Below, piece by piece: positions 1-64,000 of a stretch of DNA of 64,000 nt. Position numbers and translations under genes: made by a program. A model generated the notes under the pieces. That model made no database searches, had not been told where the DNA came from, and was given only the letters and a program-made list of their open reading frames with translations. Source of the stretch: Methanococcus voltae (GTDB lineage: Archaea > AGJL01 > Methanococci > Methanococcales > Methanococcaceae); assembly GCF_017875395.1 (NCBI RefSeq), contig NZ_JAGGMO010000001.1:434001-498000 (forward strand). The letters are read 5' to 3'. How positions within the stretch are numbered: the first letter of the stretch is position 1; each line of letters begins with the position of its first letter.

Positions 1-1
1 A

Positions 2-1657
2 AACCCGAAAATAATAAATAAACTGATACCAGAATACAAAAAATCATTACAAAAAGACTTTAAATTCAAATGGGCCACATTAAAAGCCATGTCCATAATA
101 GTTACTGCATATCCAGAACATTTGAAACCATTGATGCCCACGATAGTTGAAATGTTAAAAGATTCTGATTGGAGAACTCGTAAAAATTCTCTTGAATTTC
201 TTGGTGATGCAGGATTAGTATGTTATGAGCTTGTTAATGAATATATGGACCATATCATAGCAATGTTAGATGATGAGAACCCTAACGTTGTATGTTCATC
301 AGCTTACACAATTTCAAAAATATCATTGAACCCAAAATGTAATAATCCTAAAAAACTTATAAACTTACTAAATAACAAAATAAAATCTAAATTATTGTTG
401 ATTGAAATTTTAAAAAATATGAGTAATATAAATCCCGAATTACTCAAAGATAGTTCAAATAATCTTTTTGAATATTTGGACGACAAAAACCCTGAAATAG
501 TAATAAAAGCCCTTGAAATAATATATAATATTAAACCCAAAAATATTTCATATACAAATGCCGAAAAAGTAATTTTAAAAATGGATTCTAGTAATAAAGA
601 TATTAAAATTTCTGCACTTAATACAATAGCAGAATTATCTAAATTAGAACCTGAAAAATTTCAGGATATAATGCCCGAAATTATTGAATTTATAAAGTAC
701 GAAGAAAGGGACGTAAAAATCCCTGCTATTGATACTTTAAATAACATATGTCATCTAAGCCCAAGTGACGTAAATGAATTAGATTTAGAAGTTTACATAG
801 ATACATCAGATTATGAATTAAAATATTCTGCAATGACATTATTACAGACATTATCCAATTTAGAATCTAAAACGGCTAAAAAATACAAAAAAATTGTCGA
901 AAAAACCGTTGATGACGATAATGACAGCATTATTAAAAAATCAATTGCCATTATGGGAAACTTTGGAAAATTCGATAAATATTGTAAAGATAAATATATT
1001 CCTATTTTAAAATCTAAATTTTTAAATTCGGAATATAAAAAAGAATCTACCATATCATTAATTAAATTAGGATATGTGGATAAAAAAATTGTAGAATTAA
1101 TATTTAACTGTATTAAGAATATTAATTTAGAAATACAATTCTTAAAGTGTGTATTTGAACAATATCCTTATGAATTATTGGAAGATTTAAAAAAACACAC
1201 GATAAAAATAAGAGATAACGTATCTCTAAAATTAAAGAATGCCAAAAATAAATTAATAAATGCCAATGAAAATGGTGAAAAAGTTATTACGTCTCAGGAC
1301 ATCTACGATTCTGAAATGTTGGACAATTTTGAAGAATTGATATCAATAGCAGAATATAGGTTGAATGAATACGAAAATACAAACAATAGAAACATAAAAC
1401 TTGGTCAAACTTTGGAAATTTCAGATGAAGAATGTGTTGTGCTCGCACTTAAATCCGAATGTATGGAAGTAGAGCTTGAAGACGGCAGGCAGGTATATAT
1501 TGTCCCGAAAGATAAATCTATGCAAACAATATTATCAAATGAATTATTGGAATTTGTAGACAATAATCAAGATAATGAATTTGATTTGTATAAATTATCG
1601 CATGAAATAATGATACAATCATTGATTGAAACCACTTTAAAAGATAAGAGAGTATAG
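2..1657 (+). CDS. HEAT-repeat protein, 5' end cut by window edge
   Basis: The open frame has no stop back to base 2, and the 29 codons before the first ATG (base 89) read as the same kind of helical repeat, so the gene starts outside the window. About the first 400 residues are successive amphipathic helix pairs with HEAT-like spacing (for example LVNEYMDHIIAMLDDENPNV followed by a Cys-Ser-Ser-Ala helix). Such solenoids are protein-binding scaffolds. The last ~80 residues look like a small separate beta-rich domain (GQTLEISDEECVVLALKSE) followed by helices. No catalytic motif or signal peptide is visible. It converges on the leftward CofE-like gene. The partner and role are unknown. Confidence 0.8.
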   Translation, partial: NPKIINKLIPEYKKSLQKDFKFKWATLKAMSIIVTAYPEHLKPLMPTIVEMLKDSDWRTRKNSLEFLGDAGLVCYELVNEYMDHIIAMLDDENPNVVCSSAYTISKISLNPKCNNPKKLINLLNNKIKSKLLLIEILKNMSNINPELLKDSSNNLFEYLDDKNPEIVIKALEIIYNIKPKNISYTNAEKVILKMDSSNKDIKISALNTIAELSKLEPEKFQDIMPEIIEFIKYEERDVKIPAIDTLNNICHLSPSDVNELDLEVYIDTSDYELKYSAMTLLQTLSNLESKTAKKYKKIVEKTVDDDNDSIIKKSIAIMGNFGKFDKYCKDKYIPILKSKFLNSEYKKESTISLIKLGYVDKKIVELIFNCIKNINLEIQFLKCVFEQYPYELLEDLKKHTIKIRDNVSLKLKNAKNKLINANENGEKVITSQDIYDSEMLDNFEELISIAEYRLNEYENTNNRNIKLGQTLEISDEECVVLALKSECMEVELEDGRQVYIVPKDKSMQTILSNELLEFVDNNQDNEFDLYKLSHEIMIQSLIETTLKDKRV

Positions 1658-1805
1658 TATAAAATTATACTTTTAAATATTGAAAATAATCTTTAAATAT
1701 AACCTCTATTAATTGAATGCACCTTGTAAATATATTAAAAGAATATTAAATATCATAAAATTTTGTTTTATATCATTTTATTTTAAATAATTCAATTAAT
1801 TCGTT

Positions 1806-2756
1806 TTAATCGTCTATTTTAACAAGTACTATAGGACTATGCTCCATATCACTTAAAATTTTCTCAGTTATAATATAGGTGTTATATTTTTTCATCAAAT
1901 CGTGTATTGACTTAGTATAAGGTACTTGAGAGGTATCTGCAAGATTTGCAATATATAACAATAATTCCATGGAATATTTTTTATAACAATTATTTCCAGT
2001 TATTGTCAATGGTGTAGCGCCATATAGACCGCCCAAATTTAATAAATTCCCTATTTTACCTAAAATATAACCAAAAACTCCAATTCCTGATATTATACCT
2101 TCAGTAGCATAGGGTAATGCTGTTACATACCACTTATAAAACTTATAGGTTGCATCAGTATCAATTAACATAATCGTTAAATCTACGTCGAATTCCTTTT
2201 TTATTGCATTGTATAACTTATCCATGGTTTCTTTGGGCTTGGAAGGCAATAAAGAAGCATAAGTACCGGGTACGTTTGTTAAATCGATTCCTCCTTCAGA
2301 AGCAGGTTTTAAGGCATATATGAGTCCCACGTTATCAATTACAACTTGCTTATGTTTTAGAGTTTCTCTTTCGGGCATTTTTCTAAGATTTAATACTCGG
2401 TCAGGTCTTGTTTTTAACAATGGACCTAATATGTAACCCCAAATATATTTACTCCAATAATAACAAAAATAAGCACCTAATTTTGGCTTAGACTTATTCT
2501 CATCTACAAAATTACCCTGACTTGTGGATACAAATTTTTCACTGACTACCAGGATATCCCCGTCTTTTAGTAATAACGTACCTGCATTTACTTCTCTTCG
2601 TAGAGAATGAAGTGTTTCAAATATGAAATCATCGCCATTGTACAAATAATTAGTTTGTATTGGTTTAGCAGTTATTCTATTTTTTAAATCGTCAGAAATT
2701 TCAGAATTTATCTTATAATTTACTTTTACCATATTATCATCGATATTAACTAACAA
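1806..2756 (-). CDS. CofE-like protein (coenzyme F420-0:L-glutamate ligase family paralog)
   Basis: 316 residues. The N-terminal half contains LLLKDGDILVVSEKFVSTSQG, the GDI(L/V)V(V/I)xxK(F/I)VSxxxG signature of the F420-0 gamma-glutamyl ligase family, but the C-terminal half (GGLYGATPLTITGNNCYKKY) departs from classic CofE and the protein is longer than the usual ~250 residues. A hydrophobic stretch around residue 220-240 (ATEGIISGIGVFGYILGKIG) may be buried or membrane-associated. The start could also be the Met at codon 9 (MVKVNYK). It is probably a paralog with a different acceptor rather than the F420 ligase itself. It stands alone, converging with the HEAT gene. Confidence 0.6.
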   Translation of the reverse strand: MLVNIDDNMVKVNYKINSEISDDLKNRITAKPIQTNYLYNGDDFIFETLHSLRREVNAGTLLLKDGDILVVSEKFVSTSQGNFVDENKSKPKLGAYFCYYWSKYIWGYILGPLLKTRPDRVLNLRKMPERETLKHKQVVIDNVGLIYALKPASEGGIDLTNVPGTYASLLPSKPKETMDKLYNAIKKEFDVDLTIMLIDTDATYKFYKWYVTALPYATEGIISGIGVFGYILGKIGNLLNLGGLYGATPLTITGNNCYKKYSMELLLYIANLADTSQVPYTKSIHDLMKKYNTYIITEKILSDMEHSPIVLVKIDD

Positions 2757-3016
2757 AATTCTCTAAATTAGGATTATTTTTTGATTATTTTTTAATTTTA
2801 TACGATATTTTAGTACGTAATAATACTTTATAATAATACATTACAATAATACTTTAATAGTTTTCCAAATTTCTCTAAATATTTGTATAAATAATATTTA
2901 AAAGTGCTTAATAACATAACTATAATATAATACAAATGTATAATTAATAACATGAAAATTTAATGAATCAAATAAATAAAAGTTTATAAATTTACTAAAA
3001 GATTAAGGGTGTAATT

Positions 3017-4291
3017 TTGTATTTAACTACTGAAGAAGAAAAAATATATAATGGGGAGTACGGAGAAACTCTCGAAATGTGTATGAATTTAATTGTATCT
3101 CTTGGGGACATTTATGGAGCTGAAAAATTGATTGACGTTACGTCAGCCCAGGTTTCCGGAGTTTCCTATAAAACTATCGGCGAAAAAGGACTAGAATTTT
3201 TAAGAGATATGTCAGATAGTGGCTTAAAAGTTTCAGTACCTACAACCTTAAACCCTGCAGGTATGGATTTAATAGATTATAAAAATATTGGATTTCCAGA
3301 AGATTTCGCAAAAAAACAGCTTGAAATCATAGATTATTTTGAAAAAATGGGAATTGAGTTAGGTTGTACGTGTACTCCTTACTTATCGGGCAATGTTCCA
3401 AGATTTAGAGACCATATATCCTGGGCTGAATCCTCTGCAGTATGCTACTCAAATTCCGTTCTCGGCGCCTATACTAACCGAGAAGGGGGGCCCTCTGCCT
3501 TAGCTAGTGCAATATTGGGTAAAACTTCATACTACGGTTATCACCTAGATGAAAATAGGATACCTAATTTTAAAGTTAATTTAGATTTGGACTTTGAAAA
3601 AATTGGTCTAAAATGCGATAATAAAATTAATAACATGGCGTCTTATGGATTAATAGGTAGATATGTAGGAAGAATTGTAAAAAACGGTATACCATACTTT
3701 AATTTTAGCAATGGACAAAAAAACGATGGATTGAATATCAAAAGTGAGTGTTTAAAAGGACTTGGAGCTGCATTGGCTGCGAGTGGTGGTGTTGCATTGT
3801 ACCATTTTAATGGAATAACTCCCGAAGCCATCTGTACTTATGATAATGAATTTAATAAGGGTAATTTAAAATTTGACGATGAAATTACAATTACAAATGA
3901 AATGATTGAAGAAGAACTTTCAAAATTCAATAACGACCAAAAAATAGACTTAATATGTATTGGTTGCCCACACAGTGGAATAAGTGAAATAAAGACAATT
4001 GTTGATATCCTTCTGGAAGAGAAAAAACCGCTTAAAACAGATTTATGGGTTTGTACCTCAATATATACAAAAGCAATAGCCGATAGAATGGGGTATACAA
4101 AAATTATAGAAGATGCAGGCGGTAAAATAGTCGTAGATACATGTATGGTTGTTGCGCCTATTGAAAAAATGGGTTATAAATACGTAGCTACAAATTCCGG
4201 AAAAGCAGCCACCTATTTGCCTAACTTCTGTAGCAGTGAAGTAATATACGGTTCTATCGAAGAATTAATTAGAAAAGGATTAAATCAATAA
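3017..4291 (+). CDS. Aconitase X large subunit; probable phosphomevalonate dehydratase large subunit
   Basis: 424 residues of the aconitase-X catalytic family (DUF521): N-terminal YLTTEEEKIYNGEYGE, then LIDVTSAQVSGVSYKTIGEKG, PTTLNPAGMD and the cysteine-bearing GCTCTPYLSGN, GCPHSG and DTCMVV segments expected to hold an Fe-S cluster. In archaea the large and small AcnX subunits dehydrate mevalonate 5-phosphate to trans-anhydromevalonate phosphate for isoprenoid lipids. The small subunit gene is not adjacent. Translation starts at TTG, the first codon after AGGGTG with normal spacing; no ATG lies near. The 260-base gap upstream is AT-rich with no gene seen. Confidence 0.85.
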   Translation: MYLTTEEEKIYNGEYGETLEMCMNLIVSLGDIYGAEKLIDVTSAQVSGVSYKTIGEKGLEFLRDMSDSGLKVSVPTTLNPAGMDLIDYKNIGFPEDFAKKQLEIIDYFEKMGIELGCTCTPYLSGNVPRFRDHISWAESSAVCYSNSVLGAYTNREGGPSALASAILGKTSYYGYHLDENRIPNFKVNLDLDFEKIGLKCDNKINNMASYGLIGRYVGRIVKNGIPYFNFSNGQKNDGLNIKSECLKGLGAALAASGGVALYHFNGITPEAICTYDNEFNKGNLKFDDEITITNEMIEEELSKFNNDQKIDLICIGCPHSGISEIKTIVDILLEEKKPLKTDLWVCTSIYTKAIADRMGYTKIIEDAGGKIVVDTCMVVAPIEKMGYKYVATNSGKAATYLPNFCSSEVIYGSIEELIRKGLNQ

Positions 4292-4509
4292 TTTAAATCA
4301 ATTAATCACTTAGTTGCTAAAAAGTTGCTAAAAATATCAAAATTATATCTATAATCTTTTTATATAATATTTTTATACATATGAATAATATAAATATGTT
4401 GAATTTAATACAAGATTAGTTTAATTAAATTAGGTTATTTTTATTAGATAATTTTAAATTAAACTCATATGCGAATAAAAATATAATATGTAGTGTAACA
4501 GGTGTTTTT

Positions 4510-5277
4510 ATGAATAAATTAACAATAGTTGGTGCAGGTTCCGGAGATAAGGAATTAATAACTGTTAAAGGGGCTAAAGCAATTGAAAACGCAGATATTA
4601 TAATATATGCTGGCTCGTTGGTTAATCCAGAAGTTTTAACATATAATACAAGTGGGGCGCAAATATATAATAGTGCTTCAATGAATTTAGAAGAAGTTAT
4701 AGAAGTAATTGTAAAAGGAATTAAAGAAAATAAAAAGGTAGTTAGGGTACATACTGGGGACCCTTCATTATACGGCGCCATAAAAGAGCAAATTGATGAA
4801 TTAGAAAAACAGAATATTGGTGTAGAAATAATACCTGGTGTAACCTCATTATTTGCTGCAGCAGCTACCTTGAAATCTGAATTAACATTGCCGGATGTTT
4901 CACAGACTGTTATCATAACACGTCCAGTCGGTAGAACCCCAAAACCAAGCGAAGAAAGCTTAAAATCATTAGCTAAACATCAAGCGACTATGGCCATATA
5001 TTTAGGTACTGGCATGATTGAAAAAGTATGTAAAGAATTAATAGAAGGCGGTTATCCAAAAGATACTGCAGTAGGCGTTGTATACCATGCTTCATGGGCT
5101 GATGAGAAAAAAATCATAGGAAATCTTGAAAATATAGCTCAAAAAGTTAAAGATGAAGGAATTACAAAAACAGCGTTAATAATTGTAGGGGATGTTTTAA
5201 GCCCTAAAAATTATGCATATTCAAAATTATACGATAAAAAATTTGAACATGAATATAGAAAAGCTAAACTTGATTAA
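4510..5277 (+). CDS. cbiF: Cobalt-precorrin-4 C11-methyltransferase
   Basis: 255 residues; a tetrapyrrole methyltransferase of the CbiF/CobM type that uses SAM to methylate C-11 of cobalt-precorrin-4 in anaerobic cobamide synthesis. Visible family landmarks are the N-terminal VGAGSGDKELITVKG loop, DIIIYAGSLV, the GDPSLYGA loop near residue 82, IPGVTSLFAAAA, and VVYHASWADEKKI near the C-terminus. Length matches the family. The RBS is AGGTG eight bases before the ATG, and a TTTATATA box lies at 4359-4366. It is single in this window; other cbi genes are elsewhere. The product feeds corrinoid cofactors such as that of the methanogenic Mtr methyltransferase. Confidence 0.92.
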   Translation: MNKLTIVGAGSGDKELITVKGAKAIENADIIIYAGSLVNPEVLTYNTSGAQIYNSASMNLEEVIEVIVKGIKENKKVVRVHTGDPSLYGAIKEQIDELEKQNIGVEIIPGVTSLFAAAATLKSELTLPDVSQTVIITRPVGRTPKPSEESLKSLAKHQATMAIYLGTGMIEKVCKELIEGGYPKDTAVGVVYHASWADEKKIIGNLENIAQKVKDEGITKTALIIVGDVLSPKNYAYSKLYDKKFEHEYRKAKLD

Positions 5278-5338
5278 TTTGACAGATTAGCTAATTATAT
5301 CTAACTTATTTTATTTATTATTTTATTTTTATTTCTTA

Positions 5339-5554
5339 TTATTTATTTTTTAACTGTTCAGTTAATTTTTCATACAATATTTTTAAATCTGTTTTTGTAG
5401 ATAAATCCGTATCTTCATTCATTAATTTTGATACTTTATTAATTAAATCATCTAAGTCATTTGAATTATTTATTAATTCAGAAATATAGCCCATATTTTG
5501 AATATAAGGCATTACATAAAGTTTTATATCTTCTTTTTGCTCTTCGGTTATCAT
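5339..5554 (-). CDS. Small conserved-type hypothetical protein
   Basis: 71 residues, acidic and probably all-helical (MITEEQKEDIKLYVMPYIQN). It is accepted as real because a near-perfect GGTGATAAT leader precedes the ATG, as in neighbouring genes, and no overlapping alternative exists. There are no cysteines, signal peptide or known motif. It sits between cbiF and pyrB on the opposite strand. The function is unknown. Confidence 0.6.
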   Translation of the reverse strand: MITEEQKEDIKLYVMPYIQNMGYISELINNSNDLDDLINKVSKLMNEDTDLSTKTDLKILYEKLTEQLKNK

Positions 5555-5699
5555 ATTATCACCAATATACTAAATATTAAATACCGAGTATTAAATCATC
5601 TTATATACTCATAAATATATCCATAGCTATATATAAAAATTATATTATATATTTTAAAAATAAAAAATGCTGATGATAATTTGGTAATTTGGTGATTTT

Positions 5700-6608
5700 A
5701 TGGACCATTTAATTTCTACAAGAGATATAAACAAGAATGAAATAAGTAATATTTTGAAAATTGCCGAAGAAATGGAGAAATTACTTGAAGAAAAAAAGCC
5801 TTGCGAATTTATGAAAGGAAAACTTTTAGCAACGTTATTTTACGAACCATCTACTAGAACAAGGTTATCTTTTGAAACTGCTATGAAAAGGCTTGGGGGA
5901 AATGTAATAGGTTTTACAGATGCTAAAAGTACCTCCGTTACAAAAGGAGAAACTTTAAGAGACACAATATCTGTAATCGGAGGATATGCCGATTTAATAG
6001 TTATAAGACATCCATACGAAGGAGCTTCGAGACTTGCAAGCGAATGCTCAAAAATCCCTGTTATAAATGCAGGAGATGGCTCTAATCAACACCCTACACA
6101 GACTCTTTTAGATTTATACACGATAAAACGTGAAATTGGAAAAATAGATAATTTGAATATTGCTTTTATCGGCGACTTAAAATATGGCAGAACTGTTCAT
6201 TCACTATGTCAGGCTTTATCATTATTTGAAAACGTAAATATTAGATTAATCTCGCCAAAAGAATTAAAAATGCCTCGAGAAATAATAGAAGATATCAAAT
6301 CAAGTGTAAAATTAGAAGAAATGGAAGAAATGGATTTAGAAGATATTGATTGTATTTATATGACAAGAATTCAAAAAGAAAGATTCCCAGACCCTAACGA
6401 ATACCACAAAGTTAAAGGAATTTATAAATTAAATAAATCACAAGTTGAAAATAAAAAAGTTATCGTAATGCACCCTTTACCTCGTGTTGATGAAATAGGG
6501 CAGGAATTAGATTCATTAGAACAGTCAGTATACTTTAAACAGTCATTTTATGGAATACCCGTTAGAATGGCAATATTAAAATTGTTATATGAATCCAATA
6601 ATCAATAA
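5700..6608 (+). CDS. pyrB: Aspartate carbamoyltransferase, catalytic chain
   Basis: 302 residues; condenses carbamoyl phosphate and aspartate in the first committed pyrimidine step. The carbamoyl-phosphate loop STRTRLSFETAM is near residue 54, GDGSNQHPTQTLLDLYTI near 130 and the aspartate-domain HPLPRVDEI near 262, all intact. Length is normal. The RBS is TTGGTGATTTT before ATG. The regulatory chain gene pyrI is not adjacent. Confidence 0.95.
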   Translation: MDHLISTRDINKNEISNILKIAEEMEKLLEEKKPCEFMKGKLLATLFYEPSTRTRLSFETAMKRLGGNVIGFTDAKSTSVTKGETLRDTISVIGGYADLIVIRHPYEGASRLASECSKIPVINAGDGSNQHPTQTLLDLYTIKREIGKIDNLNIAFIGDLKYGRTVHSLCQALSLFENVNIRLISPKELKMPREIIEDIKSSVKLEEMEEMDLEDIDCIYMTRIQKERFPDPNEYHKVKGIYKLNKSQVENKKVIVMHPLPRVDEIGQELDSLEQSVYFKQSFYGIPVRMAILKLLYESNNQ

Positions 6609-6735
6609 ATTAATCAATAAAATATATTATCATAGATAATTTTTTATATCATAATGTATTAACAATGTATAGATACTCGCATGCTCTCTCATTATTATCG
6701 GAAGTATTGTAATTATTTAAAAATGTTAAGAGTTA

Positions 6736-6768
6736 ATTTATTACGAAGGGATGATTAACGTAATAAAT
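6736..6768 (+). promoter_or_regulatory. Inverted repeat in the rps8e leader
   Basis: ATTTATTACG (6736-6745) and CGTAATAAAT (6759-6768) are perfect 10-base reverse complements around a 13-base loop that itself contains GGGATGATT, resembling an SD-start region. It lies about 90 bases before the rps8e start. In RNA it would form a hairpin; an autogenous or operator role is inference. Confidence 0.5.
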
Positions 6769-6856
6769 AACAAAAAACGATTAAAATAATTAAAACTTAA
6801 AAAATTAAAAATAAACTAAAAATAAATTTAAAAATAATAAATAATAAGGTGTAATT

Positions 6857-7243
6857 ATGGCAGTATGGCAAGGAAGAAGCGGTAGAAAATCTACTGGTGC
6901 AAAATTAAGAAGAATCGTTAAAAAACACAAAAGAGAAATGGGTAACTCACCTGTAGAAACCCACTTAACTGATTCAGTTAAAATTAAAATATTAAGAGGT
7001 AGAGGCGGAAGCAAAAAAGTTAAATTAGAAAGAACAAACTACGCTAACGTTTTCGACCAAGAAGCAAAAGTATGTAAAAAAGTTACAATTACAAACGTAA
7101 TTGATAACGTAGCAAACAAACACTACATCAGAAGAAACGTTGTTACAAAAGGAGCTATCGTTGAAACTGAAATGGGTAAAGCTAAAGTTACCTCAAGACC
7201 TGGTCAAGACGGTATCGTAAACGCTATTTTAATCAAAGAATAA
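6857..7243 (+). CDS. rps8e: Small ribosomal subunit protein eS8 (S8e)
   Basis: 128 residues, strongly basic. It opens with MAVWQGRSGRKSTGAKLRR and contains KKHKREMGNSPVETHL and a C-terminal RPGQDGIVNAILI, diagnostic of archaeal/eukaryotic S8e in the 30S subunit. Codon use is more biased than in neighbours (frequent AAC, GGT and GTT), as expected for high expression. The RBS AAGGTG lies seven bases before the ATG. It is monocistronic, followed by a T-rich terminator and a converging gene. A perfect inverted repeat lies in the leader. Confidence 0.95.
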   Translation: MAVWQGRSGRKSTGAKLRRIVKKHKREMGNSPVETHLTDSVKIKILRGRGGSKKVKLERTNYANVFDQEAKVCKKVTITNVIDNVANKHYIRRNVVTKGAIVETEMGKAKVTSRPGQDGIVNAILIKE

Positions 7244-7261
7244 TTCAATTATTCAAAAAAA

Positions 7262-7280
7262 TTTTCTTTTTTCTAGTTTT
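7262..7280 (+). terminator. T-rich transcription terminator after rps8e
   Basis: The stretch starts about 20 bases past the stop codon and holds runs of T5, T6 and T4 broken by single bases, typical of archaeal U-rich intrinsic termination, on the strand of rps8e. Confidence 0.5.
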
Positions 7281-7449
7281 AAACTTATTTTCTTTATAAT
7301 GTTATCCAATTATCGTTTATTCGGCTATTTATTTAGGGTACTATCAATTTATATTTTACAAAAAAAAACTAAAAAAAATAGTAAAAAACTAAAAAATAGA
7401 ATGAATATTAAAAAAAATATTAAAAAATATTAATAAATAAAAAATATAA

Positions 7450-8658
7450 TTAATCTTTTAATTTACTCCTTTTAATCATGTAAAATTTATTACCTTTACA
7501 ATCGCAGGTTAAATCTTCAATTCTTTTAATTTTGCCTCCGATTTCATAAATTTTTCCACATTTTTGACATTTATAATACCTTAATACAGGTTTTACCTGT
7601 CCAGTATATATTTTATCACTTTTTTCTTCCAATTTTACAAGGTTTTTACCAACGAGTCTTGCTAAAAATGTTGTGTTTCCAATGATTTCAGTACCTTCGT
7701 AAAAATTAAAACCAGGTAACATTTCAGCTATTAAAAAGTTCATGGCAAGTATGTTTTTTTGTAGTTGTATATGTTCATCGATAGGTTTGTGAGAAACTGC
7801 CAAATATAGAACACCATCTGAACCTAAAGCTTCAACACCCCTATTCATAAATAATTTTACACCTTCTAAGGTATATGGAGGGTCTGTAAATACTACATCG
7901 AACTTATCAATTAAATGTTTAGGTAAACCATTTCTGAAGTCGTGTTTTATGGTTTTTATGTTAAGTTTATTCTGTTTTGAGAAATATTTTATCATATCCA
8001 ACAATCTTTCGTCAATATCTGCAACTACAATTTCCTTACACAAGCCACTCATAGCTACAGGTATGGACGTTAAATCATCATCGCCTACAAATAAAACTCT
8101 TTTACCCTCTAAATCGCCCCTATCTGCCATTATAGTAGCCCTATAAGTAGCAGTTTCAGGTGTAGCAAATGATTGGTCAATTAATGTGTTTACAGCAGGT
8201 CTTTCCTTAGCTATGTCTTTATGTCTTTTGTATATCTTTTCAAATTTATCATCAAAGACTACAGTTTTGCCAGCACACATCGGACATTTTAAATCATGTT
8301 TTAAAGATAAACCTAGGTTTTTCTCAACAAAATTTAAACCTTCTTTTGAATAATGAGCTCCTTTATCGTCTCTTTTTAATATCTTATCCCCTTCTAACAT
8401 TGTTCTAACTTTTGAAACTATTGGAAGTGGTAATTTAGTGTATTGACCTATTTTCTTTGTAGATATTGGTTGATTACGGTATATACATCTTAATATATCG
8501 TAAATTGCCAATTCTCCTTCAGCTATTTTTGTTTTTTGAACTATTCTTCTTATTAATATTTTAAATTCTTTATTAGATGCTGAATCATCAACATTTTCTT
8601 TCATATTTTTTTTAGCTTTTTGGTTATTTCTTTTACCCATTTTTCCTATTACGTTCAA
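7450..8658 (-). CDS. bpsA: N4-bis(aminopropyl)spermidine synthase family protein (branched polyamine synthase)
   Basis: 402 residues of the DUF43/BpsA family. A lysine-rich leader is followed by a winged-helix region (residues ~40-110), a CPMC zinc-type pair (near 125), a Rossmann methyltransferase-like fold with VLFVGDDDLTS and the catalytic-type FTDPPYT (near 255), and a C-terminal CQKC...CDC zinc ribbon. BpsA transfers two aminopropyl groups to the N4 of spermidine in hyperthermophiles such as Thermococcus. The start is TTG behind CGGAGTGA; the internal Met at codon 7 is a weaker alternative. Branched polyamines are usually linked to growth at high temperature, so a gene in a probably mesophilic genome may do another aminopropyl transfer. 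Confidence 0.8.
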   Translation of the reverse strand: MNVIGKMGKRNNQKAKKNMKENVDDSASNKEFKILIRRIVQKTKIAEGELAIYDILRCIYRNQPISTKKIGQYTKLPLPIVSKVRTMLEGDKILKRDDKGAHYSKEGLNFVEKNLGLSLKHDLKCPMCAGKTVVFDDKFEKIYKRHKDIAKERPAVNTLIDQSFATPETATYRATIMADRGDLEGKRVLFVGDDDLTSIPVAMSGLCKEIVVADIDERLLDMIKYFSKQNKLNIKTIKHDFRNGLPKHLIDKFDVVFTDPPYTLEGVKLFMNRGVEALGSDGVLYLAVSHKPIDEHIQLQKNILAMNFLIAEMLPGFNFYEGTEIIGNTTFLARLVGKNLVKLEEKSDKIYTGQVKPVLRYYKCQKCGKIYEIGGKIKRIEDLTCDCKGNKFYMIKRSKLKD

Positions 8659-8891
8659 AATTTCACTCCGATAATGTGTAAATTATAAAAATTTATAAAT
8701 AAACAAAATAATTTATAATAAATATCAATTATAAAAATACAAACTGTAGATTTGATAGATTAATATGATTTAAAATAAATTATAATCAATACTATGTTTT
8801 AAAGGATTAAGTATTTAAAATTATATTTCATATAAAAAAAGTTAAACAATACATTTAAATTTATGAATTAATTTGCCTAAAATAAAAAACA

Positions 8892-8965
8892 TGCCAAGGG
8901 GGTGATTCGAACACCCGACAACTGGATCTTCAGTCCAGCGTTCTCCCAGGCTGAACTACCTTGGC
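8892..8965 (-). tRNA. tRNA-Phe (GAA)
   Basis: Read leftward: acceptor GCCAAGG pairs with CCTTGGC, and the anticodon arm CTGGA-CTGAAGA-TCCAG gives anticodon GAA. The T-arm contains GTTCGAATC and the discriminator is A. No CCA is encoded. It has its own leftward TATA box at 9011-9018. Confidence 0.96.
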
Positions 8966-9010
8966 AATATTCTATTTCATTAAGTCACGTAATAAGGATA
9001 GGGTTTATAG

Positions 9011-9018
9011 TATATAAA
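9011..9018 (-). promoter_or_regulatory. TATA box of tRNA-Phe
   Basis: TTTATATA read on the minus strand, about 45 bases before the tRNA-Phe 5' end. It is one half of a divergent tRNA promoter pair. Confidence 0.6.
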
Positions 9019-9045
9019 TGTTTCGTTGATAGAGTGATAGAAACC

Positions 9046-9053
9046 TTTATATA
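9046..9053 (+). promoter_or_regulatory. TATA box of the rightward tRNA cluster
   Basis: TTTATATA lies 25 bases before TGC at 9075-9077, matching the Methanococcus start-site pattern (TGC box). This implies a short leader before tRNA-Asn at 9108. Confidence 0.65.
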
Positions 9054-9107
9054 GTATAACGTGTATTGTTATTGTGCTGACAAGATGTAAGCAAAGAATA
9101 ATACAGA

Positions 9108-9181
9108 GCCTCCTTAGCTCAGTAGGTAGTAGCGACGGACTGTTAATCCGTAGGTCGCAGGTTCGAGCCCTGCAGGAGGCG
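9108..9181 (+). tRNA. tRNA-Asn (GTT)
   Basis: Acceptor GCCTCCT pairs with AGGAGGC. The anticodon arm ACGGA-CTGTTAA-TCCGT gives GTT. The T-loop is GTTCGAGCC and the discriminator is G. Bases 9182-9184 are CCA, so the 3' end appears genome-encoded. It is first of the five-gene rightward cluster. Confidence 0.96.
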
Positions 9182-9239
9182 CCATTTTTCTAAAAATTAT
9201 TAACTCATTTTAATTGCATAGTAACGGACATTACATTAT

Positions 9240-9314
9240 GGGCCCGTAGCTCAGGCTGGTTAGAGTGCTCGGCTCATAACCGAGTGGTCATGGGTTCAAA
9301 TCCCATCGGGCCCA
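9240..9314 (+). tRNA. tRNA with CAT anticodon (tRNA-Ile2 favoured over elongator tRNA-Met)
   Basis: Acceptor GGGCCCG pairs with CGGGCCC, the anticodon arm is CTCGG-CTCATAA-CCGAG, and the discriminator is A. The anticodon reads CAT. The acceptor stem GGGCCCG resembles archaeal tRNA-Ile, suggesting the AUA-decoding isoacceptor whose C34 becomes agmatidine (by TiaS). It is not the initiator, which starts with AGCGGG and has three G-C pairs in the anticodon stem. Confidence 0.85.
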
Positions 9315-9330
9315 CTTGTTTATTAAAATT

Positions 9331-9405
9331 GCTCCAGTGGTGTAGTCCGGCCAATCATGCGGGCCTTTCGAGCCCGCGACTCGGGTTCAAATCCCGGCTG
9401 GAGCA
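9331..9405 (+). tRNA. tRNA-Glu (TTC)
   Basis: Acceptor GCTCCAG pairs with CTGGAGC. The anticodon arm CGGGC-CTTTCGA-GCCCG gives TTC. The discriminator is A and no CCA is encoded. It is third gene in the rightward cluster, 16 bases after the previous tRNA. Confidence 0.95.
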
Positions 9406-9425
9406 CTTTATTTTTTATATCGTGT

Positions 9426-9510
9426 GCAGGGGTTGTCAAGCCTGGCCAAAGACGCAGGACTTAGAATCCTGTCCAGTAGTGGTTCCAGGGTTCAAATCCC
9501 TGCCCCTGCA
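9426..9510 (+). tRNA. tRNA-Leu (TAG)
   Basis: 85 nucleotides with a long variable arm (class II). Acceptor GCAGGGG pairs with CCCCTGC, the anticodon arm CAGGA-CTTAGAA-TCCTG gives TAG, and the discriminator is A. It is fourth in the cluster. Confidence 0.95.
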
Positions 9511-9528
9511 TTATTGGATATGTTATGT

Positions 9529-9601
9529 GGCCGAGGTAGGGTAGTGGCTATCCTGAGGGACTGTGGATCCCTCGACCCGGGTTCAATTCTCGGTCTCGGC
9601 C
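9529..9601 (+). tRNA. tRNA-His (GTG)
   Basis: The anticodon arm AGGGA-CTGTGGA-TCCCT gives GTG. The acceptor GCCGAGG (9530-9536) pairs with TCTCGGC including one G-U pair. A G at 9529 supplies the tRNA-His-specific G-1 opposite C73 at 9601, so it may be encoded rather than added. CCA follows at 9602-9604. It is last of the cluster, directly before a T6 run. Confidence 0.95.
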
Positions 9602-9604
9602 CCA

Positions 9605-9610
9605 TTTTTT
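9605..9610 (+). terminator. T6 terminator of the tRNA cluster
   Basis: An oligo-T tract begins immediately after the encoded CCA of tRNA-His, as expected for termination of a five-tRNA transcript. Confidence 0.5.
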
Positions 9611-9844
9611 AAAATTTAACTTGTAGTATGTCGTTCTTTTTATTAGCTAAATATATTTATATATTTTAATATACAGGTATATTACAATTCTAATTGTAGT
9701 TATATGTTAACTCAGCGCATTTTTAAAAATTTATAAAATCCATTCCTGCATATTTTTTTATAGTATTATTAATTATGAATATTTGTAAAATAAACATATT
9801 ATTGTAAAGATTATAATTAAATTAAGCAAAATAAAGGTTAAATT

Positions 9845-10423
9845 ATGACTGCAACTAAAAAAATAGGAATTTTAGGAATACAAGGCGATGTAGAAGAACA
9901 TATTGATTCAGTTTTAAAATTAGGTTATGAAGCCGTAAGAGTAAGAACTATTTCAGAATTAGAAGATATTGATGCTTTAATAATTCCAGGTGGCGAAAGT
10001 ACCACCATGGGCAAAATAATGGATAAATATGGATTTATTGATAAAATAAGGGAGCTAAATCTTGAAAAAAATATTCCAATATTGGGAACTTGTGCAGGGA
10101 TGGTACTTTTATCTAAAGAAACTGGTATAGCACAGCCCCTTTTAAAATTAATGGATGTTTCAATCGATAGAAATGCTTATGGTGGCCAGGTTGAAAGTTT
10201 CGAAAAAGAAATAGAACTGGAGGGAAACGTAGTTCATGCCGTATTTATAAGAGCCCCACTTGTAAAAGAATTAATGAGTGATGATATATCCATAATTTCT
10301 AAAAATGAAGATAGAATTGTAGGAATTATCCAAAATAACTGTATGGCAATTTCATTCCACCCTGAATTGTCCGAAGATGGAATTATTGTTTACAAATACT
10401 TCTTTGATAAATTTTTAAAATAA
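9845..10423 (+). CDS. pdxT: Pyridoxal 5'-phosphate synthase, glutaminase subunit
   Basis: 192 residues; a class I glutamine amidotransferase that supplies ammonia to PdxS in PLP synthesis. Seen are [12 protein letters not shown] at the N-terminus, IIPGGESTT (47-55), the nucleophile Cys83 in GTCAGM and the His172/Glu174 pair in FHPELSEDG. Length is normal. The start follows AAGGTTAA. The pdxS gene is not nearby. The 240-base gap between the tRNA cluster and this gene shows nothing else. Confidence 0.96.
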
Positions 10424-10562
10424 AATATTTTCTATTTTTATTTTATTTTTAATTTTTTATTGTTTTAAACACTTTTTTCAAATCAGCATACTAATTATTA
10501 CACTTTTATCGAGATATTAAAATGTTTATTAACATATATTACATCAAAATAATATCGTAATA

Positions 10563-10570
10563 TTTATATA
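10563..10570 (+). promoter_or_regulatory. Candidate TATA box of wtpA
   Basis: TTTATATA lies 82 bases before the wtpA start codon. The strand and spacing are compatible with a ~60-base leader. AT-rich surroundings make chance matches likely. Confidence 0.35.
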
Positions 10571-10615
10571 TTAACCATATAGATGTATTATTTATTATAT
10601 ATTATATCAAACTAA

Positions 10616-11698
<1,083 letters not shown>

Positions 11699-11718
11699 TT
11701 CAAATAATAAACATAATA

Positions 11719-11744
11719 TTTATTTTTCTTTTTTATTTCTTTTA
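11719..11744 (+). terminator. T-rich terminator after wtpA
   Basis: Consecutive runs of T5, T6, T3 and T4 within 26 bases, 20 bases downstream of the wtpA stop codon, on its strand. Confidence 0.45.
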
Positions 11745-11986
11745 TCGATGTTTTAAGTTGATAACCATATTTTAAAACCTAAAAAAATTTAATAAAATTT
11801 GTTGAATTATTTTTTAAATAATTTGTTAAATTAATACTTTATTTTTTATATAAATCCTTATTTTGGGATTATTTACTTCAGAATGTATAAGCTATTTATA
11901 AAGAATATGCCATACAATAATTATAATAATAATTTTTACAAAATATTTAAAAATTTTAAAGTATTAGATGTTTATAAGGTGCTATT

Positions 11987-13210
11987 ATGAAAATAGGGAT
12001 TATTGGAGCTGGATTAGGGGGATTATTTAGTGCAGCAATACTATCAAAAAAACATGATATAACAATTTACGAAAAACTTCCATATATCGGAGGTAGATTT
12101 ACAAATTTAGACTATAAGGGCTATCAGTTAACGACTGGTGCTCTGCACATGATACCTCACGGTGCGAATGGTTTTTTTGGACAATTAGTTCAAGAATCAA
12201 ACTGTGGTGCAAAAATAATCAACTCAAATCCTGATGGACTTTTTAGGATTAATAATACAAATTATGGTTTTGAAGAGCTGAAAAAGCTTGTAAGCTTTAA
12301 AGATAAATTAAAAGCTTTAAAGATGTTGGCAGATTTGAAATTAGGCACTGTTGATAAAGATATATCATTTGGAACCTTTTTAGAAGGGATACCCATAGCT
12401 GAAAAAGTAGGTAATTCATTTTCAGGCTGGGCTTTAAGTTTATCTTCGTACGAAACTCCAATAGATGAAGTTATAGCAATAAGTAAATACTATCATAAAT
12501 TTGGAGGCCCGGGTATTCCATTAGGTGGCTGTAAAGGTATAATTGATGCCCTAGAGCAGGTTATCTTACAAAATGGTGGAATAATCCATAAAAATTACAG
12601 TGTGGATAAAATATACATACCTGAAAATGCCGAAGAAAAATGTACAATAAATGACGAAAATGAATTTGATATAATAATAAGCAATGCTTCACCAATAATA
12701 ACTCAAAAAATTAGTAATTTAAACTTTATTAATAAAAATAAAATGCCAATACCATCTAAAGGTATCAAAGTTAGTATTGGTTCTAGGCATAAATTAATAA
12801 CACATAATAGCGTAGTATTCACCACTGAATCGGAACGATTGAACGGTTTTAACCAACCATCGAATGTTGATAAATCATTAGCTAAAGAAGGACATAATTT
12901 AATAATGGCGCATGCTACTCAGATAAAAAATAACATAAACGATGAAATAGATTTAGTTTTAGAAGATATTGATAATTTATTTTCTGAAGAATTTACTGGC
13001 CATGAAAAAGAAGATTATAAAATACTTGCAATACAAACATATCGTGATGAATGCCCGGTTAACCATGCGTCCAATGGAACAGATTTAAAACCAGTGATTA
13101 ATGATAAATTATACTTGGTTGGTGACGGCGTAAAAGGAAAAGGCGGTATTGAAGTAGAAGGTGTGTCATTAAGTGTTATTGAAGTACTAAATCACATTAA
13201 TAAATTATAA
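11987..13210 (+). CDS. FAD-dependent oxidoreductase of the phytoene desaturase/amine oxidase-like type
   Basis: 407 residues. The N-terminal dinucleotide fold GIIGAGLGGLFSAAIL, the glutamate of TIYEK and GGRFTNLDYKGYQL are the FAD-binding pattern of the CrtI/COG1233 superfamily. GGPGIPLGGCKGIIDALE (near 180) and the C-terminal LYLVGDGVKGKGGIEVEGV complete it. The substrate cannot be told: no carotenoid genes are adjacent, and a role on an isoprenoid is only inference. The gene is monocistronic, with RBS AAGGTG before ATG. Confidence 0.75.
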   Translation: MKIGIIGAGLGGLFSAAILSKKHDITIYEKLPYIGGRFTNLDYKGYQLTTGALHMIPHGANGFFGQLVQESNCGAKIINSNPDGLFRINNTNYGFEELKKLVSFKDKLKALKMLADLKLGTVDKDISFGTFLEGIPIAEKVGNSFSGWALSLSSYETPIDEVIAISKYYHKFGGPGIPLGGCKGIIDALEQVILQNGGIIHKNYSVDKIYIPENAEEKCTINDENEFDIIISNASPIITQKISNLNFINKNKMPIPSKGIKVSIGSRHKLITHNSVVFTTESERLNGFNQPSNVDKSLAKEGHNLIMAHATQIKNNINDEIDLVLEDIDNLFSEEFTGHEKEDYKILAIQTYRDECPVNHASNGTDLKPVINDKLYLVGDGVKGKGGIEVEGVSLSVIEVLNHINKL

Positions 13211-13340
13211 TATACTTTTTTTAATATATTTTGAATAGACGATAAAAATAGAATTAAAAAATTAAAATAAATAAACTAATATGAATAAAAATAGTAAATA
13301 GAAAATAGAAAAAAATTATTTTAGTGCATAAATACGATTT

Positions 13341-15176
13341 TTAATAAGTATTAGGTCCCACTATTGTATTATTACCATATTTTGAAGTACTGCCGAATTT
13401 TAAATAATATTTTCCATTCTCGTATTTTGGAGAATCGGAGTATCTAACATGATTGTCATAATATGTAATTTTAGGTTTTTCATTCATATTTGTAGTTAAT
13501 ACAATATTTCCATTGTTTAAACCCATATTAGTCCTAGTGTAGTCCTTATTCCAGTTTGAAAACTCTTCGAAAGAGCAGACCCACACCCTATTTGAATCGG
13601 TTAAATTTTTCAATACACTTTTATTGAAATAAATTGTATCCGTCACGTAAACACCAAATTCTTCATTTTCTGGTTGTTTATAGTAACTTCTTACGTACGA
13701 CATTGAGTTTTGTGTACTTAAGAAATTAGGAACTTGTAATATTGATACATTGTTTTTAATATAGTAATTATTATCACCAGGTACTACAATGTATGAAATT
13801 CCATTATTTGGATTAACCAGGGTAGATTTCCATATTATATCTTCATTATCCGTATTATCAAATATCATATCTGTTAAGTTTTCATCTGAAGACGGTAATA
13901 TAATTGCATTTACCCCATTTGTAGTTAAATATCCGTAATTTTTACAATACCAATAATTAAATGCATCATATTTATTTTTAAGTTCATTTTCTTCCCTTAA
14001 AGAAAGTTGTTCATCACCCAATGTCCAGGTTTGTCTTTTTATATCAGAATACCCAACATCTTCAAGAATCTCGTCGTTATCATACTGGAAATATCCTGTT
14101 TCTGAAGCTCTTGATTTCATCCAGTAATCTCCATTTGATAAGTATTGGTAATCATAACTTGTAGGATAATAACTACCTATTGGGTCATTTCTAATAGAAT
14201 CTGGGCTTTTATCTAAATATACCATAGGATAAAAGCTAAAAGCCATTAAATCCATATTTTTAAGATATTTAGTATTATAGCCATTTCCATCGCCATATCT
14301 AGAATATAAATTATCATTCCTGGTTTCTTGCCTTAAAAACTCCTCTATGATATAAAATTCACGATACTTAGAAATTGATTCTTTTGTGTTTACATCTAAA
14401 ACATTTAGATTTTCAGCACCTGTGGATATATATGTATAGTTTGATTTAATTTCTTTTGAATAATCATCTATTAACTTCAATTTTTTCAATATTAAATCCG
14501 AATCAATTACATCAACAATCATATTATATCCAGAAATCTGAATAACGCCGTCACCGGTACTATCTGGCATAATATTTTGTACTGCCACACCCCAAATCAA
14601 ACTTTCATTGTAACCATTTGGAACTTTATTCAAGTATGCAAATTTACCCCCATTGTTGGATACAAAAGTTCCTAAGAAATCCATGAATTCCTTACTACTA
14701 AAATCTGGTTCCTTTGGTAAAAATATCTTTTTTGGAGATAATTCTACATACTCTTCAAAATATACCTTATTTCTATCAAAAGTATCTAATGCAAAATACT
14801 CTTCATTATCTATTTTAAAGATGTAATAAGGATATTCCTCTCGTGATCGCCCTATGTACTTTGTATAGTCAATTCTAGAGTAAATACCAAGCTTTTTCAA
14901 AAAACTTTCTCCTTCATTATTCACTTTAAAATTTTTATCTAAATAAAATATCACTAAATCATCAGAATTCATGTATTTTTCCAGCTCATAAGTCGATTTA
15001 ACATTTGAAAGTGCGATAAACTTAATAGGTTCTTCACTAACCCACTTATATGCCACTTCTGAACTTACAGAGCCCATTAGTCCAAAAAGGATTGTAATTA
15101 TTACAAAAGATAACATTAAAGCTTTATTATGCACTTTGGAACATTTTTTTGAATTATTTTTAATGCCTACGGTCAT
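13341..15176 (-). CDS. Large exported protein of unknown function
   Basis: 611 residues. A lysine-rich N-terminus then a hydrophobic core (LSFVIITILFGLMGSVSS) form a Sec signal, with probable cleavage after SVSS. There is no C-terminal membrane segment. The mature part is rich in Tyr, Asn and Asp and carries at least six N-glycosylation sequons (NES, NYT, NLT, NVS, NKS, NLT), consistent with an extracellular location; Methanococcus envelope proteins are commonly N-glycosylated. No enzymatic motif or recognised family. The start follows TTAGGTGG. It shares a 293-base divergent promoter region with the next exported protein, suggesting paired expression. Confidence 0.75.
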   Translation of the reverse strand: MTVGIKNNSKKCSKVHNKALMLSFVIITILFGLMGSVSSEVAYKWVSEEPIKFIALSNVKSTYELEKYMNSDDLVIFYLDKNFKVNNEGESFLKKLGIYSRIDYTKYIGRSREEYPYYIFKIDNEEYFALDTFDRNKVYFEEYVELSPKKIFLPKEPDFSSKEFMDFLGTFVSNNGGKFAYLNKVPNGYNESLIWGVAVQNIMPDSTGDGVIQISGYNMIVDVIDSDLILKKLKLIDDYSKEIKSNYTYISTGAENLNVLDVNTKESISKYREFYIIEEFLRQETRNDNLYSRYGDGNGYNTKYLKNMDLMAFSFYPMVYLDKSPDSIRNDPIGSYYPTSYDYQYLSNGDYWMKSRASETGYFQYDNDEILEDVGYSDIKRQTWTLGDEQLSLREENELKNKYDAFNYWYCKNYGYLTTNGVNAIILPSSDENLTDMIFDNTDNEDIIWKSTLVNPNNGISYIVVPGDNNYYIKNNVSILQVPNFLSTQNSMSYVRSYYKQPENEEFGVYVTDTIYFNKSVLKNLTDSNRVWVCSFEEFSNWNKDYTRTNMGLNNGNIVLTTNMNEKPKITYYDNHVRYSDSPKYENGKYYLKFGSTSKYGNNTIVGPNTY

Positions 15177-15469
15177 TTGCCCACCTAAACTTAGTTTGTA
15201 CTAACTAACGTTTTAGTATTAATAAATTTAATAACAATAATCTATTATGTATTTAATTAACTATTTATCGCCTATGGCTAATTTAAAAAAATTTACAGAA
15301 TGTTTAAATTGTATCTATTATAATATATTGTTTTTTAAATTTTTATAGCTTTTCAATAAATAAATATGATATTCAAATTTTTAAAACTATATACATAAAC
15401 ACTTACACAAAAAAATATTAAATAACGGATTATAGACTTAAAATATTTAAAAGTTAAAAATGGGATATT

Positions 15470-18187
15470 ATGAAGATAAAATTTAAAACAGTTTTAACTC
15501 TTTTTTTACTGCTACTCACAATTACCCCCGGACTCTGTAAAGATGAAGAAGGTGTAAAAATTACCAAAATATGGAATCAAGGTCAAAATCCTATGGAAGG
15601 GGGTCCAATGATAGATACAAGCTCCCCCATAATCTATTTAAGCTTGGTAAATTACGATGAGTATCAACAAAATGTAAAAGTAGTGGCCAAATGGGATGAT
15701 ACCACTTGGGAATCGCCTTATATCCCACTATCGCCAAATACACATATTGAAAAAATTGTAGAAGTTAAGCCCCAGTTTACGGAAATAGGGGATAATAAAG
15801 TAGATATCGATTTGATCAACGATGATGGCGAAAATGTAGGATCTAAATCTATAACTATTGATGTAAGAAGTCCAATGGATGTAAAATATATTAACTGTAG
15901 TGGTAGCTACACAGAAGAAAATAAAAAAACACTCGAATATTGTACTGGAAATTGGTTTACTATCACTTTAAAAAGCAATCCTTATGCTCAGTCTGATTAT
16001 GAGGTTGTAACTTGGATAAGTGCTGTATCCACTGATTATGATGAGGATTCAAGTGAATCCGAGGAAGAGGACAATGAAGATGTATATTACAATGGCGTTA
16101 ATGATAAAAAAACTATATATATGCCATTAAATTCAGAAAAGGAAGTGAGTTTTAGAGTTCCTAAAATAGAATCCGAAGACGAACAATTTAAAATACAGGT
16201 TCATACTCAGACAATGGGTTTGCACAGTTACACTACTAATGAACAGGAAACTATTAAGAAAAAAGTAGGTAATTATATAACATATGATCTTAAAGAAACT
16301 AAAAAATCATTCTCATTTCCTATTATATTAAATGATTTTGAAGTTTTAACTAAAATAAACGATAGCTATGATGATTTATTAAGAGATTATTATAATAAAT
16401 ATAGAATACAGGACGAAGAAATTTTAGATTATTTAAATAAGGATAGATATGGAAATTCAGAATTAATACCTAGGGCATATTTAAAAAATGAAAAATATCC
16501 CATAATTGTAAAATTAAATTATACTAATTATTATGATGAAGATTTAGAAGTACGTGTTAAAATTAAAGATGAAGATGAAAATATTCACTATAATGAATTA
16601 TGCAAATTTGAAGAGTCAGACTATACTGTAAAATATATACTTTTAAACATGTTACCCGATAAAAACAAAATAGATATTATTACAGAGTTAAAAACATTGT
16701 CTGGTTACTACATAAATACGTTAGAAGAAGATGCTGATGAAGAATACATCGAAGTACCCCCAATTACCATTACAGATGTGGATTTCCCTTATGATAAAGA
16801 TGTTCAAAGAGTATCCAATCACTCTGGTAATATATTAGTTGGTAAAACGTATCCCTTAAAACTTACTCTTAAAAATATATACAATAAAACAATTAGCGGT
16901 ACATTAGAACTTTCTGATGAATTTATAGATGGTGCAGTTAACTACAGTGAAGAGGAAATTAAATTCGAACTACCTGCCCATGAAACGAAAACATATACGG
17001 TGAATGTTAAATTCAACAGAGAAATAAACGGAGATATATCTGCAAAAGTAATAATCCCCGAAAGAATAACTGAAGATGATCATGAATTAAAATTACACTT
17101 TAATGTGTTTAACATATTCCAATTTGGTGATATGAACTACAACAACACGGTATTGCCCAGAGCTACTGTTGTAGGGAATAATGGAGGTTTATTCATACCT
17201 CAGCCTGTTGCAGGATTTGAAAATGAACTATTCATAACTTTGAGAAATAAACTATCTGTTCCAGTAGATTGTACAATGCAGATCGAAACATATGATTTAA
17301 ATGGAAAATTAAGAGCACAAAGTGATATAGTAAATACTCAATTAAAGCCGGGCTATTCGACAATAGATTATGAAACTTTCAACTTTAAAATAAATTATGA
17401 GGAAGGATTTAGTGGATATACATTGCTAAGAATAAAGCCACATAACGAATTTAAAGACTTTGAATATTGCTACTTTGTAGGCTCGACTTCAAATATATAC
17501 CCTCAAATGAATGCTAAAATAGGTAGATTTTCAAATATAGATGTATTAGGTAGAATAAAAAGTAATACTGTAGAATCAACTACGGTATTAGCACCAATAA
17601 ACATATATGACTTTGAAACCCAGGATGATGGGTTATCGTTAAAGTTATCTTCAGGATTAGTAAGCATATATCCAGTTGACCTTAACTTTGAATACTGGAT
17701 AAGTATATACAAAGATGACGAAAAAATACATGAAACAATACCTAAAAATATATATCTTCATTCGATGGAAGTAAAACCGATTACTTTAAAATTCAATGAA
17801 AAATTAAAAGACGGAAACGAATATAAAATTGAAATAAATACAAAAATACCAGATTTTGTTAGTGTAAATGGTGTTTTAAAACCTGTCACATTGAAAAAAT
17901 CCATTAAAATAAAATACGAAAATGGGAAAAATTCAATAGTGGAAGATGAAGAAGAAACCTCCAATATAAATAATAGATATGAAATTGCAAATAATAAAGA
18001 TGAAGAAGCCAAAGATATTGCCAATCAAGACAATACCCCAAATCAAAATGCAGATACAGATATAAAAACTACGTCTGATGTCGAAGAAAATCAAGACAAC
18101 GGTTCTGATGATATGATTTCAAATATATTCGGTTCGATAACTGGGGCAATAAAATCGATACCTATTATAGGGGGGCTTATAAACTAA
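15470..18187 (+). CDS. Large exported protein with acidic linker and amphipathic C-terminal tail
   Basis: 905 residues. The signal peptide is MKIKFKTVLTLFLLLLTITP, cut around GLC-KD. The body appears to be tandem beta-sandwich-like domains (alternating beta segments with recurring INDDGEN- and NKTISGTLEL-type strands) and includes sequons NCS, NYT, NHS, NKT, NYS and NNT. Residues ~820-880 are a low-complexity Asp/Glu/Asn/Thr linker. The final ~24 residues (ISNIFGSITGAIKSIPIIGG region) are hydrophobic to amphipathic with no cytoplasmic charged tail. A surface or envelope role is inferred. Divergent from the 611-residue exported protein. No family recognised. Confidence 0.75.
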   Translation: MKIKFKTVLTLFLLLLTITPGLCKDEEGVKITKIWNQGQNPMEGGPMIDTSSPIIYLSLVNYDEYQQNVKVVAKWDDTTWESPYIPLSPNTHIEKIVEVKPQFTEIGDNKVDIDLINDDGENVGSKSITIDVRSPMDVKYINCSGSYTEENKKTLEYCTGNWFTITLKSNPYAQSDYEVVTWISAVSTDYDEDSSESEEEDNEDVYYNGVNDKKTIYMPLNSEKEVSFRVPKIESEDEQFKIQVHTQTMGLHSYTTNEQETIKKKVGNYITYDLKETKKSFSFPIILNDFEVLTKINDSYDDLLRDYYNKYRIQDEEILDYLNKDRYGNSELIPRAYLKNEKYPIIVKLNYTNYYDEDLEVRVKIKDEDENIHYNELCKFEESDYTVKYILLNMLPDKNKIDIITELKTLSGYYINTLEEDADEEYIEVPPITITDVDFPYDKDVQRVSNHSGNILVGKTYPLKLTLKNIYNKTISGTLELSDEFIDGAVNYSEEEIKFELPAHETKTYTVNVKFNREINGDISAKVIIPERITEDDHELKLHFNVFNIFQFGDMNYNNTVLPRATVVGNNGGLFIPQPVAGFENELFITLRNKLSVPVDCTMQIETYDLNGKLRAQSDIVNTQLKPGYSTIDYETFNFKINYEEGFSGYTLLRIKPHNEFKDFEYCYFVGSTSNIYPQMNAKIGRFSNIDVLGRIKSNTVESTTVLAPINIYDFETQDDGLSLKLSSGLVSIYPVDLNFEYWISIYKDDEKIHETIPKNIYLHSMEVKPITLKFNEKLKDGNEYKIEINTKIPDFVSVNGVLKPVTLKKSIKIKYENGKNSIVEDEEETSNINNRYEIANNKDEEAKDIANQDNTPNQNADTDIKTTSDVEENQDNGSDDMISNIFGSITGAIKSIPIIGGLIN

Positions 18188-18780
18188 ATAGCTCCCATAA
18201 TTAATTTATATTTAATAATATTTTAATTTTTTTTAGATTTTTTAAGAGATTTAATAATACCTATTTTAATTTTTTTAATATTAAATATTACTAAATAGAT
18301 AAACGTGATAAAAACTAACTGCGTTTATCAATGTATTATGCTTTTTATCCAGTAATTAAAGGATAATTATATATTATAACGATTAAAAGTTATTAAATTA
18401 TCAAATAGGATATTTAATTACTATTATTTAAAAAATAGACATTTCAAACTAATTTTATAGTAATACTATATAAATGATTGCTCGTCAACATTTATACTAT
18501 ATATTACTTTCGATATATGTTATAAATATTGTCCATTAATAAATCTAATATTTAGTTCTTTTAAGTAGGTTATATTTATATATAATAAACAATACAACTA
18601 TATATTAGTTTATTTAGTAATACGACCCTTTGTAAATATTTAGTATAGATATTGTTTCAACATTGTATAATGTTTAAATCTTTATGGATAATGTTGTCAA
18701 ATTAGTAACAATTTAGTAATAGTTTATAAGTATATATGTCCCTTTAAAAGGGTTTTAGACAATCCTCCGAGGTGTCATAA
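18188..18780. other. 593-base intergenic region upstream of the winged-helix regulator
   Basis: No gene was seen. It holds a T-rich stretch after the exported-protein gene (18221-18252), an 8-base perfect inverted repeat GATAAACG/CGTTTATC (18298-18305, 18322-18329), several TATA-like stretches, a 13-base palindrome at 18740-18752 and a possible RBS-pairing hairpin at 18758-18776. By far the longest gene-free stretch in the window. Confidence 0.6.
18740..18752. promoter_or_regulatory. Palindrome CCCTTTAAAAGGG before the winged-helix gene
   Basis: Six-base perfect arms around one base, just downstream of a TATA-like TATATATG and 28 bases before the GTG start. The position suits an operator for autoregulation by a dimeric winged-helix protein, but this is inference. 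Confidence 0.4.
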
Positions 18781-19113
18781 GTGGGTTCTCATGACATGAT
18801 GTTTATAAATCCTACAATTATTAGGTCTTTAAACAAGAGTAAACTTCGAAAAAGAATAGTATATTTCCTATATGATGTTCATCCGCACGGGACTTACTTA
18901 TCTGAATTATCTCGAAGAGTTAAATCAGATCCGAGTAACGTATTAGGTTGCTTAAAAGGTATGGGAAATCGATACAATGGCAGTTCTTCGCTTATTGAAT
19001 TAGGTTTAGTATCTTGCGATGGAAGAGAAGGTATGAAAATATATCAAATGACGGAATATGGAAAGACTGTTGTAGAATATTTAAAAGATTATGATTCTTC
19101 TGATAAATGGTGA
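18781..19113 (+). CDS. Winged-helix DNA-binding protein, possibly EarA-type archaellum regulator
   Basis: 110 residues. RKRIVYFLYDVHPHGTYLSE, then SRRVKSDPSNVLGCLKG, form the helix-turn-helix of an archaeal winged-helix domain; the wing is GREGMKIYQMTEYG, and a short helix ends the protein. The composition (FINPTIIRSLNKSKLRK) resembles the EarA activator of archaellum genes in Methanococcus maripaludis as recalled, but this was not checked. The start is GTG after GAGGTGTC; an ATG at codon 6 is the alternative. The stop codon TGA overlaps the GGTGA RBS of the following methyltransferase gene, so the two are translationally coupled. Confidence 0.75.
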   Translation: MGSHDMMFINPTIIRSLNKSKLRKRIVYFLYDVHPHGTYLSELSRRVKSDPSNVLGCLKGMGNRYNGSSSLIELGLVSCDGREGMKIYQMTEYGKTVVEYLKDYDSSDKW

Positions 19114-19117
19114 AATC

Positions 19118-20188
19118 ATGGATAGATTTGATTATACAAGCGATTTAGAAGATGGTAAGATGAATACAGAAGTTGGGTACTATAACGATATTTCAATAAT
19201 AGAGGAAGAAGAATACATGAAAAATTTTAGATGCATGGACTATGCAGTTGAATATCTAAATAATGAATTACTGGGCACATTTTTTAGGCAAGGTTTAAAA
19301 TTTGGAATATACAAAATAATAGATCTACATATGCCTACAAAAGAAAACTTGCTTTCCATGCTAGAATATCCAAATAAAGATTTTATATTGAAATATGTAA
19401 ATACCGCAGTTAGCTTAGGGCTTATCAGAGAAAATTATGATGATAATACCTTAGAATTAAATAATGAATTTAAGTATTCATCTATTCACCCAAAATACCA
19501 AGATTTAATGGATGACTATATTGCACAGTACGACTTCAGAACAAGTCTATTTCAATATGCTTTAATAGGATATAATCATCCAGAGATACTATTAAACTTC
19601 AAAAAAGATGCAGATATCTGGGATATGTTATTAAATACTGAATTTATGGACATAACAAGAACTGCAGCTTTTGAAGTATTGGATATCAAAAAAGGCGATT
19701 ATGTATTAGATATAGGTTGCGGTTCTCGCTCTCCATTGTACTTTAGCTCAAAGGTAGCACCAAATGGTCAGTATACTGGTGTAGATATATCTAAAAAGTT
19801 AATTAAAATGGCAGAAAGTAGGTTAGAACGAAATGGAATCGAATGTGCAAAGTTAAAAACATTAGATTTTAGCGAAACTATACCTAAAACCAAATACGAC
19901 AGCGTAATTTGTACACATACGCTTAGTTATGCAAAATCTCCAAGAGTATTCTTAAGAAAAATGATGGATTCATTAAAAAAGAATGGAAAATTAATAATAA
20001 TTGAAGAATTCTTTAAAGATTCAGCAAATGTTAGCATAGAATTGTTTGAATTCTACCAAAGCCTAAACAAATACTTTATAGGGTATTTATCAAGATCTGA
20101 AATTATAGATACCTTAGAATTATTAGGTTATGGATTTAAATATAAATTCTTGGGAAATTGCGGATTATTGATTGAAAAAATTAATTAA
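19118..20188 (+). CDS. SAM-dependent methyltransferase with N-terminal helical/winged-helix domain
   Basis: 356 residues. The N-terminal ~150 residues resemble the dimerisation winged helix of small-molecule O-methyltransferases (YLNNELLGTFFRQGLKFGIY, AVSLGLIRENYDDNTLEL). A class I Rossmann domain follows: VLDIGCGSRSP (motif I), TGVDIS, TLDFSE, SVICTHTLSYAKS and LIIIEEFF. The ATG used here directly follows the RBS GGTGA, which overlaps the upstream stop; an ATG 27 bases earlier lies inside the preceding gene and lacks an RBS. The substrate is unknown. Coupling to the winged-helix regulator suggests a joint function. Confidence 0.75.
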   Translation: MDRFDYTSDLEDGKMNTEVGYYNDISIIEEEEYMKNFRCMDYAVEYLNNELLGTFFRQGLKFGIYKIIDLHMPTKENLLSMLEYPNKDFILKYVNTAVSLGLIRENYDDNTLELNNEFKYSSIHPKYQDLMDDYIAQYDFRTSLFQYALIGYNHPEILLNFKKDADIWDMLLNTEFMDITRTAAFEVLDIKKGDYVLDIGCGSRSPLYFSSKVAPNGQYTGVDISKKLIKMAESRLERNGIECAKLKTLDFSETIPKTKYDSVICTHTLSYAKSPRVFLRKMMDSLKKNGKLIIIEEFFKDSANVSIELFEFYQSLNKYFIGYLSRSEIIDTLELLGYGFKYKFLGNCGLLIEKIN

Positions 20189-20225
20189 ATTATTTTTTTA
20201 TTTTGATATTCATTTCCTTAATCAT

Positions 20226-21266
20226 TTAATGTATCTGTTTTGAAATTTCATTAATAATACTACATATTTCATCTAAATTTTCTATAGAGATATGATTTAA
20301 ATCTAATTTTTTTATTTCTAAAACCACCCCGTCTTTTAGTATTCTATTTTGATTTGGGCATTTTGTAACTAGTGATTTACCATTTGATAATTTAATATGT
20401 TCATTTATTTGTTTTGAAAATTTATTCGGATTTTTTGAATTTATAAATAACGAAATACCTTCTTGATTTATGAATTCGGAACCATTTATCTTTTCTTTTA
20501 AATACATACAATATTCTACATATTTTTGATAAGTTTTTTTTGCATTTAATGTTTCGTACTTTATTGAGCCATAAATATTTGGAATTTTATAGGTCTTTAA
20601 TATTTTTTTAGCACTATCCTTTATCTTTTTTGAATTTTCTGATTTATCAACTAATTCCATGAAATCATTTGAAAGACCGAAAAAACCACCATATTCACAA
20701 TTTATAATCTTTGGAGAACCTGTAGAACATACTACTACATCCCCATAACCGCAATTACCTCCAACTTTCCCAGAAATGTCTTCGAAGAGTATGACATTAT
20801 ATTCATTACATAGCTCAGCTATTTCTTTTATTTTTTGGCTTTGTAAGTACCCTACAGACGAAGTAATAAATAAAACATTTAATATATCCTTTGGAATTGA
20901 TTCGTTGCTTTGCTCATAAACTAGATTTTCAAAAAATGTTTTTAAATACTTTGGATTTATTACGCCATCCTCAGTTTTCAAACTAATTATGTCGAAATTC
21001 AATAGTTCAGAATAATTTTTAAAACCATTCCATGCCCCCATATCGGGTATTATGGCATTAACACAATTTTCAAGGTTTGAATTTTGAGAATTATAAAAAT
21101 TTAAGATATTACACGCCATGTATATAGCAGCGTCCCCAGATGGCAAATAATGTATATGGTAATTATTTTTGAGAATAGAATTAATAACTAACGAAGTTTC
21201 TTGTTCATCTCCTTCTTTTAAAGTCAGCGCTTCCATACATGGTTTTCTATATGGCAATACAATCAT
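20226..21266 (-). CDS. DegT/DnrJ-like PLP-dependent aminotransferase family protein
   Basis: 346 residues with the fold-type I landmarks of the DegT group in degenerate form: YLPSGDAAIYMACNIL (phosphate-binding N-terminus), NAIIPDMGAWNGFKN, VILFEDISGKVGG in place of the usual EDxAQ loop, and CSTGSPKIINCEYGGFFG, where Lys of SPK is the probable Schiff-base residue. Usual members aminate sugar nucleotides. No sugar genes surround it. The RBS is CGAGGAGAT. It is divergent from a LysR regulator, which may control it. Confidence 0.6.
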   Translation of the reverse strand: MIVLPYRKPCMEALTLKEGDEQETSLVINSILKNNYHIHYLPSGDAAIYMACNILNFYNSQNSNLENCVNAIIPDMGAWNGFKNYSELLNFDIISLKTEDGVINPKYLKTFFENLVYEQSNESIPKDILNVLFITSSVGYLQSQKIKEIAELCNEYNVILFEDISGKVGGNCGYGDVVVCSTGSPKIINCEYGGFFGLSNDFMELVDKSENSKKIKDSAKKILKTYKIPNIYGSIKYETLNAKKTYQKYVEYCMYLKEKINGSEFINQEGISLFINSKNPNKFSKQINEHIKLSNGKSLVTKCPNQNRILKDGVVLEIKKLDLNHISIENLDEICSIINEISKQIH

Positions 21267-21605
21267 TAAAATCTCCTCGACTAATTTAAATTTTTAATAA
21301 ATGGTATATTATTCCAAAAGTTATTACAAATGTGATTAATAAATACAATATTAACGTTCAAGGTATTAACTTATTTATTTGGTAGGACATATATTTAGAT
21401 TAATTATATATATTAGTTTTTTTAATATGTATTATTAGTTTAATATAATATCTTGAATATTGAATTAATTAGTATATAGAATATTATAATGTAATACATA
21501 TTTAAACAATGATGAAAATTTAAATTTAAATTTAAATTATAACAAAAGACATGATTTAATCATTTAATTAAAATAATAATGATGGCGAATAGCGATAGTG
21601 ATATT
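21267..21605. other. Divergent promoter region between the DegT-like and LysR genes
   Basis: 339 bases with no gene seen. A tandem AAATTT repeat (21519-21540) lies close to the LysR start. No clear T-N11-A LysR operator could be chosen among the abundant A/T tracts. Confidence 0.45.
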
Positions 21606-22496
21606 ATGGACCCAAAAATAAGTTACTTTCAAACTTTTCTACATGCTGCAAAAACTAAAAGCTTTTCAAAAGCTGCTAAAAGATTAGGCGTTACACAAGG
21701 TACCGTTAGTAATCATATATCAGTGCTTGAAAAGTTTTTTGATGCGCAATTATTTTTAAGGACTCCCGAAGGCGTTGATTTAACCGTTGAAGGAACTATA
21801 TTATTAGAAAATGCGGAAAAAGTTTTAGAATTCATTAATAACTCAAAACAGCAAATGAAAATGTTACATGAAAACCCTGAAGGTATTATTAGGATTGCTG
21901 CAAGTACCACACCAGGTGAATACTTGATACCAAGTATTATAAAAGAGTATAAAAAAGAGTACAAAGACGTTAACTTTGAAATTCAAATTACAGACTCAGA
22001 AAAATGTTTTAAATTGCTTGAGGAAAGAAACGTTGATATTATCGCAGTTGGAAACATATACGACAAGAATTACGATAACATCGTTATAGGTAAAGATAGA
22101 TTAGTTTTAGTAGTACCTAATGACCATTCATTGGCTAAAAAACCAATTGCAAAACTATCCGATGTATTAAAAGAAGATTATGTCGATAGGGAAGTTGGTT
22201 CAGGAACTCGTGAAATATTAATAGATGCATTGAACAAAAAAGGATATTCAATGATGGATTTACACACTGTTATGAGTTTAGGAAGTACGTCATCCATTAT
22301 TACGGCAGTTTCAGAAGGTTATGGAGTAAGTATCATTTCAGAAATTCCTGCAAAAAAATCAGCAGAAGCAGGCTTCTTAAAAATAGTGCCAATAGAAGAC
22401 TTAGATCTTACAAGATACTTGTACTTAGTTAGGGGTAAAAGACCTAAAAACCCTAGTGCTATAAAATCATTCTGGGATTTCGTAAAAGGAGATTAA
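21606..22496 (+). CDS. LysR-family transcriptional regulator
   Basis: About 296 residues from the ATG behind AGTGATATT; an upstream in-frame ATG ATG pair at 21579 lacks an RBS. The N-terminal helix-turn-helix FLHAAKTKSFSKAAKRLGVT and QGTVSNHISVLEKFF is classic LysR. The C-terminal two-lobed effector domain includes GIIRIAASTTPGEYLIP, VGSGTREILIDAL and SEGYGVSIIS. The LysR type is bacterial in origin but has a known methanogen branch. The divergent neighbour is a PLP enzyme, the usual arrangement for a LysR target. The effector is unknown. Confidence 0.88.
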   Translation: MDPKISYFQTFLHAAKTKSFSKAAKRLGVTQGTVSNHISVLEKFFDAQLFLRTPEGVDLTVEGTILLENAEKVLEFINNSKQQMKMLHENPEGIIRIAASTTPGEYLIPSIIKEYKKEYKDVNFEIQITDSEKCFKLLEERNVDIIAVGNIYDKNYDNIVIGKDRLVLVVPNDHSLAKKPIAKLSDVLKEDYVDREVGSGTREILIDALNKKGYSMMDLHTVMSLGSTSSIITAVSEGYGVSIISEIPAKKSAEAGFLKIVPIEDLDLTRYLYLVRGKRPKNPSAIKSFWDFVKGD

Positions 22497-22624
22497 TTTA
22501 AGTACTTAATTATTTAAGTATACGCATTATAAATTAAAATTAGCTTAATTTATATTATTTATTTTTTTTCAATATGTATTTAGTATTTTTAATTGAATAA
22601 TTAAATTAAAAACAAATCATTATG

Positions 22625-22714
22625 TACATATAGTTATTTACATATAGTTAGTAAAATATAATAAAAAATGTTTAAAATTAATTATGTTTAAAATTAAATT
22701 GATATTAAATTGAT
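22625..22714. repeat. Three successive short direct duplications upstream of pcna
   Basis: TACATATAGTTA at 22625-22636 and 22639-22650; ATGTTTAAAATTAA at 22668-22681 and 22684-22697; ATTAAATTGAT at 22693-22703 and 22704-22714. All copies are exact, with different periods (14, 16 and 11 bases). Confidence 0.7.
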
Positions 22715-22776
22715 TAATTAAATCTTAACTTCTAAATAGTTTTAGAGATATTATTTAAAAAAATAGTGGTGAGCAA

Positions 22777-23592
22777 ATGTTTAAAGCAGTTTGTGATGCA
22801 AAAGACTTCAAAAAAATAATCAATGCTACAAGTAACTTAGTAGATGAAATATGTTTCGAAGTAGATGAAGAAGGAATTAAGGCAAGTGCTATGGACCCTT
22901 CACACGTGGCTTTAGTCAGTTTAAACATTCCTAAAACCGTATTTTCAGAATACATCAGCGGAATACATGATTTAGGTATAGATTTAGAAGCCTTAAAAAA
23001 GATAATGGCAAGGTCTAAAAGTAACGATAAAATAATTATGGAATATGATGAAGAAAAAAATAAATTGCTTACTACGTTTAAAAACAATGTTACAAGAAAC
23101 TTCTCAATGGCATTGTACGACATTTCATCAAATAATTTAAAAGTTCCAGAGATAGAGTACCCAAACAAAGTATCTATCAAAGCAGGTGCATTTGTAGAAG
23201 CTTTAAAAGACTCAGAATTGGTAAACGACCATATTATCCTAAGCGTTAATTCAAGTGATAACCAATTTGTAATATCTTCAAAAGGAGATTTAAACTACAG
23301 CGAAACAATATTCTCACTTTCAAAATCAGAAACTGAAGTTGTAAGTTCAGAAGCGGAAAATGAAGGAGCTGGAGAAAGCGAAGAAGTTATAAACAACGTA
23401 ATGGTTGACTATAAAGTATTAGAAAACTCAAAAAGTACTTTCAATCTTGCATACTTAAAAGATATAACAAAGTCTACTGCATCAGAAGATATTTTAGATA
23501 TATACCTCGGCGAAGACATGCCTGTTAAAATAGAATACAATATTGGTGGCGCTAAATTAGTATTTTTACTTGCACCAAGAATTGAATCTTAA
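22777..23592 (+). CDS. pcn: DNA polymerase sliding clamp (PCNA)
   Basis: 271 residues; a trimeric ring that tethers replicative polymerases and partner proteins. Family signatures are [17 protein letters not shown] (33-49), [14 protein letters not shown], the interdomain connector (118-130), [12 protein letters not shown], and the C-terminal [20 protein letters not shown]. It is about 20 residues longer than usual (~250) because of an acidic Ser/Glu segment at ~184-207 ([20 protein letters not shown]). The RBS is GTGGTGAG. It heads a replication/translation block with gins51 and rpl44e. Confidence 0.95.
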
Positions 23593-23693
23593 TTGAAGTT
23601 AATACATGAAAATACTTCAATTAAAAATTTTAGTAAATAATCAATAACTAGCTAAGAATTTAGTAATAAATAATAACTAAAATAAGTGAAAAT

Positions 23694-24467
23694 ATGTATA
23701 ATAAAGCTAAAAATGCTTTTTTTGATGAAATAGCATCTCCAAAATTGCTTAAAATACCTGAAAGTCTTTATTCAGATATTAAACAGTATGTGGAGAGCAT
23801 TTCTAAAAAAGATAATGTCAACGATGTAGATATAAAAAAAATCAATCGTGTAAAATACTATTCGTCTTCATTATTAAAGGTAAGATTATATAAAATTATT
23901 ATTTTAAATGAAAATCCCGAATTATTAATTGAAGATGAAAAGGAAATTTATAAGATTATTAACAATCTTATAGATACCACTTTATTTAGTGACAACTCTG
24001 ATTTTTTAAACAATTTTGAAAATATTATCGATGCTTCTGTTAAAAATTATGGCCTTGATAGTGAAAAAAGTATGCAAATTAGGGTCGAAAATACCGTATT
24101 GCAATCTAATGATAGATCGAATGGTTCTAACGAATTATCTGGAAATTTAAAAGAAAATTTTGAAAAATTAAGTGAAAATTTTGGAAAAAATGAACTTAAA
24201 AACGATTATTCTTTAAATTTAGACTCTGATTTTCAAGATAATGTTTATAAAAATATAGATGATGAAATACCAAAAGTTATAAATACTGAAAGAGATATTC
24301 ATATTGTAAGAGTCAATCACAAGTTTCCATATTTTACTGATGGGAATTGTGTTTATGGTTTAAATAAAAATGATTTAATTTCTTTAGATGGGAGATTTTC
24401 AAAAATTTTAGAGAAACACAATATAGTGGAACAGGTGACTATTTATGAAAATGAAAAAGAAAATTAA
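23694..24467 (+). CDS. GINS complex subunit, Gins51-like
   Basis: 257 residues. The N-terminal A domain has [16 protein letters not shown] then [15 protein letters not shown]. Residues ~125-200 are an Asn/Ser/Asp-rich linker, and the C-terminal B domain (202-250) shows [20 protein letters not shown], matching the archaeal Gins51 fxxxDGxxYxLxxxDxxxL pattern. GINS joins MCM and the recJ-like Cdc45 in the replication helicase. The order pcna - gins - rpl44e supports this. The 3' end overlaps rpl44e by 23 bases. Sequence divergence makes subunit assignment inference. Confidence 0.75.
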
Positions 24468-24726
24468 AAGATATTGTCCATACTGTAAAAAACACACCGT
24501 TCATACAGTAGAAAGAGCTAAAAAGAGAAAAGCAAGTGAATTGAGAAGAGGTCAAAGGTTATTCAGAAGAGTAACTGCAGGTTACGGGGGTTACCCAAGA
24601 CCATTACCTGGTGGAGCAAAACCAATTAAAAAATTGGATTTAAGATACAAATGTGCAGAATGTGGAAAAATGCACACAAGAAGCAACGGTGGATTCAGAG
24701 CTAGAATGTTTGAATTAGTTGAATAA
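24445..24726 (+). CDS. rpl44e: Large ribosomal subunit protein eL42 (L44e)
   Basis: 93 residues, basic. A zinc ribbon is formed by CPYC (near residue 11) and CAEC (near 72), with [26 protein letters not shown]-type basic segments and the conserved [16 protein letters not shown]. The start codon lies inside the end of the GINS gene, behind AGGTGAC, so translation is coupled. The internal Met at codon 3 could also serve. Confidence 0.95.
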
Positions 24727-24788
24727 GTATAATTCAACAAATTTCTACATTTAATTTTTTAATAGATATTGAAATAAAGGTGAGAAAC

Positions 24789-24974
24789 ATGGAATTAATA
24801 CCAAGACCAAAAAGCAGATTTTTAAAAGTACAATGTACAGATTGCAACAACCAACAAGTTTTATTTGGTTGCCCATCAACAGTTGTTAAATGTACAGCAT
24901 GCGGTAAAACAATTGCAGAACCTAAAGCTTCAAAAGGTTCAATAAAAGCTAAAATACTCGAAGTATTACAATAA
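24789..24974 (+). CDS. rps27e: Small ribosomal subunit protein eS27 (S27e)
   Basis: 61 residues with a single zinc finger CTDC...CTAC, the VQCTDCNNQQVLFG and STVVKCTACGKTIAEP signatures. The ATG chosen follows AAAGGTGAG; an in-frame GTG nine bases earlier is part of that RBS. It lies 62 bases after rpl44e and is probably co-transcribed. Confidence 0.95.
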   Translation: MELIPRPKSRFLKVQCTDCNNQQVLFGCPSTVVKCTACGKTIAEPKASKGSIKAKILEVLQ

Positions 24975-25287
24975 GTTATACATTCGTATAATATTTGTAA
25001 TCATAAAACTCTTCTTTTTTAATCATTGAAATTTAACATTGTTTTATAATCATTTATTCTATTATGAAAATTATTGTATAACTTTATATATTATACATTA
25101 ATATTATATTGATATAGTATAATTTTAATTTTGTAATTTGTAATCAATTGTTAAATTTATATTATTACTTATTTATTTCGGAAAATACATATCATAAAAT
25201 AATAAGTTAAGATAAAAAGAAAAAATAAAAAAGAAAAGTAGCTTAAACTTTTTTAGTAATATATTATAAAATTTAAGGTGTAATATC
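24975..25287. other. Gene-free region before aif2a
   Basis: 313 bases with no coding sequence seen. A TTTATATA sequence occurs at 25083-25090 and may serve aif2a, implying a long leader of about 170 bases. Otherwise AT-rich sequence without a notable fold. Confidence 0.4.
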
Positions 25288-26079
25288 ATGAAATCTAATT
25301 TTCCAGAAGAAGGCGATATTGTAATAGGAAATGTAAGTGACGTTAAATCATTTGGTGCATTTGTTGAATTATTAGAATACCCTAAAAAAGAGGGTATGGT
25401 ACACATCTCTGAAGTTTCATCAGGTTGGATCAAGAACATAAGGGACCACATTAAAAAAGGACAAAGAGTTGTTGCAAAGGTTGTAAGAGTAAATCCTAAT
25501 AAAAATCAGATTGATTTATCATTAAAAAGAGTTACCGACCAGCAGAAAAGAGCAAAAGTTCAAGAATGGAAGAGATTCCAAAGAGCTGAAAAATTATTAC
25601 AATTTGCATCAGAAAAACTTGGTAAATCTTTAGAAGACGCTTGGAAAGAAGTAGGATACACAATTGAAGAAGAATTCGGAGAATTATATGTTGCATTTGA
25701 ATCATTAGTTATCGAAGGAGAAGAAGCTTTTGAAGATATGGACATTCCAAAAGATTGGACCGAAGAATTATATAAGATTGCAAAAGAAAACATCGAACTT
25801 TCAAATGTTAAAGTGGATGGTATGTTATCCCTTTCAACAACAGAACCAGATGGAATAAAAGTAATTAAAAAAGTAATTAAAAAAGCAATAAAAGCTAACC
25901 CTTATGAAGATGTTCAAGTTGATGTATCATATATAGGGGCTCCAAAATATAGACTTGAAGTAATTGCTCCAGATTATAAAAGCGGTGAAGAAGTCTTAAG
26001 AAGTGTAGCTAACGAAGCTATAAAAGATATTGTTAAATATGCCGATGGAAAAGGCGACTTTATAAGAATTGAAGAATAA
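25288..26079 (+). CDS. eif2a: Translation initiation factor aIF2, alpha subunit
   Basis: 263 residues; part of the heterotrimer that delivers initiator Met-tRNA to the 30S subunit. The N-terminal S1 domain has FPEEGDIVIGNV, GAFVELLEYPKKEGMVHISE and NPNKNQIDLSLKR. A helical middle domain (QEWKRFQRAEKLLQFASEK) precedes a C-terminal alpha-beta domain. Length is typical. The RBS is AAGGTG. It is followed 48 bases later by nop10, a common archaeal arrangement. Confidence 0.96.
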   Translation: MKSNFPEEGDIVIGNVSDVKSFGAFVELLEYPKKEGMVHISEVSSGWIKNIRDHIKKGQRVVAKVVRVNPNKNQIDLSLKRVTDQQKRAKVQEWKRFQRAEKLLQFASEKLGKSLEDAWKEVGYTIEEEFGELYVAFESLVIEGEEAFEDMDIPKDWTEELYKIAKENIELSNVKVDGMLSLSTTEPDGIKVIKKVIKKAIKANPYEDVQVDVSYIGAPKYRLEVIAPDYKSGEEVLRSVANEAIKDIVKYADGKGDFIRIEE

Positions 26080-26127
26080 TTGTGTAGATAACTACATAAT
26101 ACATAATATACTCACAAAGGTGAGATG

Positions 26128-26295
26128 ATGCAACTAAAAAAATGCACATTATGTGGGGAATACACAATGCAAGATGTCTGCAGGTGTGGTGGTAAAGCAA
26201 TAACAGTTAAACCACCCAGATATTCGCCATTAGATAAATACGGAACATATAGAAGAGCTTTAAAATTTAAAGATAGAGCCAACCTAAACGAATAA
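26128..26295 (+). CDS. nop10: H/ACA ribonucleoprotein protein Nop10
   Basis: 55 residues. The zinc finger CTLC...CRC (residues 6-20), then VKPPRYSPLDKYGTYRR, is the diagnostic core of archaeal Nop10, which with Cbf5, Gar1 and L7Ae guides rRNA pseudouridylation. Two ATGs are adjacent; the second is better spaced from the GGTGA RBS. Very likely co-transcribed with aif2a. Confidence 0.93.
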   Translation: MQLKKCTLCGEYTMQDVCRCGGKAITVKPPRYSPLDKYGTYRRALKFKDRANLNE

Positions 26296-26538
26296 TAAAG
26301 TAATAAAAATAAAATTAACAGAATTAATCAAATATTTTATTACAACCCAACTTCCTATTTTTAAAATTTATATATTTTTAACTTAGTTTAGATTATTTCA
26401 TAAAATCAAATAACTAAGGTTAAATAATTTAAGTATCAAAATAATTAAAAATTCAATTGAAAATTGAAACTTTTGATTTTTAAATCTTTAAATCTTTAAA
26501 CATCTAAATTTTTGATATACGTTAAACATTGTGATATA

Positions 26539-27333
26539 ATGAGTGATATATTCGAATTAAGATTAAATTCTGGAAAGTTACTTGAAGAAAACAAAAAAGT
26601 TCACGAAATAGGTGTTATTGCACTTGGTTCTTATCTAGAAAATCATGGTTCAGCATTACCTATCGATACAGATATTAAAATAGCGTCGTACGTGGCTTTG
26701 AATGTTGCATTGAAAACAGGTGTAAAATTTTTAGGCACTGTTTGTACATCTACAGAGTATGACTATGTCAAACATGGCATACATAACTCCTTAGAAGACA
26801 TAACTTCTGAATTAGAATATATAATCATCAAATATTCGAAAATAGGTGTAAATAAATTTTTAATAATTAATTGCCACGGCGGTAATTCTGATATTTCCAA
26901 AAAAATAGATTTCTTAAAGGAAAATGTCAAAAAAAGACTCGAAACCAATTACTGCGAAGAGTCATATTTAGATTTGGATTTAGGCCATCTTAAAAAAATA
27001 AAACATAATTTTAAAGATTATGGAAATGTCGAAAAATTAAAAATTGATATAAAATCCTTTGGATACATTCACGCCTATAGTGAAGAATTATCGATTGGGA
27101 AATATATTGGAATCTACGAAGAGAAAAAAATGGATAAACATAATCCTTTAAACTATGAAGAAATAGGAATGGTCGGATTGGTGGAAGCACGTCAAAATAA
27201 TAAATATATTAATGAAGAAGCTGAAATGGTTGAAAATAAACCTGCAATCGTAGATGTTAATTATGGTAAAGAATTAACAGATCACATGATTAACGATAGT
27301 ATTGAGTGTATTACAGAATTTTTAAAGGAATAG
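26539..27333 (+). CDS. arfB: Formylaminopyrimidine deformylase (creatininase family), riboflavin/F420 pathway
   Basis: 264 residues from the ATG behind TGTGATATA; a TTG 27 bases upstream is the alternative. Creatininase-family metal ligands are visible in ALGSYLENHGSALPIDTDIK, in CTSTEYDYVKHG and in LIINCHGGNSDI, plus a late SEELSIGKY. This fits ArfB, which removes formate from 2-amino-5-formylamino-6-ribosylamino-pyrimidinone 5'-phosphate, the archaeal GTP-derived step leading to riboflavin and the F420 chromophore Fo. No pathway partner is adjacent. Confidence 0.85.
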   Translation: MSDIFELRLNSGKLLEENKKVHEIGVIALGSYLENHGSALPIDTDIKIASYVALNVALKTGVKFLGTVCTSTEYDYVKHGIHNSLEDITSELEYIIIKYSKIGVNKFLIINCHGGNSDISKKIDFLKENVKKRLETNYCEESYLDLDLGHLKKIKHNFKDYGNVEKLKIDIKSFGYIHAYSEELSIGKYIGIYEEKKMDKHNPLNYEEIGMVGLVEARQNNKYINEEAEMVENKPAIVDVNYGKELTDHMINDSIECITEFLKE

Positions 27334-27467
27334 ATATAATAAAATAAAAAATATAATAAAACTTAAAATAAGTTTAAGCTAATTTCAAATGTAAATTAAT
27401 ATATAATAAGACATCTCAATAAATTATAATTCAAAGATAAATAGTCTAATTAATATTTGGTGATAGT

Positions 27468-27944
27468 ATGGTATGGGAAAATTCTCCTTCGCATATATGT
27501 AGAGGCGGAGATTTTAGGGGTCTTGCATTTTGTTGCCCTCCGGTTAAATATTGTCCATTACATAAAGCAATTGAAGTTCTTGGAATAACCCCTGACGAAT
27601 TTTCAAAGCTTAAAGAGGATTTTGGAAAAAAAACAAGGCTAGGAGAAGGTAAGAATACCTGTTTTGGTAGCTTAGTTTGGTGCTGTAAAATAACAAAACC
27701 TTGTCCATTTAGAGATAGTGAAATGCTAAAAATAGGAATGGGCGAAGACGAGTATATGGAATTAAAACAAAAGCTTTCCGAAGAAATTTTAAAAAGTTCT
27801 AAAATCATTCAAGCGACAATTGAAAAATTTGCTGAAAAAGGAATTCCAAAAGAAGTTGCTGAAAAAGCTATACTCGAAACGGGCGATTTAGTTGAAGCTT
27901 ATAAAGAAGCTCAAAAAATCGTTGCAGTTAGTGAAAACAAATAG
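27468..27944 (+). CDS. Probable methanogenesis marker protein 9
   Basis: 158 residues. The cysteine-rich first half has CRGG, FCCPPVKYCPLHKA and a second related block CFGSLVWCCKITKPCPFRDS, i.e. two CC(x3-4)K(x1-2)CP(x)-type clusters likely to bind metal or Fe-S. The second half is helical and contains a UBA-like end (KGIPKEVAEKAILETGDLVEAY). The CPPVKxCPLH pattern is what I recall for the methanogenesis-marker-9 family; the biochemical function is unknown. The RBS is TTGGTGATAGT. Downstream is a convergent unknown gene. Confidence 0.7.
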   Translation: MVWENSPSHICRGGDFRGLAFCCPPVKYCPLHKAIEVLGITPDEFSKLKEDFGKKTRLGEGKNTCFGSLVWCCKITKPCPFRDSEMLKIGMGEDEYMELKQKLSEEILKSSKIIQATIEKFAEKGIPKEVAEKAILETGDLVEAYKEAQKIVAVSENK

Positions 27945-28027
27945 AACGACAATAATGATAATGATAAAAATAGTAATAAAAATAATCAAATAAAAAAATT
28001 ATTGCTAATATATTAAATAATAATATA

Positions 28028-28744
28028 TTAAAAATTAATTCTTTTTTTAATACCATTATATAAATCAATTGAATTTCCATTTAAAAATGCCGACATCGTG
28101 TATATAACTCCTGGAGGCATTATTTCTATCGCAGAACCTTTTTCAACATAATAAACATTGTCAAAAGCAAGTAATCCACCATATATCATTCCTGCAATTT
28201 TTTTAAGGTCTTTAACCTCTTTTAATGTAATAATTACTACGGGATCGTCAGTAGTAATACCAGAATAACCTATACCGTGAATTTCTTTAGGGGTATTTGA
28301 AACACTTGACGAGCAATCATAACCATATTTTTTTCCTATTTCTTCCACAAATAAAGCTGCTTCATCTACAAAACTCTCGCCACAATAAGTATCAAAGGAT
28401 ATTATTATAGAATCCCCATATTGTGACTCGGTTTTAGCAATTGCATATGAAACACCTTCATCAGCATCTTCAGGGGTATTTGAAACACCGTTTAAATCGT
28501 CATAACTTTCCGCATATTTATGTAGTAAATTAAATATTGATTGATTAACTTCATTTACAAGACCTTCAGGTACTTGCGAAGTTATTACAATATCATCGCC
28601 AGTTACGTTTGTAATGGTTGATTTTACACCCAGGTCTTTAAATAAATTTCTTAATTCCCTATTTATTTTCGAATTAACTTCAGGATTAGTACCCACGTCA
28701 TTTGAAGAGATATCTACGCTTATAGAAGATATGTAGTTTACCAT
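28028..28744 (-). CDS. Unrecognised protein, probably cytoplasmic
   Basis: 238 residues. No signal peptide or family recognised. Alternating beta and helix (YISSISVDISSND, IITLKEVKDLKKIAGMIYGG, SAIEIMPPGVIYTMSAFL). The motif VSNTP occurs twice (near residues 86 and 148), each encoded by an identical 17-base stretch. The RBS is GGAAGTGA. It is flanked by the marker protein (convergent) and truA (same strand, 170 bases upstream). Confidence 0.65.
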   Translation of the reverse strand: MVNYISSISVDISSNDVGTNPEVNSKINRELRNLFKDLGVKSTITNVTGDDIVITSQVPEGLVNEVNQSIFNLLHKYAESYDDLNGVSNTPEDADEGVSYAIAKTESQYGDSIIISFDTYCGESFVDEAALFVEEIGKKYGYDCSSSVSNTPKEIHGIGYSGITTDDPVVIITLKEVKDLKKIAGMIYGGLLAFDNVYYVEKGSAIEIMPPGVIYTMSAFLNGNSIDLYNGIKKRINF

Positions 28745-28914
28745 AAATTCACTTCCATGATTTGAATTATGCTTATATCTTAACCGTGCTTATAATCGTA
28801 ATTATAATTACAATTGAATTAAATTGAATTAAATTGTAAAATTTTTAATATGATTATTATGTTTCATTTAATATATAATATCTGAGATTTAAATTTAAAA
28901 TAAAATTAAAAAAG

Positions 28915-29736
28915 CTAAATTTTAAAATTTCTAGAAAATTCATTCATTGAGGTATAAACGCCCAATCTTCGAATTTTCTCATTCATTGTATGGGTGGTAT
29001 CTTCACTGAATTTTTTTAAAACATAGCTATCATATTTAAATTCGACATCTGTTTTTGCGTCAACCAGTACAAGACCTTCGGCAGGTCCAATTTGCGAACC
29101 CACCTTGAGTTTAGGGTTAAAAACTTTTTTCATATATTCTTCGATTTCTTCATTATTCATGTTCGAGATACCGATTTTTGAGATTAAACCAATAATTTTT
29201 CTAACCATGTTCCATAAAAAGCTCTTTCCATAAATATCCAAAGTTATAAAGTATTTATCATCTGAAACTTTTATATCATAAATTGTTCTGACAGGATCTC
29301 GGTTTTTCTTTTTATCTCTCTTAGATAAGTTATGAAAAGAATGAGTTCCAATCAAGCATTCTGAAACTTTTAAGACCCTGTTTAAATCGTGCAAATTACC
29401 GTATATGTCAACTTTTGGTAAGATATACCTATAATGCCTATGTTTCACTTCTGGAAAGCTATCTATTTTCTGATACCCTAAAACCCATATACCAGAACCA
29501 TTACATCTTGAATATATATGCGATAATATGGGCTCTTTATCTAAATCATAAATTACAAAATTTCCAAGTGCTGAAACACCCAAATCTGTTCGACCCCCGT
29601 AGTATAAAGGTTTCTTAAACGTTGATAAATAACCACAATCTACTAAAATATTTGTTAAAACGTCACATACGGTTTTCTCGTGAGGTTGCAATTGAAAACT
29701 ATATCTTCCATCATATGCTACTTTAAATATGTACAT
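28915..29736 (-). CDS. truA: tRNA pseudouridine synthase A
   Basis: 273 residues; makes pseudouridine at tRNA positions 38-40. The catalytic Asp51 lies in GGRTDLGVSALGNF. KHRHYRYIL, GTHSFHNLSK and IYGKSFLWNMVRKIIGLI are the remaining TruA blocks. The N-terminus (IFKVAYDGRYSFQLQP) lacks the usual YxG(T/W)xFxGxQ but keeps the fold. The RBS is TTGGAGAT. Confidence 0.92.
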   Translation of the reverse strand: MYIFKVAYDGRYSFQLQPHEKTVCDVLTNILVDCGYLSTFKKPLYYGGRTDLGVSALGNFVIYDLDKEPILSHIYSRCNGSGIWVLGYQKIDSFPEVKHRHYRYILPKVDIYGNLHDLNRVLKVSECLIGTHSFHNLSKRDKKKNRDPVRTIYDIKVSDDKYFITLDIYGKSFLWNMVRKIIGLISKIGISNMNNEEIEEYMKKVFNPKLKVGSQIGPAEGLVLVDAKTDVEFKYDSYVLKKFSEDTTHTMNEKIRRLGVYTSMNEFSRNFKI

Positions 29737-29945
29737 AATATCTCCAATTAATTTAATTTCAATATATCAATAAGACCTAAATTTTGTGATAATAGCAATA
29801 GAATATATCTAATTATTAATCGATAGAATAGATATATTATAATTAGTATATACAATATAATTATTATCAAATATCGTATCCTACATATGAATTAATGATT
29901 TATTAAATTATCTTTTATGAAAATGAATCTAAAAAAGGTGTAATT

Positions 29946-31199
29946 TTGAAATATTTACTTATAGACCCCAAAATATCAGGCATTTCCGGAGATATGTTAA
30001 TAAATTCACTTTTGGATTTAACAGAACGGTATGATCTTATAGAGGACGTCATATCAAAAATAAATGAATTAGAAAATTGTAAATGTATTTCTGTAGATAT
30101 TTTAAATATGAAAAAATTAGGAATAATGTCAAAATATATGGAAATTTTAATAGATGAAAAAAAGTTTCACAATCCTGAAATGCTTAAAAAATGTGTCTTA
30201 AAAGTATGTGAAAAATTGAATATGGCTGATGAAAGCATTTTAACCTGCGAAAACATTGTTGATGACCTAATACTTGCTGAAAAAAACATACATGGTGAGG
30301 ATTTCCATTTACACGAAGTAGCTTCATTAGATACCGTTTTAGACATTGTAGGTAGTATATATATTTTGGAAAAGTGCGAATATTCATTAAATCAAATCAT
30401 ATCGACGTATCCTGTTTTAGGAAATGGATATGTAAATATAGACCATGGTATATTGCCAGTTCCGGTTCCTGCAGTTTTAGAAATACTTAAAAAACATAAT
30501 GCACCATTTCAAAGACTTCAAACTCCAAAAAATGATAATTTGGATGAAATAGAAGTGGGCGAGCTTACAACACCTACTGGAATAGCTATATTATGCAATA
30601 TAACGTCAGAATTTTGTAAAAGTTATCCTTCATCTAAAATTTTAAAAATAGGATATGGTGCAGGTACTAAAGACTTAAAACATACTCCTAATATATTAAG
30701 AGTTTTAGAAATTAGCAATTTGGACTTTGAAAATATTTCAGAGGAAAAAATGGCACTATTGGAAACTAATGTCGATGATATATCAGGGGAAATTATTGGA
30801 CACGTGATTAACAAAGTAATGGAAGAAGGTGCTTCTGATGTCTTTGTAACGCCCGTTATCGGTAAAAAAAATAGACCTGCAAACAAAATAACAATTATTT
30901 GTAAATATGCAGAATTTGAAAAATACACAAAACTTTTGATGGAAGAAACTGGCACACTAGGAATTAGAATAACTGAATTTAACAGATACGTTGCAGATAG
31001 AAAATTATTACACATGTTAGTAGAACTTAACGATAGAAAATTTAGAATAAATGTAAAATACTCGTATATAAACAATAAATTGGTGAATATAAAACCAGAA
31101 TACGAAGATTTAAAAAGAATATCTGAAGAACTAGAAATTCCATTAAGAAAAGTTTCTGAAATTGTAAAAAAACAATTTGATGAAAAAAGATTATTTTAA
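29946..31199 (+). CDS. larC: LarC-type nickel insertion protein (DUF111)
   Basis: 417 residues. The LarC pattern: YLLIDPKISGISGDMLINSL at the N-terminus, HLHEVASLDTVLDIVGS, GNGYVNIDHGILPVPVPAVL, GELTTPTGIAIL, ETNVDDISGEIIGHV and the C-terminal KPEYEDLKRIS. In lactobacilli LarC is a CTP-dependent cyclometallase that inserts nickel into the pyridinium pincer cofactor of lactate racemase. Here larA, larB and larE are not adjacent, so whether it makes the pincer cofactor or handles nickel for other enzymes is open. The start is TTG behind AAAGGTG. Confidence 0.88.
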   Translation: MKYLLIDPKISGISGDMLINSLLDLTERYDLIEDVISKINELENCKCISVDILNMKKLGIMSKYMEILIDEKKFHNPEMLKKCVLKVCEKLNMADESILTCENIVDDLILAEKNIHGEDFHLHEVASLDTVLDIVGSIYILEKCEYSLNQIISTYPVLGNGYVNIDHGILPVPVPAVLEILKKHNAPFQRLQTPKNDNLDEIEVGELTTPTGIAILCNITSEFCKSYPSSKILKIGYGAGTKDLKHTPNILRVLEISNLDFENISEEKMALLETNVDDISGEIIGHVINKVMEEGASDVFVTPVIGKKNRPANKITIICKYAEFEKYTKLLMEETGTLGIRITEFNRYVADRKLLHMLVELNDRKFRINVKYSYINNKLVNIKPEYEDLKRISEELEIPLRKVSEIVKKQFDEKRLF

Positions 31200-31304
31200 A
31201 TATTCTTTAATCTTTTTGGATATATTTTGATATTTAACTATTTTTTTAATATTTTTAAAATTATTATTTTTATTTTAACTATTTTTATTTTTAATTTAAA
31301 GGAA

Positions 31305-32021
31305 TTACCAAACTTTTAAATCAATTCCTTCTATTAATACCCTGTTTCCTTCTGCCTCTACAACTACGCCACTATGTACTTTTTGCATCATGCAGTGCGT
31401 AGGTATAAACTTCACAGTTTTTCCAACTTCTGGCATTTTACCTTTTGAAACGATGCCTTCAAAAGCCATTATAAGAGCCACGCCTACATTAACATAGTCC
31501 TTTTTCTCACCCGTTACCCTATGACACGGTCCTTCGATGTGTATAACGTGCATACCATGCGAAATATCTATTATCTTAGCGAAATGAGGCAAAGGGCATG
31601 CCAACGGCCTATATTGAATATAGTCGCCTATTTTTAAATCTTTAGCTAGTGGACTTGTAATTAACAAGGTTTCCCTGCATGAATGTTCATCCCGAAGTGG
31701 ATCCAATAAAAAATCTGCTTCATAACCATCGATTAACCCAGTAAGCTCTTTATCGGTAGAACAGCAACCTTGTACTTTAGTTTCAGATTTTTTAATATTT
31801 TCAGTTATTAAATCTTTATTTTGATTTAATAAATCAGTTAATTCCTCAAAATTAGATTTAAAATCATCTTTTAAAAGAAATGGACATTTTTTAATATCGT
31901 CACCTAATAAAACGCTCTCAGTAAACAAGTCACATCTTTTAAAACCACAAGCTCCACAATTGTAATTAGGTAATAATTCGTTAATCATAGATTCCAAAGT
32001 TTTTTTATCTGAATTAGCCAT
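31305..32021 (-). CDS. Fe-S cluster protein, last gene of the comA cluster
   Basis: 238 residues. The N-terminal Fe-S domain has Cys22, Cys25, Cys30 and Cys46 (NCGACGFKRC...KKCP), the PF04060-type [4Fe-4S] pattern seen in RnfB and CODH/ACDS subunits. A Cys-Cys pair follows (QGCCSTD), then HSCRETLL, RPLACPLPHFAK, GPCHRVTGE and THCMM. The latter part resembles small beta-barrels (KIGDYIQYR; GKTVKFIPTHC). It sits 41-45 bases after the GTPase gene on the same strand. Probably a soluble cluster carrier or redox protein acting with its neighbours; the target is unknown. Confidence 0.78.
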   Translation of the reverse strand: MANSDKKTLESMINELLPNYNCGACGFKRCDLFTESVLLGDDIKKCPFLLKDDFKSNFEELTDLLNQNKDLITENIKKSETKVQGCCSTDKELTGLIDGYEADFLLDPLRDEHSCRETLLITSPLAKDLKIGDYIQYRPLACPLPHFAKIIDISHGMHVIHIEGPCHRVTGEKKDYVNVGVALIMAFEGIVSKGKMPEVGKTVKFIPTHCMMQKVHSGVVVEAEGNRVLIEGIDLKVW

Positions 32022-32061
32022 ATTCTCACCATTTAATAAAAAATATTAAAATTTATAAATA

Positions 32062-32766
32062 TTATTCTCCCACGTACTTTGTAAATCCATCTATTCTTCT
32101 TAAAACTCCCCTATGGTACTTTTTAGCAATTCTTGTTTCTCCTACGCATAAAGTACATACGGAAAGTGGTGCATTATGCCTTAAAAGTTCATTTTCCAAA
32201 TCTGTTATATCTTTAGCTTCGGTTATTTCTTCGGCTATTTCTGCACAACCTTGACCACTCAATCCATTTACGTCATAAATAGTACAGTTTGGATTCATTT
32301 CGAGCACTCGCTCCCTAAAAACTTCCCTTTCAGCTTGCGAAATTATATCTCCTTTTGTAATTGCTACAACATCTGCACTTGTTAAAAATGGTCCAACTTT
32401 TCTAGGCGTATTTGGACCTGACGTAGCATCTATCACACAAACACCTAAACTGTTTTTAGTATATGGTGCACAACGGTGGCATAAACCTGCGGTTTCAATA
32501 ATTAAGGTATCGGTATTTTGCTCCTTAGCCCACTCCACCATTTCTTCAATATTATATATGGCAAAATGATCTGGACACATATCTTTACTAAGACCAATTA
32601 AAGTTGGAACCCCCAATTTACCATATCGTACATCATCATCCGTATATAAACAGTCTATCTTAATAACTGAGGTTTTTTTACCTTTTTTTTGCAATTGTTT
32701 AATTGTGTGAGTCATTACAGATGTTTTCCCCGCTCCCGGGGTACCTGCCACAATAACTACTTTCAT
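32062..32766 (-). CDS. HypB/UreG-like P-loop GTPase in the comA cluster
   Basis: 234 residues from the ATG behind TTGGGTGA; the longer frame starts within that RBS. Walker A is GTPGAGKT (8-15), the switch/Walker B segment is IIETAGL (89-95) and the base-recognition-like motif is TKGD (137-140), together a SIMIBI metallochaperone GTPase pattern. Four cysteines form two pairs, CHRC (96/99, right after ETAG) and CTLC (204/207), placed to bind a metal or cluster. It is cotranscribed with an ABC ATPase (upstream) and an Fe-S protein (downstream). Which metal enzyme it serves cannot be told. Confidence 0.8.
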
Positions 32767-32913
32767 AAATTCACCCAAAGATATATTTTATATTATTAAA
32801 TTATTGTAATATTATTGTAAAATTATTATAAAATATTAAAATTATTGTAAAAATTAGATTTAAAAATATAAGTTAAATAATTGGCTTATTTAATATTTAA
32901 TATTAATAGATAA

Positions 32914-33702
32914 TTAGCATGTTTTACAAGTATTTTGGATATCTCCAATACTTAACTTCTCACCATGCCTTACTTTTTCACGCATTGAAAGCATCCAACC
33001 ATCTAAATCGTTTAATCGTTTTGAAACTTCTTTTTCCTCGTCTGATGTCTCAATTATTTCAGTCATAGCTCCATTTTTCATTACAACTCGCCTATTAGTC
33101 ATTAATGCCAAAACAGGGTCATGAGTAATTACCATTACAATTTTACCATAGCCTGCGAGTAACTCTAAAGCTTCGTGCTTTTTAATTCCTGCGTTTTCAA
33201 TTTCATCAATCAATACAATAGGAGAGTCACTTATGACGGCTACATCTGCAACCATTAAACTTCTAGATTGCCCTCCACTTAATATTGTAAGGTTATAATC
33301 TTTTTTAATCGGTTCTCCGGTTAAATTATTTGCAAGGTCTATTACTTTATCAACTAAACCTTCAGAATTTATTCCCCTACTTTTCGCGTGCATTATTAAA
33401 AACTCTTCGACAGTCATGTCTGCTAAAAAGTTCATATTCTGAGATAATTGAGCAATTCTTCTTTTTCTAGGGTCTCTTCTCATATCGGAACTTGGAATTT
33501 CGTTGTTAATCATTATTTTCCTTCCTGAAACGGTATCTCCTTGTGATAATTGTTCAATATCACTTATCAAGTTTGATTTACCGCTACCTGTAGGGCCAAC
33601 CACTCCAAAAATTTCTCCTTTTTTTACAATTAATTCTTTGACGTTTTCAGGATTTCCGCACTTATCAACGCCACCAATTATCTTAATTTCTTTGATTTCC
33701 AT
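32914..33702 (-). CDS. ABC-type ATPase without permease, in the comA cluster
   Basis: 262 residues from the ATG behind GGTGAAGTT; the 21-codon longer frame has no RBS. Walker A GPTGSGKS (36-43), Q-loop region [10 protein letters not shown], signature LSGGQSRS (141-148), Walker [12 protein letters not shown] and H-loop VITHDP are all present. The C-terminus ends in a CxxC motif (CKTC). No membrane protein lies in the cluster, so this may be a soluble ABC ATPase (like SufC- or AtwA-type machines) rather than a transporter part. It follows comA by ~75 bases and precedes the GTPase by 147. Confidence 0.8.
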
Positions 33703-33776
33703 AACTTCACCATCCATACATATAAAGTAAAATTTTATTGATTTGATATATATGAATATATTCAAATTTAGTAATA

Positions 33777-34541
33777 TTATTTAAGTATTTTACCGAAAGT
33801 ATCGCCCCTAAGTCCGGTTCTAAGTGTTTCTAAGGAAATTACTTCATCAAAAGCTATATTTCCCAAATTTACGCTATTTCCAAATCTTTCTATAAATTCA
33901 ACCTGTTGATTTTTAAGAGGGGCTTCGAAAATCAACTTTTTAAAGTCAATGTCTGAATTTACGATTTGTTCAAGGTCATCTTGTTTTAAATTGCCCTTTT
34001 CGTCGTAAAGTCCAATTGATTTACCACCTTCACGACCCTCTAAAATCACAAAATCAGAACCTGCTTCAATTTCAAGTTTTAAATCTGCTATCTTTTTAGA
34101 AATTGGGATTTTTGCGTCTTCTTCGATGCTTTTTTTACCGATTTCAGATAAAACTGTAAATCCATATTCTTTTGCTTTTTTAATACATTCGCACTTTAAA
34201 TCAAAATCGATCTCCATTGAACCGTCTGAAATTTCAATACATTCAAAACCTAAATTCTTACAATAATCTAAAAATTCTAAAAATTTACCATCTTTAAGGG
34301 CATATTCAAATAATGTGCCCCCAGGATAGGGTTTTACACCATATTTTTTGTATATTTCTATTTTTTCCTTCAAAATTTCCTCAGATTGAACTGCAGAAGT
34401 CCCCCAACCGAATTTAGCACATGTTATATAGCTTCCAAAAACTTTCATGCTATGTTCCACGTATTCAGGACTTTGACCTTTGTCTATTATCATCGTTAAT
34501 CCATTATGTACCGGTATTTTTAAAAATGAAAAAGATTGCAT
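33777..34541 (-). CDS. comA: Phosphosulfolactate synthase (coenzyme M biosynthesis)
   Basis: 254 residues; adds sulfite to phosphoenolpyruvate to make (R)-phosphosulfolactate, the first step to coenzyme M. The TIM-barrel family blocks are [68 protein letters not shown] and [16 protein letters not shown] is GGGTGG. It heads a leftward cluster with an ABC ATPase, a GTPase and an Fe-S protein. The later genes comB-comE are not in this window. Confidence 0.95.
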
Positions 34542-34881
34542 AGACTACCACCCAAATAAATATTTTCAATATATAGTATATTTAAATTTTTTAATATTTA
34601 AAAATTAATTGTGTTATAATAAAATATTATGTAAGAGAATATGTAAAGAATTCTATATTAATATATAATATCCTTATAAGAAAAATATTTTTACATATAT
34701 ATCTTAAGATACTATATTATTTTCTAATATGGATAACTCGGATATCATCAAATAAATAGTTTACTATTAAAAATTAAAATAATAACAATATTATAGTAGT
34801 AATACATAAATTAAAAAAACAATATTATGAAAATTTATCGTGAATAGGTAATTTATATTGAATTAAAAAGGAGTTGGTTTT
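34542..34881. other. Divergent promoter region between comA and hypE
   Basis: 340 bases without a gene. It contains the 12-base perfect palindrome TATCTTAAGATA (34700-34711) beside TATA-like TTACATATATA. It is a plausible shared control point for the comA cluster and hypE, but unproven. Confidence 0.45.
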
Positions 34882-35886
34882 GTGAAAATTACGAGAATGC
34901 ACGGCGCTGGCGGTAAAGTAATGCAAAATTTAATAGGGGATGTAATATTAGGTAGTTTATCAACTACTCAGGTTAATGGTGGTATTGGACTTCAAGACTT
35001 AGACGATGGTTCTACAATACCTATTGGAGATAATGAAATAGTTTTTACAGTTGATGGCCATACAGTAGATCCGATATTTTTTAAAGGCGGAGATATTGGT
35101 AGAATTTCAGTGTGCGGTACTGTCAATGACCTTTCTGTTATGGGTGCAAAACCTTTAGCTCTTTCTATGTCTTTTGTTTTACCCGAAGGTTTTGATATAG
35201 CGCAGTTAAAAGAAATTATGGCTTCAATAAACCTTGCTTGCGAAGAAGCTGGTGTAGCAGTAATTACAGGTGACACAAAAGTTTCAAATGTTTCCGATAT
35301 TATTATTTCATCTGCAGGGATAGGTATTGTTGAAAAAGGAAAAGCAGTTAGGGATAAGGGGATGAAAGAAGGAGATTCCATAATTGTAACGGGAAATCTT
35401 GCAGAACATGGGCTAACAATTCTATTAAGTAGAGAAGGCTTTGATTTAGAATCAAACCTAAAATCAGATGTTGCACCTGTTAACGGTTTAATTCAGTCCG
35501 TATTATCAGAGGGAATAATAATTAATGCGATGAAAGACCCTACGAGAGGAGGACTTGCAGATTCTTTGAATGAAATGGCTGAAAAAAGTGGTTTAGGGGT
35601 TACTTTACAAGAAGACAAGATACCATTAAGCGATGAAGTAAAATTTATATCTGAAGCTCTAGGTATTGACCCATTAACTGTTGCAAATGAAGGAAAAGTC
35701 GTCATGGCAATACCAAAAAAAGATGCTGAAAGAGCACTTGAAATTATTAAAGAACATCCCCTAGGTAAAAATGCGCAAATAGTTGGAGAAGTAACTTCCG
35801 AGCACAAAGGCGTAATTATGGAAACTTTAGTAGGTAAAAGAGTTGTCGATACCCCAATTGGAGACCCAATTCCTAGAGTTTGTTAA
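34882..35886 (+). CDS. hypE: [NiFe] hydrogenase maturation protein HypE
   Basis: 334 residues of the AIR-synthase/ThiL fold. GVGGIGLQDLDDGSTIP-type N-terminal loop, FTVDGHTVDPIFFKGGDIGR, GTVNDLSVMGAKPLALS, ITGDTKVS, and the C-terminal PIPRVC whose last Cys accepts the carbamoyl group dehydrated to the cyanide ligand of iron. GTG start behind AAGGAG. hypD lies 14 kb away in the same window; other hyp genes are elsewhere. Confidence 0.95.
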   Translation: MKITRMHGAGGKVMQNLIGDVILGSLSTTQVNGGIGLQDLDDGSTIPIGDNEIVFTVDGHTVDPIFFKGGDIGRISVCGTVNDLSVMGAKPLALSMSFVLPEGFDIAQLKEIMASINLACEEAGVAVITGDTKVSNVSDIIISSAGIGIVEKGKAVRDKGMKEGDSIIVTGNLAEHGLTILLSREGFDLESNLKSDVAPVNGLIQSVLSEGIIINAMKDPTRGGLADSLNEMAEKSGLGVTLQEDKIPLSDEVKFISEALGIDPLTVANEGKVVMAIPKKDAERALEIIKEHPLGKNAQIVGEVTSEHKGVIMETLVGKRVVDTPIGDPIPRVC

Positions 35887-36191
35887 AATAACTATACAAT
35901 GAGTATTAACTTTAATAATCTTTATATAATCTTATTTTTAATATATTTTATACCTCATTTTTTTATATTTTTTATATTTTTATTATAATTCATTTTCAGT
36001 TTTTATTTATCTTATTTGATAATTCTATTATTTTAAGAATATTTAATTAGATTATTAATTCCTAAAACGATCTGAATAATTTTATATATAATAGTATAGT
36101 TTATTGATTATTGAAGATTGAATGCTAAAAATTCAATTAAATAAGTATAAAATGCAAATTATTTATAAATTATATATTAATTGGTGTCATA
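35887..36191. other. Gene-free region between hypE and mfnA
   Basis: 305 bases. The first part is T-rich (35932-36000), probably terminating hypE; TTTATATATAATAG near 36081 may be the mfnA TATA box. Nothing else seen. Confidence 0.4.
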
Positions 36192-37385
36192 ATGGTAAAT
36201 AACAACGAAATATTGGAACAATTACAAAGATATAGAGATTTAGACTTAAAATATGAAAAAGGAAACATATTTGGGTCCATGTGTACAAAACCTCACCCAA
36301 TGACCTTGGAAATCATAAAAATGTTTTATGAAACTAACTTAGGGGACCCAGGTTTATTTAAAGGAACCAAAAAATTAGAAGAAGAATCTGTATCCAGGAT
36401 TGGTAAATTACTAAACAATCCCGAAGCTTTTGGATACATTATTTCGGGAGGTACTGAAGCTAATATAACAGCCATGCGTTTGTTTAATAATATAGCTAAA
36501 TCTAACTTAAATAGTGCCAATAGTACAATAACACCTTCAAATATAATAATACCGGAAACAGCTCACTTTTCATTTGATAAATCAAAAGATATGATGAATT
36601 TGAACTTAATAAGACCTCCTTTAACAGAATATTACACATCTGATGTAAAATGGATTAAAGACTATGTTGAAGATACAATACCCAAAAATGAAGAAAATCA
36701 TGTTTCAGGACTTGTAGGTATTGCAGGGTGTACAGAATTAGGAACTATAGATAATATAAAAGAATTATCTAAAATAGCGTACGAAAATGACATACCATTA
36801 CATGTGGATGCCGCATTTGGTGGCTTTGTGATACCATTCTTAGAGGACAAGTATAAACTCAAAAATTATAATTATAATTTCGACTTTAATCTTGAAGGTG
36901 TAACCACCATTACAATCGATCCTCATAAAATGGGATTGTCCCCAATATCTGCAGGAGGAATAATATTCAGAAATAAAAGCTACAAGACTTATTTAGATAT
37001 TGAAGCTCCTTACTTAACAGAAACGTTACAAGCCACGATATTAGGTACACGTACTGGCGTAGGGGCTGCCACTACATGGGGATTACTAAAATTATTAGGC
37101 AAGGAAGGATACGCTAAAATAACAAATGAGTGTATGGAAAAAACTGCTTATCTAACTAGAAAATTAAAGGAAAATGGTTTTGAAACAGTCATTGAACCTG
37201 TCTTAAATATTGTAGCAATTAAAGATGAAAATGCAAAAGAAACCTGCAAAAAATTAAAGGAAAAAGGAATTTATGTTTCAGTCTGTAGGTGTACTAATGC
37301 CCTTAGAATCGTAATTATGCCCCATTTAGAATTTGAACATCTTGATAATTTAATAACTAATCTTTGTGATGTAAATAAAAAATAG
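36192..37385 (+). CDS. mfnA: L-tyrosine/L-aspartate decarboxylase (methanofuran and CoA precursor)
   Basis: 397 residues; group II PLP decarboxylase giving tyramine for methanofuran and, by aspartate decarboxylation, beta-alanine for coenzyme A. Seen: [27 protein letters not shown] (84-97), [20 protein letters not shown] (204-213) and the Schiff-base Lys246 in [11 protein letters not shown]. Length matches the archaeal MfnA group. RBS TTGGTGTC. Monocistronic. Confidence 0.94.
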
Positions 37386-37552
37386 AATTAAGTTAAAAAG
37401 TACTAAAAAATTACTATTTATCGATATATGCAAATAAATATATAAATAGGATACTATATAATAATAAAATAATTTAATATACATTAATAACTAATATAAA
37501 TAAAAATATTAAAATAGCCTTAAAATAAAAATATATCAATGTTGGTGAATTT

Positions 37553-38413
37553 ATGAAAATTTACATGGATGGAAAATTCGTAAATAAAGAAGATGCCAAA
37601 GTTTCAGTATATGACCATGGTTTATTATATGGAGATGGGGTATTCGAAGGTATAAGAGCTTACGAAGGTGTTGTATTTAAATTAAAAGAACACGTTGATA
37701 GATTGTATGAATCAGCTGCGTCTTTAGATATTAAAATTGATATAAGCAGAGAAGAAATGTCTAAAGTAGTAATAGAAACATTAAAAGTAAATGAATTAAA
37801 TGATGCATACATAAGGCTCGTAGTTACAAGAGGAGTAGGGGACTTAGGTTTAGATCCAAGAAAATGTTCAAAACCTACTATATTCTGTATTGCAGAACCT
37901 ATGAATCCTTTATTAGGTGACCAGGGTATAAAAACTATTGTTTCAGGAATTAGAAGATTACCAGTGGATGTTTTAAACCCTGCTGTTAAATCATTAAACT
38001 ACTTAAACAGTATTCTTGCAAAAATACAAGCTAACGCTGCAGGCGTTCACGAAGCTTTCTTATTAGATAAAAATGGATATGTTGCAGAAGGAACTGGAGA
38101 CAACGTATTTGTAGTTAAAAAGGGAGTTATAAGAACACCGCCTGTATCAACAAGCGTATTAAGAGGTATTACAAGAGATACTGCAATAGAATTGGCAAAA
38201 GAAGCAGGATATACAATTTTAGAGGAAAATTTAACAATTCACGATTTGTACACTGCGGACGAATTATTTATTACAGGTACTGCTGCTGAATTAATTCATG
38301 TTGTAGAAATTGACGGTAGAATCATCAACAATGGTGAAGCTGGAGAAATTACAAAAGATTTACTAAGCAGATTTATCGAAATCAGAGGAAAAATTGGCGA
38401 TAAAATAGAATAA
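37553..38413 (+). CDS. ilvE: Branched-chain amino acid aminotransferase
   Basis: 286 residues; fold-type IV PLP enzyme for the last step of valine, leucine and isoleucine synthesis. YDHGLLYGDGVFEGIRAYEG (21-40), RLVVTRGVGDLGLDP, the Schiff-base Lys in NPAVKSLNYLNSILAKIQA, GYVAEGTGDNVFVV and GTAAELIHV are all present. RBS TTGGTGAA. The stop is followed by a 10-base tandem AATAAACTAG repeat of no evident function. Confidence 0.95.
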   Translation: MKIYMDGKFVNKEDAKVSVYDHGLLYGDGVFEGIRAYEGVVFKLKEHVDRLYESAASLDIKIDISREEMSKVVIETLKVNELNDAYIRLVVTRGVGDLGLDPRKCSKPTIFCIAEPMNPLLGDQGIKTIVSGIRRLPVDVLNPAVKSLNYLNSILAKIQANAAGVHEAFLLDKNGYVAEGTGDNVFVVKKGVIRTPPVSTSVLRGITRDTAIELAKEAGYTILEENLTIHDLYTADELFITGTAAELIHVVEIDGRIINNGEAGEITKDLLSRFIEIRGKIGDKIE

Positions 38414-38637
38414 ACTAGAATAAACTAGAATAGAATAAATTCTCAATAAATTATATTAAAATAAACTATCTTTACTATTTTTTTATTATATTATAGGATG
38501 TTATAGTGTAATATATTGTATTTTATGTAGCATATCATACTTTAAACTAATAATCGTGAATCAAATTAAAAAAATTAGCTCTTTTGTATATTTAAAAATT
38601 AAATAGATTTAAAAAAAGTTAAAAGAATTATTCTAAA

Positions 38638-40134
38638 TTATTTGGAGTTTAAAGGGTAGTTTGGTGCTTCATTTGTAATTAAAACATCATGCGGGTGACT
38701 TTCTTTTTGCCCACTTTGTGTTATTATCACAAATCTAGCTTTTTCGTGCATTTCTCCAATGTTTTCAGAACCACAGTACCCCATTGATGATCTTAAGCCA
38801 CCTGCAATTTGGAATAATATATCGCTAACTGAACCTTTGTAAGGTACTGCACCTTCAATTCCTTCTGGAACTAACTTAGTGTGTTTCATGTGTGCTCCGT
38901 CACTTTTTTGGAAGTATCTGTCTGCAACGTTTCCAGAACTACCGCACATTGCACCTAATGAACCCATTCCCCTATATTGTTTGTATTTTCTACCATTAAT
39001 TGTTATTAACTGCCCTGGTGCTTCATCAGTACCTGCTAAAAGACTTCCCAACATAACTGCGGAAGCTCCTGCAGCTATTGCTTTTGCAACGTCTCCACTG
39101 TATTTAATACCACCATCAGCTATTACAGGTACCCCGTATTTTTTTGCAACGTCTGCAATTTCAGCTATTGCTGTTAATTGTGGTACCCCAACTCCTGCAA
39201 CAACTCTTGTTGTACAGATTGAACCTGGTCCAATACCTACTTTAATAGCATCTGCACCGGCTTTAATTAAATCTTCTGCTGCTTCTGGGGTAGCAATGTT
39301 ACCAACGAATAATTTAACCTTTGTTCCATTTAATAATTCTTTAAATTTCTTAACGTTCTCAACTACAGCCATATTGTGAGCGTGTGCGCAATCAATTGCA
39401 ATAACGTCAACTTTCGCTTCAATTAATGCTTTTGCTCTTTCAAAATCATTTGGACCGCAAGCTGCAGCAACTAATAAATTTCCTTCTTCGTCCCTAACTG
39501 CTTCAGGATATTTTCTTCTCTTTAATATGTCTCTTAATGTAACCATTCCAATTAAAACATTGGTTTCTTTCTCCAAAATAGGCATTCTTTCGATTTTATT
39601 CTCATATAATCGGTTTAATATTTCTTCGTAAGGCGTATCTTCGTGCGCATGTAATACATCCTTAGTCATGACATCTTTTACTTTTAAATTCATATCTGGT
39701 ATGAATTTTAAATCTCTTGTTGTAATGATGCCCAAAAGAGTCTTATTATCGTCCACTACTGGAAGTCCGCTGATTTCATTTTCGTACATTATCATTTCAG
39801 CGTCTGAAACAGTTAATTCTGGTGATACCGTAACTACTTCTCTAACCACTAAATTTTCAGCCCTTTTAACTGCGCTTACTTGTTTTACTTGTTCTTCAAT
39901 GGTCATATTTCTGTGAATTACTGCCATTCCCCCTCTTCTAGCTAAAGCAATAGCCATTTCTTTTTCTGAAACCGTATCCATAGCTGCAGAAATTACAGGT
40001 ACGTTTAAGTTAACCCCTGATAAATTGGTGCTTAAACTAGTACTTTTTGGCTCCACGTATGATTTATTAGGTATTAATAAAACATCATCAAATGTATATG
40101 CTTTTGTAGCATTGTTTATTTTATCTGAAAACAA
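38638..40134 (-). CDS. guaB: Inosine-5'-monophosphate dehydrogenase
   Basis: 498 residues; NAD-dependent IMP to XMP, the guanine-nucleotide branch. N-terminal [16 protein letters not shown], paired CBS domains at ~95-215 ([20 protein letters not shown]), the catalytic loop [18 protein letters not shown] with active Cys, [12 protein letters not shown], and [14 protein letters not shown] start directly after GGTGATAAT. Full length; not truncated like some archaeal CBS-only homologs. Confidence 0.96.
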
Positions 40135-40408
40135 ATTATCACCATGTATCCTTTTTCATATATTGAATGAATTAGTATATAAATACTTTGGATAACATAA
40201 TATCTTTACCAAAATTTGATTACAAGTTTTTTTAGCAGATCATTTGAAACCATTATTTGATTTTAGTAAATTATATGTTAATATGATTTATGATTTTAAA
40301 AATATATAAATTAAAATACTAACTTAATAATAAAACTAGAGAAAAATATAATATAAAAATTAGATAAATTAGATAAATTAGGTAAAAAATTATTAATGAG
40401 ATGATATT

Positions 40409-40756
40409 ATCAAAAATGAGGAACTTTCAAAAATATCTAAAGAATTACTATCAGGGGCTAAAATGTTAGGAAAACATTGTAAAACCTGCAATTTCCCCCT
40501 ATTTGAAAAAAGTGGAATAGAGTATTGTCCAAATTGTAAAGGTAATACGCCCCCTACGGATGATAAAAACGAAATAAATTCCATAAATTTAAAAAATATA
40601 AATTATAACAAAGTAATTGAAGATAAAATAAGTTTTTTGTGTAATTTACTTAATAAAGAAACTGATTTAGATAATATTCATAAAATTAGCAATTTAATAT
40701 CTGAATTATTAGAACTTTCCAATAAATTGAATGATTTTCAAAAAAGTAGAAAGTAG
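40409..40756 (+). CDS. Autoantigen p27-like zinc protein, probable ATC start
   Basis: 115 residues if started at ATC 40409, 97 if at the first ATG (40463). The zinc ribbon CKTC...CPNC follows LLSGAKMLGKHC; in the Sjogren's/scleroderma autoantigen 1 (p27) family the segment LLxGAKML before the first Cys pair is conserved, and here it lies upstream of or across the ATG. The only RBS-like sequence (AGATGAT, 40399-40405) fits ATC 40409 with 3-base spacing, and no ATG, GTG or TTG lies in frame between the upstream stop (40397) and 40463. The C-terminal half is a predicted coiled coil. Function unknown. Confidence 0.75.
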   Translation: MKNEELSKISKELLSGAKMLGKHCKTCNFPLFEKSGIEYCPNCKGNTPPTDDKNEINSINLKNINYNKVIEDKISFLCNLLNKETDLDNIHKISNLISELLELSNKLNDFQKSRK

Positions 40757-40815
40757 AAATTAAAGAGTAGAATGTAAAAACCATAAAAAATTATTTTAAA
40801 AGATGTATTGGTAGA

Positions 40816-41481
40816 TTAGGTGTTATTAAATATAATATTTGCAGAATTTTCCAGCCCTATAAATCCACCTATACCATCTAAAAGCATCTGTACTGCTATT
40901 GCCATGAGCATTAAACCCATTAATTTCGTAAGTACATTAAAACCAACTTTTCCAAGCTTTTTTTCCAAGTCTTTTGAAAACCTAAGTATAATATATGAAA
41001 TTACGATACACATTATTAAAGCCATTGTTAAATACATTAAATGTATATAGCTACTAGATTGTGCAGTTAGTGCTATCATGGTACTTATAGCACCAGGGCC
41101 CGCATATAATGGTATGGTAAGAGGAACTACGGAAATATCTTCCACTTCATAACATTGTTCGGGCAAATTAGATTTTAATGCCTTCTGTTTTGTAGAATTA
41201 CCGGTTATAATCTCCAAAGCTACAATAAAGACTAAAACTCCCCCTGTTATACGTATTGCAGGTATGGATACACCGAAGAATGCAATGATATATTTCCCCA
41301 ATAACCCCGATACTAACAATATCAAAAATGCTGCAACCATTGATTTTTGGATTATTTTAACTTTCTCAGACTCCGAATAACCGCTAGTTAAGGATAAAAA
41401 CGGAGGAATCACACCAAAAGGATTCAATATAGCAAATAATGATGAAAATAATATAAAAACCATCTGAAAATCAATTATCAT
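40816..41481 (-). CDS. MarC family integral membrane protein (UPF0056)
   Basis: 221 residues with six predicted membrane helices. MarC signatures: FAILNPFGVIPPFLSLTSGY, RITGGVLVFIVALEII, VVPLTIPLYAGPGAISTMI and the late LMGLMLMAIAVQMLLDGI. Members are of uncertain transport function; the link to multiple antibiotic resistance implied by the name is not supported. RBS GTGGTG. Confidence 0.9.
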   Translation of the reverse strand: MIIDFQMVFILFSSLFAILNPFGVIPPFLSLTSGYSESEKVKIIQKSMVAAFLILLVSGLLGKYIIAFFGVSIPAIRITGGVLVFIVALEIITGNSTKQKALKSNLPEQCYEVEDISVVPLTIPLYAGPGAISTMIALTAQSSSYIHLMYLTMALIMCIVISYIILRFSKDLEKKLGKVGFNVLTKLMGLMLMAIAVQMLLDGIGGFIGLENSANIIFNNT

Positions 41482-41649
41482 AAATACACACCACGAATAT
41501 TATTGAATTATAAGATTAGTACCTATGGATAATCATATATTTAAATATATGGGATATCTGTTAAAATTAAAAAATGATACATCCAGGGCGTAAAATAAAA
41601 TTAAAATAAAAATAAGATAATTAAATTATTAAATTGAAGATATAAGTTA

Positions 41650-42645
41650 TTAAATCAATTTATAACCTGTATTATTACCTTTTGAAACAATTATTTCCCC
41701 ATCCAATCCTTCTTTATCAAAAAATTCATTGGATTGTTCCATAATTTCTTTTTTATCCCCTAATGAATATATTGTAGGTCCAAAACTTGATAACCCGCTG
41801 TATGAAGTATTTTGTAAGTGTTTGAGTAGATTTTTTAATGTAGAGTTCTGCAATTGAACTTCCGCACCTTTAAAACCTAAACCTTGTATTTCATTTATAC
41901 ATTCTCCAAAAGACTTCATATTATTTTCAATAACTGCAGGCATCATCTTCATAAGTACGAGTCTACAGAATCTATTTACATAATCTTCAGGAACAGGGCA
42001 GTATTTTTTAAAGATATCTACTTCCTTTTTATCAGATACTTGCTCTTCAGTCGGAATTTTAGGTATAGTTAAAACGACTTCCCAGTTAAAGTCATGTCTA
42101 AATAACAAAGGAGCTGGCTTAACGTTTTTTGAAGCTGAAGATGGTCGATAATCTGTTTTTTCACCAGATTCTCCAAAGCTGTGCCCTCCATCTACTATAA
42201 AACCTCCAAATTCAAATCCAGAAACTCCGATACCCGAAGTACCTCCCCTTCCAGTTAATTTTGCAATGGAATACGCATCTAAATCATGCCCATAAATTGA
42301 AGAGGTTAATTTACCAGTTGATAACGAAACCTGCGTTCCACTACCTAATCCAGTATGTGCAGGAATTACTTCGTTTACTTGTAAATAAACTCCTTCCTGA
42401 CCTATTTCAGATAATACATTTTTTGCAGAGTTGTATATCCTATCATGCAATGATTTTAAATCTTCTTCAGGGGTATTATTCATTATAGAGTTACTAAATT
42501 CTATTTCTATTTCATTACTTTCTTTTCCGGAAATTTCACAATTGGGATGGTCTAATGTAGCACCTATACCACCGTCAATTCGTCCAACACTACCATTCAT
42601 ATCTATAAGTCCCATATGTATCCTACAAGGGGATATTATTTTCAT
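41650..42645 (-). CDS. mptG: Beta-ribofuranosylaminobenzene 5'-phosphate synthase (methanopterin)
   Basis: 331 residues, GHMP-kinase fold. It joins 4-hydroxybenzoate (or p-aminobenzoate) and PRPP with loss of CO2 and pyrophosphate, an early step to tetrahydromethanopterin. CRIHMGLIDMNGSVGRIDGG, PAHTGLGSGTQVSLSTG (the GHMP glycine loop), LTGRGGTSGIGVSGF and GLSSFGPTIYSL are the family blocks. RBS TGGAGTAG. Upstream DNA contains a TATAAAGT tandem repeat (42722-42745). Confidence 0.93.
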   Translation of the reverse strand: MKIISPCRIHMGLIDMNGSVGRIDGGIGATLDHPNCEISGKESNEIEIEFSNSIMNNTPEEDLKSLHDRIYNSAKNVLSEIGQEGVYLQVNEVIPAHTGLGSGTQVSLSTGKLTSSIYGHDLDAYSIAKLTGRGGTSGIGVSGFEFGGFIVDGGHSFGESGEKTDYRPSSASKNVKPAPLLFRHDFNWEVVLTIPKIPTEEQVSDKKEVDIFKKYCPVPEDYVNRFCRLVLMKMMPAVIENNMKSFGECINEIQGLGFKGAEVQLQNSTLKNLLKHLQNTSYSGLSSFGPTIYSLGDKKEIMEQSNEFFDKEGLDGEIIVSKGNNTGYKLI

Positions 42646-42796
42646 AATAATCTACTCCATTATTAAAATACCATTCACAGTAGATGTAGCAATTCGATAT
42701 TTTTTTGTCAAATTATACAATTTATAAAGTTATAAAGTTATAAAAATTTTGGATTATTGTACTATATTAAAATTACGATATAATAATACTATTTTA

Positions 42797-43258
42797 TTAT
42801 ATTAATTCTTCCATTAAGTCGCCTCTTGTAATTATACCTTCCAAAATACCATTATTTACAACAGGTAACCTATTTATTTTTTTATCTGCCATTAAAGTTG
42901 CTGCATCAGATACCGAAGAGTCCGCGGTTATATAAATAACATCCGTAGTCATAATCTCTGAAACTTTGGTTTTTAAGGCTTCATTTATTTCTTTTCGGTA
43001 TTCATCCATCTTAAATATTGTCTTTAAAGGTAATTCGACCAAATCTAAAGGTGAAGGAGCTATCAAGTTTATATCACTATCCTGAACAACTAAAGCTCGT
43101 ATAACATCACTTTCAGAAACAATACCAACTAAATAATTGTCATTATCCAATACGGGAACTCCACTTATTTTATGAGTTCTTAATAATTTTATTAAATCAT
43201 ATATCTCATCGTCTTGTTTAATTGAAATAGGTTTCTTCATGATTTCTTTTATAGTCAT
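42797..43258 (-). CDS. Two-CBS-domain protein
   Basis: About 153 residues consisting of a CBS pair: KTHKISGVPVLDNDNYLVGI near residue 30-50 and KINRLPVVNNGILEGIITRG near 128-147. CBS pairs bind adenosyl ligands such as AMP, ATP or SAM. No catalytic domain is attached. The ATG used follows GGTTGATAGAA; an in-frame TTG three codons earlier is possible. It is divergent from the TraB gene. Confidence 0.85.
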   Translation of the reverse strand: MTIKEIMKKPISIKQDDEIYDLIKLLRTHKISGVPVLDNDNYLVGIVSESDVIRALVVQDSDINLIAPSPLDLVELPLKTIFKMDEYRKEINEALKTKVSEIMTTDVIYITADSSVSDAATLMADKKINRLPVVNNGILEGIITRGDLMEELI

Positions 43259-43596
43259 TTCTATCAACCGCCGATATAATAATTTAATACAAATTTAATA
43301 ATATACTACAAAACTAATATTAATAATAAGAAATAATGTAATTTTAAAAATTTTATTGTTCCTTGATATGGTTAATCCATAAATTTATATATTTAATAAT
43401 ATACTTAACATATTAACTTTTGATATATAATATAATATGATATACTTTTTAACCCATATTTTATATATCTTAGCCCATATTTATATTGTGCATATTTAAT
43501 CCACCAAAAAGTAAAGATGGGAATATTAAAATTACAAGTAATTATATGATTTAATTTGTCAAAATGAATTTAATAATTAATTTACACGTGATAACC
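43259..43596. other. Divergent promoter region between the CBS and TraB genes
   Basis: 338 bases with TATA-rich sequence on both strands (for example around 43380-43450) but no gene, clear palindrome or RNA seen. Confidence 0.4.
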
Positions 43597-45228
43597 ATGA
43601 TTAAAATTAATAACGGACAGAATGAATGTGAAATACATTTAATAGGTACTGCGCACGTATCAGATAAAAGTATAGAAGATGTATCAAAAGCCGTTAAGGA
43701 AATAAATCCCGATATTATTGCCATAGAACTTGATCAGAATAGATTTTTCAAAATGTTTCAAGAACGTAAGGGCACCATCTTTTCAAAAAATTTAAATGGA
43801 AACAAAATATCCTCAATATATGTGGTACAGGAATTAGAAACTTTAAACGTAGCTAATAAACCAGTTAATGAACTTGATGCTCAGAATATTGATAATTTAG
43901 AAGAATTAAGAAAAGAAAGTAGCAAAAAGCACGTTATGCTATTAGAATTGTCCAATGCAGAAGACTTGGCAGTCGAAGAGAAAAAATTAATGATTGTAGC
44001 AGATAGTCAGGGAAGAATAAATTCACTATCCTACTTAATACCTAAAATTAAGGAAGAATTGGAAGATAATGAATTGGAAAACGAAATAGAACTAGTAGAA
44101 AATAAAGAAAATGATGAAAATAATGGAACTCAGACTGAAAATGAGTCAGAAATGGAAAATAGGATTGAATATAATTTAATGCCCGTAAATTTGAATAACT
44201 ACCATATACTAAGGTTACCTTTAGAAGATAAACCTATGGACTTGATGACGGCCATAAAACACAACAAAATGAGTCAGTACCTACTACATAATGTATTAGC
44301 AGATTTTCAAAAAACTATTGGTGAAAAATTTAACATAAAACCAGGTAGTGAGATGAAAGAAGCCATATCGTTGAGTATAGATAGTCAAAAACCGCTTTTG
44401 TTAATGGATAGACCCATAGATATTACACTATCAAGATTAATAAACAGTATGAGTTTAAAAGATAAAATAAAACTCTTTACAGATTTGTATAGTGGAGATA
44501 GTGAAGAAATAGAACTTGACAAGGAAACCATTGATGAAATGATAGGAAGCGCTGATGAATTAATCGAAATATTGAAGGATGCGTCACCAACATTCTATAC
44601 AGTATTGGTTGATGAAAGGGACAAATATATGGCTAAAAACCTATACGACTATAGTTTTGGAAGAGACAAAATAGTTGCAATAATTGGTGCAGGTCATAAA
44701 AAAGGTATTACAAACTACTTAAGGGATTTGGAAAATAAAAAAACCATAGACTTATCAGAAATAATGGATACTAAAAAAAAAGATTCCTTAATTAAAAAAA
44801 TATTCAAATGGATACTAAAACTGATACCTTTCGCAATATTGGCAATTATAATCTACGGATTTTACATTGCGTCCTCAAATCCGGAATTATTACAACAATT
44901 GACAATTGAATGGATATTAATTAATGGAATATTGTCTTCATTGGGCGTAATTATTGCTAGAGGAAAACCACTAACTGCGATTGTTGCATTTATAGCAGCC
45001 CCATTAACTTCATTATGTCCATTTATAGGGGCTGGATGGGTAGCAGGAGCCATGGAATTAAAATACAGGCCTGTATCACTTAATGATATACAAAATATAT
45101 TTAAAGTAGATAGTATAAGTCAATTACTTGAAATAAATACTATGAAAATTTTGATGGTTGCTGCATTGGCAAATTTGGGAAGTACTATCGGCACATTGTA
45201 CTTTTCAGCAAGATTTTTGGGAGTTTAA
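43597..45228 (+). CDS. TraB/PrgY-family membrane protein with acidic insert
   Basis: 543 residues from the ATG behind CGTGATAACC; an ATG 11 codons earlier has no RBS. The catalytic-type domain starts with IHLIGTAHVSDKSI and has DIIAIELDQNRFF; it resumes around residue 200 and includes IGAGHKKGITNYL near 365-377, the GxxHxxG motif of TraB. A ~150-residue insert, including a very acidic Glu/Asn run, splits the domain. The last ~130 residues have about four membrane helices. Archaeal TraB proteins are putative membrane proteases/peptide-signal inhibitors; substrate unknown. Confidence 0.82.
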   Translation: MIKINNGQNECEIHLIGTAHVSDKSIEDVSKAVKEINPDIIAIELDQNRFFKMFQERKGTIFSKNLNGNKISSIYVVQELETLNVANKPVNELDAQNIDNLEELRKESSKKHVMLLELSNAEDLAVEEKKLMIVADSQGRINSLSYLIPKIKEELEDNELENEIELVENKENDENNGTQTENESEMENRIEYNLMPVNLNNYHILRLPLEDKPMDLMTAIKHNKMSQYLLHNVLADFQKTIGEKFNIKPGSEMKEAISLSIDSQKPLLLMDRPIDITLSRLINSMSLKDKIKLFTDLYSGDSEEIELDKETIDEMIGSADELIEILKDASPTFYTVLVDERDKYMAKNLYDYSFGRDKIVAIIGAGHKKGITNYLRDLENKKTIDLSEIMDTKKKDSLIKKIFKWILKLIPFAILAIIIYGFYIASSNPELLQQLTIEWILINGILSSLGVIIARGKPLTAIVAFIAAPLTSLCPFIGAGWVAGAMELKYRPVSLNDIQNIFKVDSISQLLEINTMKILMVAALANLGSTIGTLYFSARFLGV

Positions 45229-45280
45229 CTCTTAAATCTCAAATTATCTACTATTTTATTTTTAATTTAATTATTAACTT

Positions 45281-45320
45281 TTATTTTTTTATTTTTTTAT
45301 TTTTAGTTATTTTTTTATTT
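45281..45320 (+). terminator. T-rich terminator after the TraB gene
   Basis: Repeated runs of seven T broken by single A (45282-45300 and 45311-45317), on the TraB strand, 50 bases past its stop codon. Confidence 0.45.
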
Positions 45321-45409
45321 GTTGAAACTCAAAAGATTATTATATATATTTAAAATACATTTTATCTTATTATAAATATAATTGATAGATTTAAACGGTG
45401 AATTTAATT

Positions 45410-46084
45410 ATGAATTGGAAAGGGCATGTTACATTGGGCATTATTATGGGATTACCATTTATATCATCTCCAGAACAGATTTTTTTAGTTGTTGCAGGTG
45501 CTTTATACCCAGATTTAGATCATGATGTAAAATCAGAAATCGTCAATAGGGGGCTATACATTGCAGGGGGCTTTTTAGCATTGTTGATATTAAGCTATTT
45601 GTTTAAACCAGCATTTTTTAATCTAGATTACTTTATAGCGGCCATATTAACCGCTTTAATATATGCAATACCATATTATGCAGATCATCGGGGATTAACA
45701 CATACTTTCATAGCTATGATACTTGGTTCTATAGCCTTAGGATATATCGTACTAAAATTATCGATATTATCTCCGATAATGGCCTGTATTATTGCATTAA
45801 TTATGGTAACAAACGATAAACTATTAGCGAAAACCATATCTATTGCAGTTGCAAGCTGGATAGTATTTTATTTTTTAATACCTCCAGCTTTAAATTTACA
45901 AGGTCTATCCCATTTTGCTATTCCAATATTTATCGGATATTTGTCCCATATCGTTGGCGATTGCGTAACGCCCATGGGTTGTAAAGCACTTTATCCATTG
46001 AAACGTACTTTAAGGAGACCTGAAGCCTTAATTATGGGTGCGTTTTGGCTTTTAGCAGTTATATACGTCCATAAATTTTTATAA
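45410..46084 (+). CDS. YdjM-type membrane-bound metal-dependent hydrolase
   Basis: 224 residues with about five or six membrane helices. Metal-binding motifs HVTLG, YPDLDHDV, DHRGLTHTFI and SHIVGDCVTPMG are those of the YdjM/LexA-regulated inner-membrane hydrolase family (DUF457). The ATG follows ACGGTGA; an in-frame GTG four codons upstream overlaps that RBS. Substrate unknown. Confidence 0.85.
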   Translation: MNWKGHVTLGIIMGLPFISSPEQIFLVVAGALYPDLDHDVKSEIVNRGLYIAGGFLALLILSYLFKPAFFNLDYFIAAILTALIYAIPYYADHRGLTHTFIAMILGSIALGYIVLKLSILSPIMACIIALIMVTNDKLLAKTISIAVASWIVFYFLIPPALNLQGLSHFAIPIFIGYLSHIVGDCVTPMGCKALYPLKRTLRRPEALIMGAFWLLAVIYVHKFL

Positions 46085-46229
46085 AGAATATTAGACTATA
46101 AATTCAAATCAGTACTTTATTAAATAACAAATTACAAATATTCTTAAGAAGAAATTATATAATTAGTTAAAACGCAAGAACTATAATAAATAGATTATAA
46201 ATCATAAAAACTGAAATAGGGGTGAAATT

Positions 46230-47228
46230 ATCACCGGTTTCAACTCAAAAGAGCCTTTAAAGTTAACTCATAAAATAGATATTCCCTTAGATGTATGGGA
46301 GGAAAACGTTAAGGAATATATATCAAATTACAACGCCGTAACAAAAGAAACTGGCAAATTATTCATATTTGCAGGAGACCAGAAAATAGAACACTTGAAT
46401 AACGATTTCAAAGGGGATGGGATATCTATTGAAGATTCAAATCCAGATCATTTGTTTAAAATAGCTAAATACGGTAAAATTGGAGCTTTTGCCACTCAGT
46501 TTGGATTGATATGTAGATATGGAAGGGATTATCCAGATATAGACTACATCGTAAAATTAAATTCAAAGACTAATTTAGTAGAAACTTGTCAAAAAGACCC
46601 CATTAGTACGTTATTGATTGATGTAAATGAAATAGTGGAATTTAAAAAGAGAACGGGCTTAAAAATAAGGGGAATAGGATATACCATCTATTTGGGAAGT
46701 GAATTTGAAAATATTATGTTATCAGAAGCCAGTCGGTTAATTCATGAAGCCCATAAAAATGGATTAATTGCAGTTATATGGATCTACCCTCGAGGTAAAG
46801 CCATTAGAAATGAAAAAGACTCGAATTTAATTGCAGGAGCTACGGGAGTAGGGGCTTGCATAGGTGCTGATTTCGTAAAAGTTAATTATCCGAAATCTAA
46901 AGAACCAGAAATAGATTTCAAAGATGCAGTAGCTTCTGCAGGTAGAACGAAAGTGATATGTGCGGGGGGATCTAGTAAAAAACCAGAAGAGTTTTTAAAA
47001 ATCCTTTCTGAGCAAATAAATATTAGTGGGGCGTCAGGTTGTGCCACAGGGCGAAATATTCACCAAAAATCATTATTAGACGCTGTAGCTTTGACATATG
47101 CAATTAATGAGATAGTTTACAATAATAAAATTATAGAAGATGCCTTAGAATTCTTAAAACCAGAAATAAAAGAAAAAATAAGAGATGAAATACTTTTAAA
47201 ACAGTATGAATCTGAAAAAATAAAATAA
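46230..47228 (+). CDS. DhnA-type class I aldolase (fructose-bisphosphate aldolase family), probable ATC start
   Basis: 332 residues if begun at ATC 46230. Without it the first usable codon is TTG 46395, which would remove ~55 residues including IFAGDQKIEH, a family-conserved first barrel strand. GGGTGA (46220-46225) sits four bases before ATC, the same spacing as AGGTGAAATTATG elsewhere in this window. Later motifs: WIYPRGKAI, the Schiff-base Lys in GADFVKVNYP (about residue 217) and the phosphate loop SGASGCATGRN. Substrate uncertain: FBP aldolase, or a relative making aromatic-amino-acid precursors. Confidence 0.82.
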   Translation: MTGFNSKEPLKLTHKIDIPLDVWEENVKEYISNYNAVTKETGKLFIFAGDQKIEHLNNDFKGDGISIEDSNPDHLFKIAKYGKIGAFATQFGLICRYGRDYPDIDYIVKLNSKTNLVETCQKDPISTLLIDVNEIVEFKKRTGLKIRGIGYTIYLGSEFENIMLSEASRLIHEAHKNGLIAVIWIYPRGKAIRNEKDSNLIAGATGVGACIGADFVKVNYPKSKEPEIDFKDAVASAGRTKVICAGGSSKKPEEFLKILSEQINISGASGCATGRNIHQKSLLDAVALTYAINEIVYNNKIIEDALEFLKPEIKEKIRDEILLKQYESEKIK

Positions 47229-47321
47229 ACTAAGATAAAAAAATATATTAAAAAAATTAAAAATAAAGAGTAAAAATAATAAATAAAATTAAATTATAAA
47301 AAAATAAATCTTGGTGGAAGT

Positions 47322-47519
47322 ATGGATAAGGATATGGAAATGGTAGTTAATTTAGTGGAAATTTTGGAAAAAAAAGGAGTTGGTGTTCAACTATCTGTTG
47401 AAGACCAGAAAACTGTAGAAATTACAGTTAAAGATAAAAAAATAGATATAAATATTGTAAAACCTGCAAATATTGGAAAATTATTAAAAGAATTAGATTT
47501 ACCAATGGGAAATAAATAA
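47322..47519 (+). CDS. Small hypothetical protein
   Basis: 65 residues with good RBS TTGGTGGAAG and codon use like its neighbours. Helix (DMEMVVNLVEILEKKG), then beta strands (VEITVKDKKIDINIV) and a helix. No cysteine or known motif. Lies 94 bases after the aldolase gene and may be cotranscribed with it. Function unknown. Confidence 0.6.
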   Translation: MDKDMEMVVNLVEILEKKGVGVQLSVEDQKTVEITVKDKKIDINIVKPANIGKLLKELDLPMGNK

Positions 47520-47580
47520 AAGATAAATAAGAGAATAGGTATTTGATTAAATAAGTAAATAATTGATAAATAAAATAATA

Positions 47581-48927
47581 TTATTCAATATTATTTTTTA
47601 ATTTTTTTACAACAAAGTCTTTTTTAGCAATTGCTTCATCACATGATTTTGCAACTTTTGACTTCATGTCTTCGAAATCTTCAGGTTTTTGCTCTCCAAC
47701 TATTTTTTTAACCGGAGTATATGCAGCCTCCCTAAATTTAGGTATTAATGGTATTTTCTCCCCGTTATCGATTAAATAGCTAGTATCACCTTCTGCAACT
47801 ACCCCAATAACTTCAGCACCCGTGTGTTCCTTAATTTCTTCAACCTTATCTTTTGGAGCTATAATTAACAAGCTGTCTATTGAAACTCCTAATGGGTCAA
47901 TATTAAGATTTTCCAACATTTTTAATACTTTTTCATCCACTAAATTGTAAATTTTTTCTTTTTCAACTTGTAAAGATACGTTTGCAGTATTAGAGATTTC
48001 ATAAGCATCTCCTCTAAGACCACCGTTAGTTACGTCAGTCATCACGTGAATATCTTTTAATAAATCCGCCTTTATTAATCCTTTGCAAGCTTTCAAGAAA
48101 TCAACGTTTATAGTTTGGTTTATAGCATCAAAGTCCCCATAATAAAGACCGGTTGTAGATATAGTACCGCCACCACTACCTTTAGTCATTAATATTACAT
48201 CGCCTACTTCAGCTCTTTTTCTTGCAGTTGGCTTTCCTTCATCTATTACACCTATTGCAGCTACTGAACTTACCAAACGGTCACCCAATACCATGTCACC
48301 GCCCACTCTTAAGGTACTACCTGCAACTAAAGGTACGTTTATAGCCTCTGAAACAGCACAAATACCTGCAGTATACTCTAAGATTTTTGCAACATCTCCG
48401 TCATCTGCTAAATGGACATCACTAATTAATGCAACTGCGTCAGCACCCATAACATAAACATCTCTCAAGGCAGCTCTTGCAACGTGGAAACCAGCCAAAA
48501 ATGGGAAATCGCTTAATCGTGAGTGAGTACCATCTACCGCTACCACAACGTATTTTGCATCTGCTCTTACAACACCTGCATCGTCTTGCTCAGTACTATC
48601 AACTTCAGTTATCTGATTTGTAGTTCCGATTATACGAGCTATTTCTCGATGTACAAAGAAATCACCCTGTCCTCTGCTACCTACGCCCATTTTACCCATG
48701 GTAACGTCGGAAGTACTTGAACCCAATAGGTATTTTAAGTCATTATCTTCGATATCTTTGTATTTTTCCGTTGTTTTAACTTCTTCAATTACTGCATTGA
48801 CAAATTTCTTCGCCCATTCTTCATTTACGTCTTTTAATTCTAAAACACGTTTAAAACCCACATCTATTATCTTATCTTCAGAAACGCCCTTTTTTAAATT
48901 TCTTCTAACATATCCTTCGATATCCAT
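47581..48927 (-). CDS. AIR-synthase/HypE-like protein of unknown substrate
   Basis: 448 residues from the ATG behind TTGGTGTTTC. N-terminal helical extension of ~100 residues, then an AIR-synthase (PurM/ThiL/SelD/HypE) module: VVVAVDGTHSRLSDFPFLAG, RDVYVMGADAVALISDVHLA, VAGSTLRVGGDMVLGDRL, ILMTKGSGGGTIS and MTDVTNGGLRGDAYEIS. These are the ATP and magnesium positions of the fold, so an ATP-dependent phosphoryl-transfer is likely. It is not PurM, ThiL or HypE (hypE is separate at 34.9 kb). Conserved in methanogens as I recall; role unknown. Confidence 0.75.
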   Translation of the reverse strand: MDIEGYVRRNLKKGVSEDKIIDVGFKRVLELKDVNEEWAKKFVNAVIEEVKTTEKYKDIEDNDLKYLLGSSTSDVTMGKMGVGSRGQGDFFVHREIARIIGTTNQITEVDSTEQDDAGVVRADAKYVVVAVDGTHSRLSDFPFLAGFHVARAALRDVYVMGADAVALISDVHLADDGDVAKILEYTAGICAVSEAINVPLVAGSTLRVGGDMVLGDRLVSSVAAIGVIDEGKPTARKRAEVGDVILMTKGSGGGTISTTGLYYGDFDAINQTINVDFLKACKGLIKADLLKDIHVMTDVTNGGLRGDAYEISNTANVSLQVEKEKIYNLVDEKVLKMLENLNIDPLGVSIDSLLIIAPKDKVEEIKEHTGAEVIGVVAEGDTSYLIDNGEKIPLIPKFREAAYTPVKKIVGEQKPEDFEDMKSKVAKSCDEAIAKKDFVVKKLKNNIE

Positions 48928-49196
48928 ATGAAACACCAACATATTGAAATATTTGTAAATTAGTAGTTAGTTAAATTATAAAATAACAATTTTAAATGAA
49001 TTTACTATCATGATATTGTTTACCATAGAATAAAGTAACATATCGTAATAGCTCGTAATATACATAATATTTTAATAAATGTAATCTCCATGTAAAAATA
49101 AAAATTTAAAGATAAAATGGGATTATTATTAACTCTTGCAATTTACTTAAATATTATTTGAATATTAGTTAAGTATTAGTTGAGTATTAATTAAAA

Positions 49197-49580
49197 TTAA
49201 TTTTCACTCAATTTCAATATAGCTTCTGCTATATCTCCGTTAGCTTCTTCCAATGCTTTTTTAGCTTCTTCTTCGGTAACATTGCATTGTGAAACTACCA
49301 TTTCGATGTCTTCTTTTGTTACATCTAAAGTTACTTCAACATCTTCTATTTTTTCCACCGTTTTAGCAACTTTTTTAGCCCTACCGGTTATGGAATATGT
49401 TTTATTACCCATCATGTCCATTACCTGAACTTTTGGCTTTTCAAAAACTAAAAGCTTGTCATCTAATTCAATGGTGACTTTTAAAGCTTTAATGTCTTTT
49501 GCATCCATACCCATATCTTTCATCATATTTTGCATTTGTTTTATCATTCTTGGATTCATTCTTCCGCCACCTGGGAACAT
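49197..49580 (-). CDS. nac: Nascent polypeptide-associated complex protein
   Basis: 127 residues from the ATG in MFPGGGRMNPR behind AGAGGTG; the longer frame begins inside that RBS. Central NAC domain (KALKVTIELDDKLLVFEKPK, QVMDMMGNKTYSITG) and C-terminal UBA helix bundle (CNVTEEEAKKALEEANGDIA). Archaeal homodimeric NAC binds ribosomes and emerging chains. Confidence 0.95.
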   Translation of the reverse strand: MFPGGGRMNPRMIKQMQNMMKDMGMDAKDIKALKVTIELDDKLLVFEKPKVQVMDMMGNKTYSITGRAKKVAKTVEKIEDVEVTLDVTKEDIEMVVSQCNVTEEEAKKALEEANGDIAEAILKLSEN

Positions 49581-49919
49581 AAAAAACACCTCTGAGTCGA
49601 TATATACTTTTTATAACCATAATCATGGATGATAATAATTAATAGTTTAAGATTATTGTCATTATTGTCATTTTTTCTAAGATTATGACGATTGCTATAA
49701 ATTATAGATATTTATATGATATATAGTTTTTCAATCTAATTAAGCATAAAAATTTTAAAAGTAATACAATTATAAATTCAATTCATAAATTATATATTAA
49801 ATACAAATATATTATTATTAATATATTTTAATCAGTGTTTTAAAAATATTTGAATATTATAATTTATTAAAATCTTAAAATAGCAAAATAATAGGGATAT
49901 AAAGGTTAAATGAGGGCAT
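49581..49919. other. Divergent region between nac and hypD
   Basis: 339 AT-rich bases with no gene. TATA-like stretches on both strands near 49710-49720 and 49790; no RNA or strong fold seen. Confidence 0.4.
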
Positions 49920-51035
49920 ATGATGGATATTAATAGTAAAACAATAATTAAAAAAGCAATTGATAAAATAAGTGATTTTAGTAAAGAAATAGATAGGGAT
50001 GTAAAAATTATGCACGTATGTGGTTCCCACGAGCATACAATTTGCAATTACGGAATAAGAGACGTTTTACCGGAAAATATAACTGTTGTACCGGGACCTG
50101 GCTGTCCTGTATGCGTTACGACACAAAAAGAAATTGATGAGGCCATATATTTAGCAGAAGAAGGTTATACAATAGCTACGTTGGGTGACATGTATAGGGT
50201 TCCAGGTAGCGATAAATCATTGATGCAATTACAATCTGAGGGTTCAGATGTTAGGATTGTATCCGGAATACCCGAAGCTGTGAAAATAGCAAAAACCACT
50301 GACAAAAAAGTAGTTTTTGTTGCAATAGGATTTGAAACTACCGCTCCGACGACAGCTGCTGAATTAATATCGCTAAAATCTAGATACGATAGTCTAAAAA
50401 ATTCAAATTCAGATAACAATCTTAATTTTTACATCCATAATTGTCACAGGCAGACGCCACCAGTGATGGATTTCTTACTAGGCGGGGGCTCCAAACTAAA
50501 TCTAGATGGGTTTATATGCCCAGGTCACGTCTCTACAATCACAGGATTAAAACCATATTACACACCTTGCGAAAAATATCATGCTCCAATGGTTATTGCA
50601 GGTTTTGAGCCTACAGATGTTCTTATGTCACTAGTAATGCTATTAAAACAAATTAAAGATGGCGTTGCAAAAGTAGAAAATGAATACATCAGAGGAGTTA
50701 GGGAAGAAGGAAATGTTGTAGCCCAGAAAATGATAAATACAGTATTTAAGGATAAAGATGTAGCTTGGAGAGGATTCCCCATCATCAAAAACGGAGGATT
50801 TGATTTAAAAGATGAATTTAAGCAGTACGATATTAAAAACATTATCGATATGCCAGAAATCAAAGAAAAAATAAATAAAGGATGTATATGTAGTGAAATA
50901 TTGAGGGGTGAAAAGCTACCTACTGATTGCAAACTATTTGGAAAAGCTTGTGACCCAATTAACCCAGTTGGTAGCTGTATGGTATCGGATGAAGGAACTT
51001 GTAGAATATTTTATAAGTATAAAAAACTAATGTAA
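49920..51035 (+). CDS. hypD: [NiFe] hydrogenase maturation protein HypD
   Basis: 371 residues; Fe-S scaffold for assembling the Fe(CN)2CO unit with HypC. CGSHEHTICNYGIRDVLP and GPGCPVCVTTQ (N-terminal cysteine motifs), FVAIGFETTAPTTAA, NFYIHNCHRQTPP, DGFICPGHVSTITG and the C-terminal cysteine group (CICSEILRG, CKLFGKACDP, GSCMVSDEGTCR). Two adjacent ATGs; RBS GAGGG. The next gene, a fumarase subunit, is 77 bases downstream. Confidence 0.96.
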   Translation: MMDINSKTIIKKAIDKISDFSKEIDRDVKIMHVCGSHEHTICNYGIRDVLPENITVVPGPGCPVCVTTQKEIDEAIYLAEEGYTIATLGDMYRVPGSDKSLMQLQSEGSDVRIVSGIPEAVKIAKTTDKKVVFVAIGFETTAPTTAAELISLKSRYDSLKNSNSDNNLNFYIHNCHRQTPPVMDFLLGGGSKLNLDGFICPGHVSTITGLKPYYTPCEKYHAPMVIAGFEPTDVLMSLVMLLKQIKDGVAKVENEYIRGVREEGNVVAQKMINTVFKDKDVAWRGFPIIKNGGFDLKDEFKQYDIKNIIDMPEIKEKINKGCICSEILRGEKLPTDCKLFGKACDPINPVGSCMVSDEGTCRIFYKYKKLM

Positions 51036-51112
51036 TTAGTTATTAAAAATAAAAAAATAAAGTAAAAAATAAATATTGTAGATTAAATAAATCTAAAGTA
51101 AGATGGGAAAAT

Positions 51113-52048
51113 ATGAAAAATACAAATGAATTAAAAGTTATGGATGTTAAAAATAAAAATAATGGAAGTAATTATTATAAAAAATCCATATCGAATATTT
51201 CTGAAGTATCAGATATTGTTGAAGAATTATTTAATGTATCAGCAATATATTTAACGGATGATGTTAAAAAAGCACTTGAAAATGCTGAAAATATTGAAGA
51301 AAAACAAATATCGAAAGATATTTTAAAGGCAATTATAAAAAATAATGAGATTGCAGAAAATAAAAAAATACCTTTGTGTCAAGATACTGGTGTACCAGTC
51401 GTATTTTTAAAAATAGGCACCAATATAGATTCAAATAACATAATGGAAATAATCGATAATATAAAATTGGGTGTAGAACAAGCTACTTCATCAGTCCCTT
51501 TAAGACCTAACGTAGTTAATCCATTAACTAGGGAGAATTTAAAGACAAATACGGGTTTAGGTTCTCCATTTGTTAATTTTGAATTTGATAAAAATCTTGA
51601 AAAAGAAATAGAAATTACGGTGTTTCCAAAAGGGGCAGGTAGCGAAAATATGAGTGCTTTAAAGATGCTAACTCCTGCGGAAGGAATAAATGGTATAACA
51701 AAATTTATATTGGACACTGTTGTATCTTCAGGCGGTAAACCTTGCCCCCCTATCGTTTTAGGGATAGGTATTGGAGGAACTGCTGATTTATCATTAAAAT
51801 TAGCAAAAAAAGCACTTTTAAGAAATTTGGGGGAAAGGAATACTGATAAAAAAATTTCTAAAATGGAAGAAGAATTATTAGAAATGATAAATTCGTTAAA
51901 AATAGGCGCAATGGGTCTCGGAGGAAATACAACTGCGTTGGATGTATTTATTGAAATTAACGGTTGTCACACTGCTTCCTTACCTGTAGGAATCTGTATT
52001 CAGTGTTGGGCAGATCGAAAAGCTACTGCAAAAATTAAAATTTTATAA
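51113..52048 (+). CDS. fumA: Fumarate hydratase, alpha (N-terminal) subunit
   Basis: 311 residues; class I [4Fe-4S] fumarase/tartrate dehydratase alpha chain of the methanogen reductive TCA pathway. Cluster cysteines in KIPLCQDTGVPVVF, GGKPCPP and NGCHTASLP; SENMSALKMLTPAEG and LGIGIGGTADLSLKLAKKAL also fit. A ~30-residue Lys/Asn-rich N-terminal tail precedes the usual start region. The beta subunit gene is not adjacent. Converges with hcgG. Confidence 0.93.
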   Translation: MKNTNELKVMDVKNKNNGSNYYKKSISNISEVSDIVEELFNVSAIYLTDDVKKALENAENIEEKQISKDILKAIIKNNEIAENKKIPLCQDTGVPVVFLKIGTNIDSNNIMEIIDNIKLGVEQATSSVPLRPNVVNPLTRENLKTNTGLGSPFVNFEFDKNLEKEIEITVFPKGAGSENMSALKMLTPAEGINGITKFILDTVVSSGGKPCPPIVLGIGIGGTADLSLKLAKKALLRNLGERNTDKKISKMEEELLEMINSLKIGAMGLGGNTTALDVFIEINGCHTASLPVGICIQCWADRKATAKIKIL

Positions 52049-52173
52049 TGACCATATTTAAAAATAAAAAATAGAAAAAAGAATATGAATATTTATCATT
52101 TGTATAATTTATTAATAAATTATATTTACTCTATCTTATTTTAGTTATTATTTTCTTTTTAATTTATTATTTT

Positions 52174-53709
52174 TTAGAATAAATTAATTGCATTTGTTTT
52201 TTTCATTATTCTTATCATTATTTCAGGTATCATTGTAGTGATTACAGACTTATCCGCATTTTTAATAACTTCTTTATCACTTCCATTGCAAGCGTAAGCA
52301 TTGATACCATTATCATTTAAAATTTTGATGGTTGCTTTTTCTACCCAGGGATCCACATCGCTGATGTAAACTTCTTCAGGCTTTAAATTATTAGCAATTC
52401 CCCAAGAAATGTATCTTGCACCCAATAAACCTAATTTATCGTAATTTCCAAGCTCTTCTTCTAAAGAATTTAAATTTTTACCAAAATAAGGTTTTCTACC
52501 CAAATTACTATCTTTAACGGTTGTCCAATGTGCATCCCCTATAAAGTAGTCCCCTACAGTTTCAGGATAGATGTATGATTTATTATTATACGTTAAAAAC
52601 TTATTACCCTTGGATATTGCCGACAATTGGTTCTTAGTTGCTAAACATATATTTAAATTAGCCAACTCTTCTTTCACTATGCTTAAAACCCTTGGAAGTC
52701 CAAAATTAGTTCTTTTTGCAGTCCCAGGTGCATATCCGCACATATAGCCATGGTGATTACCTACAAAACCAGTCAATATAACATTTAATCCACTTCGTAG
52801 ACCGATTCTGCATTCATCTTCATAAGCCCCATTTGTAGCTACAACGCCCCCTTTTACCAATATACGAGAAGCAACTATTGATTTAGCAAAATCTTTTAAC
52901 CTATCGTTTGAACGATTAAAAGGACCACCTTCGACCACGAATACGTCCACATCTAAATCATTACAGGCAGTTAATCCTGTTATTAAATCGTCATAACCAT
53001 CGCCAATGTGAAAAATACCCTCTATACCTTTTCCAAATTTTTTTGAAGCACGGACTACTTTTTCCATTTCATCGATAGATGCACTATGCTCTTCGCCACC
53101 CTGCTCTTTTACCACGTTTACGCAGACTGTGGAAGATTTTTTTATCCAATCTTCAAATTCATAAGCATATTTTTGCTCTTTATCTAAAAGACGCTTATGT
53201 ATCCTATCTTTTGGACAACCTTTGTAGGGAGGACCTTGATTATAACATTCGCCCATACAATGTGTTATCTCTTTTGGGAATCGCATAGGTCCATTTTCAC
53301 CAAAATGATCTAAATCAAGAGGTACATCGACTAAATTATATATTTTATCCATTACTTCAAATGGAGTCATATTTTCTTTTTCTGCAATATCTGCTATTGC
53401 ATAAGCGCACAAATGAATAGGAAATCCCATATGGTCGGTTAAAGTACAATTTTCTAAGAATTGTCGTAAATCTAATGTAGAAGAACAGGGACCTACGCCC
53501 AATTCCACTAAATCACAACCCATTGGAAATTTTCTAAAATTACTACCCAGTTTGTATAATTCATCGAGTTCAAAATTTCCTAATGTGTCTACTATTTCAA
53601 TAATATCGGATTCTTTTAATTTATTATGGATTAATTTCTTATTGATAATTCCTTTTAACTCCAATGTAGCCATTGGATTATTTACCGATTCTTTAATTAA
53701 TTCCAGCAT
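52174..53709 (-). CDS. hcgG: FeGP cofactor biosynthesis protein HcgG
   Basis: 511 residues. The N-terminal two thirds have the HcgG pattern, including LVELGVGPCSSTLDLRQFL, GFPIHLCAYAIAD and ITHCMGECYNQGPPYKGCP with a fibrillarin-like/cysteine-rich core. The C-terminal third ends with IGDAHWTTV and a dinucleotide-like VYISDVDPW. HcgG is one of the genes needed to build the iron-guanylylpyridinol cofactor of Hmd; its exact reaction is debated. Third gene of hmd-hcgA-hcgG, 131 bases after hcgA. RBS GGGGTTAG. Confidence 0.85.
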   Translation of the reverse strand: MLELIKESVNNPMATLELKGIINKKLIHNKLKESDIIEIVDTLGNFELDELYKLGSNFRKFPMGCDLVELGVGPCSSTLDLRQFLENCTLTDHMGFPIHLCAYAIADIAEKENMTPFEVMDKIYNLVDVPLDLDHFGENGPMRFPKEITHCMGECYNQGPPYKGCPKDRIHKRLLDKEQKYAYEFEDWIKKSSTVCVNVVKEQGGEEHSASIDEMEKVVRASKKFGKGIEGIFHIGDGYDDLITGLTACNDLDVDVFVVEGGPFNRSNDRLKDFAKSIVASRILVKGGVVATNGAYEDECRIGLRSGLNVILTGFVGNHHGYMCGYAPGTAKRTNFGLPRVLSIVKEELANLNICLATKNQLSAISKGNKFLTYNNKSYIYPETVGDYFIGDAHWTTVKDSNLGRKPYFGKNLNSLEEELGNYDKLGLLGARYISWGIANNLKPEEVYISDVDPWVEKATIKILNDNGINAYACNGSDKEVIKNADKSVITTMIPEIMIRIMKKTNAINLF

Positions 53710-53839
53710 TTTCTAACCCCATTATCAAATTTAAGTAAAATTTATTTAATAATATATCGTATAATTTTAGTATGTTAAAATAGACGGTATTTTAAAAATA
53801 AATTAAATAATTAATAACTGATAATTAATAACCAAAAAC

Positions 53840-54982
53840 TTAACAAATATCTGGAATTAAGCCAAGTTCTTCAATCATTTTAACTACATTATTTAAATTG
53901 CCGGTTTTTGGACTTCCTACACCTACAATATTCATTGGGTGATTATCTGGAATTACAGTAGCCACATTACTTGCTCCAGCCATTAATGCGTATTGCACCA
54001 ATTCTGCCCCGATAGTTGGCGTAGGTGAGGTTATTCTAATATTTGGAAACATTAATCTTGTTATTGCTATGGTTTTTGCCTGTTCTAAAGCAGAACATTT
54101 TGGATAGTGCTCCATAGGCGTGTTTTTATAAGGATTGAATCCCATTATTGGAATCTCTTTTACATTCATTTCTTTTAAAAAGTCTAAATGGTTAACTCTA
54201 TCTTCGTAAGATTCACCAAGTCCGATTAAAAGTCCTGAAGAAAGTTCTATGTCGTGTTTTAATATATTTTTACATACATTTATTCTATCTTGTAAGTTTT
54301 CACCAGGTTTTACAGAATTAAACACTTCCTCGTTAGTACTTTCAAGATTACAACATATTGTATCTACATTATTATTTTTTAAATGTTTTATACAGTTTTC
54401 AGTTAAATCAGCTCCTGCATTAACTAAAACTTTTAAGTTAGAAACTTTTTTAACATTTTTTAAAGCTCTTAAAACTTCTGAACCATCATACCCATGACCT
54501 GAAGAACAGCTTACTCGCTTAATTCCCGAAGATTCTATTGCTTTCGCAGATTTCTGTATCATGTCATCGGAAGTTCTAAAAGGTTTTACATACCCCTCTG
54601 TTGAAGTCCCCGTAGCATAGCCACAATATTTGCATTTTGGGGTAACACTACATATGTTAGTAATATGTATGGTAGAGGTTATTTCGATAGAATTAAAAAA
54701 CAAGTCCCGTAATTGTGAAGAAATTGAAAATAATTCCAAATAATCAGATATTTTTGATATATTAAAAAGTTCTAAAGCCTGTTCTTTTGTAATTATACTA
54801 TTGTTTAACCCATTATTCTGAAGTAATTTTTCATATTCTTCAGTATTATAATTATTTTTAATAATATAATTATTCAAACTTGTTTCATCCGTAAGGTTAA
54901 TATCATTACAATTCTCAGAAATTAAATTGTACACATTTGCCCTCAATTCCTGAAAATTATGTCTTATTTCACCAAGTGACAT
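53840..54982 (-). CDS. hcgA: Radical SAM FeGP-cofactor protein HcgA
   Basis: 380 residues from the ATG behind GAGGTGTG. The cluster motif is CSVTPKCKYC, i.e. Cys111-x5-Cys117-x2-Cys120, the non-standard CX5CX2C that marks HcgA rather than the usual CX3CX2C. BioB-like barrel: FRTSDDMIQKSAKAIESSGI, CCNLESTNEEVF, SGLLIGLGESYEDRVNHL and MGFNPYKNTPME. Proposed to take part in forming the pyridinol. It lies between hmd and hcgG on the same strand. Confidence 0.92.
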   Translation of the reverse strand: MSLGEIRHNFQELRANVYNLISENCNDINLTDETSLNNYIIKNNYNTEEYEKLLQNNGLNNSIITKEQALELFNISKISDYLELFSISSQLRDLFFNSIEITSTIHITNICSVTPKCKYCGYATGTSTEGYVKPFRTSDDMIQKSAKAIESSGIKRVSCSSGHGYDGSEVLRALKNVKKVSNLKVLVNAGADLTENCIKHLKNNNVDTICCNLESTNEEVFNSVKPGENLQDRINVCKNILKHDIELSSGLLIGLGESYEDRVNHLDFLKEMNVKEIPIMGFNPYKNTPMEHYPKCSALEQAKTIAITRLMFPNIRITSPTPTIGAELVQYALMAGASNVATVIPDNHPMNIVGVGSPKTGNLNNVVKMIEELGLIPDIC

Positions 54983-55055
54983 ATGCACACCTCGTGTAAA
55001 TTAAAAATAAACAATAAACAAAATAAACAATAAAAAAAGAGAAATTAAATTTAAT

Positions 55056-56087
55056 TTATTGTTTTCCGTGTTTTTCGAGAACTTTTAAGGAAGCAGGTAA
55101 AATATCAGCTAAAGGACCGAAGCACATGCTGTCTGCAGTACCGGTTAAAGCTTTAGGGTCTAATTTATCTTCCATGCCTTTAATTCCTTCGCTTCTCATT
55201 AATTCTAAAATTTGGGTAATAGCTTCATCTGCCATCATTTGTGCAAAGTCTGCAGGAGCACCTAAAATTTGGGTAACTGCGTCTCTGTAAGCTAAAATAC
55301 CTGCGTAAACTGGTGCAGTAACTGCTGAACCCATGTCACATACAGGGCTGATTAAGTTAGCTGGCATTTTGAAAGCTTCTCCTCTTGCAGTATTTGCAAT
55401 TTTGAAGAATTTTTCAACTGCTTCTTCTGTTGCGAATCCTTCTGAAATGAACACTTGTCCTTTCATTTCAGGAACTGCTCCAGGGTGGTATGCGATAATG
55501 TTTAAATCGTCTCTACCTAAGTCTTTAAAGATTTTAGCAAATTTAGGGGTTGGGATTGTACATGCGTGTGTAACAATTGCTCCTTCCTTAATGTTTGCTA
55601 CGAATTTTTCAATAATTGCAGGTTGGCTGCCTCCTTTTGGTAACCATGTAATAACAATATCTGCGTCTTTAACTGCTTCATTATCGTCTGCAGTAACTTT
55701 TAAGCCTACTTTTTCAGGGCTTACAAAGTGCATACAAGCTTTAGGTGGTTTTGGTAATTCTTTTGCCTTAGCTTTAACTGCATCTCTGATTTCTGGCATA
55801 ACTTCTTCAGCTTTTCCTGCTAAATGAGCTTCCATAACTTTTGTATAGTCAAAGTTGTCTAAAACTACAATTTCATTTCCTTCTGCAAAGCAAGGATCTG
55901 CAATTACTACTTCGTCAATTTCGTCAATTAAATGTAATAATTCTGCACCCATTATAATTGTTGAGTGTGTCATTGCAATTTCCGGGATTCCTACTTGTTT
56001 AGCTACTTCTGAAGCTCTTGAAAAGTTTGTAATTCCAGATGCTGCGTGTGTTCTGTAACATCCTGCACCTAATATTGCTACTTTCAT
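55056..56087 (-). CDS. hmd: H2-forming methylene-tetrahydromethanopterin dehydrogenase ([Fe]-hydrogenase)
   Basis: 343 residues; uses H2 to reduce methenyl- to methylene-tetrahydromethanopterin without nickel. N-terminal Rossmann domain MKVAILGAGCYRTHAASGIT with conserved His14; iron ligand Cys176 in IVTHACTIPTP; YHPGAVPEMKGQVF and a C-terminal helical dimer domain (APVYAGILAYRDAVTQILGA). Codons are strongly biased, as for an abundant enzyme. RBS AGAGGTG. Normally induced under nickel limitation in other methanogens; no control element can be proven here. Confidence 0.97.
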   Translation of the reverse strand: MKVAILGAGCYRTHAASGITNFSRASEVAKQVGIPEIAMTHSTIIMGAELLHLIDEIDEVVIADPCFAEGNEIVVLDNFDYTKVMEAHLAGKAEEVMPEIRDAVKAKAKELPKPPKACMHFVSPEKVGLKVTADDNEAVKDADIVITWLPKGGSQPAIIEKFVANIKEGAIVTHACTIPTPKFAKIFKDLGRDDLNIIAYHPGAVPEMKGQVFISEGFATEEAVEKFFKIANTARGEAFKMPANLISPVCDMGSAVTAPVYAGILAYRDAVTQILGAPADFAQMMADEAITQILELMRSEGIKGMEDKLDPKALTGTADSMCFGPLADILPASLKVLEKHGKQ

Positions 56088-56150
56088 AAGTACACCTCTA
56101 AAGGTTTCTCTAATATATAATATACAATATTTTATTGTTGGGTATTAAGA

Positions 56151-56160
56151 TATATATACA
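56151..56160 (-). promoter_or_regulatory. Candidate TATA box of hmd
   Basis: TGTATATATA on the minus strand, ~65 bases before the start codon, leaving a ~40-base leader. A second AT box (56111-56123) is also possible. Confidence 0.4.
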
Positions 56161-56195
56161 TTAGTATTAGAATTTCTAATAGAGTACCCACATAG

Positions 56196-56867
56196 TTAGT
56201 ACATATTAATAAATCCAATAATATTAATAGGGGACCCATCAGGAATATTAATATCTAATGGCATACCTAAAAAAACAAAAACTTGGTTGTCAAAAAACTC
56301 CAAATTAGTTAGATTTTCCACTATCAACATTTTATCCAATAACTTCTTATGAACTTTGTAATCTCCAATAGAAGCGCAGTCCGTAGCAATTATATCGATA
56401 TTCAATTCTAAAATTCTTTCCAAATATTTATTTAATTTTAAATCATAATCAAAATACTTAAGATTACCCCATAATCTATATTTATTTGTATTTAAAATCA
56501 ATATTTTAATATTATTTTTGTCAATGATATCTTTTAATTCATTGAATTTATCATCATTTTCAAAATATTCGGTATTTTCCGAATTATAATTTATACATAT
56601 TGCATTTTCATAAATAATCTTCTTATCCATTAATTTTAAATAAGGTTTTGAAAATTTTGAAAAATCAGCATTTTTTACATTTGTATTATTCAAATGTCCT
56701 GGAAAATCAATATGTGTACCAAGATGTGAGTTAAGTTCTATTTTAGAGATTTTAAAATCATCCACATCTATTTTAGAGATTTTATATTCCGGATCGCCTG
56801 GAAAAACAACATTTACCAAATTGTGACTCAAAGATATGGGTTTACCAAAATTATTTTTTAAATTCAT
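56196..56867 (-). CDS. Cyclase/arylformamidase-family metal hydrolase
   Basis: 223 residues. The metal motif HLGTHIDFPGH (residues 48-58; HxGTHxDxPxH) and the late GMPLDINIPDGSPINII are diagnostic of the cyclase/kynurenine formamidase family (PF04199). The N-terminus SLSHNLVNVVFPGDPEY is the usual opening. Substrate unknown; no tryptophan catabolism genes nearby. RBS TAGGTGAAATT. It lies 108 bases upstream of hmd on the same strand. Confidence 0.85.
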   Translation of the reverse strand: MNLKNNFGKPISLSHNLVNVVFPGDPEYKISKIDVDDFKISKIELNSHLGTHIDFPGHLNNTNVKNADFSKFSKPYLKLMDKKIIYENAICINYNSENTEYFENDDKFNELKDIIDKNNIKILILNTNKYRLWGNLKYFDYDLKLNKYLERILELNIDIIATDCASIGDYKVHKKLLDKMLIVENLTNLEFFDNQVFVFLGMPLDINIPDGSPINIIGFINMY

Positions 56868-57002
56868 AATTTCACCTAAAATATCAATAAGGGATATTAT
56901 ATATTATAAGATATAAAACATATTTAAAATAAAGATTATTTATACAAAAATAAGAAAATAAGAAAATAAAAATAGTAAAAGTAAATTTATAATGTGATAT
57001 TT

Positions 57003-57662
57003 ATGCGACATGACTTTCACACTCACACAATATACAGCGATGGAGAATTATTACCTTCAGAACTTGTACGAAGAGCTATAGCTTTAAAACATAAGACTAT
57101 TGCACTAACGGATCACGGCGACATTTCAAATTACAAAGAATTAATAAAAATGGGTCTTGAAACTAAAAAAGAGTTAAAAAATTACTGGGATATTGAAATA
57201 ATTGCAGGGATAGAATTAACACATATTCCACCAAAATCAATACCTAAAATCGCAAAAAAATGTAAAGATGAAGGTGTTGAATTAGTTGTAATACATGGAG
57301 AGACGTTAGTAGAGCCTGTTGAAGAAAAAACAAATTATTATGCTTCATTATCTGAAGATGTAGATATATTAGCACATGGGGGCCTAATAGATGATGAAAC
57401 TGCCAAAAATATAAAGGAAAATGATATTTATCTAGAAATAACGTCAAGAAAAGGTCATTCTTTATCAAATGGGTACGTTTTAAACGTTGCCAGAAAATAC
57501 AACATACCTACAGTAATCAACACGGATTCCCATGCTCCAAGTGATTTAATATCATTTGAATTTGCTGAAAAAGTAGGTTTTGGTTGCGGTATGACCCCTG
57601 ATGAAGTTAAAAAATCATTAATCGATAATCCTTTAAAATTATTAGATAAATTAAAAAAATAA
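57003..57662 (+). CDS. PHP-domain metal-dependent phosphoesterase
   Basis: 219 residues from the ATG behind ATGTGATATT; an in-frame GTG lies in that RBS. PHP metal motifs: HDFHTHTIYSDGELLPSEL, ALTDHGDIS, IIAGIELTHI, VVIHGET, LAHGG and NTDSHAPSDL. Members include histidinol phosphatase and nucleotide phosphoesterases; no his gene is adjacent (hisI is 5 kb away), so the substrate is open. Confidence 0.85.
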   Translation: MRHDFHTHTIYSDGELLPSELVRRAIALKHKTIALTDHGDISNYKELIKMGLETKKELKNYWDIEIIAGIELTHIPPKSIPKIAKKCKDEGVELVVIHGETLVEPVEEKTNYYASLSEDVDILAHGGLIDDETAKNIKENDIYLEITSRKGHSLSNGYVLNVARKYNIPTVINTDSHAPSDLISFEFAEKVGFGCGMTPDEVKKSLIDNPLKLLDKLKK

Positions 57663-57710
57663 TTCAAATGTTATTCAAACGTAAAAATAAAATAGATAAA
57701 AAAATTTAAT

Positions 57711-58490
57711 TTATTCATATATTTTTAAACTACATATATCATTATTTATATCATTTGAAGGGTCTAAAACTTGTATGTCACATAATGAGTTTAAACCTTG
57801 CTTTTCTGCCGTTTTTTCTATACCCAACTTCCTAGCGGTTTTTATATCCAATACATAAGCATCTAAAGTATCAACCTTTAATTTATTTGCAGCAACTGCC
57901 CTATGATGGCCATCTACTATAATATATTTGGTAAGATTTGTCTTTATAACAATCAAAGGTTCTGCTAAACCTCGTTCTAATTCATAAATACGACCATACA
58001 ATTCATCTTCATATACTTTATTTTGAGTAGGCTTAAGTTCTTCTACAGGGACTATATCCTTGTATACTTCTAAATCGTATCCTAAAGTCCTATAGGTCTT
58101 AACAATTTTCTCCAATTTCTTAGGGGTTGTCTTTTCAATTTGAGACCTTAAAACATCGGTATTGGTAAGTATACCCAACAAATTATTCTTTTTATCTACT
58201 ACGGGTAATTTAGAAAATCCTGTTCTAAACATTACCCTACCAATGTTTAATACATCAGCATCGGGATAAGTTACAACCATATCTCTAATATCCGTCATAA
58301 TATTCTTTATTTTTTCATCTTTTTCTTTCCCTATTAAATCATGTACCGAAACTATCCCTATAATTTTTCCAGATTCAACAATTGGAAACGTATCATGAGT
58401 AGTATCTTCTACGAGCTTTATTGCATCACACACTGTTGCATTTAACGGTAATGTATTCACTTTTTTAGTCATATACTCTTTAACACTCAT
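57711..58490 (-). CDS. CBS-pair protein fused to a ParB/Srx-like domain (possible serine kinase)
   Basis: 259 residues. Two CBS motifs (~1-115: DTFPIVESGKIIGIVSVHDL, FSKLPVVDKKNNLLGILTNT) joined to a ParB/sulfiredoxin-like domain with YGRIYELERGLAEPLIVI and IVDGHHRAVAANKL (DGHHR at 193-197). A single-domain relative in Thermococcus, SerK, is an ADP-dependent free-serine kinase of this fold, so kinase activity with CBS nucleotide sensing is a reasonable inference; DNA partition is unlikely as there is no HTH or ParA neighbour. RBS GGGATG. Confidence 0.75.
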   Translation of the reverse strand: MSVKEYMTKKVNTLPLNATVCDAIKLVEDTTHDTFPIVESGKIIGIVSVHDLIGKEKDEKIKNIMTDIRDMVVTYPDADVLNIGRVMFRTGFSKLPVVDKKNNLLGILTNTDVLRSQIEKTTPKKLEKIVKTYRTLGYDLEVYKDIVPVEELKPTQNKVYEDELYGRIYELERGLAEPLIVIKTNLTKYIIVDGHHRAVAANKLKVDTLDAYVLDIKTARKLGIEKTAEKQGLNSLCDIQVLDPSNDINNDICSLKIYE

Positions 58491-58731
58491 ATAGCATCCC
58501 TACTCATATTAGTCTATTTTAAAATAATATACTTTAAAATAGTATTTTAAATTAATGGTTTAGTGACTATTCTTATGTTAGATTATATGAGCTAATTTAA
58601 AAAAATAATAAAAAAATCTAAAAATAAAATAGATAAAAAAATAATGGAATAAAGTAAAGATACTATAAAAAAATAATAATATAAAAAATAAAAATTTAAA
58701 GACAAATATTTGTTAAATAGTAGATATACTG

Positions 58732-60201
58732 TTATTCAGAGCCGCTGTTTGAAGATTCATCTTCATAGATACCCATGGTAGATAATATTTTATTTTGGAT
58801 TGCTTCTTCAACCAATTGTCTTAAAGAAACTTTATCAGAAACCGATTCAAATATGCCCAATGGAATACATGCCGCTGCCGAAGCCTGATGACCACCGCCC
58901 ATGAACGCCTCGTTCATTAAAGTCCCCAAATCAACTCTTAAATCCTTAGTTCTTGCACTTATGTGAATATTGTCATCTGCGATACCAAAAATATATGTGG
59001 TATATATACCTTCCATTTTAAGTAAGAAATCCGCAGCTCTTGGTAATGCGTCCCTATTTTTAATATTACCAACGTAAGATAATGCAATATTTCCTTTAAT
59101 TATTTTTCTATTGGAAATAGCTTTAGCCAATACATCCATAGTTTCAGTTTCTATTTCGGGATTTTCTATCATTTCCAATACTTTTGTATCCATTAAACCT
59201 TGCAAATAACTTGCAATCTCAAAATCCATCTTAGAAGCATTTCTTTTGAAGTTATTTGTATCTGAAACTATTGCATAGTATAACGCAGTAGCTAGATGCC
59301 TATCTGGCTCAATGCCTAACTGAATCAAGTATGTTGTGATAATTGTTGCAGTAGCACCAGCTTCTGATTGTATGTCCGAATAATCTGCAGCTATATCACC
59401 ATCTTTGTGGTGGTCAATTAAAATATTCATTTCTTTTGAGCGGTCAATTTCAGAATAAAGAGAATTATAACTTGAAGAATCCACTACTGCAATACCGCAG
59501 TATTTATCCATGTCTACTTCCAATATATTCTTCAATTTGATTCCCAATAAATTAACCATTGCTTTATTTTCGTCGTAACCAATTTTTCCAGCGTATGCAA
59601 TTTTAGAAGACGCCCCCCACCTATCTAAAATTGTTTTTAACGCCATTGCACTTGCCATTGCGTCAGGATCTGGATTATTATGTAGCATTATTAAAAAATG
59701 TGCGTCAAAACAGCAATCTTCCAAGTTATTTTCATCGCCACATAAATTATTATATTTGGCTTTTGCATCCTCTACAACTTTTCTTAAGTCCAACAATTTC
59801 CTTCTTAATTTTGATTTTTGTATCTCATGAACTACGTCTTTAGCTGCACTTTCTAGGGGATATATTACCTTATCGACATTTAATCCTTCGTAAAGTTCAG
59901 GGTATTTTACAATACCTCTTACAATTACATATGCCTTATCATTTATAGACTGCACTAATTCTGCTATTTTACGATTTAACTCGTTATTATTAGTCATAAT
60001 TAATATTGTATCAGCTTCAGTGATTTTAGCACGGTTTAAAACTTCCAACTGCCCTGCATCACCTACAATGTGGTTAAATGTTCCATTACCCAACGATTCA
60101 AAAACGTCTTCGTTAACGTCTATTATAGTAAGTTTGTCCAATTTTTTAGCACAATTTACTACCTTACGACCAAATGCACCATAACCTATTGCTAATATCA
60201 T
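58732..60201 (-). CDS. RCK (TrkA-N)-DHH phosphoesterase fusion
   Basis: 489 residues. Residues 1-125 are a Rossmann RCK domain (AIGYGAFGRKVV, acidic IIDVN at strand 2). After a helical linker the DHH domain has HNNPDPDAMASA (174-185), VVDSSS, LIDHHKDGD (261-269), ATALYYAIVSDTNNF and a DHHA1 end with ISARTKDLRVDLG and GGGHQASAAA. The DHH metal residues are intact, so it should hydrolyse phosphodiesters such as pApA, c-di-AMP or short RNA. The NAD-type RCK suggests allosteric control. RBS GGAGG. Confidence 0.85.
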   Translation of the reverse strand: MILAIGYGAFGRKVVNCAKKLDKLTIIDVNEDVFESLGNGTFNHIVGDAGQLEVLNRAKITEADTILIMTNNNELNRKIAELVQSINDKAYVIVRGIVKYPELYEGLNVDKVIYPLESAAKDVVHEIQKSKLRRKLLDLRKVVEDAKAKYNNLCGDENNLEDCCFDAHFLIMLHNNPDPDAMASAMALKTILDRWGASSKIAYAGKIGYDENKAMVNLLGIKLKNILEVDMDKYCGIAVVDSSSYNSLYSEIDRSKEMNILIDHHKDGDIAADYSDIQSEAGATATIITTYLIQLGIEPDRHLATALYYAIVSDTNNFKRNASKMDFEIASYLQGLMDTKVLEMIENPEIETETMDVLAKAISNRKIIKGNIALSYVGNIKNRDALPRAADFLLKMEGIYTTYIFGIADDNIHISARTKDLRVDLGTLMNEAFMGGGHQASAAACIPLGIFESVSDKVSLRQLVEEAIQNKILSTMGIYEDESSNSGSE

Positions 60202-60605
60202 ATTATGCCTCCATTGGATTGGGCGAAAGTATGTGTTATAATATTGTTAAATTTATAAAACATATATTTCATACATTAAGATAAAAATCTAATTTCAAAT
60301 CAAATAATAGATAATAAATTTTTAAAACATATCAATTATTAATATTCAATCATATATTATATTAATAATTATTCGTATATTATCGAATATTATATATACT
60401 AAAATTATTTTTTTTTAAAATACCTTACTTTTTTAAAATCATAGTTTAAAAAAATTAGTCCAAATATAATAAATGTTTTAATAGATAATAGTAGTTTACT
60501 ATTATATCTATTGGTATTTTTAGGTATATATTACTAGCGATGATAAATAAAAAAATCTAAAAAATAAACGTATTTTGTAAATAAATAATACACGTTTTGA
60601 CGTAA
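60202..60605. other. 404-base region between infB and the RCK-DHH gene, with an AT-rich hairpin
   Basis: No gene seen. Bases 60480-60493 (AATAGATAATAGTA) and 60497-60512 pair over 14 positions with one 2-base bulge around a GTT loop; it stands ~95 bases past the aIF5B stop in the direction of transcription, so it may be a 3' processing/terminator element. TATA-like sequences near 60340-60400 could serve the RCK-DHH gene. Confidence 0.5.
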
Positions 60606-62402
60606 TTACATACCCCAAAATACATTATTTTCGACTTTTTGTTTTAATTCAGTATATCGATTTAGTGCCTCTAGTTCATCGCCTCTTAATTCAGATTTGT
60701 ATTCATGGTAGAATTTCCTAACTTCAGGTTCTGGAACCTCCACATACAATATATCTTCTTCTTTAGCGTGTCTACCCAATATTAAAGAGCCATCAATTGA
60801 AATAGGCACTTGCATACCAACTTTTGCTTCTTTGATTGTCTCTTGTTGACTGTTTCTAAGTTCTTTAACATAACCTACTCTTTTACCATCTTCCAACATT
60901 ATGTTACTACCAACTTTTAAAGTACCATATAATACTTCAACACCGCAAACTGCAGGTGCTTTCTGTCTAAATATACAGTTTGGTAAAATTTTTAATATAG
61001 CGGGTTTTGTCAATTTATTTAACTCATCAGATTTTAAAGATTCTTCCAATTCTTTAATCCAATCTTCATAATCTTCAACCAATTTATAAATAATTTTATC
61101 TTCAAACAATTTTACGTCGTTCTTTTCGAGTTCTAATTTTGCATCATTCAATACTTTGGCGTTAAAAGCTATTATGGCACCGTTGTAAGGATTTGATATT
61201 GCATAAGATGCAGCTTCGATGACATCTTTTTTATTCACATCTCCAACTTCAGCCTTTTTTATTTTAACATCTTTTTTTCTTAATTCTGTAGCTAAAGCCT
61301 CTAATGAACCCATTGTGTCAGCTTTTATAATAATACCTTCTTCATCCAATTTAATTTCAAAGTCTTCTATTTCTTGAACAATTTCTTCTTTAGCAACTTC
61401 TATTTGTGATTTAGGAACTATTCTCAAAGGACTACCTGCAATTACGTTATCTAGATCTGGAGCAGATATTTTAACCCCAGTAGCTGCTACAATTTGCTTT
61501 GAAGGTTTAAATTTATCTCTTGGATCCATCATTTCATCTAAAGCCTTAGGTTTCAATAATGCTTTCACTTTTGAAGTTATGATACCATCAGGATTTCCAA
61601 TAACTACATAGTCACCAGCTTTTGCAATTCCGTCATAAATTATGGCATCAATTGTTTTTCCGAGACCTTTTTCTTCTTTTATTTCTAAAACGGTTCCTTT
61701 AGCATACCCATCTACATTTAAACCCAATTTTTGTTCCAAGAATTTTTGAGCAAGACCTGCAATAATTATCAATAAATCAGGTATTCCTTCTCCAGTCATT
61801 GCAGAAACTGGTAAAATATTAATTGTTGTGGTTGTGTCCTTAACTCTTGAAAAGACGTCTGCTTCAAAACCCAATTCATTTAAAGGAGCAATTACATTTT
61901 CATAAAGTTTTATTTCAAAGTCTGTTAGGGCATTTGGGTGTTGCTTCTGTTCATTGAAATTAGTTACAAAAGGTCCTTCAACCGAATTCCATCCTGAAAT
62001 CTTATCTAACTTGTTAGCTGCAACTACAAACGGTGTTTTGCACTGCTTTAATATGTTAATGGCCTCTATGGTTTGAGGTTTAAATCCTTCATTGATATCT
62101 ACAACTAAGATGGCAATGTCAGCTAAAGCTCCCCCCCTTTTTCTTAATGAGGTAAAAGCTTCGTGACCTGGAGTATCAATTACCAAGATACCGGGTATCG
62201 ATAAATCAGCCTTAAATATACTCAATAAATCCTTTGAAACTTTTTTTATGGTTCCGATAGGTATTTCACTTGCACCGATATGTTGAGTTATACCGCCTGC
62301 TTCACGAGTTGTAACCCTAGTAGTTCTAATTTTGTCCAATAAGGAAGTTTTTCCATGGTCTACGTGACCCAATACACTTACAATAGGGCATCTTAATGCC
62401 AT
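60606..62402 (-). CDS. infB: Translation initiation factor aIF5B
   Basis: 598 residues; GTPase of subunit joining. G1 GHVDHGKTSLLDKIR, switch GGITQHIGASEIP, G3 VIDTPGHEAFTSLR, G4 AANKLDKI and domains II-IV to the C-terminal YHEYKSELRGDELEALNRY. No intein interrupts the G1 loop, unlike the Methanocaldococcus homolog as I recall. Length typical. RBS TGGTGATATT. Confidence 0.96.
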   Translation of the reverse strand: MALRCPIVSVLGHVDHGKTSLLDKIRTTRVTTREAGGITQHIGASEIPIGTIKKVSKDLLSIFKADLSIPGILVIDTPGHEAFTSLRKRGGALADIAILVVDINEGFKPQTIEAINILKQCKTPFVVAANKLDKISGWNSVEGPFVTNFNEQKQHPNALTDFEIKLYENVIAPLNELGFEADVFSRVKDTTTTINILPVSAMTGEGIPDLLIIIAGLAQKFLEQKLGLNVDGYAKGTVLEIKEEKGLGKTIDAIIYDGIAKAGDYVVIGNPDGIITSKVKALLKPKALDEMMDPRDKFKPSKQIVAATGVKISAPDLDNVIAGSPLRIVPKSQIEVAKEEIVQEIEDFEIKLDEEGIIIKADTMGSLEALATELRKKDVKIKKAEVGDVNKKDVIEAASYAISNPYNGAIIAFNAKVLNDAKLELEKNDVKLFEDKIIYKLVEDYEDWIKELEESLKSDELNKLTKPAILKILPNCIFRQKAPAVCGVEVLYGTLKVGSNIMLEDGKRVGYVKELRNSQQETIKEAKVGMQVPISIDGSLILGRHAKEEDILYVEVPEPEVRKFYHEYKSELRGDELEALNRYTELKQKVENNVFWGM

Positions 62403-62634
62403 AATATCACCATTACAATTTTGAGATTCTTAAAAGAGATTACATAAATATTTTAATAATTTTAATAGATTAATATTCTTTTATACACATAATTTAATAT
62501 GAAATATATTAAATTATCATTTATATTAGTACGATATATTATATAAAATATGCTAAAATATCATACAAATATGTAATAAAAAATTTAAAAATATTGATAT
62601 TGATATAAAATTACAATATTACTAACGTGATAGT

Positions 62635-63018
62635 ATGGAAAATTACGATGCAATACTAAAAAATATGGACTTAAAATTTAGAAATATAGATAATAAAAAG
62701 TTAATATTGGCAATTGTTAAAAATAAGGAAAATTTAGTACTAATGACTGCCTTTATGAATGAAGAATCCCTTAAAAAAACTTTAGAAACCGGATATATGC
62801 ACTATTATTCTACCAGTCGTCAAAAACTTTGGAAGAAGGGGGAAGAAAGTGGGAATATTCAAAAAGTGCTAAATATATATAGAGATTGTGACGGGGATGC
62901 ACTATTATTTGAAGTAGAGCAGACTGGATGGGCATGCCATGAGGGTTATATGTCTTGCTTCCACAATAAAATAGAAAAAGATGGTAGTTATGAATCTTTT
63001 GGAACTAAATTCGACTAA
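62635..63018 (+). CDS. hisI: Phosphoribosyl-AMP cyclohydrolase
   Basis: 127 residues; third step of histidine synthesis. [36 protein letters not shown] and the metal-binding [20 protein letters not shown] are intact. Stand-alone (not fused to HisE). RBS CGTGATAGT. Convergent with mtnA. Confidence 0.95.
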
Positions 63019-63062
63019 TAAACCCATGGTTTAAATATAAAAAAATAAATATAAAAAATAAA

Positions 63063-64000
63063 TTATTTGTTAGGATAAATTATTTTATCCTCGGTTATGA
63101 TTGCAGTTATCAATTCAGGGGGTGTGCAGTCGAAAGCATAATTAATTACGGGTACACCTTCTGCTACTATCCTAACACCGTCGATATGCGTAACCTCTTC
63201 GTCAGCCCGTTGCTCTATTTCGATATTTCCTACACTATTTTCAAAATCAAATGTAGAGTAGGGTGCCGCTACATAAAACGGTATATTATGATATTTAGCC
63301 AAAATTGCCAATGAATAAGTGCCTATTTTATTAAATACGTGGTAATCAGCCAATATCCTATCGGCTCCAACAATTATTTTATCCACTTTTCCTTGTTTCA
63401 TTAAAAAACCTGCGGTATTATCCGATATAGCAGTTACGGGGATACCTTCATAATTTAATTCAAAACAAGTCAACTTAGCCCCTTGTAATCTTGGTCTTGT
63501 CTCATCAGATATTACAGATATATTTTTTCCAGCATATCTTGCAAATCTAATTGCACTTAATGCAGTACCATATGCAGACGTAGCAAGAGCCCCGGCATTA
63601 CAATGCGTTAATATAACGTCTCCATCCTCAAATAATGTTTGACCAAGTTCTCCTATCTTTTTACATAATTCAACATCTTCTTCATGTATCCTTTTTGCTT
63701 CATCCAACAAACTAATATCATTTTTGTAAGAATTCATACATTTATCTAAAGCCCAAAATAAATTTACCGCCGTTGGTCGTGTTAATTTTAATTCTTCGTA
63801 TGCTTTTTGTATAAAATCAGAGGCAGAGTTTTCCAGTTCTGCTAAAGCCATTCCGTATGCTGCAGAAACTCCTATAGCTGGAGCGCCCCTTACAACCATG
63901 TCCTTTATTGCTAAAGCCACATCTTTGTAAGTTTTGCAGATGAAATATTCTAATTTATTAGGTAATTTCCTCTGGTCAATTAAAATAAGTTCTTTATTCT
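63063..64000 (-). CDS. mtnA: Methylthioribose-1-phosphate isomerase-like protein, 5' end cut by window edge
   Basis: The frame stays open to the right edge; 26 codons upstream of the GTG at 63920 read LIDQRKLPNKLEYFICKTYK, the conserved MtnA N-terminal region, so the GTG is internal. Then DMVVRGAPAIGVSAAYGMAL, THCNAGALATSAYGTAL, SDETRPRLQGA, SDNTAGFLM, GADRI, NKIGTYSLAI and DCTPPELITAII, including the catalytic Cys and Asp. In archaea close relatives act in nucleoside (ribose-1,5-bisphosphate) or methionine salvage; the MtnA signature favours the latter. Confidence 0.92.
   Translation of the reverse strand, partial: NKELILIDQRKLPNKLEYFICKTYKDVALAIKDMVVRGAPAIGVSAAYGMALAELENSASDFIQKAYEELKLTRPTAVNLFWALDKCMNSYKNDISLLDEAKRIHEEDVELCKKIGELGQTLFEDGDVILTHCNAGALATSAYGTALSAIRFARYAGKNISVISDETRPRLQGAKLTCFELNYEGIPVTAISDNTAGFLMKQGKVDKIIVGADRILADYHVFNKIGTYSLAILAKYHNIPFYVAAPYSTFDFENSVGNIEIEQRADEEVTHIDGVRIVAEGVPVINYAFDCTPPELITAIITEDKIIYPNK

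Follow-up and report, generated by a model that had tools for sequence, protein, structure and literature searches.

The class I aldolase gene at position 46230 of the 64,000-nucleotide stretch of DNA analysed here (the window, from genome G000) is very probably translated from an AUC codon by way of its Shine–Dalgarno (SD) sequence and, judged from sequence comparison, would be one of about 8–12 genes per genome in the Methanococcus lineage, roughly 1% of genes, that start at AUU, AUC or AUA (AUH; ATH in DNA). The gene and its start region are made up of the following elements:

46230–47228, forward strand: class I (DeoC/FbaB-like) aldolase of the PRK06852 family, 332 codons from the ATC, with TAA at 47226–47228
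46230–46232, forward strand: predicted ATC initiation codon, kept in G000, G005 and G006
46221–46225, forward strand: SD sequence GGTGA, 4 nt 5′ of the ATC and within GGGGTGA
46212–46214, forward strand: in-frame TGA stop six codons before the ATC, common to the three species
46395–46397, forward strand: TTG, the first canonical in-frame codon, which is not the start and is absent at that place in G005 and G006

The identity of the gene product was established by profile comparison. The full-length protein scored 508.8 bits against NCBIfam NF005321, above the curated cut-off of 420, with residues 12–311 covering profile positions 5–306 of 308, and this places it among the PRK06852 aldolases (class I, DeoC/LacD fold). 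The protein also matches Pfam DeoC (PF01791), and relatives are present in 52 of the 61 genomes searched. A contig search with a single aldolase protein gave no match, and one with an alignment returned only more distant aldolases.

The region 5′ of the TTG was then read directly. The order is TGA, AAT AGG GGT GAA ATT ATC, so that the spacer between SD and ATC is AATT, and no in-frame ATG, GTG or TTG lies between the TGA at 46212 and the TTG at 46395, which stands exactly 55 codons past the ATC and is immediately preceded by IFAGDQKIEH. The aldolase accordingly has no usable canonical start, as expected of a near-cognate AUH gene. A first-pass annotation made from the letters of the window had described both the 55 codons upstream of the TTG and the SD-AATT-ATC arrangement, and both descriptions were borne out. 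With the trained start model described below, the aldolase SD scored 13.7, as compared with 12.1 for the 90th percentile of ordinary genes. Reading of the upstream TGA as selenocysteine was also considered and was rejected, as a further stop lies a few codons 5′ with no start in between.

The start region was compared with those of G005 and G006, which are separate species-level assemblies whose aldolases are 95% and 88% identical to that of the window. The relatives of the window and its base composition point to Methanococcus as its genus, and to the voltae group, within the Methanococcaceae. All three species carry AGGGGTGA-N4-ATC-ACC at this point, with AGGGGTGA-AATT-ATC in G000 and G005 and AGGGGTGA-AAAA-ATC in G006, and the orthologs thus share an AUH codon where the SD sets the start. 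In the more distant Methanococcales the aldolase start is an ATG or GTG displaced inwards by a few residues, while the close species keep the ATC, in keeping with the ATC start that the first-pass annotation had proposed. That annotation had also offered a recurrent G-to-C error as an explanation. The genome is indeed a 15-contig draft, but the ATC stands at the same place in all three assemblies, and tpiA (see below) has an ATH start in 16 genomes. Because the codon is conserved in the separate G005 and G006 assemblies, an error converting ATG to ATC is excluded for practical purposes, and a sequencing or assembly origin of the ATC must be regarded as extremely improbable.

Initiation at TTG 46395 or another downstream codon, with the first 55 codons serving as a leader, is nearly as hard to sustain and is judged highly improbable. 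TTG starts are common in this genome (the scan below counted 77 that have an SD), but the next canonical codon after the ATC lies at 55 codons in G000, at 19 codons in G005 (a TTG) and at 127 codons in G006, and TTG 46395 itself is missing from the latter two. Within the 55 codons there is conserved aldolase sequence with invariant columns (FAGDQK). For codons 2–55, pS was 0.36 and pN 0.07 against G005 (pN/pS about 0.19), and pS was 0.77 and pN 0.09 against G006 (pN/pS 0.12), although within codons 2–8 the changes are too few to prove the reading frame. By these values, which lie far below 1, codons 2–55 evolve as coding sequence under purifying selection.

The existence of a wider class was explored with a start-site model trained on 718 ordinary starts from G000 and G006 contig C1. 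Among these ordinary starts, GGTGA at −9 to −5 was dominant, and the spacing was 4 in 328 of the 383 cases with GGTG. The scan covered 1.70 Mb (90%) of the window's genome with all 64 codons scored alike; it was directed at coding open reading frames lacking an SD-supported canonical start, and the codon at the SD-set position was recorded. At a score of at least 8, all 10 codons recorded were ATT, ATC or ATA (background 15%, binomial P = 7e-9), and at a score of at least 6 the figure was 12 of 14 (P = 1e-8). When G006 C1 was scanned alone, 4 of 6 were ATH (P = 0.008). Although part of the same genome supplied the training data for the model and the coding score, these data were ordinary starts, so that ATH was not favoured over other codons. 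SD-supported canonical starts in the scan comprised 708 ATG, 77 TTG and 42 GTG. The pattern GGTGA-N4-ATC has 31 genomic matches, nearly all internal, and was rejected as a sufficient start pattern; only the aldolase match qualifies as an AUH start.

Eight AUH genes hold in at least two species, namely the aldolase and the first seven entries below; the last line gives candidates seen in a single genome:

40409–40756, forward strand: Auto_anti-p27 zinc-ribbon protein, the second AUH-start gene of the window, with ATC at 40409–40411 after GATGA at 40400–40404, spacer TATT
C1:293708: RimK-like ATP-grasp gene, ATT in three species, with GGTGA-TAAT-ATT in G016 and GGTGA-GATT-ATA in G008
C1:191535: lipoprotein-like gene, ATT, ATT and ATC in the three species
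C1:23044: TrmB-like gene, ATT in three species
C4:67653: radical SAM gene, ATT in three species
C4:53442: gene with ATC in G000 and G006
G000:C4:141788–142450, minus strand: tpiA, triosephosphate isomerase (L258), ATT start
G000:C2:4442 (minus strand), G000:C5:63476 (plus strand) and G000:C4:47152 (plus strand): ATT candidates, two lipoprotein-like and one unidentified

The first-pass annotation had suggested, from two genes of the window with ATC in the start position, a real initiation class; a scan of the window indicated 40409–40756 as the second of these genes. The scan and the eight genes conserved between species uphold the class, but not its restriction to AUC: the sequence data support an AUH class in which AUU occurs more often than AUC, and AUA is also seen. 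One further hit, C2:221963 (ATC, score 10.4), was left out, as it is followed six codons later by an ATG.

The start of the p27-like gene reads GATGATATT-ATC in G000, GATGATACT-ATC in G005 and GATGATACC-ATT in G006, and in the alignment this codon falls opposite the ATG of orthologs from other Methanococcales, for example MDDEILKTLSNELL in L084. The SDs of this gene (GATGA) and of the lipoprotein-like gene (TGTGA) are weak. At precisely the residue of the RimK-like AUH start, L161, L164 and L166 have ATG. The RimK-like gene of G013 has a similar ATT, but in both G013 and G016 an in-frame ATG also precedes the ATT by five to six codons, which makes these two cases less certain. Elsewhere in the window, positions 25270–25290 read GGTGTAAT-ATC-ATG, in which the ATC stands near the SD-preferred spacing and the ATG follows directly, a possible dual or shifted start, and TTG starts with GGTG near a spacing of 4, which are frequent, were noted at 3017, 10652, 29946 and 40134.

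These alignments also bear on a programmed −1 frameshift, in which translation would start at an NTG eight bases upstream and slip to the main frame after no more than a few codons. Both window genes do have such an NTG at −8 in each of the three species (GTG in GGTGA, ATG in GATGAT); in the p27-like gene it is followed by a slippage-suited A-run, and in the aldolase the short frame between the GTG and the first A-run shows fair conservation as well. However, the NTG belongs to the SD and is found at −8 in every ordinary GGTGA-N4-ATG gene, and no SD precedes it. In addition, the RimK-like protein (MKIGIL) and tpiA (KPVIIINYKTY) align with ATG-started orthologs from codon 2, leaving no room for a slip. 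A frameshift is consequently considered improbable, and initiation at the AUH codon is the reading retained here.

The strongest AUH case is tpiA, which is probably a better showcase than the aldolase. In 16 genomes from three genera its start is ATT, ATC or ATA after GGTGR at a spacing of 4: ATT in G000, G005, G006, G008, G004, G013 and G014, ATC in G001, G002, G003, G018, G007, G015 and G012, and ATA in G017 and G019. Two genomes of another genus, g4, have ATG, the sister family Methanocaldococcaceae has ATG or TTG, and G010 and G016, where an in-frame ATG or GTG stands a short way upstream, are ambiguous. The next canonical codon that could serve instead is often past the conserved N-x-K motif near the N terminus. 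When the start states of 19 genomes were mapped onto a protein tree from which that codon had been left out, at least six changes were required, four of them among ATT, ATC and ATA. The third base drifts between T, C and A, which is what acceptance of any AUH would predict, together with AUG being avoided in most cases or not regained.

The genome encodes two initiator-type tRNAs, both with anticodon CAT, and no initiator tRNA with another first anticodon base (an NAT variant) was found in it by anticodon-stem pattern; a dedicated AUH-reading initiator tRNA was rejected on this ground. The most likely mechanism is SD-driven near-cognate initiation with the ordinary Met-tRNAi. The GGGGTGA SD would pair with the 3′ end of the 16S rRNA and so bring the AUC, which lies 4 nt further on, into the P site; there the Met-tRNAi (anticodon CAU) would accept it with a third-position mismatch. 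We infer that initiation occurs at the AUC, or AUH, codon itself and that Met is inserted there, and the aldolase protein would then most likely begin with Met. A weak AUH codon may in turn lower or regulate output.

Archaea use aIF1, not IF3. The aIF1 gene of this genome starts at ATG behind GAGGTG, and an infC-like autoregulation was rejected because of that ATG. According to PMC8211752, which cites Hasenohrl et al., archaeal aIF1 selects against non-canonical start codons, and AUH genes could therefore respond to aIF1. That the AUH-start genes of the Methanococcaceae form a regulon, their output set together by start-codon stringency (for example through aIF1 or tRNA modification), seems rather unlikely. 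Its members would be carbon-metabolism enzymes such as tpiA and the aldolase, the ATP-grasp ligase, the radical SAM enzyme, the regulator and the lipoproteins, and such a set would be an archaeal counterpart of IF3 control over many genes.

AUU and AUC starts are known from bacterial infC, a case of IF3 autoregulation, with ATT in E. coli and ATC in Streptomyces (PMC5472188). The likeness lies in AUH replacing AUG in several species; here, however, the organism is an archaeon, about 1% of genes are concerned, and the gene encodes an aldolase and not an initiation-fidelity factor. In Streptomyces, sigR has a GTC start that is repressed by IF3 and misplaced by conventional gene calling (PMC5472188). 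The AUH genes share with it a rare start codon misplaced by gene calling, but the sigR codon is GUC rather than AUH, and its repression by IF3 has been shown, whereas regulation of the AUH genes is conjectural. Among archaea, an ATC start has been described for L12ae of Staphylothermus marinus (PMC2678158) and an ATT start with a plausible ribosome binding site for Asgard atubA (PMC13394414). In those cases, too, AUC or AUU was deduced from alignment or from missing N-terminal structure, but each concerns one gene, in contrast to the gene set described here, with its cross-species conservation and genome-wide statistical test. A 2020 review of archaeal translation initiation, at least in part of its text, names only AUG, GUG and UUG starts (PMC7531240). 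No multi-gene conserved archaeal AUH set and no tpiA case was found in the open-licence papers searched, which does not amount to proof of novelty. If the present reading is correct, these methanogens use AUU, AUC or AUA to start about 1% of their genes, among them the gene of an enzyme of central carbon metabolism in most of the family, and such genes would be truncated or misplaced by automatic annotation. M. maripaludis and M. voltae are genetically tractable, and would offer several native genes for studying start-codon discrimination by aIF1 and the possible use of this discrimination in regulation.

The aldolase start is further distinguished by a predicted RNA structure:

46212–46242, forward strand: conserved hairpin enclosing the aldolase SD and ATC, with an outer and an inner stem, in three species

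The outer stem pairs 46212–46217 with 46237–46242 and the inner stem pairs GGTGA (46221–46225) with TCACC (46231–46235), giving the pattern TGAAAT-AGG-GGTGA-N5-TCACC-N-RTTTCR, in which the SD pairs with codons 1–2. The folding energy was −9.8 kcal/mol (z −2.6) in the window and −8.8 kcal/mol (z −2.8) in G006; with 80 bases of context added, the z-score drops to −1.15. This fold would probably restrain translation of the aldolase further, and it may be the reason for AUC rather than AUU at this gene, although three sequences cannot prove it.

A related, tentative possibility is that the ATC owes its fixation chiefly to completing a hairpin that hides the SD, so that the gene would be a regulated one and its ATC start a by-product, a reading that would add to AUC initiation. 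It draws on the retention of the two-part stem in three species, with the energy and z-scores given above, and on the cost of a G at the third position of the start codon, with which the core hairpin has −2.4 kcal/mol instead of −6.2. However, while 33 of 33 pair cells are formed in the three species, the only variation is in two pairs, by single-sided changes of the G-U type, and no compensatory change was seen in the stems of the three species compared. The hairpin is, moreover, not obviously common to the other AUH genes examined, an ATC within a conserved hairpin being found at the aldolase only, and the sole other GGTGA-N5-TCACC palindrome in the genome, on C10, sits inside another open reading frame. 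Note also that AUCACC, the first two codons of the aldolase, exactly matches a portion of the archaeal 16S 3′ end.
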